From contig NZ_AULW01000001.1 in assembly GCF_000422485.1 (NCBI RefSeq), positions 62,001 through 126,000 on the forward strand: DNA of 64,000 nt, in the 5' to 3' direction. The stretch comes from Paenibacillus pasadenensis DSM 19293. Lineage in GTDB: Bacteria > Bacillota > Bacilli > Paenibacillales > Paenibacillaceae. Below, piece by piece: positions 1 to 64,000 of this stretch. The translations under genes and the position numbers were made by a program. Under the pieces are notes generated by a model, which saw only the letters and a list, made by a program, of their open reading frames with translations, was not told the origin of the DNA and did not search any database. Each line of letters opens with the position of its first letter. Position 1 is the first letter of the stretch.

Positions 1-1028
1 TGATCGGTGGCGGCCAGCTCTCCGCGCCGCAGCTCGTGCATGATCTTGCCGGGCTGCTCGTCGCGCCAGGCGTCGTGGCGGTCGCCTTGCCAGCGGGCCA
101 TCATGCGCAGCGTCGCCAGCGCCGTTTCCGGACGGATCGGCAGCAGCTGCAGCGCCGTGATGAGGCTGTCGCGGCCGAACAGCACGGCGTACCACGGCAA
201 GCCGGCGACCGGGAAGCGGCCGAGCCCCTCGTCGTTCAGCAGCACGCGCAGATCCATCAGCCCCCGCTCGTAGAGCGCGTCGAGCAGCGGACGGTCGCTG
301 CGGACGGAGCAGCTGCCGTCCCTCCAGTCGGCGTACTCCGCCTCCAGCCGAGCCAGCGCCTCGGCCGGCCGCAGCGGCGACGGCTCGACCCCCGCCAGCG
401 AAGGCAGCAGCCGCAGCGACAGCTCGGCGCTCGCTCCCGGAGCGAGCGACACCGGCCGGCGCAGGACGCCGTCCGCGCCGGCGACGGCCGCCGCGTCGTC
501 CCAGACGACGCGCAGCGCCCGGGCGATGCCGTCGGAGCCGTCATAGGCGAAGCGCAGCTCGCCGGGAGCGGCCTGCGGCGGATGCGCGACGCCGAGCTTG
601 CCGCCCATGAAGCCGCGCACGACGAACATGTCGGTGAAGTCGGCCTCGAAGCGGATCGCCAGCTCGAAGTCCAGCGGCTGCGGGCTGAAATTCGTCATCC
701 GCACGGTCTCATACAGCACGTCTCCGTAAATGAAGCGCTCTCGCCGCAGCTCCACCGACTCGCGCCACAAGATCAGCTTGCCGTCCTCCTCCATATGCGG
801 ATTCGTCAGCACGACCGTCGCCGCGTAGTTCTGATCCGCCTCCGAGGCGAGCACGATCGGCCTGCGTCCGTTGACGAGCAGCTCCATCCGGCTCAAGAAG
901 CGGGTATCGCTCCGGTACAGGCCGTATCCGGTCAGCTGCTCCTCGCCCGCCGTCTGCTCGGGCGTGACGTCGCCCGCCAGATTCGTCAGGAGGAACAGAT
1001 CGTTTTCTTTCAGGACCCGGTAGTTCAT
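1..1028 (-). CDS. Glycogen-debranching / amylo-alpha-1,6-glucosidase family protein, N-terminal part (runs off the left edge)
   Basis: About 342 codons are present; the C-terminal (GH63/(alpha/alpha)6-barrel) part lies outside the window. The visible protein begins MNYRVLKENDLFLLTN and has the N-terminal beta-sandwich typical of bacterial debranching enzymes (GLYRSDTRFLSRMELLVNG near residue 36), then the start of the catalytic barrel with the motif GLPWYAVLFGRDSL near residue 280. The start is the ATG at 1028: the GAAGGAG just upstream is about 7 bases from it but abuts the other in-frame ATG at 1034. Expected role: trimming of branched glucans or maltodextrins in the cytosol. A LacI-type operator lies about 80 bases upstream and matches the operator of the next gene, so control by that LacI protein is inferred. 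No signal peptide is seen. Confidence 0.85.
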   Translation of the reverse strand, partial: MNYRVLKENDLFLLTNLAGDVTPEQTAGEEQLTGYGLYRSDTRFLSRMELLVNGRRPIVLASEADQNYAATVVLTNPHMEEDGKLILWRESVELRRERFIYGDVLYETVRMTNFSPQPLDFELAIRFEADFTDMFVVRGFMGGKLGVAHPPQAAPGELRFAYDGSDGIARALRVVWDDAAAVAGADGVLRRPVSLAPGASAELSLRLLPSLAGVEPSPLRPAEALARLEAEYADWRDGSCSVRSDRPLLDALYERGLMDLRVLLNDEGLGRFPVAGLPWYAVLFGRDSLITALQLLPIRPETALATLRMMARWQGDRHDAWRDEQPGKIMHELRRGELAATD

Positions 1029-1108
1029 GTTCATTCTCCTTCGTCGGCCGCATCGCTCGGGATGATGCCGCCCTTCATTTCTAGGAGCGCTCGTACCGCT
1101 CCAGCTTT

Positions 1109-1126
1109 ATCCAAAACGTTTCGGAT
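1109..1126 (-). promoter_or_regulatory. LacI-type operator upstream of the debranching-enzyme gene
   Basis: An 18-base imperfect palindrome, ATCCAAAACGTTTCGGAT, with the central ACGTT typical of LacI-family operators. Its inner 16 bases (1110-1125) are identical to the operator at the lacI promoter (2215-2230). It lies between the lacI stop and the debranching-enzyme start, most likely inside that enzyme's promoter; no strong -35/-10 pair could be assigned. Confidence 0.75.
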
Positions 1127-1131
1127 TTGAT

Positions 1132-1158
1132 GGAAACGAAACCGCCTCGCACAGGCGG
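1132..1158 (-). terminator. Possible weak terminator after the lacI gene
   Basis: On the minus strand a short stem (CCGCC/GGCGG, 1142-1158) is followed by TTTCGTTT. It sits 19 bases past the lacI stop. The stem is short and the U-run is interrupted, so termination may be partial. Confidence 0.4.
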
Positions 1159-1176
1159 CATCTCCATTTGAAGCCG

Positions 1177-2196
1177 TTACTCCTTGCAAGGCGCCGTGCT
1201 TTTGCGGACGACCAGCTCGGAATGAAGAACGATCTTGCGGCCGACCTCCCGCTGCTCCAGCATGTCGATCAGCAGCTGCGCCGACTGGTAGCCCATCTCG
1301 TAGCGGTCCTGGCGGATCGTCGTGAGCGGCGGCGAGCAATGCGCGGCGATGGCGATGTCGTCGTAGCCGACGATCGACATCTGCTCCGGCGCCTTGCGTC
1401 CCATCCGCTCGAGCGCCCGCAGCGCCCCGAGCACCATCAGGTCGCTCGCCGAGAAGACGGCGGTGACGTCCTTACGGTTGTAGCCGATCTCGTACATTGC
1501 CTCGAAGCCGCCCTCCTCGCGGAAGCCGCCGTTGTAGACGAGCTGCGGATCGAACGGAATGCCGGCCCCTTCCAGCGCCCGCCGGTATCCCTCCAGCCGA
1601 TCCCGGCTGACCGCCGCCTCGTCATGCCCGTTGATCATCGCGATGCGCCGGTGCCCCAGCCCGATCAGATGGCCGACCGCCGCAGCCGCTCCCTTCACGT
1701 TGTCGGTCGTCACGTGGCCGACCTCGCGGCTTTCCAGCGGGATGTCGATCAGCACGCACGGGAAGTCGGTATCGTGCACGACCTCCTCCAGGTACGGATC
1801 ATGCAGCCGCAGCCCCGACAGGATCGCGCCGTCTACGTTGCGCTCCTTGCACAGGTCGGCGTAGGACTTGGACTTCTGCTTCTTGGAGCTGGTGCTGAAC
1901 AGCAGGATGTCGTAGTCCAGCTCCGTCGCCCGGTCGTTGATGCCGCACAGCGTCTCGAATGCGAGCGAGTCCTTCGCGCCCTCGCGGTTGATCTCGGACA
2001 GGATGACGCCGATCGTGCGCGTCTTTTTCGTCACCAGGCTGCGGGCTACGGCATTGGGCCGATAGCTCAGCTTCTCCGCGATCGCCTGGATTTTCTGCCT
2101 CGTCTTTTCGTTCACGTCGTAATAGCCGTTGAGCGCCCGGGATACGGTCGTGACGGATACGCCTGCCGCCTTCGCGATGTCTTTGATCGTTGTCAA
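1177..2196 (-). CDS. LacI-family transcriptional regulator (sugar-responsive)
   Basis: About 339 aa. The N-terminal helix-turn-helix reads TTIKDIAKAAGVSVTTVSR, followed by the hinge helix (YRPNAVARSLV) and a periplasmic-binding-protein-like effector domain ending in the usual SELVVRKST. TTG at 2196 is preferred as the start because AGGGGGG is spaced 4-6 bases upstream; an in-frame ATG at 2211 would add five residues but has only GGAAAG touching it. The promoter has a 20-base operator directly downstream of its -10, which suggests autorepression. The same operator precedes the debranching-enzyme gene downstream, so this protein probably represses glucan use. The effector is unknown. Confidence 0.92.
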   Translation of the reverse strand: MTTIKDIAKAAGVSVTTVSRALNGYYDVNEKTRQKIQAIAEKLSYRPNAVARSLVTKKTRTIGVILSEINREGAKDSLAFETLCGINDRATELDYDILLFSTSSKKQKSKSYADLCKERNVDGAILSGLRLHDPYLEEVVHDTDFPCVLIDIPLESREVGHVTTDNVKGAAAAVGHLIGLGHRRIAMINGHDEAAVSRDRLEGYRRALEGAGIPFDPQLVYNGGFREEGGFEAMYEIGYNRKDVTAVFSASDLMVLGALRALERMGRKAPEQMSIVGYDDIAIAAHCSPPLTTIRQDRYEMGYQSAQLLIDMLEQREVGRKIVLHSELVVRKSTAPCKE

Positions 2197-2212
2197 ACGT
2201 ACCCCCCTCATC

Positions 2213-2272
2213 TTTCCAAAACGTTTCGGAAACCTGTGAGCTCATTATAGGCGGAGATGTAAGCCTTTGCAA
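2213..2272 (-). promoter_or_regulatory. lacI promoter with overlapping autoregulatory operator
   Basis: Minus strand: -35 TTGCAA (2267-2272), 17-base spacer, -10 TATAAT (2244-2249), then the near-perfect palindrome TTTCCAAAACGTTTCGGAAA (2213-2232) about 11 bases downstream of the -10, covering the start of transcription. A bound LacI protein would block initiation. Confidence 0.85.
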
Positions 2273-2303
2273 CCCTTTTTTTCCCCGCCGCAAGCAGCCC
2301 CGG

Positions 2304-2804
2304 TCAAGGGGCTCCCTCCGTCCCTCGCTTTTTCTTGCCGTCATCCTTCATCCGCTCGGCCAGCTCCGCCGCATACCGGGTCAGGCGCCAGCTGATCTCC
2401 GAGCGCATCACCTCGCGGGTCATGCCGAAGTGCTCCTCGTAGCCCCGGCAGTAGTAGCGATGATGGACGATCGAGGACGACTGCTCCTCCGCGACGATGC
2501 GGATGTTGCGGGCCTTCAGCTCGCGGCGCAGCGCGTACTGGTCCTGCATGATCCGGTTCAGCACGAGCTGGCCGGCGGTGCCGTACAGCCGCCGCAGCAT
2601 GTTGCCGGAATGCTCGAGCTCGGCGAGGCTCTTCTCGACCATGACGGCCATATGGGGAAGGAGGATGGAGTCGCGGATCATGACGCGCTCCTCCGCCGTC
2701 GTCACCTTGGCCTCCGCTCCCGCCTGGCTCCGGTCATACTGCTCCACATGCTCGGTCAGCAGCATCTTGGACTTCCAGCGCTCGTTGCCGTCCAGCTTGC
2801 TCAT
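2304..2804 (-). CDS. YolD-like protein paired with a Y-family polymerase
   Basis: 166 aa. The N-terminal stretch NERWKSKMLLTEHVEQ resembles the signature of the YolD-like family (W-x-S-x-M-LxEHV), whose members usually lie beside UvrX/ImuB-type polymerases. The rest (residues about 40-155) is predicted helical, with a YYCRGYEEHFG motif and a charged KKKR tail, and I do not recognise it. It is longer than a typical YolD protein (about 110 aa). The gene overlaps the upstream polymerase gene by 4 bases (ATGA), so the two are co-translated and share SOS control. A role as polymerase accessory factor is inferred from context only. Confidence 0.7.
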   Translation of the reverse strand: MSKLDGNERWKSKMLLTEHVEQYDRSQAGAEAKVTTAEERVMIRDSILLPHMAVMVEKSLAELEHSGNMLRRLYGTAGQLVLNRIMQDQYALRRELKARNIRIVAEEQSSSIVHHRYYCRGYEEHFGMTREVMRSEISWRLTRYAAELAERMKDDGKKKRGTEGAP

Positions 2805-4054
2805 CGGTAATGCCCCCCAATCTGTTCGGCGCGCTCGCGCGCCACTCCCGCTTCCAGCAGCGACGACGCCCGCATGATGGCGTCCGCTCCGAACCGTTCC
2901 TTGATGCGGTCGATCGTCTGCTCCTTGCGATAAGCCCGGTCCCGGTCCTCGAACAGCGTCAGCTGCATGACGCCGTCGTCCGTCAGTCCCGAGACGGTCA
3001 CGCTCAGCCGCCCGACCGGCAGGCCGCTCCAGTGGCGCGCGAACAGCTCGCGCGCCGCCGCGGCGACCTCATGCGTCAGCGACGTCGGCTGCCCCAGCGT
3101 CAGCTGGCGGCTGAAGCCGCCCGTCCGCTCGCCGTCGGTCTCCGTCGCGGACACCGCGACGACCGTTCCCATGCAGCCGTGCCTCCGCATGCGCTGGCAC
3201 ACCTCGAGGACGAGCTCGAGCAGCACGACCTCGATATCCGCCCGGCAGCGGTACATCCGCCAGCGCAGCGCCTTGCCGTGGCCGACGGACTTCAGCTGGT
3301 GGCGGATGCCGGAGACGACCGGGCTCGGGTCGATGCCGCGCGCCGTCTGCCAGTAGTAGCCGGCCTGGATGTCGCTCTGCCGCCCCATCTCGAGCCGCAT
3401 GCGCCGCTTGAACTCCGGGAACTCCAGCCGCGCGATGTCGCCGATCGTCGTCAGCCCCATCCGGTTGAAGTGCCGGGTCATCCGCGAGGCGACCATGAAC
3501 ATTTGATGCACCGGCAGCGTCCACAGCGTCGCGTCCAGCGTCTCCGGCCTCAGCTCGAACACGCCCTCCGGACTCTTCTTGGCGTAATTGTCGGCGGCCA
3601 TCTTGGCCAGAATCTTCGTCGGGCCGATCCCGATCCGGGACTTGATGCCCGTCGACAGCAGGATATGGTTCTGGATGTCGCGCGCCGTCCGCCTCGGCCC
3701 GCCGTAGTAGGCCGCGGAGCCCGTGACGTCGAGGAACTGCTCGTCGATGCTGTAGGGCTCGACCTGATCCGTGTACCGTTTGAAAATCTGCGTGATGAAC
3801 AGCGACACCTCGATGTAGCGCTGCATCCGCGGCCGGATGACGACCAGCTCCGGACAAAGCGTCAGCGCCTCTCCGACCCGCGAGGCCGTCGTCACGCCGC
3901 GCGCTTTGGCGAGCGGGCACGCCGCCAGCACGATGCCGCTCCTCCGCGACGGATCGCCGACGGCGACCGGCTGGTCGCGATATTCGGGATGCGCCGCCTT
4001 TTCCGCCGAGGCATAGAACGACTGGCAGTCCGCCAGCAGGATCGCTCTCTCCAC
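2801..4054 (-). CDS. SOS-inducible Y-family DNA polymerase (UvrX/YqjW-like)
   Basis: 417 aa from a GTG start; AGGAGG lies 8 bases upstream, and longer upstream frames lack a good ribosome site. The palm carries the metal-binding residues: D9 in LLADCQSFYASAE, and D104/E105 in YSIDEQFLDVTG. A helix-hairpin-helix region follows (about 210-235), then the little finger. A beta-clamp-binding motif, QLTLF, occurs near residues 364-368, followed by a basic helical tail. The architecture fits ImuB/UvrX-like translesion polymerases of Bacillus and Paenibacillus. Two LexA-box-like sites at the promoter indicate SOS induction. Expected role: lesion bypass and damage-induced mutagenesis with the overlapping YolD-like partner. 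Confidence 0.92.
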   Translation of the reverse strand: MERAILLADCQSFYASAEKAAHPEYRDQPVAVGDPSRRSGIVLAACPLAKARGVTTASRVGEALTLCPELVVIRPRMQRYIEVSLFITQIFKRYTDQVEPYSIDEQFLDVTGSAAYYGGPRRTARDIQNHILLSTGIKSRIGIGPTKILAKMAADNYAKKSPEGVFELRPETLDATLWTLPVHQMFMVASRMTRHFNRMGLTTIGDIARLEFPEFKRRMRLEMGRQSDIQAGYYWQTARGIDPSPVVSGIRHQLKSVGHGKALRWRMYRCRADIEVVLLELVLEVCQRMRRHGCMGTVVAVSATETDGERTGGFSRQLTLGQPTSLTHEVAAAARELFARHWSGLPVGRLSVTVSGLTDDGVMQLTLFEDRDRAYRKEQTIDRIKERFGADAIMRASSLLEAGVARERAEQIGGHYR

Positions 4055-4124
4055 CGGGCATACCTCCTGCTCTCTAGGGATCGGGCCTGCGAAGAGCCGG
4101 CCGCGAGCCCTGTTGCTCGTTGAT

Positions 4125-4186
4125 CGAATATATGTTCGCATTTCGCTCTAAACGTATTATATACCGAATGTATGTTCCCTATGCAA
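4125..4186 (-). promoter_or_regulatory. SOS promoter with two LexA (DinR) boxes
   Basis: Minus strand: -35 TTGCAT (4181-4186), 17-base spacer, -10 TATATA (4158-4163), or the overlapping TATAAT (4156-4161) at 19. Two boxes fit the Bacillus consensus CGAACN4GTTCG with one or two mismatches: CGAATATATGTTCG (4125-4138), downstream of the -10, and CGAATGTATGTTCC (4165-4178), within the spacer. Both would be occluded by LexA. Confidence 0.82.
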
Positions 4187-4210
4187 GAGGGAAAATAAGG
4201 AAGCGCAAGC

Positions 4211-4242
4211 AGCCCGCAAGCCTCTGCAGAGGCTTGCGGGCT
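4211..4242. repeat. 32-bp perfect palindrome
   Basis: A perfect 32-base inverted repeat with no spacer: arm AGCCCGCAAGCCTCTG followed directly by its reverse complement. It lies just upstream of the SOS promoter and has no U-run on either side, so it is not a classical terminator. It could extrude as a cruciform or be a protein-binding site. Confidence 0.8.
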
Positions 4243-4249
4243 GAAAGGG

Positions 4250-4445
4250 CGGCGGGCGAAGAGCGGACGGCGGACGAGAGCGGGAAGCGGGCCGGGCGCT
4301 GCGAGCGAAGGCGGACACGGCGAGCGGACGGGCACGGGCCGCGGACGGCGAACGAGAGCGGGAAGCGGGATAGCGAGCCGGGCGCGGGTGAGCGAAGGCG
4401 GACAAGGCGAGCGGACAGGCACGGGCCGCGGACGGCGAGCGGCGA
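4250..4445. repeat. GC-rich imperfect tandem duplication
   Basis: Two diverged copies of a unit of about 80-86 bases. Shared blocks include ACGAGAGCGGGAAGCGGG (near 4273 and 4352), GAGCGAAGGCGGAC (near 4302 and 4389) and GCACGGGCCGCGGACGG (near 4332 and 4420). Reading frames across it have no recognisable product and no ribosome site. With 4456-4850 it fills the gene-free stretch between the polymerase operon and the GNAT gene. Confidence 0.6.
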
Positions 4446-4455
4446 GGCGCTATCG

Positions 4456-4850
4456 GCTCCACGAGGGAGCCGAATGTTCCTTGATTCGACGATCTCCGGC
4501 GCTTCGGCTCCACGAGGGAGCCGAAGGTTCCTTGATTCGACGTTATCCGGCGCTTCGGCTCACGGGGGAGCCGAAGGTTCCTTGATTCGACGTTATCCGG
4601 CGCTTCGGCTCCATGAGGGAGCTGAATGTTCCTTGATTCGACGTCACCCGGCGCTTCGGCTCCACGAGGGAGCCGAATGTTCCTTGATTCGACGATCACT
4701 GGCGCTTCGGCTCGACGAGGGAACCGAATGTTCCTTGATTCGACGTTATCCGGCGCTTCGGCTCCACGAGGGAGCCGAAGGTTCCTTGATTCGACGATCT
4801 CCGGCGCTTCGGCTCCACGAGGGAGCCGAAGGTTCCTTGGCTCGCGCCAG
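4456..4850. repeat. 51-bp hairpin tandem repeat array (family 1, eight copies)
   Basis: Seven units of 50-51 bases and a degenerate eighth. Each begins GGCTCCACGAGGGAGCC, a hairpin with a GGCTCC/GGAGCC stem, and continues with GTTCCTTGATTCGACG, a short variable stretch, then CCGGCGCTTCG. Copies start near 4456, 4507, 4558, 4608, 4659, 4710, 4761 and 4812. Since 51 is divisible by three, open frames cross the array on both strands, but they have no ribosome site or family similarity and are by-products of the repeat. Read on the minus strand, each unit contains GAATCAAGGAAC, close to the GAATCCAAGGCAC of the second array at 21151-21530. Confidence 0.92.
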
Positions 4851-5000
4851 CGCTTTGAATAAACGCCCTAACCCGCCGATCATGAATCCTTAGCCGCTTC
4901 AACCGCATGCTTCAACAATATAGAACTGGCAATAGGTCCTGTTCTGCCTGGAACCAGCGTTATTGCACTTGGCAGGTCCAAGCAGCCCTCGTAGTCGACA

Positions 5001-5810
5001 TCATGCAAATTTGATGTCCGCGATCACGCCCGCCGGCTCGAAGCCGAGGCGGCGGTAGACGCGGTTGGAGTCGGGATAGGCGCAGTCGGCATAGAGCATC
5101 GGCACGAGCCCTTGGCCAGCGATGCGGCCGGCAACGCCGGCGACGAGCGCGCTCCCGTAGCCTCTGCGCCTGCGGTCCGGGGGCGTGTACACGGCGTTGA
5201 TGCGCCCGTGCCGCGGCGAGGCGCCGCCGTAGCCCGCCATCGCGGACGGCTCGCCGCCGTCTTCCCACAGGTAGAGCTTGGCCGCGCGGATGAGCGTGTC
5301 GGCCGTGGCCAGCTGGCCGGCGGCGTCAGCCGGCTCGCCGTACACGTCGCGGACCATGCCGGCGAGGAATTCCGCCGCGAGCCCCCGCTCGTCCGCCCCG
5401 AACAGGCGCATCCGTCCGGAGACGCCGGTCGGCGGAAGGAGGGCCGGCGCCGCGTAGGCTTCCATGACCATGCCGACCCGCGTTCCCCTCCCCGTGCGCT
5501 CCCCGTGCCGCGCCGCGAAGCTTGGCGCCGCGTCCGGCGAGCCGGATACGCCTGGCAGCAGCTCGTCCGCCAGCGCTTCGTCCAGCTCGCCCAGCAGGCG
5601 CTCCCGCTCCGGCGGCTCGAGCTCCGGAGACAGCCAGAGCCAGCCGTTGCGGCCTGGCGACTGGGCGAACACGAGCCGTCCGTCGCCCGAGCGCAGCCGC
5701 CTCGATTCCGGCGCCGCGCTGATGGTGTGGATCAGATTGAAAGCCGTCTCTTCCCGCACGAACGCTTTCTGCTCCAGCGTGCCGTCTCCCGGCAGAAACG
5801 ATTGCAGCAT
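5001..5810 (-). CDS. GNAT family N-acetyltransferase
   Basis: 269 aa. The C-terminal half (about 130-269) has the GNAT fold signatures: NAVYTPPDRRRRGYGSAL is the acetyl-CoA-binding motif A (consensus R/Q-x-x-G-x-G/A), followed by DCAYPDSNRVYRRLGFEPAG, typical of motif B. The N-terminal half is the less conserved arm found in many Paenibacillus GNAT proteins. The start is supported by GAAAGGAGG about 9 bases upstream. The substrate cannot be predicted. The downstream side is the repeat-rich region; upstream is an SRPBCC gene in the same direction, 50 bases away. Confidence 0.88.
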   Translation of the reverse strand: MLQSFLPGDGTLEQKAFVREETAFNLIHTISAAPESRRLRSGDGRLVFAQSPGRNGWLWLSPELEPPERERLLGELDEALADELLPGVSGSPDAAPSFAARHGERTGRGTRVGMVMEAYAAPALLPPTGVSGRMRLFGADERGLAAEFLAGMVRDVYGEPADAAGQLATADTLIRAAKLYLWEDGGEPSAMAGYGGASPRHGRINAVYTPPDRRRRGYGSALVAGVAGRIAGQGLVPMLYADCAYPDSNRVYRRLGFEPAGVIADIKFA

Positions 5811-5860
5811 GGCCGATCCCCTCCTTTCATGTCTGGCTCCGGCGGGAGCCAGGCGGGCCG

Positions 5861-6328
5861 TCAGCCCGATTCGCCGTCTCCGGCCCGCCCGTCCTCCAGG
5901 GCGTCGCGGAGCGCGCCAAGCGCCTGCTCCCAGCGCCGCTTCATGAGCTCACGCTCGGCGGGACCGGCCAGCCGCTCCTGATGGAAGCTCACCGCCGTCC
6001 GGCCCTCGCCGGAGGGCAGCAAGCGGATCTGCAGCGTCGAAGGCTCGTCCCATTCCGGCAGCCGCCAGCGAAGCCGCAGCTGGCGCCCGGGCTTCACGAC
6101 GACGAAGCGGCTCTCGATGCCTTCCGAAGAGACAAGCTCGCTTCCCGGCTCCAGCTCCCGAGGCCGCGCGTCTCCGAGCCACAGCGCGAGGCCTGCCTCT
6201 GTCCCCGTCAGATGCCGCCAGATGCGCTCGGCGGAAGCGCCGAGCGTGCGGCGCACGCCGATCTGCCAGCCCGCATCCGCCGTAAGGCCGACGGGCCGTC
6301 CCTCGGCCTGATCCGCATTCCGATCCAT
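5861..6328 (-). CDS. SRPBCC / AHSA1-like domain protein
   Basis: 155 aa. It begins with the usual phrase IGVRRTLGASAERIWRHLTG, then LWLGD and a beta-rich core ending in a C-terminal helix, GPAERELMKRRWEQALGAL, all typical of the activator-of-Hsp90-ATPase-like (START/SRPBCC) fold, which binds small hydrophobic ligands. The start at 6328 is chosen because AGGAGGGGAAGAG precedes it; the open frame extends far upstream without a ribosome site. Ligand and role are unknown. Confidence 0.85.
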   Translation of the reverse strand: MDRNADQAEGRPVGLTADAGWQIGVRRTLGASAERIWRHLTGTEAGLALWLGDARPRELEPGSELVSSEGIESRFVVVKPGRQLRLRWRLPEWDEPSTLQIRLLPSGEGRTAVSFHQERLAGPAERELMKRRWEQALGALRDALEDGRAGDGESG

Positions 6329-6363
6329 CTCTTCCCCTCCTAAAATCGGACGTTTTTTCCAGC

Positions 6364-7719
6364 TTACCTCGTTCGCCGGCGGCTGTAAATGCTCGCCTCC
6401 GCCGGATCCCCGCTTCCAGCCGGGAAGGATCGGAAGCGCTGCCCGCCGCGCGCCTCGGCCGAAGCGCTGCCCGCGCCTCGACTCCGCTTGCCGGCAGAGC
6501 CGGGGGAGCGGCCGATCAGCGCCATGCCGAGCATGACGAGCAAGCCGCCGCTCCACTGCGTCCAGCCGGCATGCTCGCCGAGCACGAGCACCGACAGCAG
6601 CAGCGCGCTGAACGGCATCATCCCGGAGCAGGCCGCCGCCGTCGACGCCGGGCAGCGCCGGATGCCGGCGTACCACAGGCCGAACGCCGCCGCCGTCACG
6701 ACCGGGCCGTACCAGAGAAGCGCCAGCCACTCGGTCGCGCCGAGCGCGGCGAATGCTCCGAGCGGCCGCTCGAAGGCGGCGAGCGGCAGGCTGAGCAGCA
6801 GCGCCATGCCGGCGACGAGCGCCGTCTGCAGCGCCGGACGGAGCGGCGCCTCCGCGCCCTCGGCCGGTTGCGCCGCCGCCCCGGACGGCTCGCCCGCGTC
6901 CCCGCTGCTACCCGCCCCCGCCTCTGCAGACGGCCGTCCTACGGCCCCGCTCCCGCTCGCCGCCTCTGCAGACGACCGGCCCGCGTCCCCGCTGCTGCCC
7001 GCCGCCGCCTCTGCAGACAACCGGCCCGTGTCCCCGCTGCCGCTCGCCTCCGCCGCCCCGGACGGCTCGCCCGCGGCCCCGCTCCCGCTCGCCTCCGCCT
7101 CCCCGGACGGCCGTCCTACGGCCCCGCTCCCGCTCGCCTCCGCGCCGCACGCCGCACGCCCCCCGGCCCGGCCGGCCGCCGTCCAGCGCGACAGCACGCT
7201 GAACAGCGCCTCGCTCCCGGCAGCTCCGAGCACCCACAGATTGCCGGCCAGATGCGCCGCCGTCAGCGCGCCTCCGCCGGCCGATGCCGCTCCCTGGATG
7301 AGCATGACGCCGAGCACGGTCGCCAGCACGCCGCCCAGCCGCGCCGGACCGCTGCGCTCGCGCAGCAGCAGCCAGGCGATTCCGACGGTCAGCGCGGGCG
7401 TCGCGCCGATCATGATGCCCGCCTCCGCGGAACTCGTCCGCTCCAGGCCCAGCTGCAGGCAGACGCGGAACAGCACGATGCCGAACGCCGCCTGTCCGGC
7501 CAGCTGCAGCCATTGTCCTCGCGACAGGCGGCGCAGCGAGGCGATCGCGCTGCGTCCGAGCGCGGGCAGCAGGCAGAGCAGCGACAGCAGCAGGCTCGCC
7601 GCCGTCAGCGTGAACGGCTGCAGATGCCTGCCGAGCAGCGCCGCCGCGATGACGGAGCTGCCGGCCAGGCTGAACGAGGCGAGCAGCAGCAGCATGCCTG
7701 TTCTCGATGATCGATCCAT
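6364..7719 (-). CDS. EamA/DMT-family membrane transporter with a repetitive loop insertion
   Basis: 451 aa, against about 300 for a usual EamA protein. Two five-helix EamA repeats are visible: residues 1-165 (start MDRSSRTGMLLLLASFSLAG; motif SSAEAGIMIGATPALTVG) and about 295-415 (motif YAGIRRCPASTAAACSGMMP). The extra length is a low-complexity loop between them, six degenerate copies of a 15-residue unit (EASGSGAVGRPSGEA-like), plus an Arg/Ser/Ala-rich tail. AGGAGGGGAAGCGC precedes the ATG at 7719. It is transcribed divergently from a MocR regulator, its probable controller. Expected role: export of a metabolite or amino acid; the substrate is unknown. Confidence 0.88.
   Translation of the reverse strand: MDRSSRTGMLLLLASFSLAGSSVIAAALLGRHLQPFTLTAASLLLSLLCLLPALGRSAIASLRRLSRGQWLQLAGQAAFGIVLFRVCLQLGLERTSSAEAGIMIGATPALTVGIAWLLLRERSGPARLGGVLATVLGVMLIQGAASAGGGALTAAHLAGNLWVLGAAGSEALFSVLSRWTAAGRAGGRAACGAEASGSGAVGRPSGEAEASGSGAAGEPSGAAEASGSGDTGRLSAEAAAGSSGDAGRSSAEAASGSGAVGRPSAEAGAGSSGDAGEPSGAAAQPAEGAEAPLRPALQTALVAGMALLLSLPLAAFERPLGAFAALGATEWLALLWYGPVVTAAAFGLWYAGIRRCPASTAAACSGMMPFSALLLSVLVLGEHAGWTQWSGGLLVMLGMALIGRSPGSAGKRSRGAGSASAEARGGQRFRSFPAGSGDPAEASIYSRRRTR
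6874..7140. repeat. 45-bp coding minisatellite inside the EamA gene
   Basis: Six in-frame tandem copies of a 45-base unit (one is 42 bases) encode the Gly/Ser/Ala/Glu-rich loop joining the two EamA halves. Example units are EASGSGAVGRPSGEA, EASGSGAAGEPSGAA and AAGSSGDAGRSSAEA. All length changes preserve the frame, as expected if the loop tolerates expansion. Confidence 0.85.
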
Positions 7720-7826
7720 GCGCTTCCCCTCCTTTTTCTGCCATCTTAGTCCAGAAGCTGGTATGATGAAAGAGCCAGTCGGGCCCGGCATCGGCCGGAC
7801 CAGTGACAAGAGAACGGAATGGGGGC
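7720..7826. promoter_or_regulatory. Divergent EamA/MocR intergenic region
   Basis: A plus-strand -10-like TATGAT occurs at 7762-7767, next to a CCAGAAGCTGG inverted repeat (7751-7761). A minus-strand candidate is TTCATC, 16 bases, TAAGAT. The overlap suggests joint control by the MocR protein. Neither promoter is strong enough to be certain. Confidence 0.45.
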
Positions 7827-9227
7827 ATGAGGGCGATGTGGGGAATCCGCCTGGACCGGGACGGCGACATGCCGATGAAGCGCCAGCTGTTCGCCGCGCT
7901 GCGGGAGCGGATCTGGTCGGGAGCGCTCGCCGCCGGCGAGGAGCTGCCGTCGACGCGGCGGCTCGCGGAGGCGCTCGGCGTCTCGCGCAATACGGTGAAC
8001 GAGGCGTTCGAGATGCTGCTCGCGGAAGGCTACGCAGTCAGCCGTCAGGGGGCGCCGACGCGGATCGCCGACGGCGTGCGGCTGGACCCTCGGTCCGCGT
8101 CAGCGCCGCGTCCGCCCGCCCCTCCGCCCGCGCGGCTGCTGGCGGACTTCCGCACGGGGCAGCCGGACCTGCGGACGTTCCCCCGCTACTTGTGGCAGCA
8201 GCTCGCCGCCAAGGCGATGCGCGACATGCCGGAGCCGTGGCTCGGCTATACGGGCCCGCAAGGGCTGCCGCGGCTGCGCGAGGAGATCGCCGCCTGGCTG
8301 CTGCGCAGCAAGGGGCTGCAGGCCGATCCTTCCGACCTGTTCATCACGGCGGGAGCGACGCACGCCCTGCATCTGGCCGCCGACCTGCTGTACGAGCCGG
8401 GGCTCGATCTCATCACCGAGGATCCGTGCCATGCGGAGATGATCCGCGTCTTTCTGGAAAAGGGCTACGCCGCCAAGCGCATCCCCGTGGACGAGCACGG
8501 CATGGTCACGTCGCGGCTCGGAGGGCGCCCGGGCAGCCCGATCTACGTGACGCCGTCCCACCAGTTCCCGCTCGGCGGCATCCTGCCTGCCGCGCGGCGG
8601 GCGGAGCTGCTGCGCTTCGCGCGCGAGAGCGGCAGCTACATCCTCGAGGACGACTACGACAGCGAGTTCCGCTACTACGGCGATCCGGCGACACCGCTGG
8701 CCGCGATGGACGCGGAGCGGGTCGTCTACATCGGCACGTTCAGCAAGGCGCTCTTCCCCGCCCTGCGCATCGGCTACGCGATCGTGCCGCGCGCGCTCCA
8801 GAGCCGCTGGACGTACGCCCGCCTGCATGTCGACGTCCAGAACCCGGCGTTCGACCAGGCGGTGCTGGCCGAATTCCTCGCCGCCCGCAAGCTCGACCGC
8901 CACGTCGCCCGCATGCGCCGCCTGTACCGCGAGCGCCGGCAGGCGCTGCTGGAGGCGCTGTCCGAGCAGTTCGGGGACCGCTGGCGCTGCTGGGGCGACG
9001 CGGCGGGGCTGCATCTCGCCGTCGAATTCCCCGGACGCCGCTTCGGCGAGACGTTCCGCGAGCTCGCGCTGCTGCGCGGCATCCGCATCGTCCCGCTGGA
9101 GCAGCATTGCCTCCAGAAAGGCCGGCACGAGAGCAAGCTGCTGTTCGGCTACGGCCATCTCGAGCCGGAGGAGATCACCGCGGGGATGCGAGCGCTGAAG
9201 GCGCTGCTGGACGAAGCCGGAAGCTGA
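7827..9227 (+). CDS. MocR-type regulator (GntR winged helix fused to an aminotransferase-like domain)
   Basis: 466 aa from ATG 7827; ATG 7836 is an equally plausible start because the GGGGG at 7821-7825 is better spaced from it. The N-terminal winged helix includes GEELPSTRRLAEALGVSRNTV. A Pro/Ala-rich linker (about residues 85-105) leads into a fold-type I aminotransferase-like domain with TAGATHALHLAADLL, the EDDYDSEFRY segment and GTFSKALFPALRIGY, whose lysine should bind PLP. MocR proteins sense PLP or amino-compound ligands. The divergent EamA exporter is the likely target, a common MocR arrangement. Confidence 0.93.
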   Translation: MRAMWGIRLDRDGDMPMKRQLFAALRERIWSGALAAGEELPSTRRLAEALGVSRNTVNEAFEMLLAEGYAVSRQGAPTRIADGVRLDPRSASAPRPPAPPPARLLADFRTGQPDLRTFPRYLWQQLAAKAMRDMPEPWLGYTGPQGLPRLREEIAAWLLRSKGLQADPSDLFITAGATHALHLAADLLYEPGLDLITEDPCHAEMIRVFLEKGYAAKRIPVDEHGMVTSRLGGRPGSPIYVTPSHQFPLGGILPAARRAELLRFARESGSYILEDDYDSEFRYYGDPATPLAAMDAERVVYIGTFSKALFPALRIGYAIVPRALQSRWTYARLHVDVQNPAFDQAVLAEFLAARKLDRHVARMRRLYRERRQALLEALSEQFGDRWRCWGDAAGLHLAVEFPGRRFGETFRELALLRGIRIVPLEQHCLQKGRHESKLLFGYGHLEPEEITAGMRALKALLDEAGS

Positions 9228-9311
9228 TCCGCACCGCCATGCCCTGCGCCGCGGGATCGGCCGCGCTCCTCGCCGCTCCTGCCCCCATGCGCCCCAAGGC
9301 GAAAGGCAAAG

Positions 9312-9338
9312 CGAATCCAAGGCACATTTAAGCCTTGG
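9312..9338. repeat. Orphan copy of the family-2 hairpin repeat
   Basis: GCGAATCCAAGGCACATTTAAGCC followed by TTGGTT matches the first half of the 51-bp unit tandemly arrayed at 21151-21530, with a CCAAGGC/GCCTTGG stem. It lies between the MocR stop and the malG terminator, so the element is dispersed as well as arrayed. Confidence 0.8.
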
Positions 9339-9408
9339 TTGATGCGGAATCCGCGATTCAAAAAGCCGCCGGCCGCTCCCGAAGGAGCCGCCGGCGGCCG
9401 AGAACAAG

Positions 9409-9458
9409 AAAAAGGGGTCGCCCCCGGGTCCGTCGAAACGGCTCCCGGAGGCGGCCCC
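9409..9458 (-). terminator. Terminator after malG
   Basis: Minus strand: long GC-rich stem (GGGGCCGCC...GGCGACCCC around a central ACGG...CCGT) followed by TTTTTCTT, 35 bases past the malG stop. A second stem without a U-run (GCCGCCGGC/GCCGGCGGC, 9365-9398) lies further on and may end transcription from the MocR side. Confidence 0.8.
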
Positions 9459-9492
9459 TTGCGGCTTTCACAAACCGATCCGGCAGGCCGGA

Positions 9493-10326
9493 TCAGCCCT
9501 TGGACGCGCCGGACATCATGCCCTGCACGAGGAAGCGCTGCAGGAAGAAGAACAGCAGCGTGATCGGCACGGCGATCAGCACCGCGCCGGCGGCGAACAG
9601 CGTAAAGTTGCTGTTCTGGAAGGAGTTGACGAGATCCCACATGCCGACGGCGAGCGTCCAGTTCTCTTTCGTGCGCAGCACGAGCCGGGCGAAGATGAAG
9701 TCCACCCACGCGCCGGTGAAGGTCGTCAGCGCGACGTAGGTGAGCATCGGCTTGGACAGCGGCAGCATGATCTTCAGGAACACCTGCAGATGCGTCGCCC
9801 CGTCGATGCGGGCCGCCTCGTCGAGGCTGCGCGGAATCGTGTCGTAGAAGCCCTTGACGACGAAGCCGCCGAGCACCGAGCCCGCCGAGTAGACGAGGAT
9901 GAGCGCCGCGTGCGTGTCGAGCAGGTTGAGCTGCAGCAGGAAGATGAAGATCGCGATCATGCTCATGAAGCCCGGGAACATGCCGAGCACGAGCATCGTC
10001 GTGAGGATGTTCTGCCGGCCGCGGAAGCGGAAGCGGGACAGCGCGTACATGCTCAGCGTGATCAGGATCGTCGAGAAGACCATGGTCAGCGTCGCGATCT
10101 TGAGCGTATTCAGGTACCAGCGGCCGTACTGGAAGCTCGGGTTGTTGAACAGCTCCTTGTAGTGCGCGATCGTGAACGTTTCCGGAATCAAGGTCTCGCT
10201 GTACAGCGACGTGCCGGGACGGAACGAGGAGAGCAGGATCCAGAGCGCCGGATAGATCGCAATGACCGCGATCGCGATCAGCAGCAAGTATTTAAGCACG
10301 AGAAAGATCGTCGAGCGCGTTTTCAT
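9493..10326 (-). CDS. Maltodextrin ABC transporter permease (MalG/MdxG-like)
   Basis: 277 aa, the usual length. About six membrane helices are visible, starting with YLLLIAIAVIAIYPALWILL. The EAA loop that docks on the ATPase reads DEAARIDGATHLQVFLKIM (about residues 170-188). The protein ends LVQGMMSGASKG, typical of MalG. The gene overlaps malF by 4 bases. With MalF it forms the membrane channel for maltodextrins brought by MalE; no ATPase gene is in the window, so a shared MsmX-type ATPase encoded elsewhere is inferred. Confidence 0.93.
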   Translation of the reverse strand: MKTRSTIFLVLKYLLLIAIAVIAIYPALWILLSSFRPGTSLYSETLIPETFTIAHYKELFNNPSFQYGRWYLNTLKIATLTMVFSTILITLSMYALSRFRFRGRQNILTTMLVLGMFPGFMSMIAIFIFLLQLNLLDTHAALILVYSAGSVLGGFVVKGFYDTIPRSLDEAARIDGATHLQVFLKIMLPLSKPMLTYVALTTFTGAWVDFIFARLVLRTKENWTLAVGMWDLVNSFQNSNFTLFAAGAVLIAVPITLLFFFLQRFLVQGMMSGASKG

Positions 10327-11633
10327 TGGATCATGTCCTCCTCTTTGAACGACCGCGTGCGTCTGTAGTTCCAGATGGAGAACGACGCCACGATCAGGAA
10401 TATGATGATGCCGATGGCCGAGGCCATGTTGAACTGGCTGTTGTTGAGCGTCAGCTTATACAGCCAGGTGACGAGCAGGTCGGTGCTGCCGGCGTACTGG
10501 TAGCTGCCGTTGACCGGATCGCCGTTCGTGAGCAGGAAGATGACGTTGAAGTTGTTGATGTTGCCCGCGAACTGCGTGATGAGGATCGGCGCGGTCGAGA
10601 ACAGGATGAACGGCATCGTGATGATGCGGAATTTCTGGAAGCCGGTCGCTCCGTCCACGTCCGCCGCCTCGTACATGTCCTTCGGAATCGCCGTCAGGAT
10701 GCCGAGGATGAGCACCATCGTCACCGGGATGCCGATCCACATGTTGACGAGGATGACCGTCGCCTTGGCCCAGAGCGGATCGGTCAGCCACGGCAGCTTG
10801 CCGAGGCCGAAGTAGCCGAGATACTGGTTGATCGGACCGAACTGGCCGTTGAACAGGTTGCGCATGGCGAGCAGCGAGATGAGCTGCGGGATCGCATACG
10901 GCAGGATGAAGATCGTGCGCCACAGCTTCTTGAAGCGCACGCCCTTGGACTCGATGAGCAGCGCGACGAGGATGCCGCCGAAATACGTCGTGACCGTCGC
11001 GACGACGGCCCAGACGATCGTCCAGGTGAAGACGCCGACGAACGTGCCGCTCCAGGTCTTGAGCGTGAGCAGGTTGGCGAACGTGCCGAAGCCGACCCAG
11101 TCGACGAGCGACTTCGGCGGGATATGGTTCGGCGAGGCGTAGTTGGTGAACGCCAGCATGATCATGAACACGATCGGCATGATCGTCAGGAACAGCACCC
11201 CGGCCGCCGGCAGCGCCAGCATGAGATGCGGGAACTTCTTATCCGTCACATAAGCGAACGTCTGCTTGAACGAGGCCGGCTTCGCTCCCGCTTCGCGGGC
11301 AGCTCCCGTCCGGTAGGCGTCGCGGATATTCATGATATAGATGATGAGGAAAATCGCGAACAGGAACAGCGTGATCAGTCCGCTGATCAGCAGATAGATC
11401 GAGTGGTCCCCTTCGACGCGGACCGTGACCCTGCCGACCTTTTCGAATCCTTGCGTCTTCTCTCCGAGCGTGTACACGCCCCAGATCGCCTTGCCGAGGC
11501 TCGGCAAGAACGTGAAAATAGCCAGCGCTTCAACGGCTGCTAGCAGCAGGCCCTTGAGGTATTGGCGGTTGTACAGCTGTCCGAGGCCCATGAAGAGCGT
11601 GGACAGCACAGCTGCGAGGCTACGATGGCGCAT
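10323..11633 (-). CDS. Maltodextrin ABC transporter permease (MalF/MdxF-like)
   Basis: 436 aa. The N-terminal extension (LSTLFMGLGQLYNRQYLKGLL) is typical of MalF from Firmicutes. About eight membrane helices are seen, and the EAA loop reads YEAADVDGATGFQKFRIITM near residue 325. The start is ATG 11633, with GGGAGGG about 10 bases upstream. A strong hairpin separates it from malE upstream, which usually lets the binding protein be made in excess. Partner of MalG in the inner membrane. Confidence 0.93.
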   Translation of the reverse strand: MRHRSLAAVLSTLFMGLGQLYNRQYLKGLLLAAVEALAIFTFLPSLGKAIWGVYTLGEKTQGFEKVGRVTVRVEGDHSIYLLISGLITLFLFAIFLIIYIMNIRDAYRTGAAREAGAKPASFKQTFAYVTDKKFPHLMLALPAAGVLFLTIMPIVFMIMLAFTNYASPNHIPPKSLVDWVGFGTFANLLTLKTWSGTFVGVFTWTIVWAVVATVTTYFGGILVALLIESKGVRFKKLWRTIFILPYAIPQLISLLAMRNLFNGQFGPINQYLGYFGLGKLPWLTDPLWAKATVILVNMWIGIPVTMVLILGILTAIPKDMYEAADVDGATGFQKFRIITMPFILFSTAPILITQFAGNINNFNVIFLLTNGDPVNGSYQYAGSTDLLVTWLYKLTLNNSQFNMASAIGIIIFLIVASFSIWNYRRTRSFKEEDMIQ

Positions 11634-11682
11634 CCTGCCGGCTCCCTCCCTTGTCTATCTAGGCTCCATGTGAATGAACAGG

Positions 11683-11713
11683 GCCCGCCGGCAGCTTGCG
11701 CTGGCCGGCGGGC
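11683..11713 (-). terminator. malE-malF intercistronic hairpin
   Basis: Perfect 9-bp stem GCCCGCCGG/CCGGCGGGC with a 13-base loop and no long U-run, 30 bases past the malE stop. It is best read as an mRNA-stabilising or partially terminating element that raises the MalE:MalF ratio, as known for other binding-protein operons. Confidence 0.65.
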
Positions 11714-11743
11714 TTGCTCAGTCGATTGTTCCGTTCCGCCAGC

Positions 11744-13054
11744 TTACTTCGGAGCGGCTCCGTTGTTGGCGTCTTTGATTTGCTGCACGGCGTTGTCGAG
11801 CGCCGTCTTGGCGTCCTTGCCCTCGTTCCATACGTCGGACAGAGCGGCGCCGACCGGGCTCCATACGTTGCCCATTTCCGGGATGGAAGGCATCGGAGTC
11901 GATTGGTTGAACTGCTCGAGGAAGCCTTTGACGATCTCGTTGCTCTGCACGGAAGGATCGTTCGCCGCTTCCTTGTTGGCCGGCAGCGCGCCCGTCATCT
12001 CGAAGTTCTTGAGCTGGGCTTCCTTCGTCGACGTGAAGTGCGCGAACAGGCGAGCCGCGTTCGGGTACTTGGAGAAGGAGTTGACGTACCAAGCCTTGAC
12101 GCCGGAGAAGGAAGATGCCGGCTGGCCGTTGATCGACGGCAGCGGAGCGACTCCGAAGTCGAGGCCGGCATTGCGGTACTCGGCCGTCGTCCAAGGACCG
12201 TTGATGTCCATCGCCAGCGTGCCGTTCATGAACAGGCCCTTCTTGATGTCGTAGGTGATGTCGCCGGAGTTCAGCGGCAGCAGCTTGTTTTTCAGCGAGC
12301 CGTAGTACGTCATGCCTTGGACTGCGCCTTCGTTGTTCAGGCCGATGTCTTCCTTGTTCTGGCCGTTGTCGCCGTAGATGTAGCCGCCGGTGGACAGGAA
12401 CGGATAGTTGAAGTACAGGTTGCCGACTTCCCACATGATGGCGAATTTGTTCGCTTTCGGATCATTGTAGGTTTTGGCGAAGGCTTCGACTTCCTCGAAC
12501 GTCTTCGGAGGCGTCGGCACGAGCTTCTTGTTGTAGAACAGCGCGTACGTCTCGACCGAGCGCGGGTAGCCGTACAGCATGCCGTCATAAGTGACGGCGT
12601 TCAGCGCGATTTCGGAGCTGGCCGCTTTGGTCTCTTCCTCGTAGTAGTCGTTCGGCAGAACGAGGCCGGCGGATACCGCCTTGCCGAGGTTGTCATGCGG
12701 GAACAGCACGACGTCGGCGCCGAGGCCGGCCGGACCGTCGTTGATCAGCTTGTTGACCTGGTCGCCCGCGCCCAGCTCCTCGAATTTCACTTGAACGCCG
12801 TACTTCTCGGTGAACTCCTTGGCGATCGCCTCGACGAACGGACGCTCCTCCTTGCTCTCCCAGACGAGCAGGGAAGCGCCTTCCTCCGGCTGGAGCTCCT
12901 CGGCTGCCGCGCCTCCGGCGTCCGCGTTCGCGGCCGGGCTCGGAGCGGTGCTGGCCGCAGGCTCTGCCGAGTTTCCTCCGTTGCCGCCGTTGTTGCCGCA
13001 TGCCGATACGAGCGCCATCGCCGCGACCATCGTCCATACATAAGCCTTTTTCAT
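11744..13054 (-). CDS. Maltodextrin-binding lipoprotein (MalE/MdxE-like)
   Basis: 436 aa. The signal peptide is MKKAYVWTMVAAMALVSACG, with a lipobox (LVSAC) that anchors the protein to the membrane by the cysteine. A Gly/Asn/Ala/Pro-rich linker precedes the binding domain (SLLVWESKEERPFVEAIAKE onward), with SBP family 1 hallmarks such as MDINGPWTTAEYRNAG and a C-terminal WSPVGAALSDVW. Start 13054 is chosen because it gives a proper signal peptide; the frame continues upstream into the operator without a start signal. First gene of malEFG. Expected ligand: maltodextrin or cyclodextrin. Confidence 0.93.
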   Translation of the reverse strand: MKKAYVWTMVAAMALVSACGNNGGNGGNSAEPAASTAPSPAANADAGGAAAEELQPEEGASLLVWESKEERPFVEAIAKEFTEKYGVQVKFEELGAGDQVNKLINDGPAGLGADVVLFPHDNLGKAVSAGLVLPNDYYEEETKAASSEIALNAVTYDGMLYGYPRSVETYALFYNKKLVPTPPKTFEEVEAFAKTYNDPKANKFAIMWEVGNLYFNYPFLSTGGYIYGDNGQNKEDIGLNNEGAVQGMTYYGSLKNKLLPLNSGDITYDIKKGLFMNGTLAMDINGPWTTAEYRNAGLDFGVAPLPSINGQPASSFSGVKAWYVNSFSKYPNAARLFAHFTSTKEAQLKNFEMTGALPANKEAANDPSVQSNEIVKGFLEQFNQSTPMPSIPEMGNVWSPVGAALSDVWNEGKDAKTALDNAVQQIKDANNGAAPK

Positions 13055-13126
13055 GTTCGTACTGACCCCTTTCGTATGTTCCAGCTTAATGATCAGGGAA
13101 AGAAAGACCGAAATCCGCCAAAACGC

Positions 13127-13260
13127 GCAAACGTTTGCCAAATTTGCGAAACTTGTCGAACGGATCTTTCTTTCCCCTGACTTGCGTTTTGACCGCCTTT
13201 CATGAAAGCGGTTCATTCATTAACCTCATCCATCATACATCAGCAAAACCGGTTTGTTAA
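13127..13260 (-). promoter_or_regulatory. malE promoter and LacI-type operator in its leader
   Basis: Minus strand: -35 TTAACA (13255-13260), 17-base spacer, -10 TATGAT (13232-13237). The leader is about 170 bases. It holds a perfect 12-base palindrome, GCAAACGTTTGC (13127-13138), about 95 bases past the -10; another half-site-like GCAAACGA is at 13264-13271, just upstream of the -35. Repression by roadblock or looping is inferred. The rest of the gene-free stretch up to 13385 is AT-richer and shows only a weak TCCCGC/GCGGGA stem (13365-13380), perhaps the end of the amylase mRNA. Confidence 0.75.
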
Positions 13261-13385
13261 ATCGTTTGCACTGCTTGTTTTCCGCCTATAATCGCTCGTT
13301 TACAGTATTTTTCCCTTAATACCTCTGTTTTACGCAGGATATCTCTTTTTTTGATCCGTTTGTCCCTCCCGCACGCGGGACGAGC

Positions 13386-15668
13386 CTACTGCCACGTATA
13401 GACGACAGTATCGGCCGAGCCGGATGTCGGCGCAGTGAACGTGCGGTTCGATCCGCCTTCCCAGACGACATTGCCGCTCGCGTCCTTTTTGACGAACTTG
13501 AACTGGAACGTCGCGCCCTTCGGCACGCTGACCGGCAGGAACCAGACCGGATAGTTCGGGTTCATCATCGCTTCGGTGGACTTGGCCGCATCCCAGCTGC
13601 CGAGCTCCGCGATGCTGCCGACAAGATGGATGTTCTGTCCCGGCGTGGTCGTCGCGTTCACCTTGAAGATGACCTGCACCTGATCGTCAGTCAGCACCTC
13701 ATAGGCGAACGTATTGCTGACGCTGCTGCCCTTGGTCACGGTAATCGTCTGCGGGCCTGCGGCGACGCTTGGCACGACCGCTTCGATGAACGTATCGCTG
13801 CTGCTGACGACGGTCGCCGTCGTCGCGCCGAACTTCACGACCGGCGAGCCGCCGAGTCCGGTGCCGTAGATGTAGACCGTATTGCCCGGACGGCCGGAGG
13901 TCGAGACGACGTCGCCGATGCGCGGCACGGTCGTGCCGAGGGAAGGATTGTACGACCAGACGTTCACTTGGCCGCCGGCGAGCGTGAAGCTGCCGATCTT
14001 GTTCTGGCCGGAGACGTTCGTCACGCTGGCCGAAGCGCCGGACAGCAGTCCGCCAAGCGTGTCGGCATAGGTGCCGGCAGGCAGCGTCGTGTTGATCGCC
14101 GGCACGGTGAAGCTCGAGTTCGGCTGGCGGTTCACGGCGACGACGACCTGCTTGTCGTAGAACTGGCGCTGGTAGACGAGCACGTCGTTCGTGCTGTACA
14201 GCACCGACGTCGTGCCGTAGGCGACCGCCTCGTTGGACTGGCGCAGCGCCGACAGGCTCTTGATGACCTTGTACGCCGTCGAGTTCTGGTTGAACGACGC
14301 GGCCTTCTCCATGAACACGCGGCCCGCGATGTCGCTGCTGTCCGCCGACGACAGGTACTGCTCCGTGCCGTAGTAGATGTTCGGCGTGCCGCGGCTCGTC
14401 ATGAGCGTCGCCAGCGCGGCATGGTACGGCTTGTCGTTCGGCTGGATGTAGCGGAAGCGCGTGACGTCGTGGTTGTCGAGGAACGTCACCGCCTGGTTCT
14501 CGTAGGTGTAGTCCGCGCTCGTCGTCAGCAGCATGTTGCCGAAGCTGCTCATCGTCTCGGAGAAGTTGCCGAACGCGTTGGTCGACGCGCGGAAATACTC
14601 GAAGTCGAGGTTGTTCACGCCGGTACGGTCCGGGAACGTCCGGTACTCGTCGTACTTCGGATCGGGACGCGAGATGAAGAATTCGCCGAAATGCGTCATC
14701 GGACCGCCGGAGGCGGAGTCGATCGCGTCTTTCAGCCCTTTCGTGAAGGCCGGGTTCATATGCAGCGTCGCGTCATGCCGGAAGCCGTCAACGCCCTTGG
14801 ACTTCCAGAACGTCGCCGCTTTTTCCAGATGGGCGATGACCGCGCTGTTCTCCTGCGAGAAGTCGGCGAGCGAGCCGAGATCCTTGTGGCGGAAGCCGTA
14901 GCGGGAGCTGTCGGCGCCGCGGTCGCCGAGCCCGTGGAACCAGCCGTTCACGTCGTTGTGCGGATCGGCGAGCAGGTTGTCCGTCTTGCCGTCGCCGTTG
15001 GCGTCGAGCAGGTCGCCGGCGGCATTGAACTGATAGGCGCCCGCTGCGTTTTTGTCCGGCTCGTACAGCTTGCCGTCCTCGGCGCTGTAGCCGCTTGTCG
15101 GGTTCTGCCAGCGGCTCGTATGGTTCGTGACGAAGTCGATGACGAGCTTGATGCCCTGGGCGTGCAGCGCGTCGCGCAGCCCCTCGAAGTCCTTCATCAG
15201 GCCGAAATGCTTGTTCGTCGCGAAGTAGTTGCGCACATGGTAGCCGTGGAAGCTCGTCCAGCGGTTGATGGCGCCGCCCGCCTGATAGTCGTTGATGGCG
15301 GTATCGCGGTTGGAGTAAGGCGCGGAGATCCAGACGGCCGTGACGCCCATGTTTTTCAAATAGGGGATCTTGTCGATGATGCCCTTCCAATCGCCGCCCT
15401 GATACAGCTTGAGATCGTTGCCGTCGCCGCGCCCGTCGCCGTTCGCGTCGTCGAACAGCGTCGGGTCGAAGCCCGCCGGCTTGTTGTTGCTCGTATCGCC
15501 GTCTACGAAACGGTCCGTAATGATCTGATAGACCGTGTCCTTCGGCGTGACCGGGCTGAGCGCCCCGGAAGCCGTAAGCGCTTCCGCTTTAGGCGGGTGG
15601 ATCGCTCCGGACGGCAGCAACAGGCCGCCTGCCAGCACCGCGATCGTCAATTTTTTCCATACCTTCAC
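13386..15668 (-). CDS. Secreted GH13 alpha-amylase with IPT/TIG and CBM20 domains (CGTase-like architecture)
   Basis: 760 aa from a GTG start with GGGGAG upstream. Signal peptide residues 1-30 (ends KAEA). The A/B domains (about 31-460) carry the nucleophile D299 (GFRHDATLHM), acid/base E329 (HFGEF) and D401 (FLDNHDVTRF). Domain C follows, then an IPT/TIG domain (about 575-660) and a C-terminal CBM20 starch-binding domain (about 662-760, LVGSIAELGSWD). This is the A-B-C-D-E layout of CGTases, but the central aromatic of CGTases (Tyr195) aligns with Gly265 (KDLGSLADF), so ordinary hydrolytic amylase or maltogenic activity is more likely. It sits between malE and a LacI gene; its products would feed MalEFG. 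Confidence 0.9.
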   Translation of the reverse strand: MKVWKKLTIAVLAGGLLLPSGAIHPPKAEALTASGALSPVTPKDTVYQIITDRFVDGDTSNNKPAGFDPTLFDDANGDGRGDGNDLKLYQGGDWKGIIDKIPYLKNMGVTAVWISAPYSNRDTAINDYQAGGAINRWTSFHGYHVRNYFATNKHFGLMKDFEGLRDALHAQGIKLVIDFVTNHTSRWQNPTSGYSAEDGKLYEPDKNAAGAYQFNAAGDLLDANGDGKTDNLLADPHNDVNGWFHGLGDRGADSSRYGFRHKDLGSLADFSQENSAVIAHLEKAATFWKSKGVDGFRHDATLHMNPAFTKGLKDAIDSASGGPMTHFGEFFISRPDPKYDEYRTFPDRTGVNNLDFEYFRASTNAFGNFSETMSSFGNMLLTTSADYTYENQAVTFLDNHDVTRFRYIQPNDKPYHAALATLMTSRGTPNIYYGTEQYLSSADSSDIAGRVFMEKAASFNQNSTAYKVIKSLSALRQSNEAVAYGTTSVLYSTNDVLVYQRQFYDKQVVVAVNRQPNSSFTVPAINTTLPAGTYADTLGGLLSGASASVTNVSGQNKIGSFTLAGGQVNVWSYNPSLGTTVPRIGDVVSTSGRPGNTVYIYGTGLGGSPVVKFGATTATVVSSSDTFIEAVVPSVAAGPQTITVTKGSSVSNTFAYEVLTDDQVQVIFKVNATTTPGQNIHLVGSIAELGSWDAAKSTEAMMNPNYPVWFLPVSVPKGATFQFKFVKKDASGNVVWEGGSNRTFTAPTSGSADTVVYTWQ

Positions 15669-15830
15669 TCGTCAACACTCCCCGCTAGAATGGATGGTCG
15701 AACAAGAGCTCCTTCCGAGCTCCGGGTTCCCGAACGGTTCCCCCCACCTCCTTTCATCGTTCGGGTCCGGTTCGAATCCATCCGTCCTAGGCCGGCCGGG
15801 AGCGCGGGCCTGGACGCTGCCCCTCCGGGA

Positions 15831-16853
15831 CTAGCGGGAAGGCGGCGCCGTGCTTTGGCGCGGCACGAGCTCGACGCCGAGCGTCACGCGCCGCTCCGCG
15901 AGCGGCTCCCGCTCCAGCTGGGCCGTCAGCAGGCGGACCGCGGTCCGCCCTTTTTCTACGATGTCCTGGCGCACCGTCGTCAGCGCGGGGATGCAATAGC
16001 GCGCCCGCTCGTCATCGTCGAAGCCGACGACCGAGATGTCGCGGGGCACGACGATTCCGAGATCGTGCAGCCCCTTGACGAGGCCGATCGCCGCCATGTC
16101 GGACAGGGCGAATACGGCGGTGATGCCGCCCGTCTTGGCCCCGATGCGCGAGGCGGCGCGGTAGCCGCCGAGCGAGGAGGTCGGCTCCTCGTAGACGAGC
16201 TCCGGCCGATAAGGCACTCCCGCCTCCTCCAGCGCCCGCCGGTACCCCTGCCAGCGGCAGTAGTTGACGCCGCCTTCGAGCAGCACGCCGGTCAGCAGCG
16301 CGATCCGCTCGTGGCCGAGCGACAGCAGATGCTTCGTGCCGATGTAGCCGCCGAGCTCGTCGTCGAGCGCGACCTGGTAGAAGGACGGATCGTCGACGAG
16401 GCTGTCCATGAAGACGCACGGTACCCCGAGGCGCAGCATGCTTTCCACAAGCTCCGTGCGGGCGAACGCGCCGACGAAGATCAGGCCGTCCAGATGCTGC
16501 TCGCGCACGAACGAGAACGTCTCGTCCGGGCCGATGCCGACGAGGATGACATGCAGCTTGACGCCGCGCGCGCTCTCCTCGATGCCCCGGACGAGATGCC
16601 AGTAGAACGGGTTGTCCTGCAAGCGGCCCTTCTCCAGCAGCGGGACGACGACGGCGATCAGCGACGATTTCTTGTCCTTGAGGTTGCGCGCCGACGCGCT
16701 CGGCGCGAAGTCGAGCTGGCCGATCGCCTGCTCCACCTTGCGCTGGGTTTCCGGGGAGACGCGCCCCGTGCCGTTGATGACGTTGGATACGGTCGCGATG
16801 GACACTTGGGCCAGCTTGGCGACATCCTTGATCGTAACGCGACTGGCGCTCAT
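15831..16853 (-). CDS. LacI-family regulator of the maltodextrin locus (MalR-like)
   Basis: 340 aa. The HTH is TIKDVAKLAQVSIATVSNVI, with the hinge helix APSASARNLK, and an effector domain ending VELVPRQSTAPP. AAGGAGC precedes the start. The gene leads the same-strand series amylase, malE, malF, malG. Its promoter has two identical 14-base operators 79 bases apart, indicating autoregulation, possibly by looping. The operator core AAACGTTT also appears at malE, so control of the transport operon is likely. The effector is probably a maltodextrin, by context. Confidence 0.92.
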   Translation of the reverse strand: MSASRVTIKDVAKLAQVSIATVSNVINGTGRVSPETQRKVEQAIGQLDFAPSASARNLKDKKSSLIAVVVPLLEKGRLQDNPFYWHLVRGIEESARGVKLHVILVGIGPDETFSFVREQHLDGLIFVGAFARTELVESMLRLGVPCVFMDSLVDDPSFYQVALDDELGGYIGTKHLLSLGHERIALLTGVLLEGGVNYCRWQGYRRALEEAGVPYRPELVYEEPTSSLGGYRAASRIGAKTGGITAVFALSDMAAIGLVKGLHDLGIVVPRDISVVGFDDDERARYCIPALTTVRQDIVEKGRTAVRLLTAQLEREPLAERRVTLGVELVPRQSTAPPSR

Positions 16854-16875
16854 GCTTGAAGCTCCTTGCTCTTTG

Positions 16876-17004
16876 GATTAAACGTTTCATCGCATGAAGC
16901 AACGACCCCTTCACCGATACCAAAACAGACATGTTGCAGCTTTGACTTGTCTATGATTAAACGTTTCACACCCTGATCATAATCGGCGTCCCGAATTTTG
17001 TCAA
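16876..17004 (-). promoter_or_regulatory. Promoter of the second lacI gene with paired operators
   Basis: Minus strand: -35 TTGACA (16999-17004), 17-base spacer, -10 TATGAT (16976-16981). The operator TGAAACGTTTAATC (16955-16968) begins 7 bases past the -10 and covers the transcription start; an identical copy is at 16876-16889, inside the leader just before the ribosome site. Spacing is 79 bases. Confidence 0.88.
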
Positions 17005-17079
17005 CGAGAAAATGAAAGCGTATTCTATCGAAGGATCGCCGCCGCTTCGCCCGGCCGAGGCGCTTCGGCCCCCCTCGCG

Positions 17080-17115
17080 AAAAGGGCGCTTGCCGGTTAG
17101 CTCGGCAAGCGCCCC
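17080..17115 (-). terminator. Terminator after the G1 peptidase gene
   Basis: Perfect 12-bp stem GGGCGCTTGCCG/CGGCAAGCGCCC with a 7-base loop, followed on the minus strand by TTTTCGCG. It lies a few bases past the peptidase stop. Confidence 0.85.
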
Positions 17116-17120
17116 TTCCA

Positions 17121-17825
17121 TCAGGACTCGCTTGTGCGGATCCGCACGCTGCGCACGACGAAGCCGTCGCCCGCGGCGTTCGGCCGCGAAGGAAGCGCGC
17201 GGATATAGCGGCCCTGCACCATGACGCCGCGCTGGGACAGCTTGAGGCCCGGACTGCGGCCGTCAACCCGGCAGCGGCGGAACGGCAGCGGCGTGATGCG
17301 CGCGAAGGTCGCGATGTCTCCGCCGATCTGCGGCGCCTCGACAATCCATTCGGCCGAGCGCTGCGGGCCGCGATACGTCTGGACGGTGCGGAACGTCCAG
17401 CCGCGCGTGACGTTGCGCAGCGCGATCGACCAGCGGCCGCGGCTCACGCGGGCGATGCGGGCGGCCATGACGTCGCCGGGGCGGACCGGATGCGGGATGC
17501 GCGTCTCCGAGGCGGGCAGGATTTCCCACCAGGCGTAATACTCTGCACGGCCGTCGACATAGTCGTGGGCGGTGCCGGTCTGGATCAGATCGCTGTTGCT
17601 GTAGCCGTCGATGCCGATCCAGGCCGACGAATAAGTGGATTGGGACGTCGGGCGCGCGACCGGGACGGTCCAGCGGGCGGAAATGCTGGAGAAGGCGCCT
17701 CGCGATCCTTCGATCGCGTAGCCGCTCCAGTTGCCGGAGCTCCAGTTGGAGCGCCCGGCTTTCTTTTGATCGCGCAGCCTGCGGCAAGGCGGATGCAGGC
17801 TGGCGCTGCGTGTACGGACAGGCAT
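17121..17825 (-). CDS. G1-family glutamic endopeptidase (eqolisin-like)
   Basis: 234 aa. The mature-domain hallmarks of peptidase family G1 are present in order: NWSGYAI (32-38), SSAWIGIDGY (66-75), LIQTGT with the catalytic-type Gln82, YYAWWEILP (96-104), PGDVM, and EWIVEAP with catalytic-type Glu163. In fungal eqolisins these match the Gln/Glu dyad that cleaves proteins at acid pH. The start ATG at 17825 has AAGGATG 7-8 bases upstream. There is no clear signal peptide, only a basic N-terminus, so secretion is not supported by the sequence. It lies beside a truncated serpin. No family member other than the dyad proteins fits; function is inferred. Confidence 0.82.
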   Translation of the reverse strand: MPVRTRSASLHPPCRRLRDQKKAGRSNWSSGNWSGYAIEGSRGAFSSISARWTVPVARPTSQSTYSSAWIGIDGYSNSDLIQTGTAHDYVDGRAEYYAWWEILPASETRIPHPVRPGDVMAARIARVSRGRWSIALRNVTRGWTFRTVQTYRGPQRSAEWIVEAPQIGGDIATFARITPLPFRRCRVDGRSPGLKLSQRGVMVQGRYIRALPSRPNAAGDGFVVRSVRIRTSES

Positions 17826-17922
17826 CGTTTCACATCCTTAGCGGAAGGATGCTCTATTCGATGCGCCGGACGCCGCGTCCGCCTGTACGGACGCCCTTGG
17901 CGGGCTCGGCTTTTTTGCGCCG

Positions 17923-18780
17923 CTACGCTCCGTCCGCGGGCCGGCCGATCCGGCCGAGGAACAGCCAGGCGCCCGAGACCCCGTCCTCGATCGCGAGGAA
18001 AAACGGCCGGTCCGCCCGGAATTCGAACGGATCGCTCGGGGGCGCCGCGCCGCCTTCCGCCATCAGCGTCGCCGCGGCCGCTTCCGTCCCCTTCTCGTTC
18101 ACCTCCAGCACGACCTGCTGCAGGACGAGGCTGAGCTGGAGGTCCGGGCTGCCCTCCAGCATGCCGCCGAAGTCGGCGCCCGGCGCGAACGCCTGCCGCA
18201 TGCCGAGCTGCCGCAGCGGCTCGTTCAGCACGCTGCGGACCGCGGCCTTGAAGCGCGGCAGCGCGACGCTGCCGGCCTTGGCCTGCAGCTCGTCCTGCCA
18301 CTCCTCGTAGCGCTCCAAGTCCGGCAGCAGGTCATCCACGCCGAGCCCGCGAGCCGGCAGGACGAGCAGCAGCCGGTATCCGCCCTTCAGCCCGTACGGC
18401 AGGCGCACCGCCTCGAAGCGCTCCGTCCGCAGGTGCGGATAGCTGCCGCCCCGCTGCATCATCGCGACATCGAGCCGCTCGCCGCCGTCCATCGCGAACG
18501 CGGCCTGCTCCGTCCGCGCCGGATCGAACTCGTCCTGCCAGCCGCCCTTGAAATAAACCGTGTTCAGCAGCACGGCGAGCGTCTCCGGATCAAGCGGCTC
18601 GTTCGAATCGACGATTTGCGGGATCATGCCCTCGGTATGCCGGTCGACCCAGCGGTTCATGCGCTCCGCCGCTTCCGCGCCGCCGCCAGCGAAGTCCGCC
18701 GTCTCGAGCTCGGCTCCGTAATCCGCTTGCAGCGTCTTGCGGTAGGACGGCAGCGGCTCCCGCCGGACGTCATGGACGTC
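17923..18780 (-). pseudogene. N-terminally truncated serpin
   Basis: The C-terminal two-thirds of a serpin: SYRKTLQADYGAELETADF, then NRWVDRHTEGMIPQIV, LNTVYFKGGWQDEF, the inhibitory hinge EVNEKGTEAAAAT, and the closing ADRPFFLAIEDG. The first 110-130 residues of a normal serpin (helices A-E, strand 6B) are absent. Homology starts near 18780, in frame with but upstream of the only ATG (18660); no start codon with a ribosome site precedes it. At the break is a triplicated GACGTCAT-like motif (18766-18790), and the upstream frame merges into the DUF2515 gene region. The rest is uninterrupted. A remnant rather than a working inhibitor is most likely; an assembly or deletion effect cannot be excluded. 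Confidence 0.75.
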
Positions 18781-18844
18781 ATCGACGTCGCTTTTGGCCG
18801 CTGGCTGAGACCAGCCGCGCCGAGCGGGCCGCAGGGCCGGGCCG

Positions 18845-20329
18845 TCAGCCCGGCTTCGGGCCGAAGCCCGAGCCGGAGGCCGCCAGCACGGCGAGCTCCA
18901 CCTTGCCGAGCGCGATGCGGTAGTCCGCCGTCAGCTCGAACCGATCCGGCACCGGCAGCGCCCGGAAATACGGCAGCACGTCCTCCGGCCCTTTGAACCA
19001 GTCGCCCGGCTCCGGGTCGTCCACCGGCCGGTCCGCCCAGGCGGCCGACAGCGGCGGGCTGTACAGCGGCTCCGCTCCCGGCAGCAGCCTGCCGCCGCGC
19101 AGCCGCTCGCGGTAGGCGGCGCCGGGAGCCCCGTGCCGTACCGGCGCGTACAGCTCCGGCGCGTAATCCGATCTCGATCCGGTATGGCGCGTCGCCTTGA
19201 CGAAGGCGAGGGCGCCTTTCGCGACGCCCGGAACCGCGAACAGCATCGCATACAGCCGCTTGCCGAACTCGATGCGCTCGGCCAGGTCGGAGAAGTCCTC
19301 GAGGATGAGTCCCGCGACGAGCGGATCGCCGCCCTCGTCCTTGCCGTACGGGAACAGGACCTGGTTGAGCTGCAGCACCGACTGCATGCCGAAGAAGAAC
19401 GTGTTCAGCACCTTTCGCCGATAATACGGATTTTGCACGACCCGCTCCTCGATGAAATGCTGCTCGTTGACGATCAGGCCGACCGTCAGCGGCACCGCGT
19501 CGCCTGTGCGCAGGAACTGCTGCCAGACGGGACGCATGAACGCGGACACGCCGAGCTGCGGCAGCAGATGCAGCAGATTGCGCCTCGTGCGGCGGCATTC
19601 CTCATAGAGCAGCAGCTGCGGATAGGCGTCGTGGAAAATGAGCGCGTTCGCCCGCTCCAGCATGCCGAACGTGCAGCGGCGCTTGTGTAGGTCGAGCAGC
19701 CGGGGCAGCCACTCGCCCTGCAGATCGGACATGTTCCAGCCGCCGTTGCGCGAGACGAGATGCGCGAGCAGCGCCCAGTGCACCTCCGGCCGACGCAAAT
19801 AAAACGCGCGGTATGCCTCCGTGCGCGTCACGTTGTTGCGATTGAGACGCGCCGTCTCCGCGCGCAGCCGCTGCACGAGCGCGGCATCGCCGGCCGGGCC
19901 GGCCGGCAGCGCCGGCGGCGCGCCGAGGGCGGCCGCCGCCTCTGCGCTCCAGGCAGGGCTCGCCTTCGGCAGCCCCGCCCATGCGGCGGCCTTGCCGCCC
20001 GCAGGCGCGCTCGGCGCCGGAGCGGCCGCGGCTGCCGCGGCTTTAGCCTTGGCGGCGGCGCGCTCGAGCTTGCGCCACGCGGCGCGCAGCTCCGCGACGG
20101 CCGGCGCCGCCAGCGCGAGCGGCGGCGAGCCTGCCGCCAGCGCCGCGGCCGCCTTGCGGCTGCGACGCTTGCCGGCGGCATACGCATAGGCTGCCGCCGG
20201 CAGCGCCGCCGGCAGCAGCAGCAGCTCCAGCAGCCGGCGGCGCTGCGGCGGGGCAGCCTTTGCCGATGCGGAAGGCCGCTCCTGCCTGCCGCTTCCTTGC
20301 CCGTTTTCCGAACCCGATCCAGCCTCCAT
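18845..20329 (-). CDS. DUF2515 family protein (YppC-like)
   Basis: 494 aa. After an Ala/Lys-rich, low-complexity N-terminal third (residues 1-145, with a possible membrane segment LLELLLLPAALPAAAYAYA) comes a conserved domain: NRNNVTRTEAYRAFYLRRPE, HLVSRNGGWNMSDLQG, ANALIFHDAYPQLLLYEE and IVNEQHFIEERVVQNP. These match the DUF2515 family, of which B. subtilis YppC is a member. No biochemical role is established. GGGAGGAAGAGAGTC precedes the start. It is divergent from the SRAP gene; its stop is about 65 bases from the serpin remnant. Confidence 0.85.
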   Translation of the reverse strand: MEAGSGSENGQGSGRQERPSASAKAAPPQRRRLLELLLLPAALPAAAYAYAAGKRRSRKAAAALAAGSPPLALAAPAVAELRAAWRKLERAAAKAKAAAAAAAPAPSAPAGGKAAAWAGLPKASPAWSAEAAAALGAPPALPAGPAGDAALVQRLRAETARLNRNNVTRTEAYRAFYLRRPEVHWALLAHLVSRNGGWNMSDLQGEWLPRLLDLHKRRCTFGMLERANALIFHDAYPQLLLYEECRRTRRNLLHLLPQLGVSAFMRPVWQQFLRTGDAVPLTVGLIVNEQHFIEERVVQNPYYRRKVLNTFFFGMQSVLQLNQVLFPYGKDEGGDPLVAGLILEDFSDLAERIEFGKRLYAMLFAVPGVAKGALAFVKATRHTGSRSDYAPELYAPVRHGAPGAAYRERLRGGRLLPGAEPLYSPPLSAAWADRPVDDPEPGDWFKGPEDVLPYFRALPVPDRFELTADYRIALGKVELAVLAASGSGFGPKPG

Positions 20330-20386
20330 GACTCTCTTCCTCCCGCTCTGACGATCTGTTAGAAGTATAGTCGGGAAGAAGGCCGC

Positions 20387-20415
20387 TTAACCCCCGGACG
20401 GGCATGCGCTATACT
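20387..20415 (+). promoter_or_regulatory. Promoter of the SRAP gene
   Basis: -35 TTAACC (20387-20392), 17-base spacer, -10 TATACT (20410-20415), 36 bases upstream of the start codon. A minus-strand TATACT at about 20366-20371 may serve the divergent DUF2515 gene. Confidence 0.65.
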
Positions 20416-20451
20416 AGGAGCAACGAGAGTGAGCGAAAGGAGCGGGAGACG

Positions 20452-21126
20452 ATGTGCGGACGCTACACGCTGACCGTCACGCTCGAGGAGCTGATGCTGC
20501 GCTTCCTGATCGGCGAGGCGGGGCTGGGGGACTACGAGCCGAGGTACAATATCGCGCCGGCCCAGATGGTGCTGGCGATCATTCATGACGGGGAGAAAAA
20601 TCGGCTCGGCGAGCTCAAGTGGGGGCTCGTGCCGCCGTGGGCCGACGATCCGAAGATCGGCAGCCGCATGCTGAACGCCCGCTCCGAGACGGCCGCCGCC
20701 AAGCCCGCCTTCCGCGAGGCGCTGCGGCGCAAGCGCTGCCTCATTCCGGCGGACGGCTTTTACGAATGGCAGCAGCAGGACGGGGCCAAGCAGCCGCTGC
20801 GCGTCACGCTGAAGAGCGGCGCGCCGTTCGCCATGGCCGGCCTGTACGAGACATGGATCTCGCCGGCCGGCGAGAAGCTGTCCACCTGCACCGTGCTGAC
20901 GACGGAGCCGAACGAGCTGATGCGCCCGATCCATGACCGGATGCCGGTCATCCTGCGTCCCGAGGACGAGGCGCTCTGGCTCGACCGCGGCCTGCGCGAT
21001 CCGCAGCGGCTGCAGCCGCTGCTCCGCCCTTATCCGCCGGAGGAGATGCGCGCGTACCCGGTCCGCCGCGAGGTCGGCAGCGTGCGCAGCCAAGGCCCGG
21101 TCTGCATCGAGCCGCTGTCCGACTGA
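20452..21126 (+). CDS. SRAP (SOS-response-associated peptidase) / HMCES-YedK family protein
   Basis: 224 aa, the usual length. It starts MCGRYTL: Cys2 becomes the catalytic N-terminal residue after Met removal and forms the thiazolidine crosslink to abasic sites in single-stranded DNA. Other family residues are visible: the YNIAPAQ motif, WGLVPPWADD, NARSETAAAKPAFREAL, the active-site Glu in ADGFYEW, and His in PIHDRMPVIL. AAAGGAGCGGGAGACG precedes the ATG at 20452. Expected role: shielding abasic sites in ssDNA during replication. It is on its own transcript, followed directly by the second repeat array. Confidence 0.95.
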   Translation: MCGRYTLTVTLEELMLRFLIGEAGLGDYEPRYNIAPAQMVLAIIHDGEKNRLGELKWGLVPPWADDPKIGSRMLNARSETAAAKPAFREALRRKRCLIPADGFYEWQQQDGAKQPLRVTLKSGAPFAMAGLYETWISPAGEKLSTCTVLTTEPNELMRPIHDRMPVILRPEDEALWLDRGLRDPQRLQPLLRPYPPEEMRAYPVRREVGSVRSQGPVCIEPLSD

Positions 21127-21150
21127 GCTCGACTGCATGGAGGACAGTCC

Positions 21151-21530
21151 GATTCGGCGGATCCAAGGCACATTTGTGCCCTGGTTGTCCGTTGCAAGCC
21201 CAATTTCGGGCGAATCCAAGGCACATTTGTGCCTTGGTTGTCCGTTCCTAGCCCGATTCGGCGAATCCAAGGCACATTTGTGCCCTGGTTGTCCGTTCCT
21301 AGCCCGATTCGGGCGAATCCAAGGCACATTTGTGCCTTGGTTGTCCGTTCCTAGCCCGATTCGGCGAATCCAAGGCACATTTGTGCCCTGGTTGTCCGTT
21401 CCTAGCCCGATTCGGGCGAATCCAAGGCACATTTATGCCCTGGTTCCCAGTTCCAAGCCCGATTCGGCGAATCCAAGGCACATTTATGCCCTGGTTGTCC
21501 GTTCCAAGCCCGATTCGGCGGTTCCAAGGC
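21151..21530. repeat. 51/52-bp hairpin tandem repeat array (family 2) with a 103-bp higher-order unit
   Basis: Seven full copies and a degenerate eighth. Each has GAATCCAAGGCACATTTGTG, a CCAAGGCACA/TGTGCCTTGG stem with a TT loop, then GTTGTCCGTTCCTAGCCCG and ATTCGGC or ATTCGGGC. Copies start near 21161, 21213, 21264, 21316, 21367, 21419, 21470 and 21521, alternating 51 and 52 bases. Copies also alternate between GTGCCTTGG and GTGCCCTGG. Segment 21213-21315 is repeated exactly as 21316-21418, a perfect 103-base duplication. The open frames crossing it (NQGTNVPWIR-type) have no ribosome site. With the terminator it fills the gene-free stretch 21127-21704. Confidence 0.93.
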
Positions 21531-21561
21531 AGGAGCAGCCGCGAATCGCAAAGCGGATGGC

Positions 21562-21613
21562 AAAGCAAAAGCTCCTTTCCCCTCGGACAAGCGGGGAAAG
21601 GAGCTTTTGCTTT
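21562..21613. terminator. Strong bidirectional terminator
   Basis: A near-perfect stem of about 21 bp (AAAGCAAAAGCTCCTTTCCCC and its complement) with a 10-base loop, with A-tract and T-tract arms. It sits between the convergent SRAP (+) and TauD-like (-) genes and can end both transcripts. Confidence 0.93.
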
Positions 21614-21704
21614 TTGCGAGAAGGCGCTTCTTCGTCGTTCGCGCCTCCGGCTCGCGAGCGCCTTCAGCCGTCGACCTGCCGAGAGATCCCGCTCAGCTCC
21701 CGTC

Positions 21705-22643
21705 CTAGGCGCCGGCCGGATCGAGCTGCGGCCGCGGACCGCCCGCCGTGCGGGTGCGGCTCTGCTTGCCCTCCACGCTGACCGGCACGTCGCCCGCCAG
21801 CGTCACGCGGCGCACGATGCGGCGCTGCTCGCCGTAGTCGTTGACCGCCACATGCTGCGTCGCGCGATTGTCCCAGATGACGACGTCGCCTTCCTCCCAG
21901 CGCCAGCGCACCGTATGGTTCAGCCGCACGACATGCTCCTGGAACAGCTCGAGCAGCTGCCGGGACGCCGAAGTGGATACGTTCAGGATGCGCTTGGCGA
22001 AGCTGCCAAGCACGAGCGCCTTTTCGCCCGTATCGGGCAGCACGCGGACGAGCGGATGCTCCGTCTCGTAGACGGTGGACGCGAACACCTGGCGGTAATC
22101 GCGCTCCTGCTCCAGCGGCACGCCCTTGCGCTGAGCCGCCACCGCATAGTCGAAGTCGTTGCTGTGCACCGCCCACAGCCGCTCGGCCAGCTCCTTCAGC
22201 TCCTGCGGAAGGCTCTCGTAGGCCGCGGCCGTATTCGCCCATACGGTGTCGCCGCCGGCCTCCGGAACGACGACCGCGCGCAGGATCGACGCCGACGGAT
22301 ACGCATCAAGGAACGTGATGTCCGTATGCCACTGGTCCGCCCGGCCGCCATGCTGCGAGTCGACGTCAAGGATGTAGCCCGTCCCTTCCTTGGAAGGGAC
22401 CGTCGGATGGGCGAACGGCTGCCCGAGCCGGGCGGCGAACGCCTCCTGCGCGGCGTCGTCCAGATGGCCCTGGCCGCGGAAGAACAGCACCTTATGCCGC
22501 GCGAGCGCCTCGCGCAGCCGGACGATATCCTCCTCGCCGAGCCGATCCGACAGCACCACTCCGCTCACTTCCGCTCCCGTCGCCGGCGTGACCGGCCGGA
22601 TTTCCCATGCTCCACTCTGCTCTGCCTGCTGCTGCTCGCTCAT
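21705..22643 (-). CDS. TauD/TfdA-family Fe(II)/2-oxoglutarate dioxygenase
   Basis: 312 aa. The iron ligands are H106 and D108 (QWHTDITFLD) and H264 (RATQHVAVNDYG); the 2-oxoglutarate arginine is in GEQRRIVRRVTLAG. N-terminal IRPVTPATGAEVSGV is also typical of TauD. Start 22643 is chosen because AGGAGG is 9 bases upstream; another ATG, at 22652, touches that site. Such enzymes hydroxylate sulfonates (taurine) or related compounds to release sulfite; the exact substrate is unknown, and no sulfonate transporter is nearby. The leader contains an intrinsic terminator before the start codon, so premature termination is likely to regulate it. Confidence 0.93.
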   Translation of the reverse strand: MSEQQQAEQSGAWEIRPVTPATGAEVSGVVLSDRLGEEDIVRLREALARHKVLFFRGQGHLDDAAQEAFAARLGQPFAHPTVPSKEGTGYILDVDSQHGGRADQWHTDITFLDAYPSASILRAVVVPEAGGDTVWANTAAAYESLPQELKELAERLWAVHSNDFDYAVAAQRKGVPLEQERDYRQVFASTVYETEHPLVRVLPDTGEKALVLGSFAKRILNVSTSASRQLLELFQEHVVRLNHTVRWRWEEGDVVIWDNRATQHVAVNDYGEQRRIVRRVTLAGDVPVSVEGKQSRTRTAGGPRPQLDPAGA

Positions 22644-22675
22644 CCTTTTCATCCTCCTGTTGCCCTTCTGCCTGG

Positions 22676-22817
22676 AAAAAAAGCCAAAAAGGCCCACGAC
22701 AGCTCCTGTACGCTGTCATGGACCTCCGGTTTGACCGGCGGGCCTATTCCCAAGTTTCCCGGGCTATTTATTTGGTCTTTCTGCATTCATCCTACCGCTC
22801 GATGCAGCAGCTGTCAA
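22676..22817 (-). promoter_or_regulatory. Promoter and terminator-containing leader of the TauD-like gene (candidate riboswitch or attenuator)
   Basis: Minus strand: -35 TTGACA (22812-22817), 17-base spacer, -10 TAGGAT (22789-22794). The roughly 140-base leader has three hairpins: H1 CCCGGGAAACTTGGG (22749-22763), H2 CCGGTCAAACCGG (22726-22738), and H3, a 13-bp stem GGTCCATGACAGC/GCTGTCGTGGGCC (22691-22724), followed by TTTTTGGCTTTTTTT (22676-22690). H3 is a classical terminator ahead of the gene. GGCCC at the end of H1 (22739-22743) can pair with GGGCC of the H3 arm, giving an alternative multibranch fold. I recognise no T-box, S-box or other common riboswitch consensus. Confidence 0.75.
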
Positions 22818-22818
22818 T

Positions 22819-23760
22819 CTATATTTTTATATTCCTACCCGAATAGTGTGAATAGGTGGATTCCAGCCGCTTTTTCATCGCGATGCCCGCCAGCGGCTCC
22901 AGCTCCGGACCCAGCTTGCGCAGGATCCGGTACGGCTCCCAGCCCAGTCCGCTGTAAAGCAGCAGCGCCTTGGCATTCGGGCTATGGCAGACGAGATGCA
23001 GCTCGTCCGCGCCTAGCCTTTCCCCGGCGTCCCGGCACAGCTTCAGCAGCAGCGCCTCGGCGGCGCCTCGCCCCCGCAGCTCGGGATTCACGATGACGTT
23101 GCCGATCCACCATTGCCCCTCGTCCTCATACACGTTGGCGTAGGCGGCCGGCGTCCCAGAGGCGTCCAGCATCAGCGTCGGCAGCCGGCGCTCCGCGGCG
23201 CGCGCCTGCAGCCGCTCCGCCCGCAGCGGCCAGCCGCCGCTCGGGAACATGTAGTACGCTTCCGATCGGCTGCGCGGCCAGCCTGCGATCTTCTCGAAGT
23301 CGGCCGCCTCCGGCTCGCGGCTGCCGTAGCGGCGCAGCTCGCAGCGCCAGCGCTCGCGGCCGGGATGGAGCTCGCCGAGCGGACGCGCCGTGCAGCCGAT
23401 GCGCCGATAAAAGCCGACGGCGTCGTCGTCCGTCTCGGCGACGAGCCGGCCTGCCGCGGAGCGCTCGAGCGCATGCCGGACGAGCCTGCGGCCGATGCCG
23501 CAGCGCTCCGCCTCGGGCAGCACCGCCAGATGCCGCAGCTCGACGCCGCCGTCCGCCTCCCTCCGCCACCCGGCCAGTCCGACGAGCCTTCCTTGCTCGA
23601 TCCGTCCGGCCAGCTCCAGCTCCGGCTCGCTTTCGTAGCGGGCTGCGATCTCCGCGGCCCGGCCGGGATCGAACAGCGAGCGGGCGAGCAGCGCGTTCCG
23701 CTCCTCCCGAGGCCCGGTCCGCAGATCGATCCATCCGCCCTTCCCCTCCGGCGCCGTCAG
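22819..23760 (-). CDS. Tandem GNAT acetyltransferase (two GNAT domains)
   Basis: About 313 aa. Domain 1 (residues about 10-145) has LAVLPEAERCGIGRRLV as acetyl-CoA motif A; domain 2 (about 160-313) has NVIVNPELRGRGAAEALL and a closing SGLGWEPYRILRKLG. The start is uncertain: there is no ATG or GTG near the beginning of the homology. I place it at a CTG (23760) overlapping the SGNH stop codon (CTGA), implying translational coupling. The next in-frame ATG upstream (23964) would overlap the SGNH gene by about 200 bases, which is unlikely. The substrate is unknown. Stop 22819 is two bases from the -35 of the TauD-like promoter. Confidence 0.78.
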   Translation of the reverse strand: MTAPEGKGGWIDLRTGPREERNALLARSLFDPGRAAEIAARYESEPELELAGRIEQGRLVGLAGWRREADGGVELRHLAVLPEAERCGIGRRLVRHALERSAAGRLVAETDDDAVGFYRRIGCTARPLGELHPGRERWRCELRRYGSREPEAADFEKIAGWPRSRSEAYYMFPSGGWPLRAERLQARAAERRLPTLMLDASGTPAAYANVYEDEGQWWIGNVIVNPELRGRGAAEALLLKLCRDAGERLGADELHLVCHSPNAKALLLYSGLGWEPYRILRKLGPELEPLAGIAMKKRLESTYSHYSGRNIKI

Positions 23761-24389
23761 ATCGCCTGCACCGCCTTCAGCCAAGCCTCGGCGATCAGCG
23801 CCGCGCCCGCCGCGGACGGGTGAACGCCGTCCGGAGCCCAATAGGCCGGACCGGTCCGAGCCGCCGCTTGCGCGAACAGGCCGTCCAGCGGCACATAGAG
23901 CGTCTTGTACTCGCCGGCCAGCTCGCGGACGGCCTGGATTTTCGGATCGAGATCTTCCCGCCACGCCTTCTGCCCTTCGTTCACGGGCAGCACGAACGGC
24001 TCGACGAGCACGAGCCGCGGCGAAGAAGCCTCGAGCGCCCGCTCGATCAGCCGGCGATAGCCGTCCTTGTACGCCTGCGCGGTCGTCGGCGAGCCGCTGT
24101 CGTACCGGCGCCAGGTGTCGTTGATGCCGATGTAGATCGACAGCCAGTCCGGACGCAGCTCCAGGCAGTCCCGCTCCCAGCGCTCCTGCAGGTCAGCGAC
24201 ACGATCGCCTCCGATGCCCCGATTGAGGAAGCGCACCCCCTTCTCCGCATGCAGGCTGCCGAACCGGCCCGCCGCCAGAAGCGCGTAGCCCGCACCGAGG
24301 CTTGCCGCGTCGCCGCGGTCGCGTCCCGCGTCGGTAATGCTGTCTCCCTGGAACAATACGAGCGAATGCTCTTGAATAAGCGTCGTCAT
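23757..24389 (-). CDS. SGNH/GDSL hydrolase
   Basis: 210 aa. The four SGNH blocks are visible: block I FQGDSITDAG (Ser17), block II NRGIGGDRV (Gly), block III YIGINDTW (Asn90) and block V APDGVHPSAAG (Asp187, His190). The length matches cytoplasmic acetyl/acyl-esterases of this family. No signal peptide. GGAGGT lies about 11 bases upstream. Likely a carbohydrate or lipid esterase; the substrate is unknown. It is followed without a gap by the tandem GNAT gene. Confidence 0.92.
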   Translation of the reverse strand: MTTLIQEHSLVLFQGDSITDAGRDRGDAASLGAGYALLAAGRFGSLHAEKGVRFLNRGIGGDRVADLQERWERDCLELRPDWLSIYIGINDTWRRYDSGSPTTAQAYKDGYRRLIERALEASSPRLVLVEPFVLPVNEGQKAWREDLDPKIQAVRELAGEYKTLYVPLDGLFAQAAARTGPAYWAPDGVHPSAAGAALIAEAWLKAVQAI

Positions 24390-24448
24390 CTGTGCAAAGC
24401 ACCTCCAAGAGCCAGTATAAACCGGGGCCGCTGGAAAAGGATACCGTG

Positions 24449-24478
24449 AAAATCGGACGTTTCGCCGAAACGCCCGAT
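24449..24478 (-). terminator. Terminator after the YeiH-type gene
   Basis: Minus strand: ATCGGGCGTTTCG/CGAAACGTCCGAT hairpin (one mismatch), followed by TTTCACGG. It lies 75 bases past the YeiH-type stop and before the SGNH ribosome site. Confidence 0.6.
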
Positions 24479-24551
24479 GCGCTCTCCTGGCTCATGCCCG
24501 CTCCGGAGACGGAATCTCGTTCCGCTTCGAAACGGCAGGCTTTCGGCCCGC

Positions 24552-25739
24552 TCATCCTCCCAGTCCGAACAAGCGGACGAGGCCGTAGCCGAGCGCGGCC
24601 AGCAGCAGCGAGCCGATCAGGCCGGCGGCGAACACGCGCCCGCCCAGCCGGCGGAACGTGGCGAAGTCGACGCCGAGCCCGAGGCCCGCCATCCCCATCG
24701 CGATCAGCAGGTAGGCGGCCGTCGTCATGCCTTGCGCGGCCGCCTGCGGCACGATGCCGAGCGTATGGACGCCGCTCATCGCCAGGAAGCCGAGGATGAA
24801 CCACGGCGCCGCCACGCGCGTCCGTCCTGCGCCGCCGCCAGCCGAAGCGTCCTGCGCGGCGGCGCGCCGCGACTCGCGGCGCTGCGCCCACAGCCCGATC
24901 AGCAGCGCCGCCGGCACGAGCATCGCGACCCGCGTCAGCTTCACGAGCACGGCCATGTCCAGCGCCTCCTGGCCGAACGGCTCCGCCGCCGCCAGCGCAT
25001 GGGCGACCTCGTGCAGCGTCGATCCGGCCCAGGCGCCGTAAGCGGCCGGGGCGAGCTGCAGCAGCGGCTGCAGCAGCGTGTACGCGATCGTGAAGATCGT
25101 GCCGAGGATGGCGACCGTCGCGGCCGCGACAGCGGTCTCCTCGCCCCTCGCCTTCAGCTGCGGCGAGATCGCCGCGACAGCGGCGGCGCCGCAGATCGCC
25201 GTGCCGCAGGCGGTCAGCAGAGCGAGCCTGCGGTCCGCTCCGAGCCTGCCCGCCAGCCAGCAGACGAACGGGATCGTCAGCGCGACATGGATCGCATCGA
25301 TCGCCAGCACGCCGGGACCTGCCGCGACGATGTCTCCGAGATCGAGGCGCATGCCGAGCAGCACGATGCCGAGGCGCAGCAGCTGCTTGGAGGAAAAGGC
25401 GATGCCGGCGGCCGCGCTCAGCGGCACGCCTCCCAGCCATTCGCGGTAGGCCATGCCGAGCAGGATGGCCAGCACGAGCGGCCCCAGCACGCCGAAGCCC
25501 GGCAGCTCGCCGAGCATCCTGCCGGCGGCGGCCAGCAGCGCGGTCAGGAACAATCCCGGCAGCAGGCTCGGCCTGCGCCAGGCAGCGCCTTGCCTCCGCG
25601 TCGGGCGAAATGCCTTCGTCTCCAACCGCATCCGCGCCCTGCCGTCCGCCTTCGCCTCGGCTGGCATCCGCGCCGCCGCGCTCCGTGCGCCTGCGCTCCT
25701 CTCGAGCCCGACTGCTATTTTCCCGACATTGCCCGCCAT
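24552..25739 (-). CDS. YeiH-type (UPF0324/PSE family) putative sulfate exporter
   Basis: 395 aa with about ten membrane segments. Family motifs: RLGIVLLGMRLDLGDIVAAG, TACGTAICGAAAVAAISP (a highly conserved Cys-Gly segment), AWAGSTLHEVAHALAA and ILGFLAMSGVHTLG. The first 55 residues are polar and basic; MAGNV (GGAGG four bases upstream) is the most likely start, but residue 37 (MRLETK) is possible. The family was proposed to export sulfate or other anions, which is not firmly shown. A sulfur link with the nearby TauD-like gene is possible but not supported by operon structure. Confidence 0.87.
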   Translation of the reverse strand: MAGNVGKIAVGLERSAGARSAAARMPAEAKADGRARMRLETKAFRPTRRQGAAWRRPSLLPGLFLTALLAAAGRMLGELPGFGVLGPLVLAILLGMAYREWLGGVPLSAAAGIAFSSKQLLRLGIVLLGMRLDLGDIVAAGPGVLAIDAIHVALTIPFVCWLAGRLGADRRLALLTACGTAICGAAAVAAISPQLKARGEETAVAAATVAILGTIFTIAYTLLQPLLQLAPAAYGAWAGSTLHEVAHALAAAEPFGQEALDMAVLVKLTRVAMLVPAALLIGLWAQRRESRRAAAQDASAGGGAGRTRVAAPWFILGFLAMSGVHTLGIVPQAAAQGMTTAAYLLIAMGMAGLGLGVDFATFRRLGGRVFAAGLIGSLLLAALGYGLVRLFGLGG

Positions 25740-25839
25740 GCGCCTCGCCTCCAGCCCGCTCTTGCTTGTTGCTATCCACGATACCGCAGAGGGGCCGGAA
25801 TTCCCAATCCGAATGTCCGATGCGATCGATCAGCAAATC

Positions 25840-26655
25840 TTATAAGCGGCGCAGGAACGCGGTCACCTCCTCGATGAAGGCGGATTCCATCTCCACATTC
25901 GGCAGATGGGCGGAGGGCAGGACAAGCAGCTCTGCGCCCGGTATCGTCTTGGCCAGCAGCTCTCCGTGCTCGGGCAGCGTCACCGGATCCTGCTCGCCGG
26001 CGATGACCAGCGTCGGCCGGTCGATGAGCGAGGCCGTCCGGCGCAGGTCCATGTCGCGGATGGCAGCCCAGCTTCCCGCGATTCCCTGCGGACGGGTAGC
26101 GAGCACCATCTCGCGGAACGACTTGACGATCGGATTGTCCGGCGTCAGCATGGACGAGGGGAACCAGTTCTTCATGAACGACTCCGCGGTCTCAGGCATG
26201 CTGCCCGGCTTCAGCACGGACGCGATCAGGCCTTCCCACAGCTCGGGCGAACCGAGATGAGCGGCGGTATTGCTCAGGATGAGCCGATCGATCCGCTCCG
26301 GCGCGTGGATCGCCACCCATTGCGCGACGATGCCGCCGAGCGACAGCCCCAGAAAATGGACCCGATCGATCCGAAGCGCGTCGAGCAGCTCGACGGCATC
26401 CCTTCCCAATCGGTCGAGCGAGTAAGGGCCAGCAGGCGTATCCGAGCCTCCATGCCCCCGATAATCATAGCGCAGCAGCCGGAAATGCTCCTTCAGCCGG
26501 GCAGCCTGCCCTTCCCACATGTCCATCGAAGTCGCGATCGAGTTCGCCAGCAGCAGCACCGGCTTATCCACCGATCCGTCGAGCCGGTACGCGATCCGCA
26601 CGCCGTCTCCCGTCGTGAACTCGAGCGCGCCTTGCTTCGTTTCAAGTGTCGCCAT
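25840..26655 (-). CDS. Alpha/beta hydrolase (3-oxoadipate enol-lactonase-like)
   Basis: 271 aa. Nucleophile elbow GLSLGG with Ser105; oxyanion-region phrase LLLANSIATSMDMWEGQ; RYDYRGHGGSD; acid Asp in IAGEQDPVT and His in PSAHLPNVE. This profile resembles PcaD-like enol-lactonases, though many such proteins have other substrates and no beta-ketoadipate genes are nearby. A good ribosome site (AAGGACG) precedes the ATG. Divergent from the Lrp regulator, which may control it. Confidence 0.87.
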   Translation of the reverse strand: MATLETKQGALEFTTGDGVRIAYRLDGSVDKPVLLLANSIATSMDMWEGQAARLKEHFRLLRYDYRGHGGSDTPAGPYSLDRLGRDAVELLDALRIDRVHFLGLSLGGIVAQWVAIHAPERIDRLILSNTAAHLGSPELWEGLIASVLKPGSMPETAESFMKNWFPSSMLTPDNPIVKSFREMVLATRPQGIAGSWAAIRDMDLRRTASLIDRPTLVIAGEQDPVTLPEHGELLAKTIPGAELLVLPSAHLPNVEMESAFIEEVTAFLRRL

Positions 26656-26682
26656 CGTCCTTCACTCCCTCTTTCGTTGATA

Positions 26683-26711
26683 GTGACAGTTTACGGAACC
26701 GGCACTACAAT
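26683..26711 (+). promoter_or_regulatory. Promoter of the Lrp-family gene
   Basis: -35 GTGACA (26683-26688), 17-base spacer, -10 TACAAT (26706-26711). Downstream, GAAATAAGA (26713-26721) and TCTTTATTTC (26746-26755) form an inverted repeat, a candidate site for the Lrp protein in the divergent intergenic region. Confidence 0.65.
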
Positions 26712-26801
26712 CGAAATAAGAAATCAACGGAGTTCGAGGGCTGAATCTTTATTTCTATCGTACGTTCAGGCCCTTGCCCGATAAAAACGAGGTGGCTCAG
26801 C

Positions 26802-27245
26802 ATGGATTCGATCGATTTCAAGATTTTGGCCATTCTGCACGACAATGCCAGGATCACAGTCTCGGAGATAGGCCGGATGATCGCGATGTCGCAGCCTGCC
26901 GTGACCGAAAGACTGCGCAAGCTGGAGGAGCGCGAAGTGATCACGGGGTACGGAGCCAAACTGTCGCCGTCCAAGCTAGGCAAGCATGCGGCCGCGTTCG
27001 TCCTGTTCAAGACCGCTTCGTGCAAGGACTTCGAAGCTTTTGCCGATACGGCCCCCGAGATCGTCGACCTCTACCGGACGAGCGGGGAGTACAACTATTT
27101 GATGAAGGTCATGACCGAAACGGGCGAGTCGCTGGAAGCGTTTCTGGAAACTTGCCACGCCTTCGGCTTCTCCTCGACTCTGGTCGTCCTTTCGACCCGA
27201 TTCGAAGACCGAAGCCTCGTCGCCGGCCGCGAAGCGCCCAACTAA
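26802..27245 (+). CDS. Lrp/AsnC-family transcriptional regulator
   Basis: 147 aa. The N-terminal HTH (DFKILAILHDNARITVSEIG, then MSQPAVTERLRKLEE) is followed by the RAM ligand-binding domain (residues 65-140: GEYNYLMKVMTETGESLEAF). AsnC-type regulators form octamers and sense amino acids. It is divergent from the alpha/beta hydrolase gene and probably regulates that gene and itself. It ends at a strong hairpin shared with spoVIF. Confidence 0.93.
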   Translation: MDSIDFKILAILHDNARITVSEIGRMIAMSQPAVTERLRKLEEREVITGYGAKLSPSKLGKHAAAFVLFKTASCKDFEAFADTAPEIVDLYRTSGEYNYLMKVMTETGESLEAFLETCHAFGFSSTLVVLSTRFEDRSLVAGREAPN

Positions 27246-27254
27246 GCGAGAGAA

Positions 27255-27288
27255 ATAAAAGCGGCTCCGCCCGAAGGCGGAGCCGCTT
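27255..27288. terminator. Bidirectional terminator between lrp and spoVIF
   Basis: Perfect 13-bp stem AAGCGGCTCCGCC/GGCGGAGCCGCTT with a CGAA tetraloop. The minus strand continues with TTTTATTTC, giving good termination for spoVIF; on the plus strand it ends the lrp mRNA less efficiently (no U-run). Confidence 0.88.
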
Positions 27289-27312
27289 GGCGTTCGAGGC
27301 GCCTCCGCCCGT

Positions 27313-27600
27313 TCAGCGGAACATGCCCCACAGCTTGATGAGATGGAACGTATTGTTCGGATCGATCTTCTGGCCGAGCACGAACTGCACGAGCTGCTCC
27401 TCCTGCGTGTCCGTCAGCTTCTCGTGCAGGATGCTCGCCGCGCTCTTGACGAGCTTGCGCACTTTGGCGCGGTCGGCGAGATCGTACTTGGTCAGCCCGT
27501 TCACGAGCAGCTTGATCCGCTCCTTGACGGCCGGGTTTTTCAGCTTCAGCTTGACGCGTTCGACGAATTCGGGCCGGATTCCGTATTTGACGTAGCTCAT
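27313..27600 (-). CDS. spoVIF: Stage VI sporulation protein F (SpoVIF)
   Basis: 95 aa, near the 86-95 aa of the family. Diagnostic text: IRPEFVERVKLKLKNPAVKE, LVNGLTKYDLADRAKV and IDPNNTFHLIKLWGMFR. In B. subtilis SpoVIF (YjcC) is a mother-cell protein needed for full spore-coat assembly. GGAGGT lies 9 bases before the ATG at 27600. A sporulation-type promoter lies about 60 bases upstream. Not part of the ylo-type block in B. subtilis, so its position next to recG is a rearrangement. Confidence 0.9.
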   Translation of the reverse strand: MSYVKYGIRPEFVERVKLKLKNPAVKERIKLLVNGLTKYDLADRAKVRKLVKSAASILHEKLTDTQEEQLVQFVLGQKIDPNNTFHLIKLWGMFR

Positions 27601-27654
27601 GCAGCAGGGCACCTCCATCGATTTGGTCGGGCTTCCGCCCCTAACCACCGATGT

Positions 27655-27681
27655 TACTATATGCCCTCGTCTGCCCGGAGT
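27655..27681 (-). promoter_or_regulatory. Candidate sigma-K/sigma-E promoter of spoVIF
   Basis: Minus strand: CATATAGTA (27655-27663) matches the sigma-K -10 consensus CATANNNTA, with the -35 AC at 27680-27681, 16 bases away. It lies between recG and spoVIF, with no vegetative -35/-10 pair, and fits mother-cell expression. Confidence 0.6.
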
Positions 27682-27709
27682 TGCCTCCTCCGCATTCGTC
27701 CATGCCGAT

Positions 27710-29773
27710 TCAGTCGAGCTGGCTGCCCTGGAAAATCGGATCCTTGGCGAGGATCGCGCGCAGCGGCGCGTATTCCTCCTCCGTCCAGAATCCGTCCTCG
27801 GCGGCCAGCTCCGCCGCGTCCTCGCGGGCCGCCTCCAGCACGGCGAAGTCCGCCGCCATGTCGGCCAGCTTGAAGTCCGGCATGCCGCTTTGCTTGGTGC
27901 CGAAAAAATCTCCCGGTCCGCGCAGCTCCAGGTCGCGGCGGGCCACCTCGAAGCCGTCGTCGGTCTCCTGCATGACCGCCATCCGCTCCTTGCCGGTCTC
28001 CGTCTTGGGATCCGCGACGAGCACGCAGTACGACGCATGGGCGCCGCGTCCGACGCGTCCGCGCAGCTGATGCAGCTGCGACAGCCCGAAGCGCTCCGCG
28101 TCCATGATGATCATGAGCGTCGCGTTCGGCACGTCGACGCCGACCTCGACGACCGTCGTGGCGACGAGCACCTGCACGTCCGCCGCGGCGAACGCCGCCA
28201 TGACCTCGTCCTTTTCCGATGCCGTCATGCGCCCGTGCAGCAGCCCGATCCGCAGATCGGGAAACGCCTGCTGCAGCTGCACGAACTGGTCGATCGCGTT
28301 CTGCACGTCGAGCTTCTCCGATTCCTCGATGAGCGGGCAGATGACGTACGCCTGCCGGCCGCCGTCGATCTCGCGCCGGATGAAGCCGTACACGCGGTCC
28401 ATCATGCCGTGCTTGACCCAGTACGTCTGGATCGGGATGCGCCCCTTCGGCCGCTCCTTGATCGTCGAGACGTCCATGTCGCCGAACGCCGTGATCGCCA
28501 GCGTCCGCGGAATCGGCGTCGCCGTCATCGTCAGCACGTCGGGGCTCGGCCCTTTGCGCCGCAGCACGCTGCGCTGGTTGACGCCGAAGCGATGCTGCTC
28601 GTCGGTGACGACGAGGCCGAGCGAGCGGAATTCCACATCGTCCTGGATGAGCGCATGCGTGCCGATGAGCACGTCGATCAGCCCCATCTGCAGGCCGGCG
28701 AGCAGGTCCCGGCGCTTCTTGTCGCTGACGCTGCCTGTCAGCAGCGCCGTCTGCAGCCCCGTCCCTTCGTACAGGCGCGTCAAGGAGCGCATGTGCTGCT
28801 CGGCTAAAATCTCGGTCGGCACCATGAGCGCGCCTTGATGGCCCGCCTTGACGGCGGCGAGCAGCGCGATCGCGGCGACGACGGTTTTGCCGGCGCCGAC
28901 GTCGCCCTGCAGCAGCCGGTTCATCGCCGACGGCTGGCGCATGTCGGCGAGAATCTCGTTGACGACCTTCTTCTGCGCATCGGTCAGCTCGAACGGCAGC
29001 GAGGCCGCGAACTGCCGGATGATCTCCGGGTCGACGCGATGCACGATGCCGTCCGCCTTGCGCCGGTTCAGCATGCGGTACGCCTGCAGCTTGAGCTGGA
29101 ACAGGAACAGCTCCTCGTAGACGAGCCGCCGCCGCGCGCCCTGGCCGTCCTTCGGATCGTCGGGATGATGGATGTGATAGACCGCCTCGCTTCTCGGCAT
29201 GAGGCGGTATTTGCGCAGCAGCCGCTCCGGCAGGTTCTCCTCCAGCAGCGGCCCGAACTGCTCCAGCGCCTGGCGGATCGTCTTGCGCATCCACGATTGC
29301 GTGATCGTGCCGCCGACGGAATAGACCGGCTGCAGCGTGCCGGTCTTGGCCGTTCCCTTGTCCGGAAACTCCGAATCGGTGACGGTGATCTGCATGCGCC
29401 GCGCATCCCACTTGCCGGTCAGCGTAATTTCCCGACCGAGCTGCAGCTGGTCCTTGATGAACATGCGGTTGAACCAGACGGCGGTGATCAGCTGCCCGTC
29501 CGCCTCCGTCTTCGCGGTGATGCGCGTCTTGCCCTTGCCGAAGCGGGCGACCATCGGCAGGCCGCGCACGATGCCTTGGATCGTGATCTTCTCTCCGTCC
29601 TTGACCTCGGCCAGCGAGCGCAGCCGGTAGTCCTCATAGCGGAACGGGAAGTAGTTCAGCAGATCCAGCACGGTATAGATGCCAAAGGCGTGAAGCTCCT
29701 GCTCCTTCGGAGCGCTCACGCCTTTGATTTGCCTCGCCGGAACGGATTCCGGCAGGGCAGATGGAGGATTCAT
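27710..29773 (-). CDS. recG: ATP-dependent DNA helicase RecG
   Basis: 687 aa, normal for RecG. The N-terminal wedge/OB domain (about 55-150) is followed by helicase domains with Walker A QGDVGAGKT (289-297), DEQHRFG (motif II), TMTATPIPRTLAI (motif III) and QLRGRVGRG (motif VI), and the C-terminal TRG region ending GPGDFFGTKQSGMPDFKLAD. RecG reverses stalled forks and processes D-loops. It overlaps degV by 4 bases, so the two are translationally coupled. The conserved neighbours upstream (fakA-like, yloU) match the B. subtilis ylo region. Confidence 0.97.
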   Translation of the reverse strand: MNPPSALPESVPARQIKGVSAPKEQELHAFGIYTVLDLLNYFPFRYEDYRLRSLAEVKDGEKITIQGIVRGLPMVARFGKGKTRITAKTEADGQLITAVWFNRMFIKDQLQLGREITLTGKWDARRMQITVTDSEFPDKGTAKTGTLQPVYSVGGTITQSWMRKTIRQALEQFGPLLEENLPERLLRKYRLMPRSEAVYHIHHPDDPKDGQGARRRLVYEELFLFQLKLQAYRMLNRRKADGIVHRVDPEIIRQFAASLPFELTDAQKKVVNEILADMRQPSAMNRLLQGDVGAGKTVVAAIALLAAVKAGHQGALMVPTEILAEQHMRSLTRLYEGTGLQTALLTGSVSDKKRRDLLAGLQMGLIDVLIGTHALIQDDVEFRSLGLVVTDEQHRFGVNQRSVLRRKGPSPDVLTMTATPIPRTLAITAFGDMDVSTIKERPKGRIPIQTYWVKHGMMDRVYGFIRREIDGGRQAYVICPLIEESEKLDVQNAIDQFVQLQQAFPDLRIGLLHGRMTASEKDEVMAAFAAADVQVLVATTVVEVGVDVPNATLMIIMDAERFGLSQLHQLRGRVGRGAHASYCVLVADPKTETGKERMAVMQETDDGFEVARRDLELRGPGDFFGTKQSGMPDFKLADMAADFAVLEAAREDAAELAAEDGFWTEEEYAPLRAILAKDPIFQGSQLD

Positions 29774-30627
29774 TTGCGGTGCATGAACACGGCGACAGTG
29801 CCGGGACCGACATGGGCGCCGACGACCGGACCGAGCGTCGTGATGGAAGTCGACTGCACGTTGAAGCTCGACGTGATCGCCTCCTGCAGGTCCAGAGCGG
29901 AGCCTCTCTGATGCGTCCAGGCGAAGTGAACGGCGACCGGCTGCTCCGGCGGGAACTTCTCGCGAAGCATGTCGACGATGCGCTGGATCGCTTTTTTGGA
30001 GCCGCGCACCTTGTCTACCGGCGTGATCACGCCGGTAGGGTCGATCGTCAGGATCGGCTTGATATTTAGGATAGAGCCGATGAGTGCGGAAGCCTTGCCG
30101 ATCCGTCCGCCTTTTTGGAGGTATTCGAGCGTGTCGACGAGGAAGTACAGCTCCGTCTCGCTGCGCATGCGCTCGATCTCGGCCAGGATCTCGTCCTTGG
30201 AGCTGCCCTCGCGGGCCATCTGCGCGGCGCGGATGACGAGCATGCCGATGCCGCAGGAAGCCGAACGGGAGTCGAACACGGCGATGTCCGCCTCGCGCTC
30301 GAGCATCGTGCTCGCGAGCAGCGCCGACTGGTACGTGCCGCTGAACTGCGAGGACAGATGGATGGAGAGGATCGGCGCGTCCGGCGTCTCGTCCAGCAGC
30401 CGCTCGTAGACGACCATGAATTCGGCCGGCGACGGCTGGGAGGTCGTCGGCAGGCCGCTGAATTCGACCAGCTTGTCGTAGAACGCCTCCGACTTCAGCG
30501 TGATCGAGTCCAGAAAGGCTTCCGTGCCGAACAGGACCTGCAGCGGCACCATCTCGATGCCGAGCTCCCTTCGGATCTCCTCCGGAATATCCGACGTGCT
30601 GTCGGTTACGATGCGAACCTGAGTCAT
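29770..30627 (-). CDS. DegV family fatty-acid-binding protein (FakB-like)
   Basis: 285 aa. Motifs: IVTDSTSDIPEEI (1-18), TSQPSPAEF, HLSSQFSGTYQSA (the fatty-acid carboxylate site) and EYLQKGGRIGKASALIG. DegV proteins bind a fatty acid and present it to the kinase FakA for phosphorylation to acyl-phosphate. The FakA-like gene lies directly upstream (78 bases), supporting a working pair. The stop overlaps the recG start. Confidence 0.93.
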   Translation of the reverse strand: MTQVRIVTDSTSDIPEEIRRELGIEMVPLQVLFGTEAFLDSITLKSEAFYDKLVEFSGLPTTSQPSPAEFMVVYERLLDETPDAPILSIHLSSQFSGTYQSALLASTMLEREADIAVFDSRSASCGIGMLVIRAAQMAREGSSKDEILAEIERMRSETELYFLVDTLEYLQKGGRIGKASALIGSILNIKPILTIDPTGVITPVDKVRGSKKAIQRIVDMLREKFPPEQPVAVHFAWTHQRGSALDLQEAITSSFNVQSTSITTLGPVVGAHVGPGTVAVFMHRK

Positions 30628-30705
30628 AGGGCTACCTCCACGGCCCTGCGTCCCGCTGTCGGGGAACGCAAGGAATGATATGCCGCTCCGGCGGCGCGGC
30701 TTCGA

Positions 30706-32505
30706 TTATTCGAGGGCGAATAAATACGGATAAAGAGGCTGTCCGCCCTCATGCACTTCAAGCTCGATGTCCGGATAGGTCTCGGAGACCCAGCTCGCCA
30801 GCTCGTCCGTGCCGGACGGCTCGGAGCCCTCGCCGGTGAGGATCGTCAGCAGGTCTCCGCCGTTCTCGAGCAGCTGGCCGATGAGGCCGCGGCACGCTTC
30901 CTGGAGGTCCGGCTCGGAGATGACGATCCGTTTTTCGACGATGCCGATGTAGTCGCCCTCCTGCACCTCGACGCCGTCGATCTCCGTCTGGCGCACCGCC
31001 TGGGTGACGCTGCCGGAGCGGACCGCTTCCGCGGCGCCGGCCATGAGGGCCGTATTGCGCTCCGGCGTCTCGCTCTCCTTGAAGGCGAGCACGGCGGCGA
31101 GCCCTTGGGGCACCGTGCGGGTCGGGATGACGGATACGGAGCGTTCGGACAGCTCGGCCGCCTGCTCCGCCGCCAGAATGATGTTGCCGTTGTTGGGCAG
31201 CAGGAAGATATGCTCCGCCGGCAGCGAGTCGATCGCCTTGAGGAAGTCCTCCGTGCTCGGGTTCATCGTCTGGCCGCCCGAGAGGACGACGTCGACGTTG
31301 TTGTCGCTGAAAATGCCGGAGATGCCGTCGCCGATCGCGACCGCGACGATGCCGTACGGCGCCCATTCATAAGCGGCCTCGGCGATGCCCTGCGGCGAGG
31401 CGCCGGTCAGCACCTCGGCGACGGCCAGCGCCTCATCCGGCGCAAGGTCGGAGCCGAGAGCGCTGAAGTCGATCTCCTCGCCGACGATCTCCCGATGCTG
31501 CTCGCGCATGTTGAGGATATGCAGCTCGGTCAGCTCGCCGTACTGGTACGCCAGGTTGAGCACGTCGCCGGGACGGCGGGAATGCACGTGCACCTTGACG
31601 ATCTCGTCGTCGGCGATCACGATGATGGAGTCCCCGTCCACGGCGAGCGCCCGCCGGAACGCGTCCTCGTCGAACGCCGGAGCTCCCGGAGGCGCGAGCC
31701 GGCGCTTGATGAAGAACTCCATGTCGTAGAAGAACTCGATCTCGCTCGTCGACAGCTGGGCCTGGGCATTGCCACCCGCGGAAGGGATGGACGGCCTGGC
31801 CGGCTCGGCGGCGCGCGGAGCGTCCGCCAGGTAGCGGAACGACTCCGCCGGAGCCGCCTCGCTCGCCGTGTCGCCCGTCTCCGCCGGGCTGCCGGCAAGG
31901 TACTCGAGAAAGCCTTCGTAAATGAGCACGAGGCCCTGGCCTCCGGAGTCGACGACGCCGACCTGCTTGAGCACCGGGAGCAGCTCCGGCGTGCGCTGCA
32001 GCGATTCGTTCGCCGCCGCGTACACCTCCTGCAGCAGCGACTCCATGTCAGGCGCCCGGCGGGCGGCCTGCTGGGCATGCCGCGCCGTCTCGCGCGCGAC
32101 GGTGAGGATCGTGCCCTCCACCGGCTTGACGACGGCCTTGTAGGCCATGTCGACGCCTTGCTGGAGAGCCGCCGCGAATTGGCTCGGGTCGGCCTCGTCG
32201 AGTCCGGACAGCGCCTTGGCCGTGCCGCGGAACAGCTGGGACAGAATGACGCCGGAGTTGCCGCGAGCGCCCATCAGCAGTCCCTTGGACAGCGCCTCCG
32301 CCGTACGGCCGACCGAGTCCGAGCGCTTGCTCTGCAGCTCGCGCACCCCCGAGGCCATCGTTAAGTTCATGTTCGTTCCCGTATCGCCGTCCGGAACGGG
32401 AAATACATTCAGAGCGTTGACGCGCTCCGCGCCGCGCTGCAGCTTCTCCGCACCGAGCAAAGCCATACCGGCGAAGTCCGAACCATTAATAAAGCGCTTT
32501 CCCAA
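30706..32505 (-). CDS. DAK2/FakA-type fatty acid kinase (YloV)
   Basis: 599 aa. The N-terminal DAK2 (DhaL) kinase domain has FPVPDGDTGTNM (nucleotide/metal-binding aspartates) and GARGNSGVILSQ; the C-terminal DAK1-like domain has GDGISGIFSDNN and GGQTMNPSTEDF. This is the FakA/YloV architecture; it is about 45 residues longer than most, mainly in a Pro/Ala/Ser-rich insertion at about 205-250. Expected role: kinase for exogenous fatty acids with the DegV protein. Twenty bases follow yloU, as in Bacillus. Confidence 0.93.
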   Translation of the reverse strand: MGKRFINGSDFAGMALLGAEKLQRGAERVNALNVFPVPDGDTGTNMNLTMASGVRELQSKRSDSVGRTAEALSKGLLMGARGNSGVILSQLFRGTAKALSGLDEADPSQFAAALQQGVDMAYKAVVKPVEGTILTVARETARHAQQAARRAPDMESLLQEVYAAANESLQRTPELLPVLKQVGVVDSGGQGLVLIYEGFLEYLAGSPAETGDTASEAAPAESFRYLADAPRAAEPARPSIPSAGGNAQAQLSTSEIEFFYDMEFFIKRRLAPPGAPAFDEDAFRRALAVDGDSIIVIADDEIVKVHVHSRRPGDVLNLAYQYGELTELHILNMREQHREIVGEEIDFSALGSDLAPDEALAVAEVLTGASPQGIAEAAYEWAPYGIVAVAIGDGISGIFSDNNVDVVLSGGQTMNPSTEDFLKAIDSLPAEHIFLLPNNGNIILAAEQAAELSERSVSVIPTRTVPQGLAAVLAFKESETPERNTALMAGAAEAVRSGSVTQAVRQTEIDGVEVQEGDYIGIVEKRIVISEPDLQEACRGLIGQLLENGGDLLTILTGEGSEPSGTDELASWVSETYPDIELEVHEGGQPLYPYLFALE

Positions 32506-32525
32506 GCAAAATTTCCCCTTCCTGA

Positions 32526-32885
32526 CTAACGGATGACCCGCACGCCCTGGACAAAAATATGGACATGGTCGACCTTCAGGCCGATCACTTCATTCAGTAC
32601 GTATTTGACCTTGGTCTGGATGTTGTGGGCAACCTCGGAAATCCGGGTGCCGTAGCCGACGATGATGTGCAGGTCGATATGCGTCTCCTCGTTCTCGCGC
32701 CGCACCTCGACGCCTCTCGAGAGGTTGTCCCGCTTGAGCAATTCGGCGATTCCGTCCTTGAGCTGCTTGCGGGATGCCATGCCGACAAGGCCGTAGCATT
32801 CCAGCGCCGCCGAGCCCGCGATGACGGCGATTACATCGTCTGTTACGTTGATTTTACCTAATTCGTTGGCAAGCTGCATAGGCAT
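32526..32885 (-). CDS. Asp23/Gls24 family protein (YloU)
   Basis: 119 aa. Typical Asp23 family sequence: GKINVTDDVIAVIAGSAALE, then CYGLVGMASRK, a central HIDLHIIVGYGTRI beta strand, and VDHVHIFVQGVRV at the end. Small cytoplasmic, membrane-proximal alkaline-shock/envelope-stress protein; exact role unknown. It precedes the FakA-like gene, as in B. subtilis yloU-yloV, and is divergent from rpmB. Confidence 0.93.
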   Translation of the reverse strand: MPMQLANELGKINVTDDVIAVIAGSAALECYGLVGMASRKQLKDGIAELLKRDNLSRGVEVRRENEETHIDLHIIVGYGTRISEVAHNIQTKVKYVLNEVIGLKVDHVHIFVQGVRVIR

Positions 32886-32969
32886 GGCCGGTCACACGCT
32901 CCTTCTCTGCGGGCCGTTCGGCTGATGCCGACTGCGCCCAAAGCCCCGATTTGGCCGGGACTGACCTTC

Positions 32970-33101
32970 ATTGTACTATAAACGGAGCCGTTTATGAAGT
33001 CTGAAACGCCGTTCTCTTCCGTTTTCGCGTATTTGCGCCGTTTTCCCGCCCGCGTCTCCTGCCAAACGATGGTTGATGAGACGGACGTTCTATGATAAGA
33101 T
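32970..33101. promoter_or_regulatory. Divergent promoters of yloU (-) and rpmB (+)
   Basis: rpmB: -35 TTGATG (33073-33078), 17 bases, -10 TAAGAT (33096-33101). yloU, minus strand: -35 TTCATA (32993-32998), 17 bases, -10 TACAAT (32970-32975). The rpmB leader (about 70 bases) has two small hairpins, ACGGAA/TTTCGT (33120-33139) and CTTGCA/TGCAAG (33141-33155), before AAGGAGGTG. Confidence 0.68.
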
Positions 33102-33175
33102 AACCAAGTATGTTTGCCTACGGAATCCTTCGGTTTCGTACTTGCAACCTGCAAGCTGCAAAGGAGGTGTACTGC

Positions 33176-33364
33176 ATGTCTCGCAAATGCTTCGTTACGG
33201 GTAAGGCACCCGGCACAGGAAACCATGTTTCCCACGCGAATAACCGCAACCGCCGCACTTGGGGCGTCAACGTTCAGAAGGTCCGCATTCTGGTCGACGG
33301 CAAGCCAAAACGCGTTTGGGTCAGCACCCGCGCACTGAAATCCGGCAAAGTCACTCGTGTATAA
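33176..33364 (+). CDS. rpmB: 50S ribosomal protein L28
   Basis: 62 aa. Full L28: [36 protein letters not shown] and [15 protein letters not shown]. Only one of the usual zinc-binding cysteines is seen (Cys5), so it is a zinc-free form. AAGGAGGTG is well placed. The only plus-strand gene in the ylo-type block, as in B. subtilis, with its own promoter and terminator. Confidence 0.97.
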
Positions 33365-33370
33365 CCGCAA

Positions 33371-33417
33371 AAACAGCGTTCCGCCGTTCACCAGACGGCA
33401 GGAACGCTGTTTTTTTT
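33371..33417 (+). terminator. rpmB terminator
   Basis: Stem AACAGCGTTCCGCCGT with ACGGC and GGAACGCTGTT (one bulged A), followed by eight T. It lies 7 bases past the rpmB stop. The AAAAAC side gives some activity on the other strand. Confidence 0.93.
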
Positions 33418-33537
33418 CGCCCTGCGGCGGCTTGCCCCTGCCGCGGCACGCGAAAAAGAGCGTGCGCCGTGCCGGCGCGGCGCTCTCTGACGCTCGGGAT
33501 CGAAAGTCGGGCGGCCGGCAGCCGCAGTCGCCATCGC

Positions 33538-33618
33538 TCAGCTTTTCTGGAAGGTGTTCAGGATCGCCTTGACGAATCCGCCCAAAAACTTCGGCAGCTT
33601 GATCGTATAGAACTTCAT
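33538..33618 (-). CDS. spoVM: Stage V sporulation protein M (SpoVM)
   Basis: Only 26 codons. The peptide reads MKFYTIKLPKFLGGFVKAI, then LNTFQKS, virtually the B. subtilis SpoVM sequence. It is an amphipathic helix that senses positive curvature of the forespore membrane and anchors SpoIVA for coat assembly. GGAGGG lies 7 bases upstream. It sits between rpmB and rpe, the conserved place. Confidence 0.97.
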   Translation of the reverse strand: MKFYTIKLPKFLGGFVKAILNTFQKS

Positions 33619-33717
33619 GCTTCATCCCTCCTCGAGATCGCTGATCGTTGACGGGCAGCACTGCCGGGCCTGCATGTTCATCCCCGTTTCAGGCCGCACG
33701 GGCCCATTCCCTCGAAA

Positions 33718-33750
33718 GCAAAAAAGGCTACAAGAACCTAGGTTCATGTA
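33718..33750 (-). terminator. Terminator after the rpe/small membrane protein genes
   Basis: Minus strand: TACATGAACC/GGTTCTTGTA stem (one mismatch, including the perfect palindrome GAACCTAGGTTC), then GCCTTTTTTGC. It ends the prpC-prkC-rsgA-rpe mRNA, so spoVM must have a separate promoter downstream of 33718. Confidence 0.7.
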
Positions 33751-33859
33751 ACCATCCTATGCGGACCCGCGATGTCCTATTCCGGGGGCCGAGCCCAAGT
33801 TGCCAGCGAGAAGGCGCCGCATGCCGGCGCTCCGCTGCCTCGTCCCGGCCGTGAAGCCG

Positions 33860-34129
33860 CTAGGGCGCGGTCGGCATGCCGTCGCGGATGAACATCACCA
33901 TCGTGACGAACAGCACGATCAGGAAGAAGAAAACGAGCGCGGAAACGACGAAGCCGATGCGGCGCCAGAGCGATTCGTGGCTGCGGAAGAAGCGCACGCC
34001 GAGCCAAAGCGCGATCAGCGAGAAGACGAAGCGGAGCATGCTCTGGACGAGCACGAACATCGCCAGCAGCGCTCCGCCGAGCAGCGCGTAGCCGGCGACG
34101 ACCGCGATGGTTTTCAGCCTCTCTCTCAT
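33860..34129 (-). CDS. Small membrane protein of unknown function
   Basis: 89 aa with three hydrophobic helices: about 7-28 (TIAVVAGYALLGGALLAMFV), 33-47 (RFVFSLIALWLGVRF) and 59-80 (GFVVSALVFFFLIVLFVTMV). Starts 5 bases after the rpe stop, with GTAGG near, and is co-transcribed. Nothing in it identifies a family. In B. subtilis thiN lies in this place; this protein is not a thiamine pyrophosphokinase. Confidence 0.72.
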   Translation of the reverse strand: MRERLKTIAVVAGYALLGGALLAMFVLVQSMLRFVFSLIALWLGVRFFRSHESLWRRIGFVVSALVFFFLIVLFVTMVMFIRDGMPTAP

Positions 34130-34134
34130 CCGGC

Positions 34135-34779
34135 CTACCTCAGCGCGGCGATCGCCGCGGCAGGCGACTGATGGCCGAAGACGAAGCTGCCGGCGACGAG
34201 CACGTTCGCGCCGGCCTCGCGCACGAGCGCCGAGGTCGACGGATTGATGCCTCCGTCCACCTGGACGGAGACGCCGCTCAGGCCGCGCTCGTGCAGCCGC
34301 GAGCGCAGGTCGCGCAGCTTCTGCAGCGAGTACGGGATGAACGACTGGCCGCCGAAGCCGGGATTGACCGTCATGACGAGCACGAGGTCGACATCCTCCA
34401 GCACCGGCTCCAGCAGGCTGATCGGCGTCGCCGGATTGATCGCGACTCCGGCCGGAAGCCCGAGCTCCTTGATCTGATGCAGCGTGCGGTGCAGATGCGT
34501 GCAAGCCTCGAGATGCACGGTGATGCGGTCCGCGCCGGCCGCCGCGTAATCGGCGATGCTGCGCTCCGGCTGCTCGATCATCAGATGCACGTCGAAGGGA
34601 AGCTTCGTCGCTCCCCTCACGGCGGAGATGACCGGCGGGCCGAACGTCAGGTTCGGCACGAACCGGCCGTCCATGACGTCGACGTGGATCCAGTCGGCGC
34701 CGGCCTGCTCGATCGCGGCGATCTCATCGCCGAGCTTGGCAAAATCAGCGGATAGAATCGAGGGTGCGATGATGGTCAT
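34135..34779 (-). CDS. rpe: Ribulose-phosphate 3-epimerase
   Basis: 214 aa, the standard size. TIM-barrel motifs: [34 protein letters not shown] (metal-binding His and catalytic Asp), [28 protein letters not shown] (phosphate loop) and [12 protein letters not shown] (second catalytic Asp). Interconverts ribulose-5-P and xylulose-5-P. Two bases after rsgA. Confidence 0.97.
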
Positions 34780-34781
34780 GG

Positions 34782-35705
34782 TCAGTACCTCCGCTTTTTC
34801 TCTTTCATCTCGCCCAGGAACTGGACGTAGCTGTCATGCCGGCTTTGCGCCGCCTCGCCCGCCGCCAGCGCCGCCAGCACGGCGCAGTCCGGCTCATGCG
34901 TATGCGTGCAGCCCCGGAACTTGCAGCCTGCGGACAGCGCCCGGAACTCGCGGAAGCCGTAGCCGAGGTCCTCGATGCCGAGCTCCTGAAAATCGAGCTG
35001 GCTGAAGCCCGGCGTATCCGCTACATGGCCGCTGCCGACGCGCACCAGCTCGACGTGCCGGGTCGTATGCCGTCCGCGGCCGAGCCGGGCGCTGATCTCG
35101 CTCGTCTCCAGCTCGAGCCCGGGCAGCAGCGCGTTGAGCAGCGAGGACTTGCCGACGCCGGACTGTCCGGCGAACAGCGCGAGCCGCCCTTCGAGCGTCC
35201 CGCGCAGCTCCTCGAGGCCGGAGCCTTGACGCGAGCTCGTGCCGATGACCCGGTAGCCGATGCGTCCGTAGATCCGCTGCACCGTCTCCGCCGCCTCGAT
35301 CGCCTCCTTGCGGCCCTCCTCCGACAAGTCCTGCTTGCTGAGGCAGAGCACCGCCTCCAGCCCCGCATGCTCGATGTGCACGAGGAACTTGTCCAGCAGC
35401 GTCAGGCTGAGCGAAGGCTCCGTGACCGAAAAGACGAGCACGGCCAGATCGGCGTTGGCGACCGGCGGCCGCACGAGCTCCGTCGTCCGCGGATGGATCG
35501 CCTCGACCGTGCCTTCTCCCGTGCCGCTGACGCTGAAGTCGACGCGATCGCCGACGAGCGGCGACTCGCCGCGCTTCTTGAAAATGCCGCGCGCGCGGCA
35601 TTGGATCGGCTGCTCCGAGCCGCCGTCCTCCGCCACATAATAGTAGCCGCTCAGAGCTTTGACGATCAGTCCTTGGCCCTCGCGGGCCGAGCCGTCCTTA
35701 GTCAT
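34782..35705 (-). CDS. rsgA: Ribosome small-subunit biogenesis GTPase RsgA
   Basis: 307 aa. OB fold (about 10-70), circularly permuted GTPase with G4 SKQD (123-126), P-loop GQSGVGKSS (180-188) and G3 DTPG (230-233), and a C-terminal zinc site with C261, C266, H268 and C274. It checks 30S subunit maturation. It overlaps the prkC gene by 8 bases. In B. subtilis the homologue CpgA is a PrkC substrate, consistent with this pairing. Confidence 0.97.
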
Positions 35706-37869
35706 CGTGTCCGTCCTCCCCGTCGCCGCTGCCGAATGCGGTCTCCTGGCCGTCGCTCTGCCCGTCGGGGCTCGCGGCCGCGTTCGGATCGGCCGACGGG
35801 CTCGTTTCCGGCGAGGCGACAGGCGGCGGGCTCGGCTCGGAACCCGGCACGGTCGTCGGACCGCTGTCGGCGCCGCTCTTCACCTCGTCGTAAGTGCGGG
35901 AGAACGTGTCGGCGAGCTGGCCGTCGCGGTAGACGCTGACGAACGCCTCCGTGTTCGGCGCGAGCACGACCTTCACCGGGAAGCTGCGCGTATCCTTGAT
36001 CGCGCGCTTGTGGGCCTCGATGTCCTTGCCGGTCGCGTCGGTGTAGACGATGCGGATCTCGCTCGCCTTGCCGGCCCGAGCCGGAGAGATGAGCAGGTCG
36101 AACGTGTACTCCAGCGCGTCCTTCGGCAGGCCCGAGCTGACGGTGATCGACACCTGCTCGCCCTTGCGGGCCGGACTGCCGGCATCGTAAGGGAACTGCG
36201 AGAGCACTTCGCCCTCCGGCCTGTAGCTGCCTTCCTTGACGATGTTGTCTTCTCGAAGCTGCAAGCCCGCGTCCGCGATGAGCTTGCGGGCCTCCTCGGT
36301 CGTCTTGCCGACGAGATCCGGCATCTTCACCGTCTCCGGACCTTTGCTGACGGTCAGCGTCACCGTATCGACGAGCGGATCAAGCTGGCTGTTCGCGCCC
36401 GGCTCCTGGCTCAGCACGACGCCCGGCTCCGCCGAATCGTCGGCGACCTCGTTCAGGCGGATCGATCCTTCCGGGAAGCCGAGCGCCCGAAGCGCCGCGA
36501 CGACGTCGGAGGCCTTCTGCCCCTTGTAGTCCCCGAGCTGCTTGAGCTCAGGCCCGTCGCTGATCGACAGCCGGACCCTCGAGCCGGTCTTCACGCGCAT
36601 GTTGGACTTGGACTGGGCGAATACCTGATCCTTCGGCACGTCCGGCTTGAACGCCCGGATGGACGGCTCCTCCAGCAGCAGCCCCTTTGCCTCGAGCGCG
36701 GCTTTGGCGTCCGTCTCGGTCATGCCGACGACATAAGGCACGTCGACCTCCGCGACGTCGAGCGAGCCGGAGACGAGCCGGAACACGCCGTAGACGACGG
36801 CCAGCACGGCCAGCGTCGAGAGCACGATGACGAGCGGCTTCACCCAGCCGCGCCGGCGCGCCGGCTCCTCGTCCTGTTCTTCGTCGACGGCCTCCTGGCG
36901 AGCGGTCGCCTGTCCGTCCTCCGGCAGCGGAGGCGGCTCTGCGCCCGCACGGACCGGCTCCTTGAGCCCGAGGCCCGGCCGGATCGCCGGCATGACGCGC
37001 GTCTCGTCGAAGTCGCCGCCGCCGAACTGCAGCTTCGGCTCGTTGCGGCGCGCAGGCGACAGCGCCGTCTCCAGATCCTCCAGCATCTCGCCCGCCGAGC
37101 GGTAGCGCTCGGACGGATTTTTGCGCAGCGCCTTGATGATGATGTTCTCGACGCTCTGCGGCACAAGCGGATTGACCGTGCGAGGATCCTCCAGCGGCTC
37201 CTGCAGATGCTTGAGCGCGACGCTGATCGGGCTCTCTCCGAGGAAAGGCAGCTTGCCGGTCACCATCTGATAGAGCACGATGCCGAGCGAGTAGATGTCG
37301 GATTTCTCGCCGGCGCTGACGCCCTTGGCATGCTCCGGCGAGAAGTAATGCACCGAGCCGATGACGGAGCCCGTCTGGGTGATCGTCGACGAGGTGACGG
37401 CGCGCGCGATGCCGAAGTCCGTCACCTTGACGCGGCCGTTCTTGCCGATCAGGATGTTGTGCGGCTTGATGTCCCGATGGATGATATGGTTCTGATGGGC
37501 ATGGTCGAGGGCGTCGGCGATCTGCGCCGCGATGCGCACCGCCTCGTCCGCCTGGAGCGGCGCGCGCTCCTGGATGACCTCGTTGAGGTTTTGGCCGTCG
37601 ACGCATTCCATGACGATATAGTGGATCTCTTCTTCCTGGCCGACATCGTAGATGCTGACGACGTTCGGATGGGACAGCGCCGCCGCCGACTGGGCTTCCC
37701 GCCGGAAGCGGCGGATGAACTCCTCGTCGTGCACGTACTGCTGCCGCAGCACCTTGACCGCGACGTTGCGGCTGAGCAGCAGGTCATGGGCCTTGTAGAC
37801 GAGCGCCATGCCCCCGCCGCCGATGCGCGTCAGAATCTCGTAGCGGCCCCCTAGTTCTCTTCCGATCAT
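35698..37869 (-). CDS. prkC: PASTA-domain serine/threonine kinase PrkC
   Basis: 723 aa. Hanks kinase: GGGG loop (17-20), Lys39, Glu58, HRDIKPHN (131-138) and DFG (151-153), with a Thr-rich activation loop. A membrane helix at about 343-366 is followed by three extracellular PASTA repeats (about 373-440, 441-510 and 512-580) and then a beta-rich domain and a Ser/Pro/Asp-rich tail. The kinase responds to muropeptides/cell-wall state and affects germination and cell-wall metabolism. PrpC, upstream by 10 bases, reverses it. Confidence 0.97.
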   Translation of the reverse strand: MIGRELGGRYEILTRIGGGGMALVYKAHDLLLSRNVAVKVLRQQYVHDEEFIRRFRREAQSAAALSHPNVVSIYDVGQEEEIHYIVMECVDGQNLNEVIQERAPLQADEAVRIAAQIADALDHAHQNHIIHRDIKPHNILIGKNGRVKVTDFGIARAVTSSTITQTGSVIGSVHYFSPEHAKGVSAGEKSDIYSLGIVLYQMVTGKLPFLGESPISVALKHLQEPLEDPRTVNPLVPQSVENIIIKALRKNPSERYRSAGEMLEDLETALSPARRNEPKLQFGGGDFDETRVMPAIRPGLGLKEPVRAGAEPPPLPEDGQATARQEAVDEEQDEEPARRRGWVKPLVIVLSTLAVLAVVYGVFRLVSGSLDVAEVDVPYVVGMTETDAKAALEAKGLLLEEPSIRAFKPDVPKDQVFAQSKSNMRVKTGSRVRLSISDGPELKQLGDYKGQKASDVVAALRALGFPEGSIRLNEVADDSAEPGVVLSQEPGANSQLDPLVDTVTLTVSKGPETVKMPDLVGKTTEEARKLIADAGLQLREDNIVKEGSYRPEGEVLSQFPYDAGSPARKGEQVSITVSSGLPKDALEYTFDLLISPARAGKASEIRIVYTDATGKDIEAHKRAIKDTRSFPVKVVLAPNTEAFVSVYRDGQLADTFSRTYDEVKSGADSGPTTVPGSEPSPPPVASPETSPSADPNAAASPDGQSDGQETAFGSGDGEDGHDD

Positions 37870-37879
37870 GATGAAGTCC

Positions 37880-38638
37880 TCACTCCTCCCCGTCCGCTGC
37901 GGCGCCGGATTGCATCAGGACTACCGTGATATTGTCGTCTCCGCCGGCGGCGAGCGCGAGCGAGATGAGGCGGTCCGCCTTGGCCTCGAGGCTCAGGCCG
38001 GCCTCTCCCGCCACTTGCAGCAGCTCGCTGTCGTCCAGCATGCCGCTCAGGCCGTCGCTGCACAGCAGCAGGATGTCGCCCGGCTGCCAGTCGAGCATCC
38101 GGACGTCCAGCTCCACCTCCTCGTCGGTGCCGAGCGCCCGCGTCAGCACGTTGCGGCGCGGATGATGGGCCGCCTCCTCGAAGCTGATCTGGCCGGAGCG
38201 CACGAGCTCGTTGACGAGCGTGTGGTCCTCGGTCAGCTGGGCGATGCCCTGCTCCGAGATCCGGTACGCGCGGCTGTCGCCGATATGGCCGAGGATGAGG
38301 CGGCTGTCCTCGACGAACAGGGCCGCGACGACCGTCGTGCCCATGTTGTGGTACTGCTCGTTGCGGGACGCCATGTCGTACACGACCTCGTTGGCGCGCC
38401 GGATCGCCTCCTGCAGCATGCGGCTCGCCTCGTCGGCGGATACCCCCGCCGGAAGCGGCTCCATCGCCTCGCGGAAGGCGTCGACGGCGAGCTGGCTGGC
38501 GACGTCGCCGGCCTGATGGCCGCCCATGCCGTCGGCCACGATCGCAAGCGTCAGCCCTCCGGCCGTCACGCCTGCCCAGGAACGATCCTCGTTGGCCATC
38601 CGGATGCGGCCGATATCACTGCGGTTCACTGTCAACAT
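37880..38638 (-). CDS. prpC: PP2C-type protein phosphatase PrpC (Stp1)
   Basis: 252 aa. PP2C motifs: RMANEDRSW, VADGMGGHQAGDVAS (metal Asp), NMGTTVVAAL, GHIGDSRAYRI, TEDHTLV, LLLCSDGLSG and GGDDNITVVL. It dephosphorylates PrkC and its substrates. It is 12 bases from rlmN upstream and 10 from prkC downstream, a classical kinase/phosphatase pair. Confidence 0.96.
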   Translation of the reverse strand: MLTVNRSDIGRIRMANEDRSWAGVTAGGLTLAIVADGMGGHQAGDVASQLAVDAFREAMEPLPAGVSADEASRMLQEAIRRANEVVYDMASRNEQYHNMGTTVVAALFVEDSRLILGHIGDSRAYRISEQGIAQLTEDHTLVNELVRSGQISFEEAAHHPRRNVLTRALGTDEEVELDVRMLDWQPGDILLLCSDGLSGMLDDSELLQVAGEAGLSLEAKADRLISLALAAGGDDNITVVLMQSGAAADGEE

Positions 38639-38650
38639 CCCGTCACCTCG

Positions 38651-39721
38651 TTACGTTAGTTCCATATGTTTCGCTCGAAGCTGCCCGCAGGCAGCGGCGA
38701 TGTCATGGCCCTGCTCGCGACGGATCGTCGCGTTGATGCCGTTTTTCTCGAGAATGCGCTGGAACTCGAAAATATCCTCCCGCGGCGTGCGCACGTACTT
38801 GCGCTCCGGCACATGGTTGACCGGGATGAGGTTGACGTGGCAAAGCATGCCCTGCAGCACCTCGGCGAGCTCCTGCGCATGCTCGGGACGGTCGTTCGTG
38901 CCGCCGATGAGCGCGTACTCGAACGTGATGCGGCGCCCGGTCTTGGCGATGTAGTTGCGGCAGGCGTCGATGACCTCCTGGAACGGATAGCGGCGGTTGA
39001 CCGGCATCAGCTTGGAGCGCAGCTCGTCGTTCGGGGCATGGATCGAGATCGCGAGGTTGATCTGCGTGTTCTCCTCCGTGAACTTGTACATGCTCGGCAC
39101 GATGCCGCTCGTGGAGACGGTGATGTGGCGCTGGCCGATGTTCAGTCCCTTCGGATGGATCATCATGCGCAGGAACGCCATCGTCGCCTCGTAGTTCTCG
39201 AACGGCTCGCCGGAGCCCATGATGACGATGCTCGACACCCGCTGATCCTCCGGATCGAGCATCTGCTGCGCCTTGACGACCTGCGCGACGATCTCGCCCG
39301 ACGTCAGGTTGCGCTTGAGGCCGCCGAGCGTCGAGGCGCAGAACGTGCAGCCGATCCGGCAGCCGACCTGCGTCGTGACGCAGACGCTGTTGCCGTAGTT
39401 GTGGCGCATGATGACCGTCTCGATCGCATGGTTGTCATGCAGGCCGAACAGGAACTTGACCGTGCCGTCCTTGGACTCGAAGCGGGTGATCTCGTTCAGG
39501 GTGATGAACTGGAACGAGGCCGCCAGCTTGTCCCTCAGCGGCTTCGGCAGATTCGTCATCTCGTCGAACGAGGAGACGCGCTTGACATAGAGCCAGTCGA
39601 ACAGCTGGCCGGCCCGGAAGGCGGGCTCTCCCTGCTCCTTCATCCAGTCCTGCAGCTGCTCCAGGGAATAGTCATATATAAAGGGTGTTTCCACGATATA
39701 AGGCTGATCGAATGCTTTCAT
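38651..39721 (-). CDS. rlmN: 23S rRNA (A2503)-C2/tRNA (A37)-C2 methyltransferase RlmN
   Basis: 356 aa. Radical-SAM cluster motif [15 protein letters not shown] (CxxxCxxC), the mechanistic cysteine region near the C-terminus ([15 protein letters not shown]), and [13 protein letters not shown] near the N-terminus. Methylates A2503 in the peptidyl-transferase centre and A37 of some tRNAs. Start 39721, [17 protein letters not shown]; the usual place ahead of prpC. Confidence 0.97.
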
Positions 39722-39910
39722 CTCAATGCTTCATCTCATTTCATCGTTCTTGGAGCGCCGTCCGGCACTGCCTCCGCAGGACGCTCGTCGCTCTAGTTTA
39801 CCACAAACGTCCATTCCAAGACCACAGCCATGCCTGGCCCGGGCTCGCTGCCGCTGGCCGCCCGCGCGAGGACGGGCGGAAGAAGCCGGCTCGAGACGGC
39901 CCGGCGCAAC

Positions 39911-39938
39911 AAGAAAGGACGGAGCCGCCGCTCCGTCC
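39911..39938 (-). terminator. Terminator after the LTA-synthase-family gene
   Basis: Minus strand: GGACGGAG/CTCCGTCC stem with a 6-base loop, followed by TTTCTTGTT, 16 bases past the stop. Between it and the rlmN start (39722-39910) no gene is visible. Confidence 0.75.
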
Positions 39939-39953
39939 ATCCTTGCTCCCGCC

Positions 39954-41789
39954 TTAGCTTCCTTCCCCGAACAGCAGCTCCTTGGCGTACCCTTGGCCTT
40001 CGAGCAGGTCGAACTGGATCATGCGGTAGTCGTCCAGCAGGCGCTGCTGCTCCTCCGTCAGCGCCGCCTTGTCGAGCGCCGCGCCTCCGGCGCCCAGCGT
40101 CACCTTTTTGCCGAGGCCGGGCAGCTGCTGCCGCACCGCCTCGAGCAGCTTGTAGAAAGCCGGCTGCGGAAGTCCCGCATAACGCAGCGCGAGCGGTCCG
40201 GCGAACGACGGGCTGATCGTCCCGAGCGGCTCGCGTCCGAGCTCGTAGTTGGCCAGCAGCAGCAGCGGCGTCTCATGGCGCAGGCGCTCGTCGGTCCAGC
40301 CGGCATCCTCGTAGATTTTCGCCGGAAGCCCCGGCAGATGGTCGCCCCAGAGCACGACGAGCGTCGGCCGGTCCAACTTCTGGATCGCTTCGTTCAGGTA
40401 GCGGAGCGCGCCGTCCGTCTGCTTGATGCCCTCGACGTACGTCTCCAGCTGGTCCTTCAGCGCCGGATCGACGCCTTCGGCCTCGATCGAGTTGCCGCCG
40501 TGGATCTCCTTGTTCGTATACGGGTAATGGTTCTGCATCGTGACCAGATGCAGGAACAACGGCTTGCCGTCCGCCTTCTCCAGCTCCTGCGCCGCTTCCT
40601 TCATCGCCGCCATGTCGGACAGATAGCTGCGCGAGCCGAGCCACTCGCGGTTTTTCATGTCGTCCTGCCCGATGAACCGCTCGAAGCCGAGCATCGGATA
40701 GACCTGGTTGCGGCTGTAGAACGTCTTGTCGTACGGGTGGAGAGCGAGCGCGTCGTAGCCCCGGCTCTTGAGGATGCTCACGACCGAGGGCAGATCCGTC
40801 TGCTTCGTCAGATTTTGCTGGAACGGCACCGCGCCGTCATGAAGCAGCGACATCGACAGCCCCGTCAGCGCCTCGAACTCGACGTTCGCCGTGCTGCCGC
40901 CGAATTCAGGAGAAAGGACGTAGCCCGACGGCCGGGACTGCTGCGCGCCATGCCAAAACGGCAGCGGATCCTCGGCGAGCTTGTATTCCGTCAGCCGCGT
41001 CGCGTCGAACAGCGCCTCGTTCATGACGAACACGATGTTCGGAGGCTCGGACGGCGATGCCGCCGGCGGAGCCTCGGGCAGCGAGCCGTAGCGCTCCGCG
41101 ATGGCCTCCACCGCCTCCCTCCCGTAGCCTTCCGGCTCGTCGATCAGCGTCTGGTTCAGGTTGGAGGCGAAGGCGAGCACGAACCCGTTGTAGCGGTAGT
41201 TCGCCTTTTGATCCCAGAAAATGTTCTGGTAGCTGAGCTTGTCGAGCAGCGCCGGATATTTGCCCCCTGCGGTCTGCACGAACAGCGCGACCGCCGTGAT
41301 CGACGCGGCGGCGAGCGCGACGCGCAGCACGAGCGGAAAACGCAGCTTCGGAAGCTTGAAGATGAGCCAGCCGAGGCCGGCCAGCACGAGCGCGGTGAGG
41401 ATGAGCACGACCGGCGAGAACAGGCCGTCGGCCATCGAGACCATCTCGGACATGTTCTTCAGCTGCATGAGATCCCAAGGGAACAGCGGCTCCCCGGTCG
41501 CTTTCATCTTTTCGTAAACGGCCAGGCCGGTCAGGCCGGCGACGGCGCCGACGAGCAGCGAGCCTCCGTACACGTTGCGGAACAAGGCCGCCGCCCCGCA
41601 CAGCAGGAAAAAGAAAAACGTGCTGCCCCAAAAGAACATCGGCAGCTGTCCGGCCGCCCAGTCCCAGGCGGCGCCGGCGTCGAAGCCGAGCGCCGAGGCC
41701 TGGATATAGAAATGAATGATCATGCCGAAACCGTAAAGGCCGAGCAGCGTGGACAAATATCGGATGCTCCGGCGGAACTTGCTCTTCAT
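39954..41789 (-). CDS. LTA synthase family sulfatase-fold membrane protein
   Basis: 611 aa. Five N-terminal membrane helices (residues about 10-215; FMVLIL-type segments such as VVLILTALVLAGLGWLIF) and a large extracellular sulfatase-like domain: metal-ligand Glu in NIVFVMNEALFD, nucleophile Thr in EFGGSTANVEFE, and ligands in WGDHLPG. This is the architecture of LtaS/YfnI/YqgS glycerol-phosphate transferases. Start 41789 is taken because AGGAGA is 8 bases upstream; ATG 41795 is too close. It is inserted between rsmB and rlmN, where Bacillus has no gene. Confidence 0.92.
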   Translation of the reverse strand: MKSKFRRSIRYLSTLLGLYGFGMIIHFYIQASALGFDAGAAWDWAAGQLPMFFWGSTFFFFLLCGAAALFRNVYGGSLLVGAVAGLTGLAVYEKMKATGEPLFPWDLMQLKNMSEMVSMADGLFSPVVLILTALVLAGLGWLIFKLPKLRFPLVLRVALAAASITAVALFVQTAGGKYPALLDKLSYQNIFWDQKANYRYNGFVLAFASNLNQTLIDEPEGYGREAVEAIAERYGSLPEAPPAASPSEPPNIVFVMNEALFDATRLTEYKLAEDPLPFWHGAQQSRPSGYVLSPEFGGSTANVEFEALTGLSMSLLHDGAVPFQQNLTKQTDLPSVVSILKSRGYDALALHPYDKTFYSRNQVYPMLGFERFIGQDDMKNREWLGSRSYLSDMAAMKEAAQELEKADGKPLFLHLVTMQNHYPYTNKEIHGGNSIEAEGVDPALKDQLETYVEGIKQTDGALRYLNEAIQKLDRPTLVVLWGDHLPGLPAKIYEDAGWTDERLRHETPLLLLANYELGREPLGTISPSFAGPLALRYAGLPQPAFYKLLEAVRQQLPGLGKKVTLGAGGAALDKAALTEEQQRLLDDYRMIQFDLLEGQGYAKELLFGEGS

Positions 41790-41841
41790 GCGCATCTTCT
41801 CCTGTAAGCGGTCTTCGCGAGCTTTCCTTTTACGATAGTTT

Positions 41842-41870
41842 AATATAAACCGCTCCGAGGCGCCAATGAA
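41842..41870 (-). promoter_or_regulatory. Promoter of the LTA-synthase-family gene
   Basis: Minus strand: -35 TTCATT (41865-41870), 17-base spacer, -10 TATATT (41842-41847). The -35 follows the U-run of the upstream terminator, so this gene is a separate transcription unit from rsmB. Confidence 0.65.
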
Positions 41871-41899
41871 AAAGCGCTCGCGAACCGGTTCGCGAGCGC
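41869..41899 (-). terminator. Second terminator after rsmB
   Basis: Perfect 26-base palindrome (13-bp arms GCGCTCGCGAACC and complement), followed on the minus strand by TTTTTCATT. It backs up the terminator at 41942-41975. Confidence 0.8.
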
Positions 41900-41941
41900 G
41901 GAAAGCGACGGCTGCGGCGCCGGCGCGCGGCCTCAGGCGCG

Positions 41942-41975
41942 CAAAAAAAACCTCGCTCCGACGGTCGGAGCGAGG
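41942..41975 (-). terminator. rsmB terminator
   Basis: Minus strand: CCTCGCTCCGAC/GTCGGAGCGAGG stem followed by eight T, a few bases past the rsmB stop. It ends the remA-to-rsmB series. Confidence 0.93.
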
Positions 41976-41979
41976 AAGG

Positions 41980-43500
41980 CTAGCGGTGATCTCCCCGGCG
42001 CAAGCGGGCGATATAGAAGCCGTCGCTGCCGAAATGATGCGGCAGCAGCTGCAGCGAGCCGTCGAAGCGGCCGGCATCCGCGTCGCCGATGCCGGCGGCG
42101 CGCAGAGGAGCGAGCACGGACTCCGGCCAGCCGGCCGGATCGAGCGCGAACGCCGGATGCCGCTCCAGGAAGGAAGCGATCTGCGCGGAGTTCTCCTCGC
42201 CGGCGATCGTGCAGGTGCTGTAGAGCAGCGTGCCGCCGGGCTTCACGAGCTCGGCCGCCGCGTCCAGCAGACGCTCCTGGACGGCGGCGATGGCCTCGAT
42301 GTCGGCCGGCGACTTGGTCCATTTGATTTCCGGCTTGCGGCGGATGACGCCGAGGCCGGAGCATGGAGCGTCGAGCAGCACGAGATCGAACGAGCCGGGC
42401 GCGAAATGCTCCGGCAGCTCCACCGCATCGCCGGCGACCGCATGGATGAGGCCGAGGCCGAGGCGGGCGGCCTGGCTTTCGACGAGAGCCTTTTTATGCG
42501 GATGCAGGTCGTTGGCGACGATCTCGCCGCGCCCGTCCATCAGCTCGCCGAGATGCGCCGACTTGCCGCCCGGAGCGGCGCAGCAGTCGAGCACGCGGAA
42601 GCCGGGCTGAGGCGCGGCCGCGGCGGCGACGATCATCGAGCTCTCGTCCTGGATCGACCAGAGCCCCTCCGTATAGCCGTCCGTGCCGGCCAGATTGCCG
42701 CCGCGGTCGACGACGACGCCCGCCCATGGGGCGGCGGCGGACGGACGGGCGTCGAGCCCCGCCTGCCGCAGCCGCTCCAGCGCCTGCTGCGGCGAGAGCC
42801 GCAGCCGGTTGACGCGCAGGCTGCCCTGCGGCGCCTCGTTGCCGGCGCTCATCATCGCCTCGGCTGTGTCCTCGCCGTATGCCGCGATCCACCGCTCGGC
42901 CAGCCATTCCGGGTAGGAATGACGCAGCGACAGCCGCCGCGCGGCATCCGGCTCGGAGGCGAAGTCCTCCGCCTTGAGCTGCGGCAGCTGGCGGACGGCG
43001 CTGCGCAGCACGCCGTTCAGCATGCCCGCGATGCCGGCATGTCCGCGGCGGCGGCCGATCTCGACCGCCTCGTTGACCGCCGCATGAGGCGGCACGCGGT
43101 CGAGGTAGACGAGCTGGTACAGGCTCATCCGCAGCAGCGACAGCACCCATGGCTCCAGCTTGGCGAAGCCTTTGGCCACGAATTGGCGCAGCCAGCGGTC
43201 GAGCGTCAGCTGCCGCTGCAGCGTGCCGTAGACGAGCTCGGTCGCGAGCCCGGCGTCGGCGCGCGACAGCTCGGCCTCCTGCAGCGCGTGATGCAGCTGC
43301 AGGTTGCTGTACGCGCCGCTCGTCGCGACGCGGACGAGCGCGTCCAGCGCGAGCTCGCGCGCGCTGCGGCGCCTCCGCGCCGGCGGCTGCGCGGCGCGCG
43401 GCTTGCCGCCGGGAGCAGCGCCCCGGCGGGACGCGCCTGCGGCGCCGGCTTTGCCCGGCGCCGCGCCCTGGCGGCGGCCGCCTTGCGGGCCGCCGCTCAT
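41980..43500 (-). CDS. rsmB: 16S rRNA (cytosine-967-C5)-methyltransferase RsmB
   Basis: 506 aa. An Arg/Gly/Ala-rich basic N-terminus (about 45 residues) precedes the NusB-like domain (SARELALDALVRV to QFVAKGFAKLEPW) and the Rossmann methyltransferase domain: CCAAPGGKSAHLGELM (SAM), LLDAPCSGLGVIRRKPE (first Cys) and LYSTCTIAGEENSAQ (catalytic Cys). ATG 43500 overlaps the fmt stop (ATGA). The basic N-terminal tail is longer than in Bacillus. Confidence 0.95.
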   Translation of the reverse strand: MSGGPQGGRRQGAAPGKAGAAGASRRGAAPGGKPRAAQPPARRRRSARELALDALVRVATSGAYSNLQLHHALQEAELSRADAGLATELVYGTLQRQLTLDRWLRQFVAKGFAKLEPWVLSLLRMSLYQLVYLDRVPPHAAVNEAVEIGRRRGHAGIAGMLNGVLRSAVRQLPQLKAEDFASEPDAARRLSLRHSYPEWLAERWIAAYGEDTAEAMMSAGNEAPQGSLRVNRLRLSPQQALERLRQAGLDARPSAAAPWAGVVVDRGGNLAGTDGYTEGLWSIQDESSMIVAAAAAPQPGFRVLDCCAAPGGKSAHLGELMDGRGEIVANDLHPHKKALVESQAARLGLGLIHAVAGDAVELPEHFAPGSFDLVLLDAPCSGLGVIRRKPEIKWTKSPADIEAIAAVQERLLDAAAELVKPGGTLLYSTCTIAGEENSAQIASFLERHPAFALDPAGWPESVLAPLRAAGIGDADAGRFDGSLQLLPHHFGSDGFYIARLRRGDHR

Positions 43501-44504
43501 CGGCGGCCGCCTTCGCCGGCGGCCGCGTCTGCCGCGCCCGGCTCCGCCGCGGGCGCGCCGAGCACGGTGCCCGCTGCGAGCCGGGCACCCTTGAGCCATT
43601 CGGCAGCGGGCATCGCCCGCTTGCCGGCCGGCTGAATTTCCGTCAGCCGCAGCACGCCGCTGCCGGTCATGACGCGGATGCCGTCCGGCCCGGCATCCAG
43701 CACCTGCCCCGGCGCCGCGCCTGCCGGCCCGGGCTTGTCCTCGGGCGCGCAGGCGCGCACCTTGAACGGCTCGCCGCCGAGCAGCGTGAAGCCGCCGGCC
43801 ATCGGCGACAGGCCGCGCACCTGCAGCCACAGCTCGCGCGCGCCGCGCGTCCAGTCGAGGCGCTCGTCCTCGCGCGTCAGGTTCGGCGCATGCGTCGCCT
43901 GCGAGTCATCCTGCGGCACGCGCGGAGCTCGTCCCTCAAGCAGCTCCGGCAGCGTCTCGGCGAGCAGCCGCGCGCCGGCCTCGCTCAGCTTGGCGAACAT
44001 CGTGCCGGAGTCGTCGGCGTCCGTGATCGGCACCTCGACGCGGCTGATCATGTCGCCCGTGTCGAGCCCTTCGGCCATGTACATGATCGTCACGCCCGTC
44101 TTGTCCTCGCCGTTCATGATCGAACGCTGGATCGGCGCTCCGCCCCGGTACTTCGGCAGCAGCGAGCCGTGCACGTTGATGCAGCCCAGGCGCGGCATCT
44201 CCAGCACCGACAGCGGCAGGATCTGGCCATACGCCGCCGTCACGATCAGCTCCGGCGCAAGCCCCTTCAGCTCCTCGACCGCTTCCGCGCGGCGCAGCCG
44301 CTCCGGCTGCAGCACGGGCAGCCCGTACTCCAGCGCGGCCGCCTTGACCGGCGTCGGCGCGAGCTCCTTCTTGCGTCCCTTCGGACGGTCGGGCTGGGAG
44401 ACGACGCCGACGACCTCGACGCCGAGCGCTTTCGCCTCCTCGCCCATCAGCCAATGCAGCGAAGGCACGGCGAACTCCGGCGTGCCCATGAATACGACGC
44501 GCAT
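43497..44504 (-). CDS. fmt: Methionyl-tRNA formyltransferase
   Basis: 335 aa. Motifs: MRVVFMGTPEFAVPSL, GSLLPKYRGGAPIQRSI (10-formyl-THF catalytic loop), TGVTIMYMAEGLDTGDM, and a C-terminal OB fold ending at about residue 315. The ATG at 44504 has GAGGAG 9 bases upstream; a GTG at 44513 is too close. Overlaps rsmB and follows def by 5 bases. Formylates the initiator tRNA. Confidence 0.97.
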   Translation of the reverse strand: MRVVFMGTPEFAVPSLHWLMGEEAKALGVEVVGVVSQPDRPKGRKKELAPTPVKAAALEYGLPVLQPERLRRAEAVEELKGLAPELIVTAAYGQILPLSVLEMPRLGCINVHGSLLPKYRGGAPIQRSIMNGEDKTGVTIMYMAEGLDTGDMISRVEVPITDADDSGTMFAKLSEAGARLLAETLPELLEGRAPRVPQDDSQATHAPNLTREDERLDWTRGARELWLQVRGLSPMAGGFTLLGGEPFKVRACAPEDKPGPAGAAPGQVLDAGPDGIRVMTGSGVLRLTEIQPAGKRAMPAAEWLKGARLAAGTVLGAPAAEPGAADAAAGEGGRR

Positions 44505-44509
44505 CGGCC

Positions 44510-44998
44510 TCACTCCTCGCCTTCGCGGCGGTCGCGCGCGGAGCCGTCGTACAGCTCTTCCGCGAGGTCGATGAACAGGATGCCGTTCAGATGATCCACC
44601 TCATGCTGGAACGCCCGCGCGAGGAAGCCTTCCGCCTCCAGCTCGAATGTCTCGCCGTCGCGGTTCTGGCCGCGCACGCGGATTTTGTTCGCCCGGCGCA
44701 CGTCGCCGTTCAGGTTCTGGATGCTCAGGCAGCCCTCCGGACCGAACTGCTCGCCCTCGCGCTCGACGATCTCCGGGTTCACCATCTCGATCAGCCCGTT
44801 GTCGTCTCCGACATCGACGACGATGACGCGCTTGGAGATGCCGATCTGCGGCGCGGCGAGTCCGACGCCTTCGGCGTGGTACATCGTATCGGCCATATTG
44901 TCCAGCAGCTTGTGCAGGTTGGCGTTGAACTTCGTGACTTCCTTGGCGACCTCGCGCAGGACGGGGTCGGGATTTTGAACGATAAGACGGATTGCCAT
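44510..44998 (-). CDS. def: Peptide deformylase
   Basis: 162 aa (type 1 PDF). All three metal motifs: GVGLAAPQIG, EGCLSIQ (Cys ligand) and QHEVDHLNG (two His and Glu). Removes the N-formyl group from new proteins; paired with fmt in one operon. 33 bases after priA. Confidence 0.97.
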   Translation of the reverse strand: MAIRLIVQNPDPVLREVAKEVTKFNANLHKLLDNMADTMYHAEGVGLAAPQIGISKRVIVVDVGDDNGLIEMVNPEIVEREGEQFGPEGCLSIQNLNGDVRRANKIRVRGQNRDGETFELEAEGFLARAFQHEVDHLNGILFIDLAEELYDGSARDRREGEE

Positions 44999-45031
44999 GA
45001 GGCATGCACCTTCCTTGGATGAAATCGAACG

Positions 45032-47617
45032 TTATAAAATCATATGCGGATCGACATCGACGCTGAACAGCACGCCGCTGCGCGGCGCCTCGGCCTCGGC
45101 CTGCCGGATCGCCTCCGAGACGAGCTCGGCGGCCGGCACCGCTCCGCGGTATTTGACCATGCACTGGAACCGGTACCGGTCCTTGATGCGGGAAATCGGC
45201 GAGGCGACCGGACCGAGCAGCTCGAGCGCCCGCGCGCCGCTGCCGTGCAGCGGCTGCAGCACGCCGCGCTGGCCGGCCAGCTCGATCAGCCGGCGGGCGA
45301 AGCGGTCGCTCGCCGCCGACAGCGTCGCGAGCTGCTCATGGGACATCGTCACGAGGATGAGCCGGCAGAACGGCGGATAGCCCATCATCCGGCGATGCTT
45401 CATCTCTTCCGCGACGAAGCCCTCGTAATCATGCCGCTGCGAGGCGATGACCGCATAATGCTCCGGGTTGTACGTCTGGATGATGACCTCTCCCGGCAGA
45501 TGATGGCGCCCCGCGCGCCCGGCCACCTGCGTCAGCAGCTGGAACGTCCGCTCCGCCGCCCGGAAGTCGGGCAGGTTGAGCGACGTATCCGCCGCGATGA
45601 CGCCGACGAGCGTCACATAAGGGAAGTCGAGCCCTTTGGCGACCATCTGCGTGCCGAGCAGCACGTCGGCCTTGCGCTCGCCGAACAGCTTGAGCCATTT
45701 TTCATGCGCGTTCTTCTCCGTCGTCGTGTCGACGTCCATGCGGATGACGCGGATGCCGGGGAACAGCTTGGCCAGCTCCTCCTCGACCTTTTGCGTGCCC
45801 GCGCCGAAATAGCGGATCTGCTCGCTCTCGCAGGACGGGCAGGCGCTCGGCGCGAGCTCCGCATGGCCGCAGTAATGGCAGCGCATCGCCCGCGTCTTTT
45901 GGTGGTAGGTGAGCGAAATGTCGCAGTGCGGGCAGAGCGCCGTATAGCCGCAGGAGCGGCAAATGACGAACGTCGAGTAGCCGCGCCGGTTCAGCAGCAG
46001 CACCGACTGCTCGCCGCGCTCGAGCCGCGCCTGCAGCGCCTCGTGCAGCGCGCGGCTGAACATGGAGCGGTTGCCGCTCTTGAGCTCGTCGCGCATGTCG
46101 GTCACCGTCACGGGCGGAAGAGCGCTGGCGACGGCGCGCTCGGACAGGCGCAGCAGCGCGCCGCCCGCCCCGTCCCGCGCCGCGGCCGCGTACGTCTCCA
46201 GCGACGGCGTCGCCGAGCCGAGCACGACGACGGCGCCGTGCTGGCGGGCCCGCTGCACGGCGACGTCCCGGGCGTGGTATTTGGGCGTCTCCTCCTGCTT
46301 GTAGCTCGACTCATGCTCCTCGTCGATGACGATGAGGCCGAGCCGGGCAAACGGAGCGAACACCGCCGAGCGCGCCCCGATCGCCACCTTGGCGCCGCCG
46401 CGGCGGATGCGCCGCCACTCGTCGTAGCGCTCGCCGCTCGAGAGGCGGCTGTGCAGGACGGCCACCTCGTCGCCGAAGCGGCCTTTGAAGCGCTCGACCA
46501 TCTGCGGCGTCAGCGAGATCTCGGGCACGAGCACGATTGCCTCGCGGCCGAGCTCCAGCGCGCGCTGGATGGACTGCATGTAGATCTCGGTCTTGCCGCT
46601 GCCGGTCACTCCCTGCAGCAGGAACGTCGCGGGAGCCGTCCGCTCCACCGCATCCCGGATGCGCACGAATACCTCGCGCTGCGCGTCCGTCAGCGGCAGC
46701 GGCTCGGAGCGGCGGAACTCGCGTCCGGCGTACGGGTCGCGCTGCTGCTCCGCCTCCTCGACGAGGATGTAGCCCTTGTCCGCCAAAGCCTTGGCCGACG
46801 AGGCGCTGGCGCCGGTGTCGGCCAGCATCGCCTGCAGCGTCACCGGCCCTTCGAGCGCGAGCACGTAAAGGAGCAGCTCCTTTTGCCGCTTGGCCGTGCC
46901 GGGCAGCGCCTCCAGCGCCGCCTGCGCCGCTTCGCGGTCCAGCGGCGGATAGACGGTGAGCTGCGTGCGCACGCCGATGCGGTCGCGGATCGACGTCTCC
47001 TCGATCAGCACGCCTTGCGCGAGCGCGCGCTTGATCGCGCCGCCCGCCTCCGGCCATCGCTGCCGCGCCGCTTCCAGCTTCAGGCTGCCGTGGCGGCGCA
47101 GCTCGCGGACGAGCTCCTGCGGCAGCGTCTCGGACGGCGGCAGCTCCGGAGCCGCCTCTCCCGGCATGGCCCAAAACGCCTCCGGCCGGCCGTCATCGGA
47201 CCGCGCCGCAGCCGACTCGGCCGCAGCTTCGGCAGCCGGCTCGTCTGCGCCCTCTGCCAGCCGCAGATGCCGCTCCGCCTTGCCCTTGATCGCCGAAGGC
47301 ACCATCGCCTGCAGCGCCGCCGTCCATGTGCAGCAATATTTCTCGCTGATCCACCGCGCCAGCTCCACCAGATCCGGCAGCAGCGGCGGCAGCGGATCGA
47401 GCAGCTCCGCGATCGGCTTGAGCTTGGCCGGGCCTTCGGCCGGAGGCTCGTCCGCCAGGCTGACGACGAACCCTTGCAGCGTGCGGCCGGCGAACGGCAC
47501 GCCGACGCGGCTGCCGGGCTCGATCCACGCCCGCATGTCCGCCGGCACGGCATAGCTGAACGGCCGGTCCGTGCTGCGGCTCGGCACGTCGACGATGACG
47601 CCGGCGACGCGGCTCAT
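45032..47617 (-). CDS. priA: Replication restart helicase PriA
   Basis: 861 aa. N-terminal DNA-binding domain (about 1-200), with an Ala/Glu-rich insertion at about 115-150; Walker A LQGVTGSGKTEIYM, DEEHESSYKQEE, and eight zinc-binding cysteines in CRSCGYTALCPHCDISL and MRCHYCGH...CPSC. GRAGRHHLPGEVIIQTYN is the helicase motif VI. It reloads DnaB at collapsed forks. Overlaps coaBC by 4 bases. Confidence 0.97.
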   Translation of the reverse strand: MSRVAGVIVDVPSRSTDRPFSYAVPADMRAWIEPGSRVGVPFAGRTLQGFVVSLADEPPAEGPAKLKPIAELLDPLPPLLPDLVELARWISEKYCCTWTAALQAMVPSAIKGKAERHLRLAEGADEPAAEAAAESAAARSDDGRPEAFWAMPGEAAPELPPSETLPQELVRELRRHGSLKLEAARQRWPEAGGAIKRALAQGVLIEETSIRDRIGVRTQLTVYPPLDREAAQAALEALPGTAKRQKELLLYVLALEGPVTLQAMLADTGASASSAKALADKGYILVEEAEQQRDPYAGREFRRSEPLPLTDAQREVFVRIRDAVERTAPATFLLQGVTGSGKTEIYMQSIQRALELGREAIVLVPEISLTPQMVERFKGRFGDEVAVLHSRLSSGERYDEWRRIRRGGAKVAIGARSAVFAPFARLGLIVIDEEHESSYKQEETPKYHARDVAVQRARQHGAVVVLGSATPSLETYAAAARDGAGGALLRLSERAVASALPPVTVTDMRDELKSGNRSMFSRALHEALQARLERGEQSVLLLNRRGYSTFVICRSCGYTALCPHCDISLTYHQKTRAMRCHYCGHAELAPSACPSCESEQIRYFGAGTQKVEEELAKLFPGIRVIRMDVDTTTEKNAHEKWLKLFGERKADVLLGTQMVAKGLDFPYVTLVGVIAADTSLNLPDFRAAERTFQLLTQVAGRAGRHHLPGEVIIQTYNPEHYAVIASQRHDYEGFVAEEMKHRRMMGYPPFCRLILVTMSHEQLATLSAASDRFARRLIELAGQRGVLQPLHGSGARALELLGPVASPISRIKDRYRFQCMVKYRGAVPAAELVSEAIRQAEAEAPRSGVLFSVDVDPHMIL

Positions 47618-48831
47618 CGCGAGCCCTCCGGCGACGCGCCTCCGAGCCGCGAGGCGACGAGTCCGAGCAGCCTTTCGGCCGTCTCGCGCTTGCTCTGCAC
47701 CGGCAGCGAAAGCGCCGCGCCGTCCCGGTCGAACACCTGCACCGCGTTCGTATCGCCGCCGAAGCCCGCGCCTTCCATCGTCACGTCGTTGGCGACGATC
47801 AGATCGCAGTTTTTGCGGCGCAGCTTGTCCATCGCATGCTCCGCCAGCCGCTCGGTCTCCGCCGCGAAGCCGACGAGGAACTGGCCGCTTTTGCGGCGGC
47901 CGAGCTCCGCCAGGATGTCCGTCGTTTTTTCCAGCTCCAGCGTAAGCGTGCCGGCCGACTTCTTGAGCTTGGAGGCATGGCGCTCGACCGGCCGGTAGTC
48001 GGCGACGGCGGCCGCCTTGACGACGATGTCCGCCTCCGCATAGCGGGACAGCACCGCCTCCAGCATCTGCTCCGCCGACTCGACGCGCACGAGCTCCACG
48101 CCGCCGGGCGCCGGCACGTCCGTGCGGGCGGCGACGACCGTCACCTCGGCGCCCATGTCGCGTGCCGCCTCCGCGATCGCGAAGCCCATCTTGCCGGAGG
48201 AATCATTGGTCAGGTAGCGCACCGGATCGAAGCGCTCCACCGTGCCGCCGGCCGTGACGAGCAGCCGCTTGCCGGCCAGCAGCGTCCGCGAGGCGAAGAA
48301 CTTCTCGACCGCGAGCACGATCTCCTCCGGCTCGGCGAGCCGTCCCTTGGCGACATAGCCGCAGGCAAGCTGGCCCGTGCCCGGATCGAGGAAGCGAACG
48401 CCCCGCCGGCCGAGCGTCTCCATGTTGGCGACCGTCGCCGGATGCTCGTACATGTGCACGTTCATCGCAGGCGCGGCGATGATCGGCGCCGTCGCCGCGA
48501 GCAGCGTCGTCGACAGCATGTCGTCGGCGAGCCCTGCGGCCAGCTTGGCCAGCGAATTCGCCGTCGCCGGCGCGATCAGGATGAGGTCGGCGCGGTCCGC
48601 GAGGTCGATGTGCGTCACGACGGCCGGATCCTTCTCGTCGAACGTATCGAGATGCACCGGGTGGCGCGAGAGCGTCTGCAGCGTGAGCGGCGCGATGAAG
48701 CGGACCGCCGATTCCGTCATGATGACATGGACCTCGGCGCCCTTCTGCACGAGCTTGCTGCACAAGGCGGCCGCCTTGTAGGCGGCGATGCCGCCGGTGA
48801 CGCCGAGTAGGATCGTTTTGCCGCGTAGCAT
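47614..48831 (-). CDS. coaBC: Bifunctional phosphopantothenoylcysteine decarboxylase/phosphopantothenate-cysteine ligase
   Basis: 405 aa. CoaC flavoprotein part (1-185): KTILLGVTGGIAAYKAAALC, PAMNVHMYEHPATVANMETL (substrate/His). CoaB part (186-405): GGTVERFDPVRYLTNDSSGKMG (nucleotide/CTP site) and VKAAAVADYRPVERHASKLKK. Two steps of CoA synthesis. Overlaps priA; a terminator lies upstream, after rpoZ. Confidence 0.96.
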   Translation of the reverse strand: MLRGKTILLGVTGGIAAYKAAALCSKLVQKGAEVHVIMTESAVRFIAPLTLQTLSRHPVHLDTFDEKDPAVVTHIDLADRADLILIAPATANSLAKLAAGLADDMLSTTLLAATAPIIAAPAMNVHMYEHPATVANMETLGRRGVRFLDPGTGQLACGYVAKGRLAEPEEIVLAVEKFFASRTLLAGKRLLVTAGGTVERFDPVRYLTNDSSGKMGFAIAEAARDMGAEVTVVAARTDVPAPGGVELVRVESAEQMLEAVLSRYAEADIVVKAAAVADYRPVERHASKLKKSAGTLTLELEKTTDILAELGRRKSGQFLVGFAAETERLAEHAMDKLRRKNCDLIVANDVTMEGAGFGGDTNAVQVFDRDGAALSLPVQSKRETAERLLGLVASRLGGASPEGSR

Positions 48832-48873
48832 GTCCGCAGCTCCTTTCTGCTATCTGCCTGTTTTGCCTGGCGA

Positions 48874-48901
48874 TAAAAAAATAACAACCGCAAGGGTTGT
48901 T
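48874..48901 (-). terminator. Terminator after rpoZ, before coaBC
   Basis: Minus strand: AACAACC/GGTTGTT stem (5-base loop), followed by ATTTTTTTATC. It lies between rpoZ and coaBC, so coaBC-priA-def-fmt-rsmB must also have a promoter in 48832-48873 or rely on readthrough. Confidence 0.75.
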
Positions 48902-48970
48902 AATTCATGCGCTATGCGGCTGCTGGCTCCGCCGGGCCGAGGGGCCAGGCGGACCGATCCGAAAAGCCGG

Positions 48971-49174
48971 CTAGTCCTCGTTGCGCTGCTCGACCTGCAG
49001 AAGATCGTGGTAGATCTCCTCGAGAGCGACGCCGACCTGCTTATGGGACTTGGCCCCTTTGAGCTCGCTCTTCTCTCCGTCGCGCAGGGAGCGCGCGCGG
49101 CGGCTTGCCGCTACGACCAGAGAATACTTGCTGTCGACCTTCTTCATCATTTCGTCAATGGATGGATACAACAT
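48971..49174 (-). CDS. rpoZ: DNA-directed RNA polymerase omega subunit
   Basis: 67 aa. MLYPSIDEMMKKVDSKYSLV, VAASRRARSLRDGE and KSHKQVGVALEEI are diagnostic. ATG 49174 has GGAGTG 8 bases upstream. Seventeen bases after gmk, as in B. subtilis. Confidence 0.96.
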   Translation of the reverse strand: MLYPSIDEMMKKVDSKYSLVVAASRRARSLRDGEKSELKGAKSHKQVGVALEEIYHDLLQVEQRNED

Positions 49175-49191
49175 CGTTCGAATCACTCCGT

Positions 49192-49815
49192 TCAGGCTTT
49201 TTCGGATGCGGCGGTCTTCACGGTCTCCGGCAGATTGGCGAGGAAGCGCTCCTTGCGGCAGTGCTCGGCCGTGACGATGCTCTGGATGCGGTGGCAGGCA
49301 GCCTCGATCTCGTCGTTGACGACCGCGTAGTCATAGTAGCGGATGAGTCCGATCTCCTCGGCGGCGACCGACATGCGCGAGTCGATCACGTCCTGGCTCT
49401 CGGTGCCGCGGCCGACGATGCGCTGCTTGAGCACGTCGAGCGAAGGCGGCATCAGGAAAATGAAGACGCCCTGCGGGAACGTCTCCTTGACCTTGAGCGC
49501 CCCCTGCACCTCGATCTCGAGGATGATGTCCTTGCCGCTGTTGATCGTCTGCTCGACGAAATCGCGCGGCGTGCCGTAGTAGTTGCCGACGTACTCCGCG
49601 TGCTCCAGCATGGCTCCGCGCGCGATCATCTCCTGGAACTGGTCGCGCGACTTGAAGAAATAGTTGATGCCGTCCGTCTCGCCCTGGCGCGGCGAGCGCG
49701 TCGTGGCCGAGACGGAGTAGACGAGCTCCGGCATCTTGTGGCGGAGCACCGAGCAGACCGTGCCCTTGCCGACTCCCGAAGGGCCGGACAATACAATCAA
49801 TAATCCCTTGTTCAT
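49192..49815 (-). CDS. gmk: Guanylate kinase
   Basis: 207 aa. P-loop [13 protein letters not shown] (9-21), GMP-binding [21 protein letters not shown] and [18 protein letters not shown] region [17 protein letters not shown]. Converts GMP to GDP. Fourteen bases after remA. Confidence 0.97.
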
Positions 49816-49829
49816 AGTACTCCCCGCTA

Positions 49830-50090
49830 TTATTCGTCGTGATCGTCGTCCTTGGCGGACAGACGGTGCGCGACCGTCTCCGGCTGGACTGCCGACAGGA
49901 TGACATGATCGCTGTCCGTGATGATGACCGCGCGAGTACGCCTGCCGTAGGTCGCGTCGATCAGCATGTGGCGGTCGCGCGCCTCCTGGATGATCCTCTT
50001 GATCGGCGCCGATTCCGGGCTGACGATCGAGATGATCCGGTTCGCCGATACGATGTTCCCGAAGCCGATATTGATGAGCTTGATAGCCAT
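49830..50090 (-). CDS. remA: Extracellular matrix regulatory protein RemA (DUF370)
   Basis: 86 aa, [20 protein letters not shown] through [20 protein letters not shown] and [18 protein letters not shown], almost identical to the B. subtilis RemA family. It is a DNA-binding oligomer that activates biofilm-matrix operons. Genes gmk and rpoZ follow. In B. subtilis yicC (yloC) precedes it; here an iron-uptake locus does. Confidence 0.96.
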
Positions 50091-50384
50091 GTCAGGTTCT
50101 CCCTCCGGACGATATGGAACAGGATCGGACGCCTGTCTCCGGGTCCATCCTCTGGCAATGGGCAGAACCATTGCAACTAGTGTTGACACAAATTCCACGG
50201 CCCAAACTCCGGCCGCCGCTCGCGGGCAGCCCGCTCCCGCTTGCCCTGTCCGCTCCGGCTGCGGCCGGGCGGGCATTCGTGTACCTATTCTAATCGATAA
50301 TCGGTCCGCGAACAAGGCACAATGCGAAATCCGGAGCGAAAGGGCGATTCGCGCGCTTTTTCGGCTATTGGCGGGACAGCCGCA
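50091..50384 (-). promoter_or_regulatory. remA promoter and long leader
   Basis: Minus strand: -35 TTGTTC (50310-50315), 17-base spacer, -10 TAGAAT (50287-50292), giving a leader of about 190 bases. It contains a perfect GCAATGG/CCATTGC hairpin (50154-50174) and a GC-rich stretch (50200-50280). Nothing else is seen in this gene-free interval. Confidence 0.6.
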
Positions 50385-50421
50385 AAAAGCGGAAAAGCCC
50401 TCTCCCGCATGGGGAGAGGGC
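50385..50421 (-). terminator. Terminator after the iron-siderophore binding protein gene
   Basis: Minus strand: GCCCTCTCCC/GGGAGAGGGC, then TTTTCCGCTTTTTGC. It lies 37 bases past the stop. Confidence 0.87.
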
Positions 50422-50457
50422 CGACAAAGCAGATGCGCCGCGCCACGCGCTTGGCGA

Positions 50458-51534
50458 TTACGGATGAAGCTCCTTGCCGAGCTTCTCGACGGCGGCGAAG
50501 ATCTGGTCGCCGTAGCCCCAGTACGCGTTGAAGTCGATGAAGTAGACGCGCTTGTTCTTGATGGCGGAGATGTCCTTGAGCGCCTCGTTGGCGTAGAACG
50601 ACTCGAGCGTCTTCTCCTTGGCCGGCGAGCCCGTGTAGATCGTCACGAGCAGCACGTCGGGGTTCAAGGCGACGAGCTCCTCGACGCTGGCCTCGTCCGA
50701 AGGCATGTCGGCAAAGCCGTTCTTCAGCTTGAGCAGGCTCAGCGCGTCGGCCTGGAACGTATCGGTGATGCCGCTGTACGGAGCGATCGCGCCCTCTCCC
50801 GGATCGGAGGCGAAGGCGAAGGTCAGCTCGTCCTGCGCGGCATACGCCTGCTTGATCGACTCCGCATGGGCCTTCAGCTTCGCCACATGGGCGGCCGCGC
50901 TTTCCTGGACATCGAAGATCTGTCCGATCTTGTCGACATCGTCGTAAAGGCTGTCCAGCGTCGCGCCCTTGATGCTCGTCGTGTTCACGAAGGTGTTGAT
51001 GCCGAGCTCGTTGAGGCCGTCCACCGTGCCTACGCCCCAGTCCGCGTCGGCGAACAGGCCGCCGCGGCCCATGACCAGATCCGGATCGGCCGCCACGACC
51101 GGCTCCTTGCTCACATAATCCTTGGACAGCACCGGCACCTTGGCGAACGCCTCGGCCACCTCCGGATCCAGCTCCCCGTAGAGGGCGGCGACGCCGACCA
51201 GCTTGTCCGCGAGACCCAGCTTGATCATCAGCTCGGCGATCGGCTGCGTATTGACGACGACGCGCTCGGGCGCCTTGTCGAAGGTCTGATCCTTGGCCTC
51301 CCACTCTCCGCCCTCCGCTTTCAGCGTGAAGTTCTGGATCGTCAGCGGATACGCCGTCTTGGCGGCGGCAGGCGACGGAGACGCGGAGGCGGCCGGCGGA
51401 GCCGAGGATGGAGACGGCGTGGCCGAAGAGGCGGGAGCGTTGTCCCCGTTCGCCGAGCAGGCGGACAGCAGCAATGTCGCGAGCAGGATGGAGCCGGCTT
51501 TGAAGCGGGCGGAAACGGATGTGGAAGCGTTCAT
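50458..51534 (-). CDS. Iron-complex ABC transporter substrate-binding lipoprotein (FecB/FhuD-like)
   Basis: 358 aa. Signal peptide with lipobox LLLSACSAN, then a Ser/Pro/Ala-rich linker (residues 27-60). The class III binding domain has [33 protein letters not shown] and [16 protein letters not shown]. Divergent from a FecCD-type permease and FecE-type ATPase, with Fur boxes between. Expected ligand: ferric siderophore. There is only one permease gene, so it probably works as a homodimer. Confidence 0.93.
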
Positions 51535-51563
51535 GAATAGACCCCTTTTGTCGTGAGTTTATT

Positions 51564-51650
51564 GAGAATGATTATCATTTTCGCCTCGGAGACTCCCCTT
51601 GTCAACTCTTTTTTCTAATGTTGACAACGATAATCGTTCTCATTTACTCT
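51564..51650. promoter_or_regulatory. Two Fur boxes in a divergent iron-uptake promoter region
   Basis: Box 1, GAGAATGATTATCATTTTC (51564-51582), matches 17 of 19 bases of the Fur consensus. It overlaps the -10 (GAAAAT, 51577-51582) of the minus-strand promoter, whose -35 TTGACA is at 51600-51605 with a 17-base spacer. Box 2, GACAACGATAATCGTTCTC (51623-51641), matches about 14 of 19. It lies in the spacer of the plus-strand promoter (-35 TTGACA 51621-51626; -10 about 51645-51650). Both transcripts should be shut off by iron-loaded Fur. Confidence 0.87.
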
Positions 51651-51703
51651 CGATAGATAGCTTCATCCCGAGTCTATCGCTTCTGGAGAAAGGATCGATC
51701 CGC

Positions 51704-52807
51704 TTGTCCATGCCCTCTGCCGTTCCCAAACGCCGCTTCGCCGCCTTGCCTTCCGGCAAGGCCGGCTTCGCCCTGCTGCAGCTGCTGCTCGCCGGCTTCA
51801 CGCTGCTGTCCATCGGCATCGCCGTCTCGCTCGGACAGGTCGACGTCCCGCTCGGACAGTCGTTCCAGATTCTCGCCCATCGCTTGTTCGGCCTGACCAT
51901 CGGCGATTCCGCCGACATCCTGAGCGGGCCGAACGCCAACATCATCTGGACGATCCGCTTTCCCCGCGTGCTGCTCGCGCTCCTCGTCGGAGCCGGACTC
52001 AGCCTGTGCGGCACGATCATGCAGGCGTCCGTCCAGAATCCGCTCGCCGATCCGTACATTCTCGGCATCTCGTCGGGCGCCTCGCTCGGCGCCACCTTCT
52101 CCATCATGATCGGCTTCGGAGCCGGAGGCGTGCTCGGACAGCTCGGCCTCGCCTTCTGGGCGTTCGCCGGCGCGATCGGCGCTTCCGTGCTCGTGCTCGC
52201 CCTGTCCGGCATCGGCAGCCGGATGACCTCCGCCAAGCTCGTGCTGTCGGGCATGGTCATCCATGCGCTCTGCACGGCGTTCGCCAATTCCATCATCTAT
52301 TTCGCCAACAACACGGAGGGCATCCGCACCGTCACCTTCTGGACGATGGGCAGCCTCGCGGCGGCCAAATGGGACCGCCTCCCGCTCGTCGCGGCGGCGG
52401 TGCTGCTGGCGGCGCTGTTCTTCCTGCTGCAGTCGCGCATCCTCAATACGATGCTGCTTGGCGAGGAGGCGGCCGTCACGCTCGGCGTCAACCTCAACCG
52501 GCATCGCCGCTTCTATCTGATCGCCACGGCGCTGCTGACCGGCGTCCTCGTCTCGAGCTGCGGGATGATCGGCTTTGTCGGCCTGATCATCCCGCACATG
52601 GTCCGGGCCGCCGTCGGCTCGGACCACCGCCGGCTGCTGCCGCTGTCGATCTGGGCGGGCGGACTGTTCCTGATCTGGACCGACATCATCGCCCGCACCG
52701 CCATCCCGAAGGTCGAGCTGCCGATCGGCATCATCACGGCGCTGATCGGGGCCCCGCTGTTCATGTACATGCTCATCAAAAAAGGCTACGAGTTCGGAGG
52801 GAAATGA
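51704..52807 (+). CDS. FecCD-family iron-complex ABC transporter permease
   Basis: About 367 aa from TTG 51704 (AAAGGA 9 bases upstream); ATG 51710 is the alternative. The FecCD family signature is clear: IRFPRVLLALLVGAGLSLCG, QNPLADPYILGISSGASLGA, LVLSGMVIHALCTAFANSII and GFVGLIIPHMVRAAVGSDHR. About nine or ten membrane helices. Forms the channel for the divergent binding protein; the ATPase gene begins 1 base after the stop. Confidence 0.93.
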   Translation: MSMPSAVPKRRFAALPSGKAGFALLQLLLAGFTLLSIGIAVSLGQVDVPLGQSFQILAHRLFGLTIGDSADILSGPNANIIWTIRFPRVLLALLVGAGLSLCGTIMQASVQNPLADPYILGISSGASLGATFSIMIGFGAGGVLGQLGLAFWAFAGAIGASVLVLALSGIGSRMTSAKLVLSGMVIHALCTAFANSIIYFANNTEGIRTVTFWTMGSLAAAKWDRLPLVAAAVLLAALFFLLQSRILNTMLLGEEAAVTLGVNLNRHRRFYLIATALLTGVLVSSCGMIGFVGLIIPHMVRAAVGSDHRRLLPLSIWAGGLFLIWTDIIARTAIPKVELPIGIITALIGAPLFMYMLIKKGYEFGGK

Positions 52808-52808
52808 C

Positions 52809-53618
52809 ATGCAGCTCGATGTGAACGACGTATCCGTAACGCTGGCGCGCGCCGACATCGTGAAAAGCGTAAGCCTCCGCGTCGAGGACGGCCGCTTCGT
52901 CGGCCTGATCGGGCCGAACGGCTGCGGCAAGTCGACTCTGCTCAAGAGCATCTACAAGGTCGTGCAGCCGTCCGCCGGCAGCGTCGTCCTCGGCGGCGCC
53001 GACGTGCTACGCGCCTCGCCCAAGACCGTCGCCCGCATGATGGGCGTCGTCGGCCAGTTCAACGAGCTCAGCTTCGACTTCACCGTGCGCGAGATGGTCA
53101 TGATGGGCCGGACGCCGCATAAGAAGCTGCTGGACGCGGACAGCGCGGAAGACGAGCGCCTCGTGGAGGAGGCGCTGCTCACGGTCGGCATGCTGCCGAT
53201 GGCCGGACGCAGCTTCCTCTCCTTGTCCGGCGGCGAGAAGCAGCGGGTCGTCCTCGCCCGCGCCTTGGCCCAGCAGCCCCGCTTCCTCGTCCTGGACGAG
53301 CCGACCAACCATCTGGACATCAAGTACCAGCTGCAGATTCTCTCGCTCGTGAAGTCGCTCGGCATCGGCGTCCTGGCGGCGCTGCACGACCTGGAGCTGG
53401 CCGCAGCCTACTGCGATCATCTCTATCTCGTCAAGCAAGGCCGCATCTACGCCGAAGGGCCTCCCCGCAGCGTCCTCACCCGCGAGATCATCTCCGAGGT
53501 GTTCGAGGTGGACTGCCAGATCTACGAGAACCCGGTTACCGGCGGGCTCGGCATCGCCTACCTGGAGTCCGGGCCGAGCGCGGCGGCGGAAGCCGCCGCG
53601 GCGCGGGCCGGGAGCTGA
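52809..53618 (+). CDS. Iron-complex ABC transporter ATP-binding protein (FecE-like)
   Basis: 269 aa. Walker A GPNGCGKSTL, signature LSLSGGEKQRVVLARAL, Walker B FLVLDEPTNHLD, and the switch His in ALHDLELAAAYCDHLY. Directly follows the permease. An Ala-rich C-terminal tail follows the usual end. Energises iron-complex uptake. Confidence 0.95.
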   Translation: MQLDVNDVSVTLARADIVKSVSLRVEDGRFVGLIGPNGCGKSTLLKSIYKVVQPSAGSVVLGGADVLRASPKTVARMMGVVGQFNELSFDFTVREMVMMGRTPHKKLLDADSAEDERLVEEALLTVGMLPMAGRSFLSLSGGEKQRVVLARALAQQPRFLVLDEPTNHLDIKYQLQILSLVKSLGIGVLAALHDLELAAAYCDHLYLVKQGRIYAEGPPRSVLTREIISEVFEVDCQIYENPVTGGLGIAYLESGPSAAAEAAAARAGS

Positions 53619-53670
53619 GCTTTTTCGGGAGCCGCCTGCGCGGGCCTCTCGTCGCCGCCAGACGCAAGAA

Positions 53671-53709
53671 AAACCCCCTCCGTCTTCCTGCGAAGACGGA
53701 GGGGGTTTT
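53671..53709. terminator. Bidirectional terminator between the iron operon and dapF
   Basis: Fourteen-bp stem CCCCCTCCGTCTTC/GAAGACGGAGGGGG with a 4-base loop; TTTTG on the plus strand and TTTTTCTT on the minus strand. It separates the convergent FecE-like and dapF genes. Confidence 0.92.
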
Positions 53710-53790
53710 GTTCATTCGGCCGCAGCTGCCTGTCGGCTCGCGCGAGGCGTCCGCCGGCTGGCCCGCCTGCCCGGCCGGATCGGCGCGCCC

Positions 53791-54621
53791 TTACAGCTCG
53801 CCGCGGAACACTTCCGCCGCCGGACCGGTCATGTACACATGATTGTCGCTCTCGCTCCACTCGATATGCAGGTCGCCGCCCTTGAGGGAGACGACCGCCT
53901 TGCGGTCGGTGAGGCCGTTCAGCACGGAGGAGACGAGCGTAGCGCAGGCGCCGGTGCCGCAGGCGAGCGTCGGACCCGCTCCACGCTCCCAGACGCGCAT
54001 GTCCGCCTGCTCGCGGCTGTTCACCGTGACGAACTCGACGTTCGTCTTGCGCGGGAACATCGGATGCGTCTCCAGCTTGGGCCCCCACTCGGCGAGGTCG
54101 AACGATGCCGCGTCGTCGACATAGATGACCGCATGCGGGTTGCCCATGGAGACGGCGGTGAAGCGGAACTCGCGCCCGCCCGCTTCGATCGGGTGGGAGA
54201 CGACGCGCTCGGCGTCGATCGTCGTCGGCACCTGCAGGCCGCTCAGGATCGGCTCGCCCATGTCGACGCGCACGAGCTCGACCTTGCCGTCCCGAGTCGT
54301 CAGCTCGACCTGCTGCACGCCGGCGCCGAGCGTCTCGATCGTCAGCGACTCCTTGTCGGCATGGCCGTGGTCGTAGACGTACTTGGCGACGCAGCGGATC
54401 GCGTTGCCGCACTGCTCCGCCTCGGAGCCGTCCGAGTTGATGATGCGCATGCGGAAGTCCGCGCGCTCCGACGGCAGGATGTAGACGAGCCCGTCGGCGC
54501 CGATGCCGAAGTAGCGGTTGCACAGCTCCACCGCCAGCTTGTCCACGCCGGCCGGCAGGTCGCGCTCGCCGTAGACGACGATGAAGTCGTTTCCGAGTCC
54601 GTTCATTTTGGTGAATTGCAT
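53791..54621 (-). CDS. dapF: Diaminopimelate epimerase
   Basis: 276 aa. Active-site cysteines are in EQCGNAIRC and LACGTGACATLV, with MQFTKMNGLGNDFIVVYGE at the start. ATG 54621 has AAGGAGCG. Converts LL- to meso-diaminopimelate for lysine and peptidoglycan. It is placed between the Fur-controlled genes and the Ca2+ ATPase, not a usual neighbourhood. Confidence 0.96.
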   Translation of the reverse strand: MQFTKMNGLGNDFIVVYGERDLPAGVDKLAVELCNRYFGIGADGLVYILPSERADFRMRIINSDGSEAEQCGNAIRCVAKYVYDHGHADKESLTIETLGAGVQQVELTTRDGKVELVRVDMGEPILSGLQVPTTIDAERVVSHPIEAGGREFRFTAVSMGNPHAVIYVDDAASFDLAEWGPKLETHPMFPRKTNVEFVTVNSREQADMRVWERGAGPTLACGTGACATLVSSVLNGLTDRKAVVSLKGGDLHIEWSESDNHVYMTGPAAEVFRGEL

Positions 54622-54759
54622 CTCTATGCACGCTCCTTGAATGGTGGAAGTAAAGGTAGGGAACGGCGGCACCGCCGCCTGTTGACGATTTCTTTAGCAT
54701 AGCTCATCCGGGTCCGGCACGCTATTCCCAAATGCGTCGAAGATTTGCACTTTTAAGCG

Positions 54760-54810
54760 AAAAAGCCGCTCCCCCGAGCGTCCGCGCGGAGCGGAGCCCA
54801 GAGGAGCGGC
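54760..54810 (-). terminator. Terminator after the Ca2+ ATPase gene
   Basis: Minus strand: outer stem GCCGCTCC/GGAGCGGC enclosing a second GC-rich hairpin, followed by TTTTTCGCTT, just past the stop at 54817. Confidence 0.75.
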
Positions 54811-54816
54811 CGATGG

Positions 54817-57612
54817 TCAGCGGAGCGAAGGCTGGCTGCCGCCGCTCGTGTAGCTGATGCGCGACTTCGGCTTGCGCTTCTTGGACGAGCCGAGCACGCT
54901 GCCGATGCCCATGACGAACGTCGGGATGCCGGCGGCGACGAGCGAGAGGCACCATTCGCGCAGTCCGATCGGCACCGTCTTGAAGATCGGCTGCAAGGCA
55001 GGCACGTACAGGACGGCCAGCATGAGGCCGAGCGACGAGAGCACGGCGAGCACGAGGTACTTGTTCTGCAGGATGTTGCGATGGAAGATCGAGCGCGAGC
55101 TGCGGCAGTCGAACACATGGATCAGCTGCGCCATGACGAGCGTGACGAAAGCGACGGTCTGCGCAAGAGCGAGGCCGGCCGCTCCCTCCGGAGCGCTCCT
55201 CAGCGTGATCCAGAACGCGCCGAGCGTGCAGACGCCGATCAGGATGCCGCGGCTGACGATCTTCCAGCCGAGCCGCCGGGCGAAGATGCTCTCGCGCGCC
55301 GAACGCGGCTTCTGCGTCATCAGGTCGTTCTCCGCCTGGTCGACGCCGAGCGCCATCGCCGGCAGTCCGTCGGTGACGAGATTCACCCACAGGATCTGGA
55401 TCGGCAGCAGCGGCAGCGGCAGGCCCGCCATCATCGCGAGGAACATCGTCAGGATCTCGCCGACGTTGGAGGCGAGCAGGTAGCGGATGAACTTGCGGAT
55501 GTTCTCGTAGATGCTGCGCCCTTCCTCGATCGCCGACACGATGCTGGCGAAATTGTCGTCGCCGAGCACGAGCGAGGACGCCTCCTTGGACACGTCGGTG
55601 CCCGAGATGCCCATCGCGATGCCGATGTCGGCCGCCTTGATCGCCGGCGCGTCGTTCACGCCGTCGCCGGTCATCGCCACGACATGGCCCTTGCGCTGCA
55701 GCGACTTGACGATGCGCAGCTTGTGCTCCGGCGAGACGCGGGCGTAGACGTAGATGTTGTCGACGACCTTGTCGAGCTCCTCGTCCGACATCGCGGCGAG
55801 CTCGCGCCCGCTGACCGACAGCCCGCCTCGCGGCATGATGCCGAGCTGCGCGGCGATCGCCTCGGCCGTCAGCTGATGGTCTCCGGTGATCATCACCGTC
55901 TTGATGCCGGCGCGGCGGCAGGTCGCGATCGCGGCCTGCACCTCGCGGCGCGGCGGGTCGATCATGCCGGCGAGGCCGGCGAAGACGAGCTGGCATTCCG
56001 CCTCCTCCGCCGTCTCGCAGCTCTCGTGCGGCTTGAGCTCGCGATAGGCGAGGCCGAGCACGCGCAGCGCCGACTGCGCCATCGCTTCCTGCGCCTGCTG
56101 CACCTTCGTGCGGAGCGTGCCGGTGAACGGCACGACCTTGCCGTCCCAGAGGATGTACGCGCAGCGCTCCAGCAGCAGATCGGGCGCGCCCTTGACGCAA
56201 GCGAGGCGGCCGCCCTGATGGCTGACGACGACCGACATGCGCTTGCGCTCCGAGTCGAACGGGAACTCCTGCTCCCGCTTGTACAGCCCTTCCAAGGAGG
56301 AGGCGGAAAGGCCCATCTTCGCCGCCAGCACGACGAGCGCGCCCTCCGTCGGATCGCCCTTCAGCTCCCACGCCTCCTCCGGCTCCGGCGCGCTCGAGCG
56401 GACCGCAGCGGCCGGCTCGGCCGTCCGCTGCAGCACGGCGTTGTTGCACAGCGCCGCTATTTGCAGCACGCGCCGCAGCGACGCGTCGTCCTTGGCCTCG
56501 ACCGGCTTGCCGCCGTCGAAGCAGCCTCCCTGAGGCACATAGCCCTCGCCGGTCACCTCCAGCTCGCGGCTGCCAGTCCATACCCGGGTCACCGTCATCT
56601 TGTTCTGCGTCAGCGTGCCGGTCTTGTCGGAGCAGATGACCGACGCGCAGCCGAGCGTCTCGACCGAAGGCAGCTTGCGCACGATCGCCTTGCGCCGGAT
56701 CATCCGCTGCACGCCGAGCGCGAGCGCGACGGTGACGATCGCGGGCAGCCCTTCCGGGATGGCCGCCACCGCGAGGCTGACGCCCGCCAGGAACATGCCG
56801 TAGGCCGGCTGGCCGTGCAGGATGCCGGCGACGACGACCATGACGGTCAGGCCGAGCGCGACGACGATCAGAATCTTGCCGAGCTGCTCGAGCCGGCGCT
56901 GCAGCGGAGTCTCCATTTCCTCCGTCTGCTGGATGAGGTCGGCGATCTTGCCCATCTCCGTGCCCATCCCCGTGCGCACGACGACGCCGCGCGCGGTGCC
57001 GCTGGTCAGCAGCGTGCCGAGGAAGGCCATGTTGCGCCGGTCGCCGAGCGGCAGATCGTCCTCGTCGATCGGATCGGCATGCTTCGATACCGGCACGGAC
57101 TCGCCGGTCAGGGCGGATTCCTCGGCCTGGCAGCCGTTCGCGCTCAGCAGCCGCAGGTCGGCCGGCACGCGATCTCCGCTCTGCAGCAGCACGATATCTC
57201 CCGGCACGAGCTCGCTCGCCGCCACGGAGACGATGCTCCCTCCCCTCAGCGCATGCGCCGTCGGCGCCGACAGCTCCTTGAGCGCCCGCAGCGAGCGCTC
57301 GGCGCGGAACTCCTGGATGAAGCCGAGCACGGCGTTGATGACGATGATCGCCAAAATGGTGATCGCGTCGAGGTATTCGCCGAGCAGGCCGGAAATCAGC
57401 GTCGCGCCGATCAGCACGAGCACCATGAAGTCCTTGAACTGATTCAGGAACAGCTTGGCCGGCGACAGCTTCTCGCCCTCCGACAGCTCGTTGCGGCCAT
57501 GCTCCGCGAGCCGCCTCGCCGCCTCGTCCGGAGCCAGCCCGCTTTCCGGCGAGCAGCCGAGCCGGGCCAGCAGCTCTTCTTCCGACAGCCGATGCCAATT
57601 CGTATTTTCCAT
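54817..57612 (-). CDS. Calcium-transporting P-type ATPase (YloB-like)
   Basis: 931 aa, type II P-ATPase. The N-terminal cation-ATPase domain ([19 protein letters not shown]) precedes the A-domain TGES loop ([12 protein letters not shown]), the P-site [12 protein letters not shown], the [11 protein letters not shown] nucleotide-binding motif, and [17 protein letters not shown]. The C-terminal domain has the usual six helices ([18 protein letters not shown]). The ATG at 57612 has GGGAGGGAGAAGAG upstream. In B. subtilis yloB is next to yloA, as here. Confidence 0.94.
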
Positions 57613-57854
57613 TCGACTCTTCTCCCTCCCGCTGCCCGCACTCATGCTGCCGCCAGCATCCGCAAGGCTCTAGGACACTATATGAGGACAATCTCCGAAT
57701 TATCCCTTGTCCGGCGAGCCGGCCAGGCTGCCGGATGCCATGCGCCGCAGGGTGTGGTACACTTGAGGACGCATCGATCCATCCATCCGCGCGCGCCCGG
57801 CGCTTCTTCTCTTCCGCACGCCGCGCCCATTCGCAAAAAGGAGAACGACCCGAC

Positions 57855-59630
57855 ATGGCCCTAGACGGATTCGTCCTGCGCGCCGCCGCGCATGAGCTGC
57901 AGCAGCTCGTCGGCAGCCGCATCCATAAGATCCACCAGCCCTCTGCCCACGATCTCGTGCTGCAGACCCGCGGCGCCGGCGGCGGCAAGCGGCTGCTGCT
58001 GTCCGCCAACCCGACCTACCCGCGCGTCCATCTGACCGAGCGGACTTATCAGAACCCGATGGAGCCGCCGATGTTCTGCATGCTGCTCCGCAAATACTGC
58101 GAAGGCGGCCAGATCGAGTCGATCCGCCAGATCGGCATGGAGCGCGTCCTGCACATCGAGATCCGCCAGCGCGACGAGCTCGGCGACCTGTCGCTCAAGA
58201 CGATCATCGTCGAGCTGATGGGCCGCCACAGCAACATCATCCTGACCGACTCCGCCAGCGGTACGATCCACGACGGCATCCACCATGTCACGCCGGCGAT
58301 CAGCGCCTACCGCATCGTCATGCCCGGCTCCCGCTACACGGCTCCGCCGGAGCAAGGCAAGCAGGACCCGCTCGGCATCGTCACCCGGGAGCAGTTCGAA
58401 GCCGCGTTGGAAGCGGTCGAGGCCCGCGCCGACGCGGATGCCGAGGCGCCGCGTCCCGCGCCCGCGCCGGAGAAGCGGCTCGTCGCCGCCTTCAGCGGCT
58501 TCAGCCCGCTGCTCGGCCGCGAGCTCGCCTACCGCGCCTCCAAGGCGGCGGGCACGGACCCGGCCGAGGCGCTGTGGACGGAGTTCGACCGGTTCCTGAA
58601 CGCCGCGCGCGATCATGACGACGAGCCGGGCATCGTCGAGCAGCCGGACGGCAAGGCGCTCTTTTCGATCACTCCGCTCACTCATGCCGCCGGCGAGCGC
58701 CGAGCGTTCGCCACCATCAGCGAGTGCCTGGAGGCGTACTACGGCGACAAGGCCGGCCGCGACGCCGTCAAGCAGCGCGTCTCCGACATGCTGCAGTTCC
58801 TGCACAACGAACGCGCCAAAAACGTCAAGAAGCTCGAGAAGCAAGCCGCGACGCTTGAAGAAGCCAAGGACGCGGACAAGCACCGCAAGCTCGGCGAGCT
58901 GCTCACGACGTACATGCATTCGTTCCAAAAAGGCGACCGCTCGGTCACCGTCGTCGACTACTATGACGAGAACGGCGCCGAGATCGACATCGAGCTCGAT
59001 CCGCAGCTGAGCCCGTCGGACAACGCCCAGCGGTACTTCCGCCGCTACGCCAAAGCCCGCAACAGCACCGGCGCGGTGCTGGAGCAGATGGAGCTGGCGC
59101 GCGAGGAGATCCGCTACCTCGACTCGCTGCTGCAGCAGCTCGGCTCCGCCTCCCTGCAGGATGTCGAGGAGATCCGCGACGAGCTCGTCGCCGGAGGCTA
59201 CCTGCGCGCGCGAGAGAAGCGCGGCGCCAAGCGCAAGAAGCCGGCCCGTCCGTCGCTGCTCTGCTACACCTCCTCCGAGGGGCTGCCGATTTATGTGGGC
59301 AAGAACAATACGCAGAACGAGCATCTGACCAACAAGCTGGCCGCCTCCGGCGACACCTGGCTGCATACGAAGGACATCCCCGGCTCCCACGTCGTCATCC
59401 GCGCGGCCGAGTTCGGCGATCCGACGCTGGAGGAAGCCGCGATGCTGGCGGCCCACTACAGCCAGGCCCAAGGCTCGAGCATGATCCCGGTCGACTACAC
59501 GCTGATCCGCCACGTGCACAAGCCGAGCGGCGCCAAGCCCGGATTCGTCATCTACGACCGGCAGAAAACGCTGTTCATCACCCCCGACGAGGAGCGCATC
59601 AAGGCGCTGCCGTCGACGATCAAAAGCTGA
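57855..59630 (+). CDS. rqcH: Rqc2/RqcH-type NFACT ribosome quality control protein (YloA)
   Basis: 591 aa. NFACT-N (1-~230), helix-hairpin-helix (about 225-270), long coiled-coil middle (about 300-430) and NFACT-R (KNNTQNEHLTNKLAASGDTW, LHTKDIPGSHVVIR). It binds obstructed 50S subunits and recruits tRNA-Ala for C-terminal alanine tails that mark stalled peptides for degradation. The position of the catalytic Asp-Arg pair of RqcH (B. subtilis D97-R98) is Glu96-Arg97 here (QIGMERVLH). Divergent from the Ca2+ ATPase. AAAAAGGAG precedes the start, rather far (12 bases). Confidence 0.93.
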   Translation: MALDGFVLRAAAHELQQLVGSRIHKIHQPSAHDLVLQTRGAGGGKRLLLSANPTYPRVHLTERTYQNPMEPPMFCMLLRKYCEGGQIESIRQIGMERVLHIEIRQRDELGDLSLKTIIVELMGRHSNIILTDSASGTIHDGIHHVTPAISAYRIVMPGSRYTAPPEQGKQDPLGIVTREQFEAALEAVEARADADAEAPRPAPAPEKRLVAAFSGFSPLLGRELAYRASKAAGTDPAEALWTEFDRFLNAARDHDDEPGIVEQPDGKALFSITPLTHAAGERRAFATISECLEAYYGDKAGRDAVKQRVSDMLQFLHNERAKNVKKLEKQAATLEEAKDADKHRKLGELLTTYMHSFQKGDRSVTVVDYYDENGAEIDIELDPQLSPSDNAQRYFRRYAKARNSTGAVLEQMELAREEIRYLDSLLQQLGSASLQDVEEIRDELVAGGYLRAREKRGAKRKKPARPSLLCYTSSEGLPIYVGKNNTQNEHLTNKLAASGDTWLHTKDIPGSHVVIRAAEFGDPTLEEAAMLAAHYSQAQGSSMIPVDYTLIRHVHKPSGAKPGFVIYDRQKTLFITPDEERIKALPSTIKS

Positions 59631-59642
59631 TACGCGAAAAAC

Positions 59643-59690
59643 AAAAAAGCATCCCCCAGGTCCGTGAATGGACCCGGGGGATGCTTTTTT
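59643..59690. terminator. Bidirectional terminator after rqcH
   Basis: Stem AAAAAAGCATCCCC/GGGGATGCTTTTTT plus GGTCC/GGACC inside; six A and six T at the ends. It separates rqcH (+) and the PHP gene (-). Confidence 0.93.
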
Positions 59691-59711
59691 GTTCCTGCTG
59701 TCGCCGCGGAT

Positions 59712-59750
59712 GGCGGCATCGACGGCGGCATCGACGGCGGCATCGACGGC
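59712..59750. repeat. 12-bp triplicate microrepeat
   Basis: GGCGGCATCGAC occurs three times in a row, then GGC, in the spacer between the rqcH terminator and the PHP gene. It would add no frameshift if read, but no gene crosses it. Confidence 0.8.
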
Positions 59751-59789
59751 TTCCGCCCGTCAAGCAGACGGCGTCCAGCGGGGCCTAGC

Positions 59790-60638
59790 CTACAGCCGCG
59801 CCGCGAGCCGCTCCAGGAGCGGAGCGGCATCGGCGGTCTTGGCCCCGACCGCGCTGTGGCGCTGCTCTCCTCCGCGATTCCCGTGATAGTCGGAGCCGCC
59901 CGTCGCGAACAGGCCGAACCGATCCGCGATCGCCGCGTAGCGCTGCTCCTGCCGTTCGTCATGGCTCGGATGGCTCGTCTCGATGCCGGCGAGGCGGCCG
60001 CCGGACGCCAGCCGCTTCACGATGTCGTCGCGGCCGTACAGGCCCGGATGGGCGAGCACGGGGACGCCGCCCGCCTCGATAATCCATTCGACCGCCTCCT
60101 CCGGCGCGATGCGCGGCAGCGCCGCATATCCCGGAGCGCCTTCGCCGAGATATCGGTCGAACGCATCGCGGATGCTCGCCGCCGCTCCTTTGGCGACGAG
60201 CACCGACGCCAGATGCGGGCGGCCGAGGCTGGCCGGCTCCGCGCCGGCCGCCCGAGCGGCCTCCATCGCCTCCTCGAGCGTAAGCTCGATGCCGAGCGCC
60301 TGCAGCCGCTCGACCATCCGCTCGTTGCGCCGCGTGCGCGCGCTGCCCTGGAGCAGCAGCCGCTCGCGCCAGAGCGGATCGTCGGCGTCCATGCCGTAGC
60401 CGAGCACATGAATGTCGATGCCGTCCTCGGAAGCGCTCAGCTCGATGCCGGGCAGCACCAGCAGGCCGAGCCGCTTCCCTTCGCGGACCGCCTCCTCGAC
60501 GCCGGCCATCGTATCGTGATCGGTGATCGCCAGCGCATCGAGTCCGGCCTCGGCCGCCATCCGCGCGACGGACGCCGGCGAGTCGACGCCGTCGGAGGCG
60601 TTCGTATGCGCATGCAGATCCGCTCGAATCACAGCCAC
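59790..60638 (-). CDS. PHP-domain phosphoesterase (3',5'-nucleoside bisphosphate phosphatase-like)
   Basis: 282 aa. PHP metal ligands: RADLHAHTNASDG (His9, His11), ITDHDTMAG, a Glu in LPGIELSAS, VLAHPGLYG, and SDYHGNRGG. The family includes RNase AM/YciV-type enzymes that remove 3'-phosphates or trim short RNAs. Starts at GTG 60638 (GGGAGGGACC about 10 bases upstream) and overlaps the LysR gene by 10 bases. Confidence 0.9.
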   Translation of the reverse strand: MAVIRADLHAHTNASDGVDSPASVARMAAEAGLDALAITDHDTMAGVEEAVREGKRLGLLVLPGIELSASEDGIDIHVLGYGMDADDPLWRERLLLQGSARTRRNERMVERLQALGIELTLEEAMEAARAAGAEPASLGRPHLASVLVAKGAAASIRDAFDRYLGEGAPGYAALPRIAPEEAVEWIIEAGGVPVLAHPGLYGRDDIVKRLASGGRLAGIETSHPSHDERQEQRYAAIADRFGLFATGGSDYHGNRGGEQRHSAVGAKTADAAPLLERLAARL

Positions 60639-61540
60639 TGGCTCAGGTCCCTCCCCCGCAGGAAATTCAGCAGCGAGACGGCCGGCAGCGGCAGCACCGC
60701 CGACTTGAGATAGATGGAATAGAACTTGCGGCTGAAGTCGGCGTCGACGATCCGGACCGTCTCCAGCAGGCCGAGCGACAGCTCATGCTTGATCGACGAG
60801 GCCGATACGAACGACATGCCGATGCCCGCCTCGACCGCCGACTTGACCGCCCCCGTGCTGCCGAGCTCCATGACGATCTGCAGATCCTGCGGATGGATCG
60901 CCTGCAGCGTCATCTGATCCTCCATCACCTGACGGGTGCCGGAGCCCTCCTCGCGCAGCACGAGCGGGTACCCGATCGCCTCCGCCAGCGTCACCTCGCC
61001 TCGTCCCGCGAGCGGATGGCGGCGGCCGACGATGAGCTGCAGCTCGTCGCTCAGCACCGGCTCCGTCTGCAGGTCGGGATGGGTGATCGGCGCTTCGATC
61101 AAGCCGAAGTCGAGCTGATGGTTCTGGATGTGGTCCATGATCTGCGTCGTGTTCATCACCTTCATCCGGATCGAGATGTCGGGATGCTCCCGATTGAAAG
61201 GACCGAGCAGCCGCGGCAGGATGTAGTCGCCGATCGTCAGGCTCGCGCCGAGCTGCAGCCGGCCCTTGAGGCCGCTGGCGTAACGGGCCATCGCGCCTTC
61301 GGCCTCGCGGATGAGGTCCATGCTCCGCCGGGCGTACGGCATGAGCACGCTGCCGGCGTCGGTCAGCTCGATGCGCTTCGTGCTCCGCAGCAGCAGCTTC
61401 GTCCCGAGCAGCTCCTCGAGCGACTGCACCTGCATCGTCACGGCAGGCTGCGTCATGTGCAGCGCCTGCGCCGCCGCCGAGAAGCTTCCTTTTTCGGCAA
61501 CGGTATGGAAGATATGCAGCTGATGAAAATTGAGAGCCAC
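60629..61540 (-). CDS. LysR-family transcriptional regulator (CysL-like)
   Basis: 303 aa from GTG 61540 with AAGGAGG 8 bases upstream. The HTH is FHTVAEKGSFSAAAQALHMT, then QPAVTMQVQSLEELLG. The effector domain (85-300) resembles regulators of the CysL/YwfK group: GASLTIGDYILPRLLGPF, HQLDFGLIEAPITHPDL, VLREEGSGTRQVMED. That would suggest control of sulfur or amino-acid genes, but the effector is not shown. It is not divergent from any gene here; an intergenic hairpin lies upstream. Confidence 0.87.
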   Translation of the reverse strand: MALNFHQLHIFHTVAEKGSFSAAAQALHMTQPAVTMQVQSLEELLGTKLLLRSTKRIELTDAGSVLMPYARRSMDLIREAEGAMARYASGLKGRLQLGASLTIGDYILPRLLGPFNREHPDISIRMKVMNTTQIMDHIQNHQLDFGLIEAPITHPDLQTEPVLSDELQLIVGRRHPLAGRGEVTLAEAIGYPLVLREEGSGTRQVMEDQMTLQAIHPQDLQIVMELGSTGAVKSAVEAGIGMSFVSASSIKHELSLGLLETVRIVDADFSRKFYSIYLKSAVLPLPAVSLLNFLRGRDLSQWL

Positions 61541-61617
61541 CGGTTTCGCCTCCTTAAGCGACATTATACCGCAAACCGTGCCTTTGGGCATTTTCATAGG
61601 AAAAAGATTAAACCAAC

Positions 61618-61657
61618 AAAAACAAGCCTTTTCATCGGGGGCTGAAAGGCTTGTTTT
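61618..61657. terminator. Terminator after the 148-aa gene
   Basis: AACAAGCCTTTTCA/TGAAAGGCTTGTT hairpin (one bulge) with T-rich tails on both strands. It ends the minus-strand 148-aa gene; it is also the upstream boundary of the LysR gene. Confidence 0.8.
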
Positions 61658-61704
61658 AATCCAAAGAAATCCATATTTGACTGAGGTTAGTCAAATTATT
61701 CTTT

Positions 61705-62151
61705 TTATCTGCGTTTCCGGCTGCTTTTTATCAGCGTCATCCGCCTGGAATGCCTGAGCCAGGAATAATAGGACTTCAAGTCCCTCAATTCGATCGTTTC
61801 CGACATCCGGCCCAGGAACGTGACGACAATCATCTTGTGCAGAGGCGTGCCCGCGAGGTCGAAATCCTTTTCGGAATCGGTGAATTCCGCGACGAACACG
61901 AGATCGTCGTCGATCAGATACACGTCCTCTTCCTTGCGGTAGTAGGGCTCGACCCTTCCCTGCTTGAGGCACTGCCAGATGAAGTCTGCGATATCCTCGT
62001 AGCCGGTCTTCTGGCTCTCCACCCGATCCGTCCAACGGTCGCGGGCATGGTTCGTAATGATGATGTCCGCCACGCGCTTGTCGCCGAGCTGCACGTGGAA
62101 CGTCTCGTAGGTGCTCCATCTCTCCGTTACTCGATCCTTCACCTTGTCCAC
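61705..62151 (-). CDS. Hypothetical protein (148 aa)
   Basis: A soluble, charged protein: TYETFHVQLGDKRVADIIIT, then NHARDRWTDRVESQ, YEDIADFIWQCLKQG, a beta-rich DVYLIDDDLVFVAEF and MIVVTFLGRMSETIELRDL, and a basic tail (RRMTLIKSSRKRR). I do not recognise a family. The tail suggests RNA or DNA contact. It has its own promoter (62198-62225) and terminator. GGAGTGG lies 6-7 bases upstream. It sits in a noticeably AT-richer patch than the rest of the window. Confidence 0.75.
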   Translation of the reverse strand: MDKVKDRVTERWSTYETFHVQLGDKRVADIIITNHARDRWTDRVESQKTGYEDIADFIWQCLKQGRVEPYYRKEEDVYLIDDDLVFVAEFTDSEKDFDLAGTPLHKMIVVTFLGRMSETIELRDLKSYYSWLRHSRRMTLIKSSRKRR

Positions 62152-62197
62152 TCCTTCTGAGGAAGCAGGCCTTTATATCTATATATAGTTTAGGCTT

Positions 62198-62225
62198 ATT
62201 CTACCATGACTATTTCCTTTTTCAA
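62198..62225 (-). promoter_or_regulatory. Promoter of the 148-aa gene
   Basis: Minus strand: -35 TTGAAA (62220-62225), 16-base spacer, -10 TAGAAT (62198-62203), about 45 bases before the start. It lies in an AT-rich stretch with several TATATA-like runs. Confidence 0.65.
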
Positions 62226-62305
62226 ATATAAAATAAGTCCTCCCCATTATTGGCACATTTTGGATTATCAAGCGAGGCCTCTCCTCCTCTAGACGATTCG
62301 GCAAG

Positions 62306-62343
62306 CAAAAAAGCCTTCGCTCCCGAATCGGGAGCGAAGGCTT
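62306..62343 (-). terminator. Terminator after ylbG
   Basis: Perfect 16-bp arms AAGCCTTCGCTCCCGA and complement around one A, followed on the minus strand by TTTTTTGC. It ends the ylbF-ylbG transcript. Confidence 0.93.
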
Positions 62344-62380
62344 GAAGGCGCGCATCCGATCGTCCGCGCCAAACGGGAGG

Positions 62381-62659
62381 CTACATGCTGTAGAAGCGCG
62401 TCTTGTCCTCGGATTCCTTGGTGTACTCCGTCTTGAGCTCGCTGCGCAGCGAGCGCTCGATCTTCTTCACGTAAGGAAGCCGCTGCAGGTTGCGAAGCGT
62501 CTCTTCCTCGCGGTCCGCGTCCACGTAGACGACCGCATAGTGGAGGCGGCGGGAAATGAAGTGGACGTTGCCGTATTTCTCCAAACTGCGGGCGGCCTTG
62601 ACGTCGCTCACCCAGACGATATGTCCCTTTCTCTGTTCCGAAAGCATGCTAGGATTCAC
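62381..62659 (-). CDS. ylbG: YlbG family protein (DUF2129)
   Basis: 92 aa from GTG 62659 (CAGGACG near it); ATG 62647 gives 88 aa but lacks a ribosome site. EQRKGHIVWVSDVKAARSLEK, YGNVHFISRRLHYAVVYVDAD and KKIERSLRSELKTEYTKE are typical. A small conserved Firmicutes protein of unknown function, next to ylbF as in B. subtilis. Confidence 0.88.
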   Translation of the reverse strand: MNPSMLSEQRKGHIVWVSDVKAARSLEKYGNVHFISRRLHYAVVYVDADREEETLRNLQRLPYVKKIERSLRSELKTEYTKESEDKTRFYSM

Positions 62660-62738
62660 CGTCCTGATCCTGTGTAAATGTCGGTCCGGCCTTAAAAATT
62701 CGGTCACATCTGCTTCCTTCGGGGCATGCAGACACGCC

Positions 62739-63203
62739 CTAGCCGCAGCCGCCGCTTCCGCAGCTGCAGGAGCCGCCGCTTCCGCAGCCGCCCGTCGGCA
62801 GCGGGTTGTTGCTCGGCACCTTGATCGCGCTCGACACCGATTCGGCGATGAGCAGCGACACGTCGTAGAGCAGCGCGTCCACCTCCGCCTCCGTCTCCTT
62901 GTAGCGGCGGATGCTCTCCACCTCGGCCATCTCGGCCTCGACTTTTTTGACGGCGTCCTTGGCCGCATGGTAATCGGGGTGGAAGCGTCCGAAGCGCTCG
63001 CATTCGGCGAACAGCTCCTTGGCCTTGGCGAATTCCCGCTTCAGCCGAAGCGCCTCCGGGTCCTGTTCCACGCGGTCCTTCCAATATAGATATTCGGCGA
63101 CAAGCGCCGACTGATTGATCGAATCGCCGAGCTCGTAGGCGCGCAGCACGAGCGGCGCCATGTCCAGCGGGGCAGGCTCCGCGAGGGAAAGATCCTGCAT
63201 CAT
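62739..63203 (-). CDS. ylbF: YlbF family regulator (RicF-like) with a Cys-rich tail
   Basis: 154 aa. The helical YlbF/YmcA core (residues 22-130: LVAEYLYWKDRVEQDPEALR, ECERFGRFHPDYHAAKDAV) is followed by a C-terminal tail with five cysteines (GGCGSGG, SCSCGSGGCG). In B. subtilis YlbF joins YmcA and YaaT in a complex with iron-sulfur clusters that promotes mRNA maturation and sporulation/competence. The cysteines are consistent with cluster binding. AAAGGAG is about 9 bases upstream. Confidence 0.9.
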   Translation of the reverse strand: MMQDLSLAEPAPLDMAPLVLRAYELGDSINQSALVAEYLYWKDRVEQDPEALRLKREFAKAKELFAECERFGRFHPDYHAAKDAVKKVEAEMAEVESIRRYKETEAEVDALLYDVSLLIAESVSSAIKVPSNNPLPTGGCGSGGSCSCGSGGCG

Positions 63204-63381
63204 CCGCGATCACTCCTTTCCGCAGCTGCAGCCGCTTATCGCTTATCATAGCACAACCGCGAGCGAATCGGATACTGCCGCCGGCGGACTTTCCCGGCCG
63301 TCCGGCTGCCGAGGGCGGGCCTGTCCCGCAGCCAGGCCGCTGCGCAGGAGCTTGATCCCGGCGAAAGGATGCGGACGGGAC

Positions 63382-64000
63382 TCAGCGCGGGAGAAGCAGG
63401 CGCAGCGCCGCCTTGTCCGCGGAATCCAGCTTGCCCGCCCCGGCGGGACAACCGCCGCTGTCGCGGAATCTGCCGCCGGCCGTCCAGCCGCCGCCCGGCT
63501 CGCGCTCGACCCGCTCCGGCACGAAAATGTGCCGGCCTTCGGCGGTCGACAGCTCGACCGGCAGTCCGATCCGCAGCGCGCTCTCGAGCAGCTGCAGCGC
63601 GGTCGAGGCGTGATAGCGGCGCGGCTTCTCGCACCAGGCGGCCGGCAGTCCCGGGCGCGACCGCTCCAGCTCGGTCCGCCCTTGCCGCGTAGGCTCGGCT
63701 GCCGGCAGCTGCTGGAGACCGAACGGATCCTCCGCCTGGGCGCAGGCCTGGCGCAGCTGGCCGCGCGCGGCGGCCGCCCCGGCGGGCGTGGCGGCCGGCT
63801 GCGGCAGCAGGCCCATGCAGCCCGCCCAAAACTTGTCCTCGCCGGACTCGGCGGCAAATGCGCGGACGCGCTCCGCACCGCCCGCAGCGACCGCTTCGCT
63901 ACTCGCCGTCCATTCCCGGATCGCGCCGAGCGTTGCGGCCGGCAGCGGGCAGCCGCAGGCCTGCTCCAGCAGGCTCGCCAGCCCGCTTCCGTCCCCGCCT
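63382..64000 (-). CDS. Unidentified protein, C-terminal part (runs off the right edge)
   Basis: About 205 codons with no stop to the edge; the real start is outside. The C-terminal half resembles the end of a helicase-associated or WYL-like domain: CEKPRRYHASTALQLLESAL, RIGLPVELSTAEGRHIFVPE, and KLDSADKAALRLLLPR at the end. The rest is Ala/Gly-rich. I cannot assign it with confidence; a protein with an XPB/Ssl2-like helicase-associated domain is one guess. The frame that continues the homology upstream (residues GGDGSGLASLLEQAC...) has no stop, so the gene is larger than its first visible ATG (63816) suggests. Confidence 0.5.
   Translation of the reverse strand, partial: GGDGSGLASLLEQACGCPLPAATLGAIREWTASSEAVAAGGAERVRAFAAESGEDKFWAGCMGLLPQPAATPAGAAAARGQLRQACAQAEDPFGLQQLPAAEPTRQGRTELERSRPGLPAAWCEKPRRYHASTALQLLESALRIGLPVELSTAEGRHIFVPERVEREPGGGWTAGGRFRDSGGCPAGAGKLDSADKAALRLLLPR

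Follow-up and report, generated by a model that had tools for sequence, protein, structure and literature searches.

A putative transcription attenuator ahead of an atsK-like gene of Paenibacillus pasadenensis, and a candidate family of antiterminator hairpins before sulfur genes of Bacillota

The window, a 64,000-nucleotide stretch of the Paenibacillus pasadenensis DSM 19293 genome, contains on its minus strand a gene for an alpha-ketoglutarate dioxygenase preceded by a compact leader with a promoter, two small hairpins and an intrinsic terminator. The features, in the order of transcription, are as follows.

22789 to 22817, minus strand: promoter, TTGACA (22817-22812), 17-nt spacer, TAGGAT (22794-22789), with 10 of 12 consensus matches
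22749 to 22763, minus strand: weak first hairpin, CCCGGG-AAA-CTTGGG
22721 to 22744, minus strand: putative antiterminator hairpin, GGCC (22744-22741), CG, CCGG (22738-22735), TCAAA loop, CCGG (22729-22726), A, GGTC (22724-22721)
22726 to 22738, minus strand: CCGG/CCGG hairpin, the second upstream hairpin
22691 to 22724, minus strand: intrinsic terminator hairpin of 13 bp with loop GTACAGGA, the 5' arm of which opens with the GGTC of the antiterminator
22676 to 22690, minus strand: U-tract, TTTTT, GGC, TTTTTTT
22653 to 22658, minus strand: Shine-Dalgarno sequence AGGAGG of the dioxygenase gene
21705 to 22643, minus strand: gene for an AtsK-like alpha-ketoglutarate dioxygenase of 312 aa, TauD family PF02668

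The next gene past the dioxygenase gene is a convergent SRAP gene, and a 51-bp repeat array (approximately 7.4 copies, 91% matches) lies between the two at 21149-21531. Upstream, an acetyltransferase gene on the same strand ends at 22819. The dioxygenase gene had been called TauD-like in the initial annotation, and its place in the TauD family (PF02668) was upheld, but TauD was not its closest relative: among the nearest solved relatives, AtsK scored 374 bits, the entries containing Rv3406 scored about 268 to 289 bits, and TauD scored 182.5 bits. AtsK is an alkylsulfatase (alkyl-sulfate dioxygenase) and Rv3406 is a sulfate-ester dioxygenase. Because the protein is nearer to AtsK than to TauD, its substrate is more likely to be a sulfate ester than taurine.

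The promoter, the two upstream hairpins and the 13-bp terminator stem with its TTTTT run, all of which the initial annotation had proposed, were borne out at the positions given above. The stem arms of the terminator (22724-22712 and 22703-22691) enclose a loop of 8 nt; the terminator scan counts 16 pairs, made up of the 13-bp stem and flanking pairs. Promoter-like sites numbered two in 3 kb (shuffle mean, 0.2) and terminator-like sites three (1.4 in shuffles), with the leader terminator having the longest stem by far. The folding energy of the 141-nt leader was -55.1, compared with -39.2 (standard deviation, 3.7) for shuffled sequences (z = -4.3), and 1 of 200 shuffles equaled it. A promoter downstream of 22676, which would place the terminator outside the dioxygenase transcript, was looked for and none was found; such a promoter is unlikely because just 47 nt separate the terminator hairpin from the ATG start codon at 22643.

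Two mutually exclusive folds had also been suggested, through pairing of GGCCC with GGGCC in the terminator arm. That pairing exists only in the window, and relatives carry GACCC, GACCG or GGCCG. The conserved exclusive partner is instead GGCC at 22744-22741, which pairs with GGUC at 22724-22721, the start of the terminator 5' arm. Two further pairings, a long-range closing stem around both hairpins and a pairing of CCUUUU with the Shine-Dalgarno sequence, were possible in energy folds; they were either not alignable or invariant, so neither has covariation support.

A DNA search recovered the leader in 5 of 59 genomes, including that of the window, all from one genus, and a strict pattern recovered it in 5 of 394 genomes of the family. 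It stands ahead of the same gene in five of the eight species of the genus. In these five leaders the promoter and the leader core were conserved and the sequence farther upstream had diverged; TTGACA was in place in four, with TTGCCG in the remaining one. Both helices of the antiterminator, including the four GGCC/GGUC pairs, were kept in all five, and the terminator and the CCGG hairpin were paired in 100% of the cells of the five-sequence alignment. Changes on both sides of a pair were confined within the genus to two terminator pairs. For the weak first hairpin, a CCC/GGG-type equivalent is possible in relatives, where the alignment is poor. The terminator loop GUACAGGA (22704-22711) was invariant in the five leaders, and loops elsewhere varied. 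In genome G007, the first reading frame of at least 90 aa upstream runs divergently from the dioxygenase gene, so that the terminator there is most likely part of the dioxygenase transcript.

All eight genomes of the genus encode a related dioxygenase, with an identity of only 62 to 63% in G002, G003 and G004, and in these three the window-type leader was absent by both DNA search and strict pattern. A plasmid search with the leader gave no match. For a covariance model built from the five leaders (R1), the weak matches outside the genus that were inspected resemble ordinary terminators or coding sequence, and a second R1 match in G005 (40.9 bits), located after a binding-protein-like gene, was likewise taken for an ordinary terminator.

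The arrangement is wider than the leader itself. The regions ahead of 25 related genes (24 from other genera) were inspected by eye, and six showed a promoter, a terminator and a CYRG hairpin of the same type. The conserved core is a hairpin of 27 to 28 nt, NNNC-NA-CYRG-loop-CYRG-A-GNNN, in which the 3' GNNN doubles as the start of the terminator 5' arm. A scan for this hairpin plus a terminator in 57 loci (50 around related genes in the family and 7 from the genus of the window; 811,716 bases) gave 53 matches, compared with none in reversed sequence; several of the 53 have one G-C terminator pair at most and are probably due to chance, and 49 remained when two such pairs were required. Without the outer-stem requirement, 93 loci (1,062,363 bases), including 12 of 20 genus loci, gave 100 matches against 2 reversed, and 55 of these were nonredundant. 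By contrast with the Bacillota, 77 related dioxygenase loci not labelled as belonging to this phylum gave no match in 515,550 bases, while two of three named Bacillota loci (Paenibacillus herberti and Peribacillus sp. SI8-4) matched. The P. pasadenensis locus L008 failed the scan, probably because its U-run is short; its leader was recovered by the model through L121, taken as the same contig.

Raw pattern matches, many of them chance ones, occurred in 68 of 299 phylum genomes and in 88 of 250 class genomes; by manual count, there were approximately 114 raw phylum matches, compared with approximately 41 when the pattern was read backwards. Both stems were kept in 34 of 51 raw-match rows examined, overlapping duplicates and rows of nonstructural appearance having been left out, and loci were then fetched partly on the basis of that inspection. 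In the fetched loci, structurally valid copies outside sigma-like contexts came from 14 families, 12 of which had one or more copies with a sulfur or sulfur-compatible gene behind. A promoter-like pair of boxes was present within 130 nt upstream in only 37 of the 55 nonredundant matches. In locus L199, tandem copies lie 78 nt apart on the reverse strand (at 7876 and 7798) before a single permease-like gene. Many Paenibacillaceae leaders (for example, those of L158, L173 and L249) share an AT-rich upstream stretch just after the -10 box, AAATCATAGTAA..ATAGGAA, which may be an operator such as a CymR box; the ATAGGAAT-like sequence in leaders of this family is similar to such a box.

The first genes behind the element include those for AtsK, NMT1-type binding proteins, ABC transporter subunits, sulfatases, luciferase-like monooxygenases, ATP sulfurylase and 3'-phosphoadenylylsulfate (PAPS) reductase. 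First genes were called by a crude start rule, and 56 of the proteins were scanned with Pfam, the rest being assigned by eye or by clustering. For the atsK-anchored matches, a biased sample, a first gene was called in 41 of 49: 15 belonged to the AtsK/TauD-type cluster, 11 encoded binding proteins, 5 ABC ATPases, 3 permeases, 3 major facilitator superfamily (MFS) proteins, 2 sulfatases and 2 others. Loci found by the pattern alone provided 49 valid matches, of which 6 preceded a plain sulfur enzyme gene, 10 a sulfur-compatible gene, 3 a nitrogenase-like gene, 5 a sigma-like gene and 25 another or unassigned gene. The six sulfur enzymes were two ATP sulfurylases, a PAPS reductase, a short frame resembling S-adenosylmethionine (SAM) synthetase, and two AtsK proteins with 60% identity to the window protein; the sulfur-compatible genes encoded luciferase-like monooxygenases (three), NMT1 binding proteins (two), permeases (two), ABC ATPases (two) and an FMN reductase (one).

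Individual loci illustrate these contexts. In L339 (1887-1480, minus strand), an S-box riboswitch, a small gene that is presumably DUF2292-like, the element and a PAPS reductase gene lie in series. In Peribacillus sp. SI8-4 (L074), two divergent sulfur operons carry one copy each, of which one passes both the scan and the model and the other the model only; one stretch contains a binding protein gene and a TauD-family gene, and the other contains, by eye, an ABC ATPase and a permease gene. The genome of the window itself has another copy, ahead of a gene for an NMT1-type binding protein, with a luciferase-like monooxygenase gene further along the stretch, and in G002 a copy of the wider element is found about 5.8 kb upstream of the dioxygenase gene, again before an NMT1-type binding protein gene. 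In L303 (7188-7460), a 91-aa frame behind the element matches SAM synthetase only at the N and C termini, as though the central part were absent. Nitrogenase-like (PF00148) genes follow the element in L291, L297 and L299; they possibly encode sulfur-salvaging reductases rather than nitrogenases.

Comparative support for the antiterminator was sought, as the initial annotation had advised, and covariation was found in its outer pairs. Because the inner stem was a search criterion, the outer stem alone provides an independent test of covariation. Outer pairs 1 to 4 were formed in 52, 50, 40 and 34 of the 55 nonredundant matches, respectively, and these counts were equaled in 90, 0, 1 and 1 of 2,000 shuffles, the first pair being near-invariant. 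At least four consecutive outer pairs were present in 29 of 55 matches, compared with approximately 11 expected when partners were permuted. In an alignment of 40 sequences, the covariation score was 0.585, compared with 0.331 after shuffling that retains relatedness; none of 500 shuffles scored as high, and slid alignments reached 0.237 at most. This alignment, from which a second model (R2) was built, comprised 40 of the 44 nonredundant sequences from outside the genus; four had been dropped by eye, three of them lacking the first outer pair.

The window leader is supported as a member by R2, from which the genus was excluded. Among 13 matches in an unfiltered search of both window strands, the leader (22746-22719) ranked first with a modest score of 17.1 bits (E = 0.012), and the runner-up scored 13.7 bits (E = 0.13). 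In 97 kb of genus loci, the top eight matches (17.9 to 24.9 bits) comprised the leaders of four ssuA-type binding-protein genes and those of the four other atsK genes, with the next match at 11.3 bits. The combination of CYRG/CYRG, A and a terminator arm occurred once in the 64-kb window and not at all in reverse. As is common among the copies, though not universal, the leader precedes a sulfur-acquisition gene, that of the AtsK-like dioxygenase. The usual NA internal loop and 4-nt apical loop, which are not strict, are absent, and the leader has CG and 5 nt in their places. A 5-nt loop was present in 9 of 53 nonredundant matches and NA in 50 of 55, with CG in one row that was taken as chance. 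Since the genus has the CG internal loop and the 5-nt loop, the window leader is best described as a variant member of the element.

A lookalike of the element was found in phages. The form ACCAGNNAACTGGAGGACAC was present in 66 IMG/VR stretches (L342 to L407), with a terminator of at least six pairs in all 66 and an outer stem of at least three pairs in 54, and R2 detected the hairpin in all six phage loci given to it. The proteins encoded by the next genes fell into clusters of 38 and 21, with 7 others or none. Of eight that were scanned, four had a phage sigma-factor family as the best match and one a transcriptional activator; the other three fell into a family without an assigned function and matched a transcriptional regulator more weakly. 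Aeribacillus phage AP45 (L408, 1501-1723) has the same arrangement ahead of an annotated "positive control sigma factor." In the contigs inspected, the phage lookalike often lies directly after the apparent stop codon of the preceding gene. The position of the examined copies before transcription regulators implies either that the element is not restricted to sulfur genes or that the phage form is convergent.

The absence of a match to known leaders, asserted in the initial annotation, was confirmed by Rfam 15, which gave no match in the window at the gathering cutoff; the best subthreshold match there was Xoo2 (E = 0.044), on the other strand. Scans of the window and 36 further loci, most of them element bearing, gave no Rfam match on the element. 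S-box (SAM-I) riboswitches (RF00162) likewise precede sulfur genes of Bacillota and act through terminator control, and both elements occur in the L339 operon, but no S-box match fell on the window leader, nor on the element in the loci scanned. T-box leaders share terminator/antiterminator control in Bacillota; however, the window leader has no Rfam match to them. The ribonucleic antiterminator (RAT) targets of LicT and SacY are similar in that a short imperfect hairpin overlaps the terminator 5' arm and the default state is off. They differ in their conserved bases and in serving sugar genes, and their protein is known. In the literature, an unnamed attenuator of Bacilli with a premature terminator has been mentioned, in two gene contexts: the operon of a sulfonate transporter and an unknown gene (Naville and Gautheret 2010, PMC2965389). 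It shares with the present element the occurrence in Bacilli, the premature terminator and the link to a sulfonate transporter operon; the text passages of that report give no motif. It may or may not be the CYRG element, of which it would be the first sighting. No other recognizable description was found in the literature searches and, given this and the lack of an Rfam match, the element is rated as a new family of terminator/antiterminator leaders.

The promoter, the terminator, the exclusive folds, their conservation and covariation, and the recurrence before sulfur genes were read from the sequence. On this evidence, the leader of the atsK-like gene is likely to be a transcription attenuator that is off by default and is opened by a factor that holds the antiterminator hairpin, and the element probably constitutes an uncatalogued switch before sulfur genes in many Bacillota. 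In 96 of 97 matches the terminator had a greater predicted stability than the antiterminator (means of -17.7 and -7.6; -24.5 and -11.7 in the window), so that the default state should be off and the antiterminator would need a holding factor. The nascent RNA would thus fold by default into the strong intrinsic terminator, leaving the atsK-like gene off. The antiterminator hairpin, made first, would borrow the first four bases of the terminator 5' arm as its 3' strand; a factor acting in trans, most likely a protein that is present, or active, during sulfur scarcity, would bind and hold this hairpin, block the terminator and permit read-through. One such element would govern a set of sulfur-acquisition operons across many Bacillota. 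We infer that the terminator is under regulation, with sulfur status as the signal and a protein rather than a metabolite as the sensor.

The initial annotation had left the choice between a riboswitch and an attenuator open. Attenuation is favored by conservation, covariation and recurrence before sulfur genes, whereas no conserved 5' aptamer was seen. It is nevertheless conceivable, if rather unlikely, that this short hairpin, which has a 2x1 internal loop and a small apical loop, serves by itself as the aptamer to which a sulfur metabolite binds. The association with sulfur genes, the A before CYRG in 50 of 55 matches, the preference for A in the loop and the lack of any known candidate sensor protein all fit a small-molecule switch, and in Paenibacillaceae the stretch that many leaders share downstream of the -10 box, ahead of the hairpin, might form part of an RNA domain. 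However, the loop and the first base of the internal loop are variable, and no structured domain common to the 97 upstream sequences was visible by eye, which argues for a protein over a classical aptamer, short of proof. What is conserved is a small hairpin, more reminiscent of a protein-bound antiterminator. Moreover, a ligand that stabilized the antiterminator would turn the gene on when plentiful, as suits a starvation signal or an inducer and not an end product.

That the hairpin is an ordinary terminator, which ends the acetyltransferase transcript or damps the dioxygenase gene without regulation, is improbable. Terminators are common, and in the window the acetyltransferase gene does lie upstream on the same strand, but the promoter sits between that gene and the terminator, the nearest upstream frame in G007 is divergent, the divergent sulfur operons of Peribacillus have one copy each, and the antiterminator pairs covary. 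The proposal that CsrA or another protein binds the terminator loop GUACAGGA draws on the invariance of that loop in the five genus leaders and on the presence of csrA in all eight genus genomes; csrA is equally present in the three genomes that lack the leader, however, and visual inspection of the wider family showed no conservation of the loop, so that we regard this as very improbable. Slimmer still are the chances of two other mechanisms. For attenuation by ribosome stalling on a leader peptide, a 45-codon frame spans the window leader, but no frame is common to the five leaders, the same frame elsewhere containing stops or lacking a start. Antitermination of the ANTAR type would follow the same logic as the proposed antiterminator, and of the 23 element-bearing genomes searched, 15 had ANTAR genes, that of the window among them; the other 8, including nearly complete genomes and G007, which has a window-type leader, gave no match. 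ANTAR targets have paired hexaloop hairpins, and these are missing here.

A default-off attenuator of the atsK-like gene, opened when a factor, most likely a protein, holds the antiterminator, remains our preferred reading. A broader version, in which a phylum-wide sulfur-starvation antitermination system has its own RNA-binding antiterminator, the target hairpin of which phages of Bacillota have also acquired as a gate on a transcription regulator, is tentative and has somewhat less than an even chance of being correct. The phage lookalike before regulators raises the question of which signal host and phage share. If the attenuator interpretation is true, sulfur regulation in Bacillota has an antitermination layer that current RNA annotation has missed. 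This layer would cover the scavenging of sulfonates and sulfate esters, sulfate activation, and perhaps nitrogenase-like reductases, and the element would provide a handle for fishing out the missing factor.
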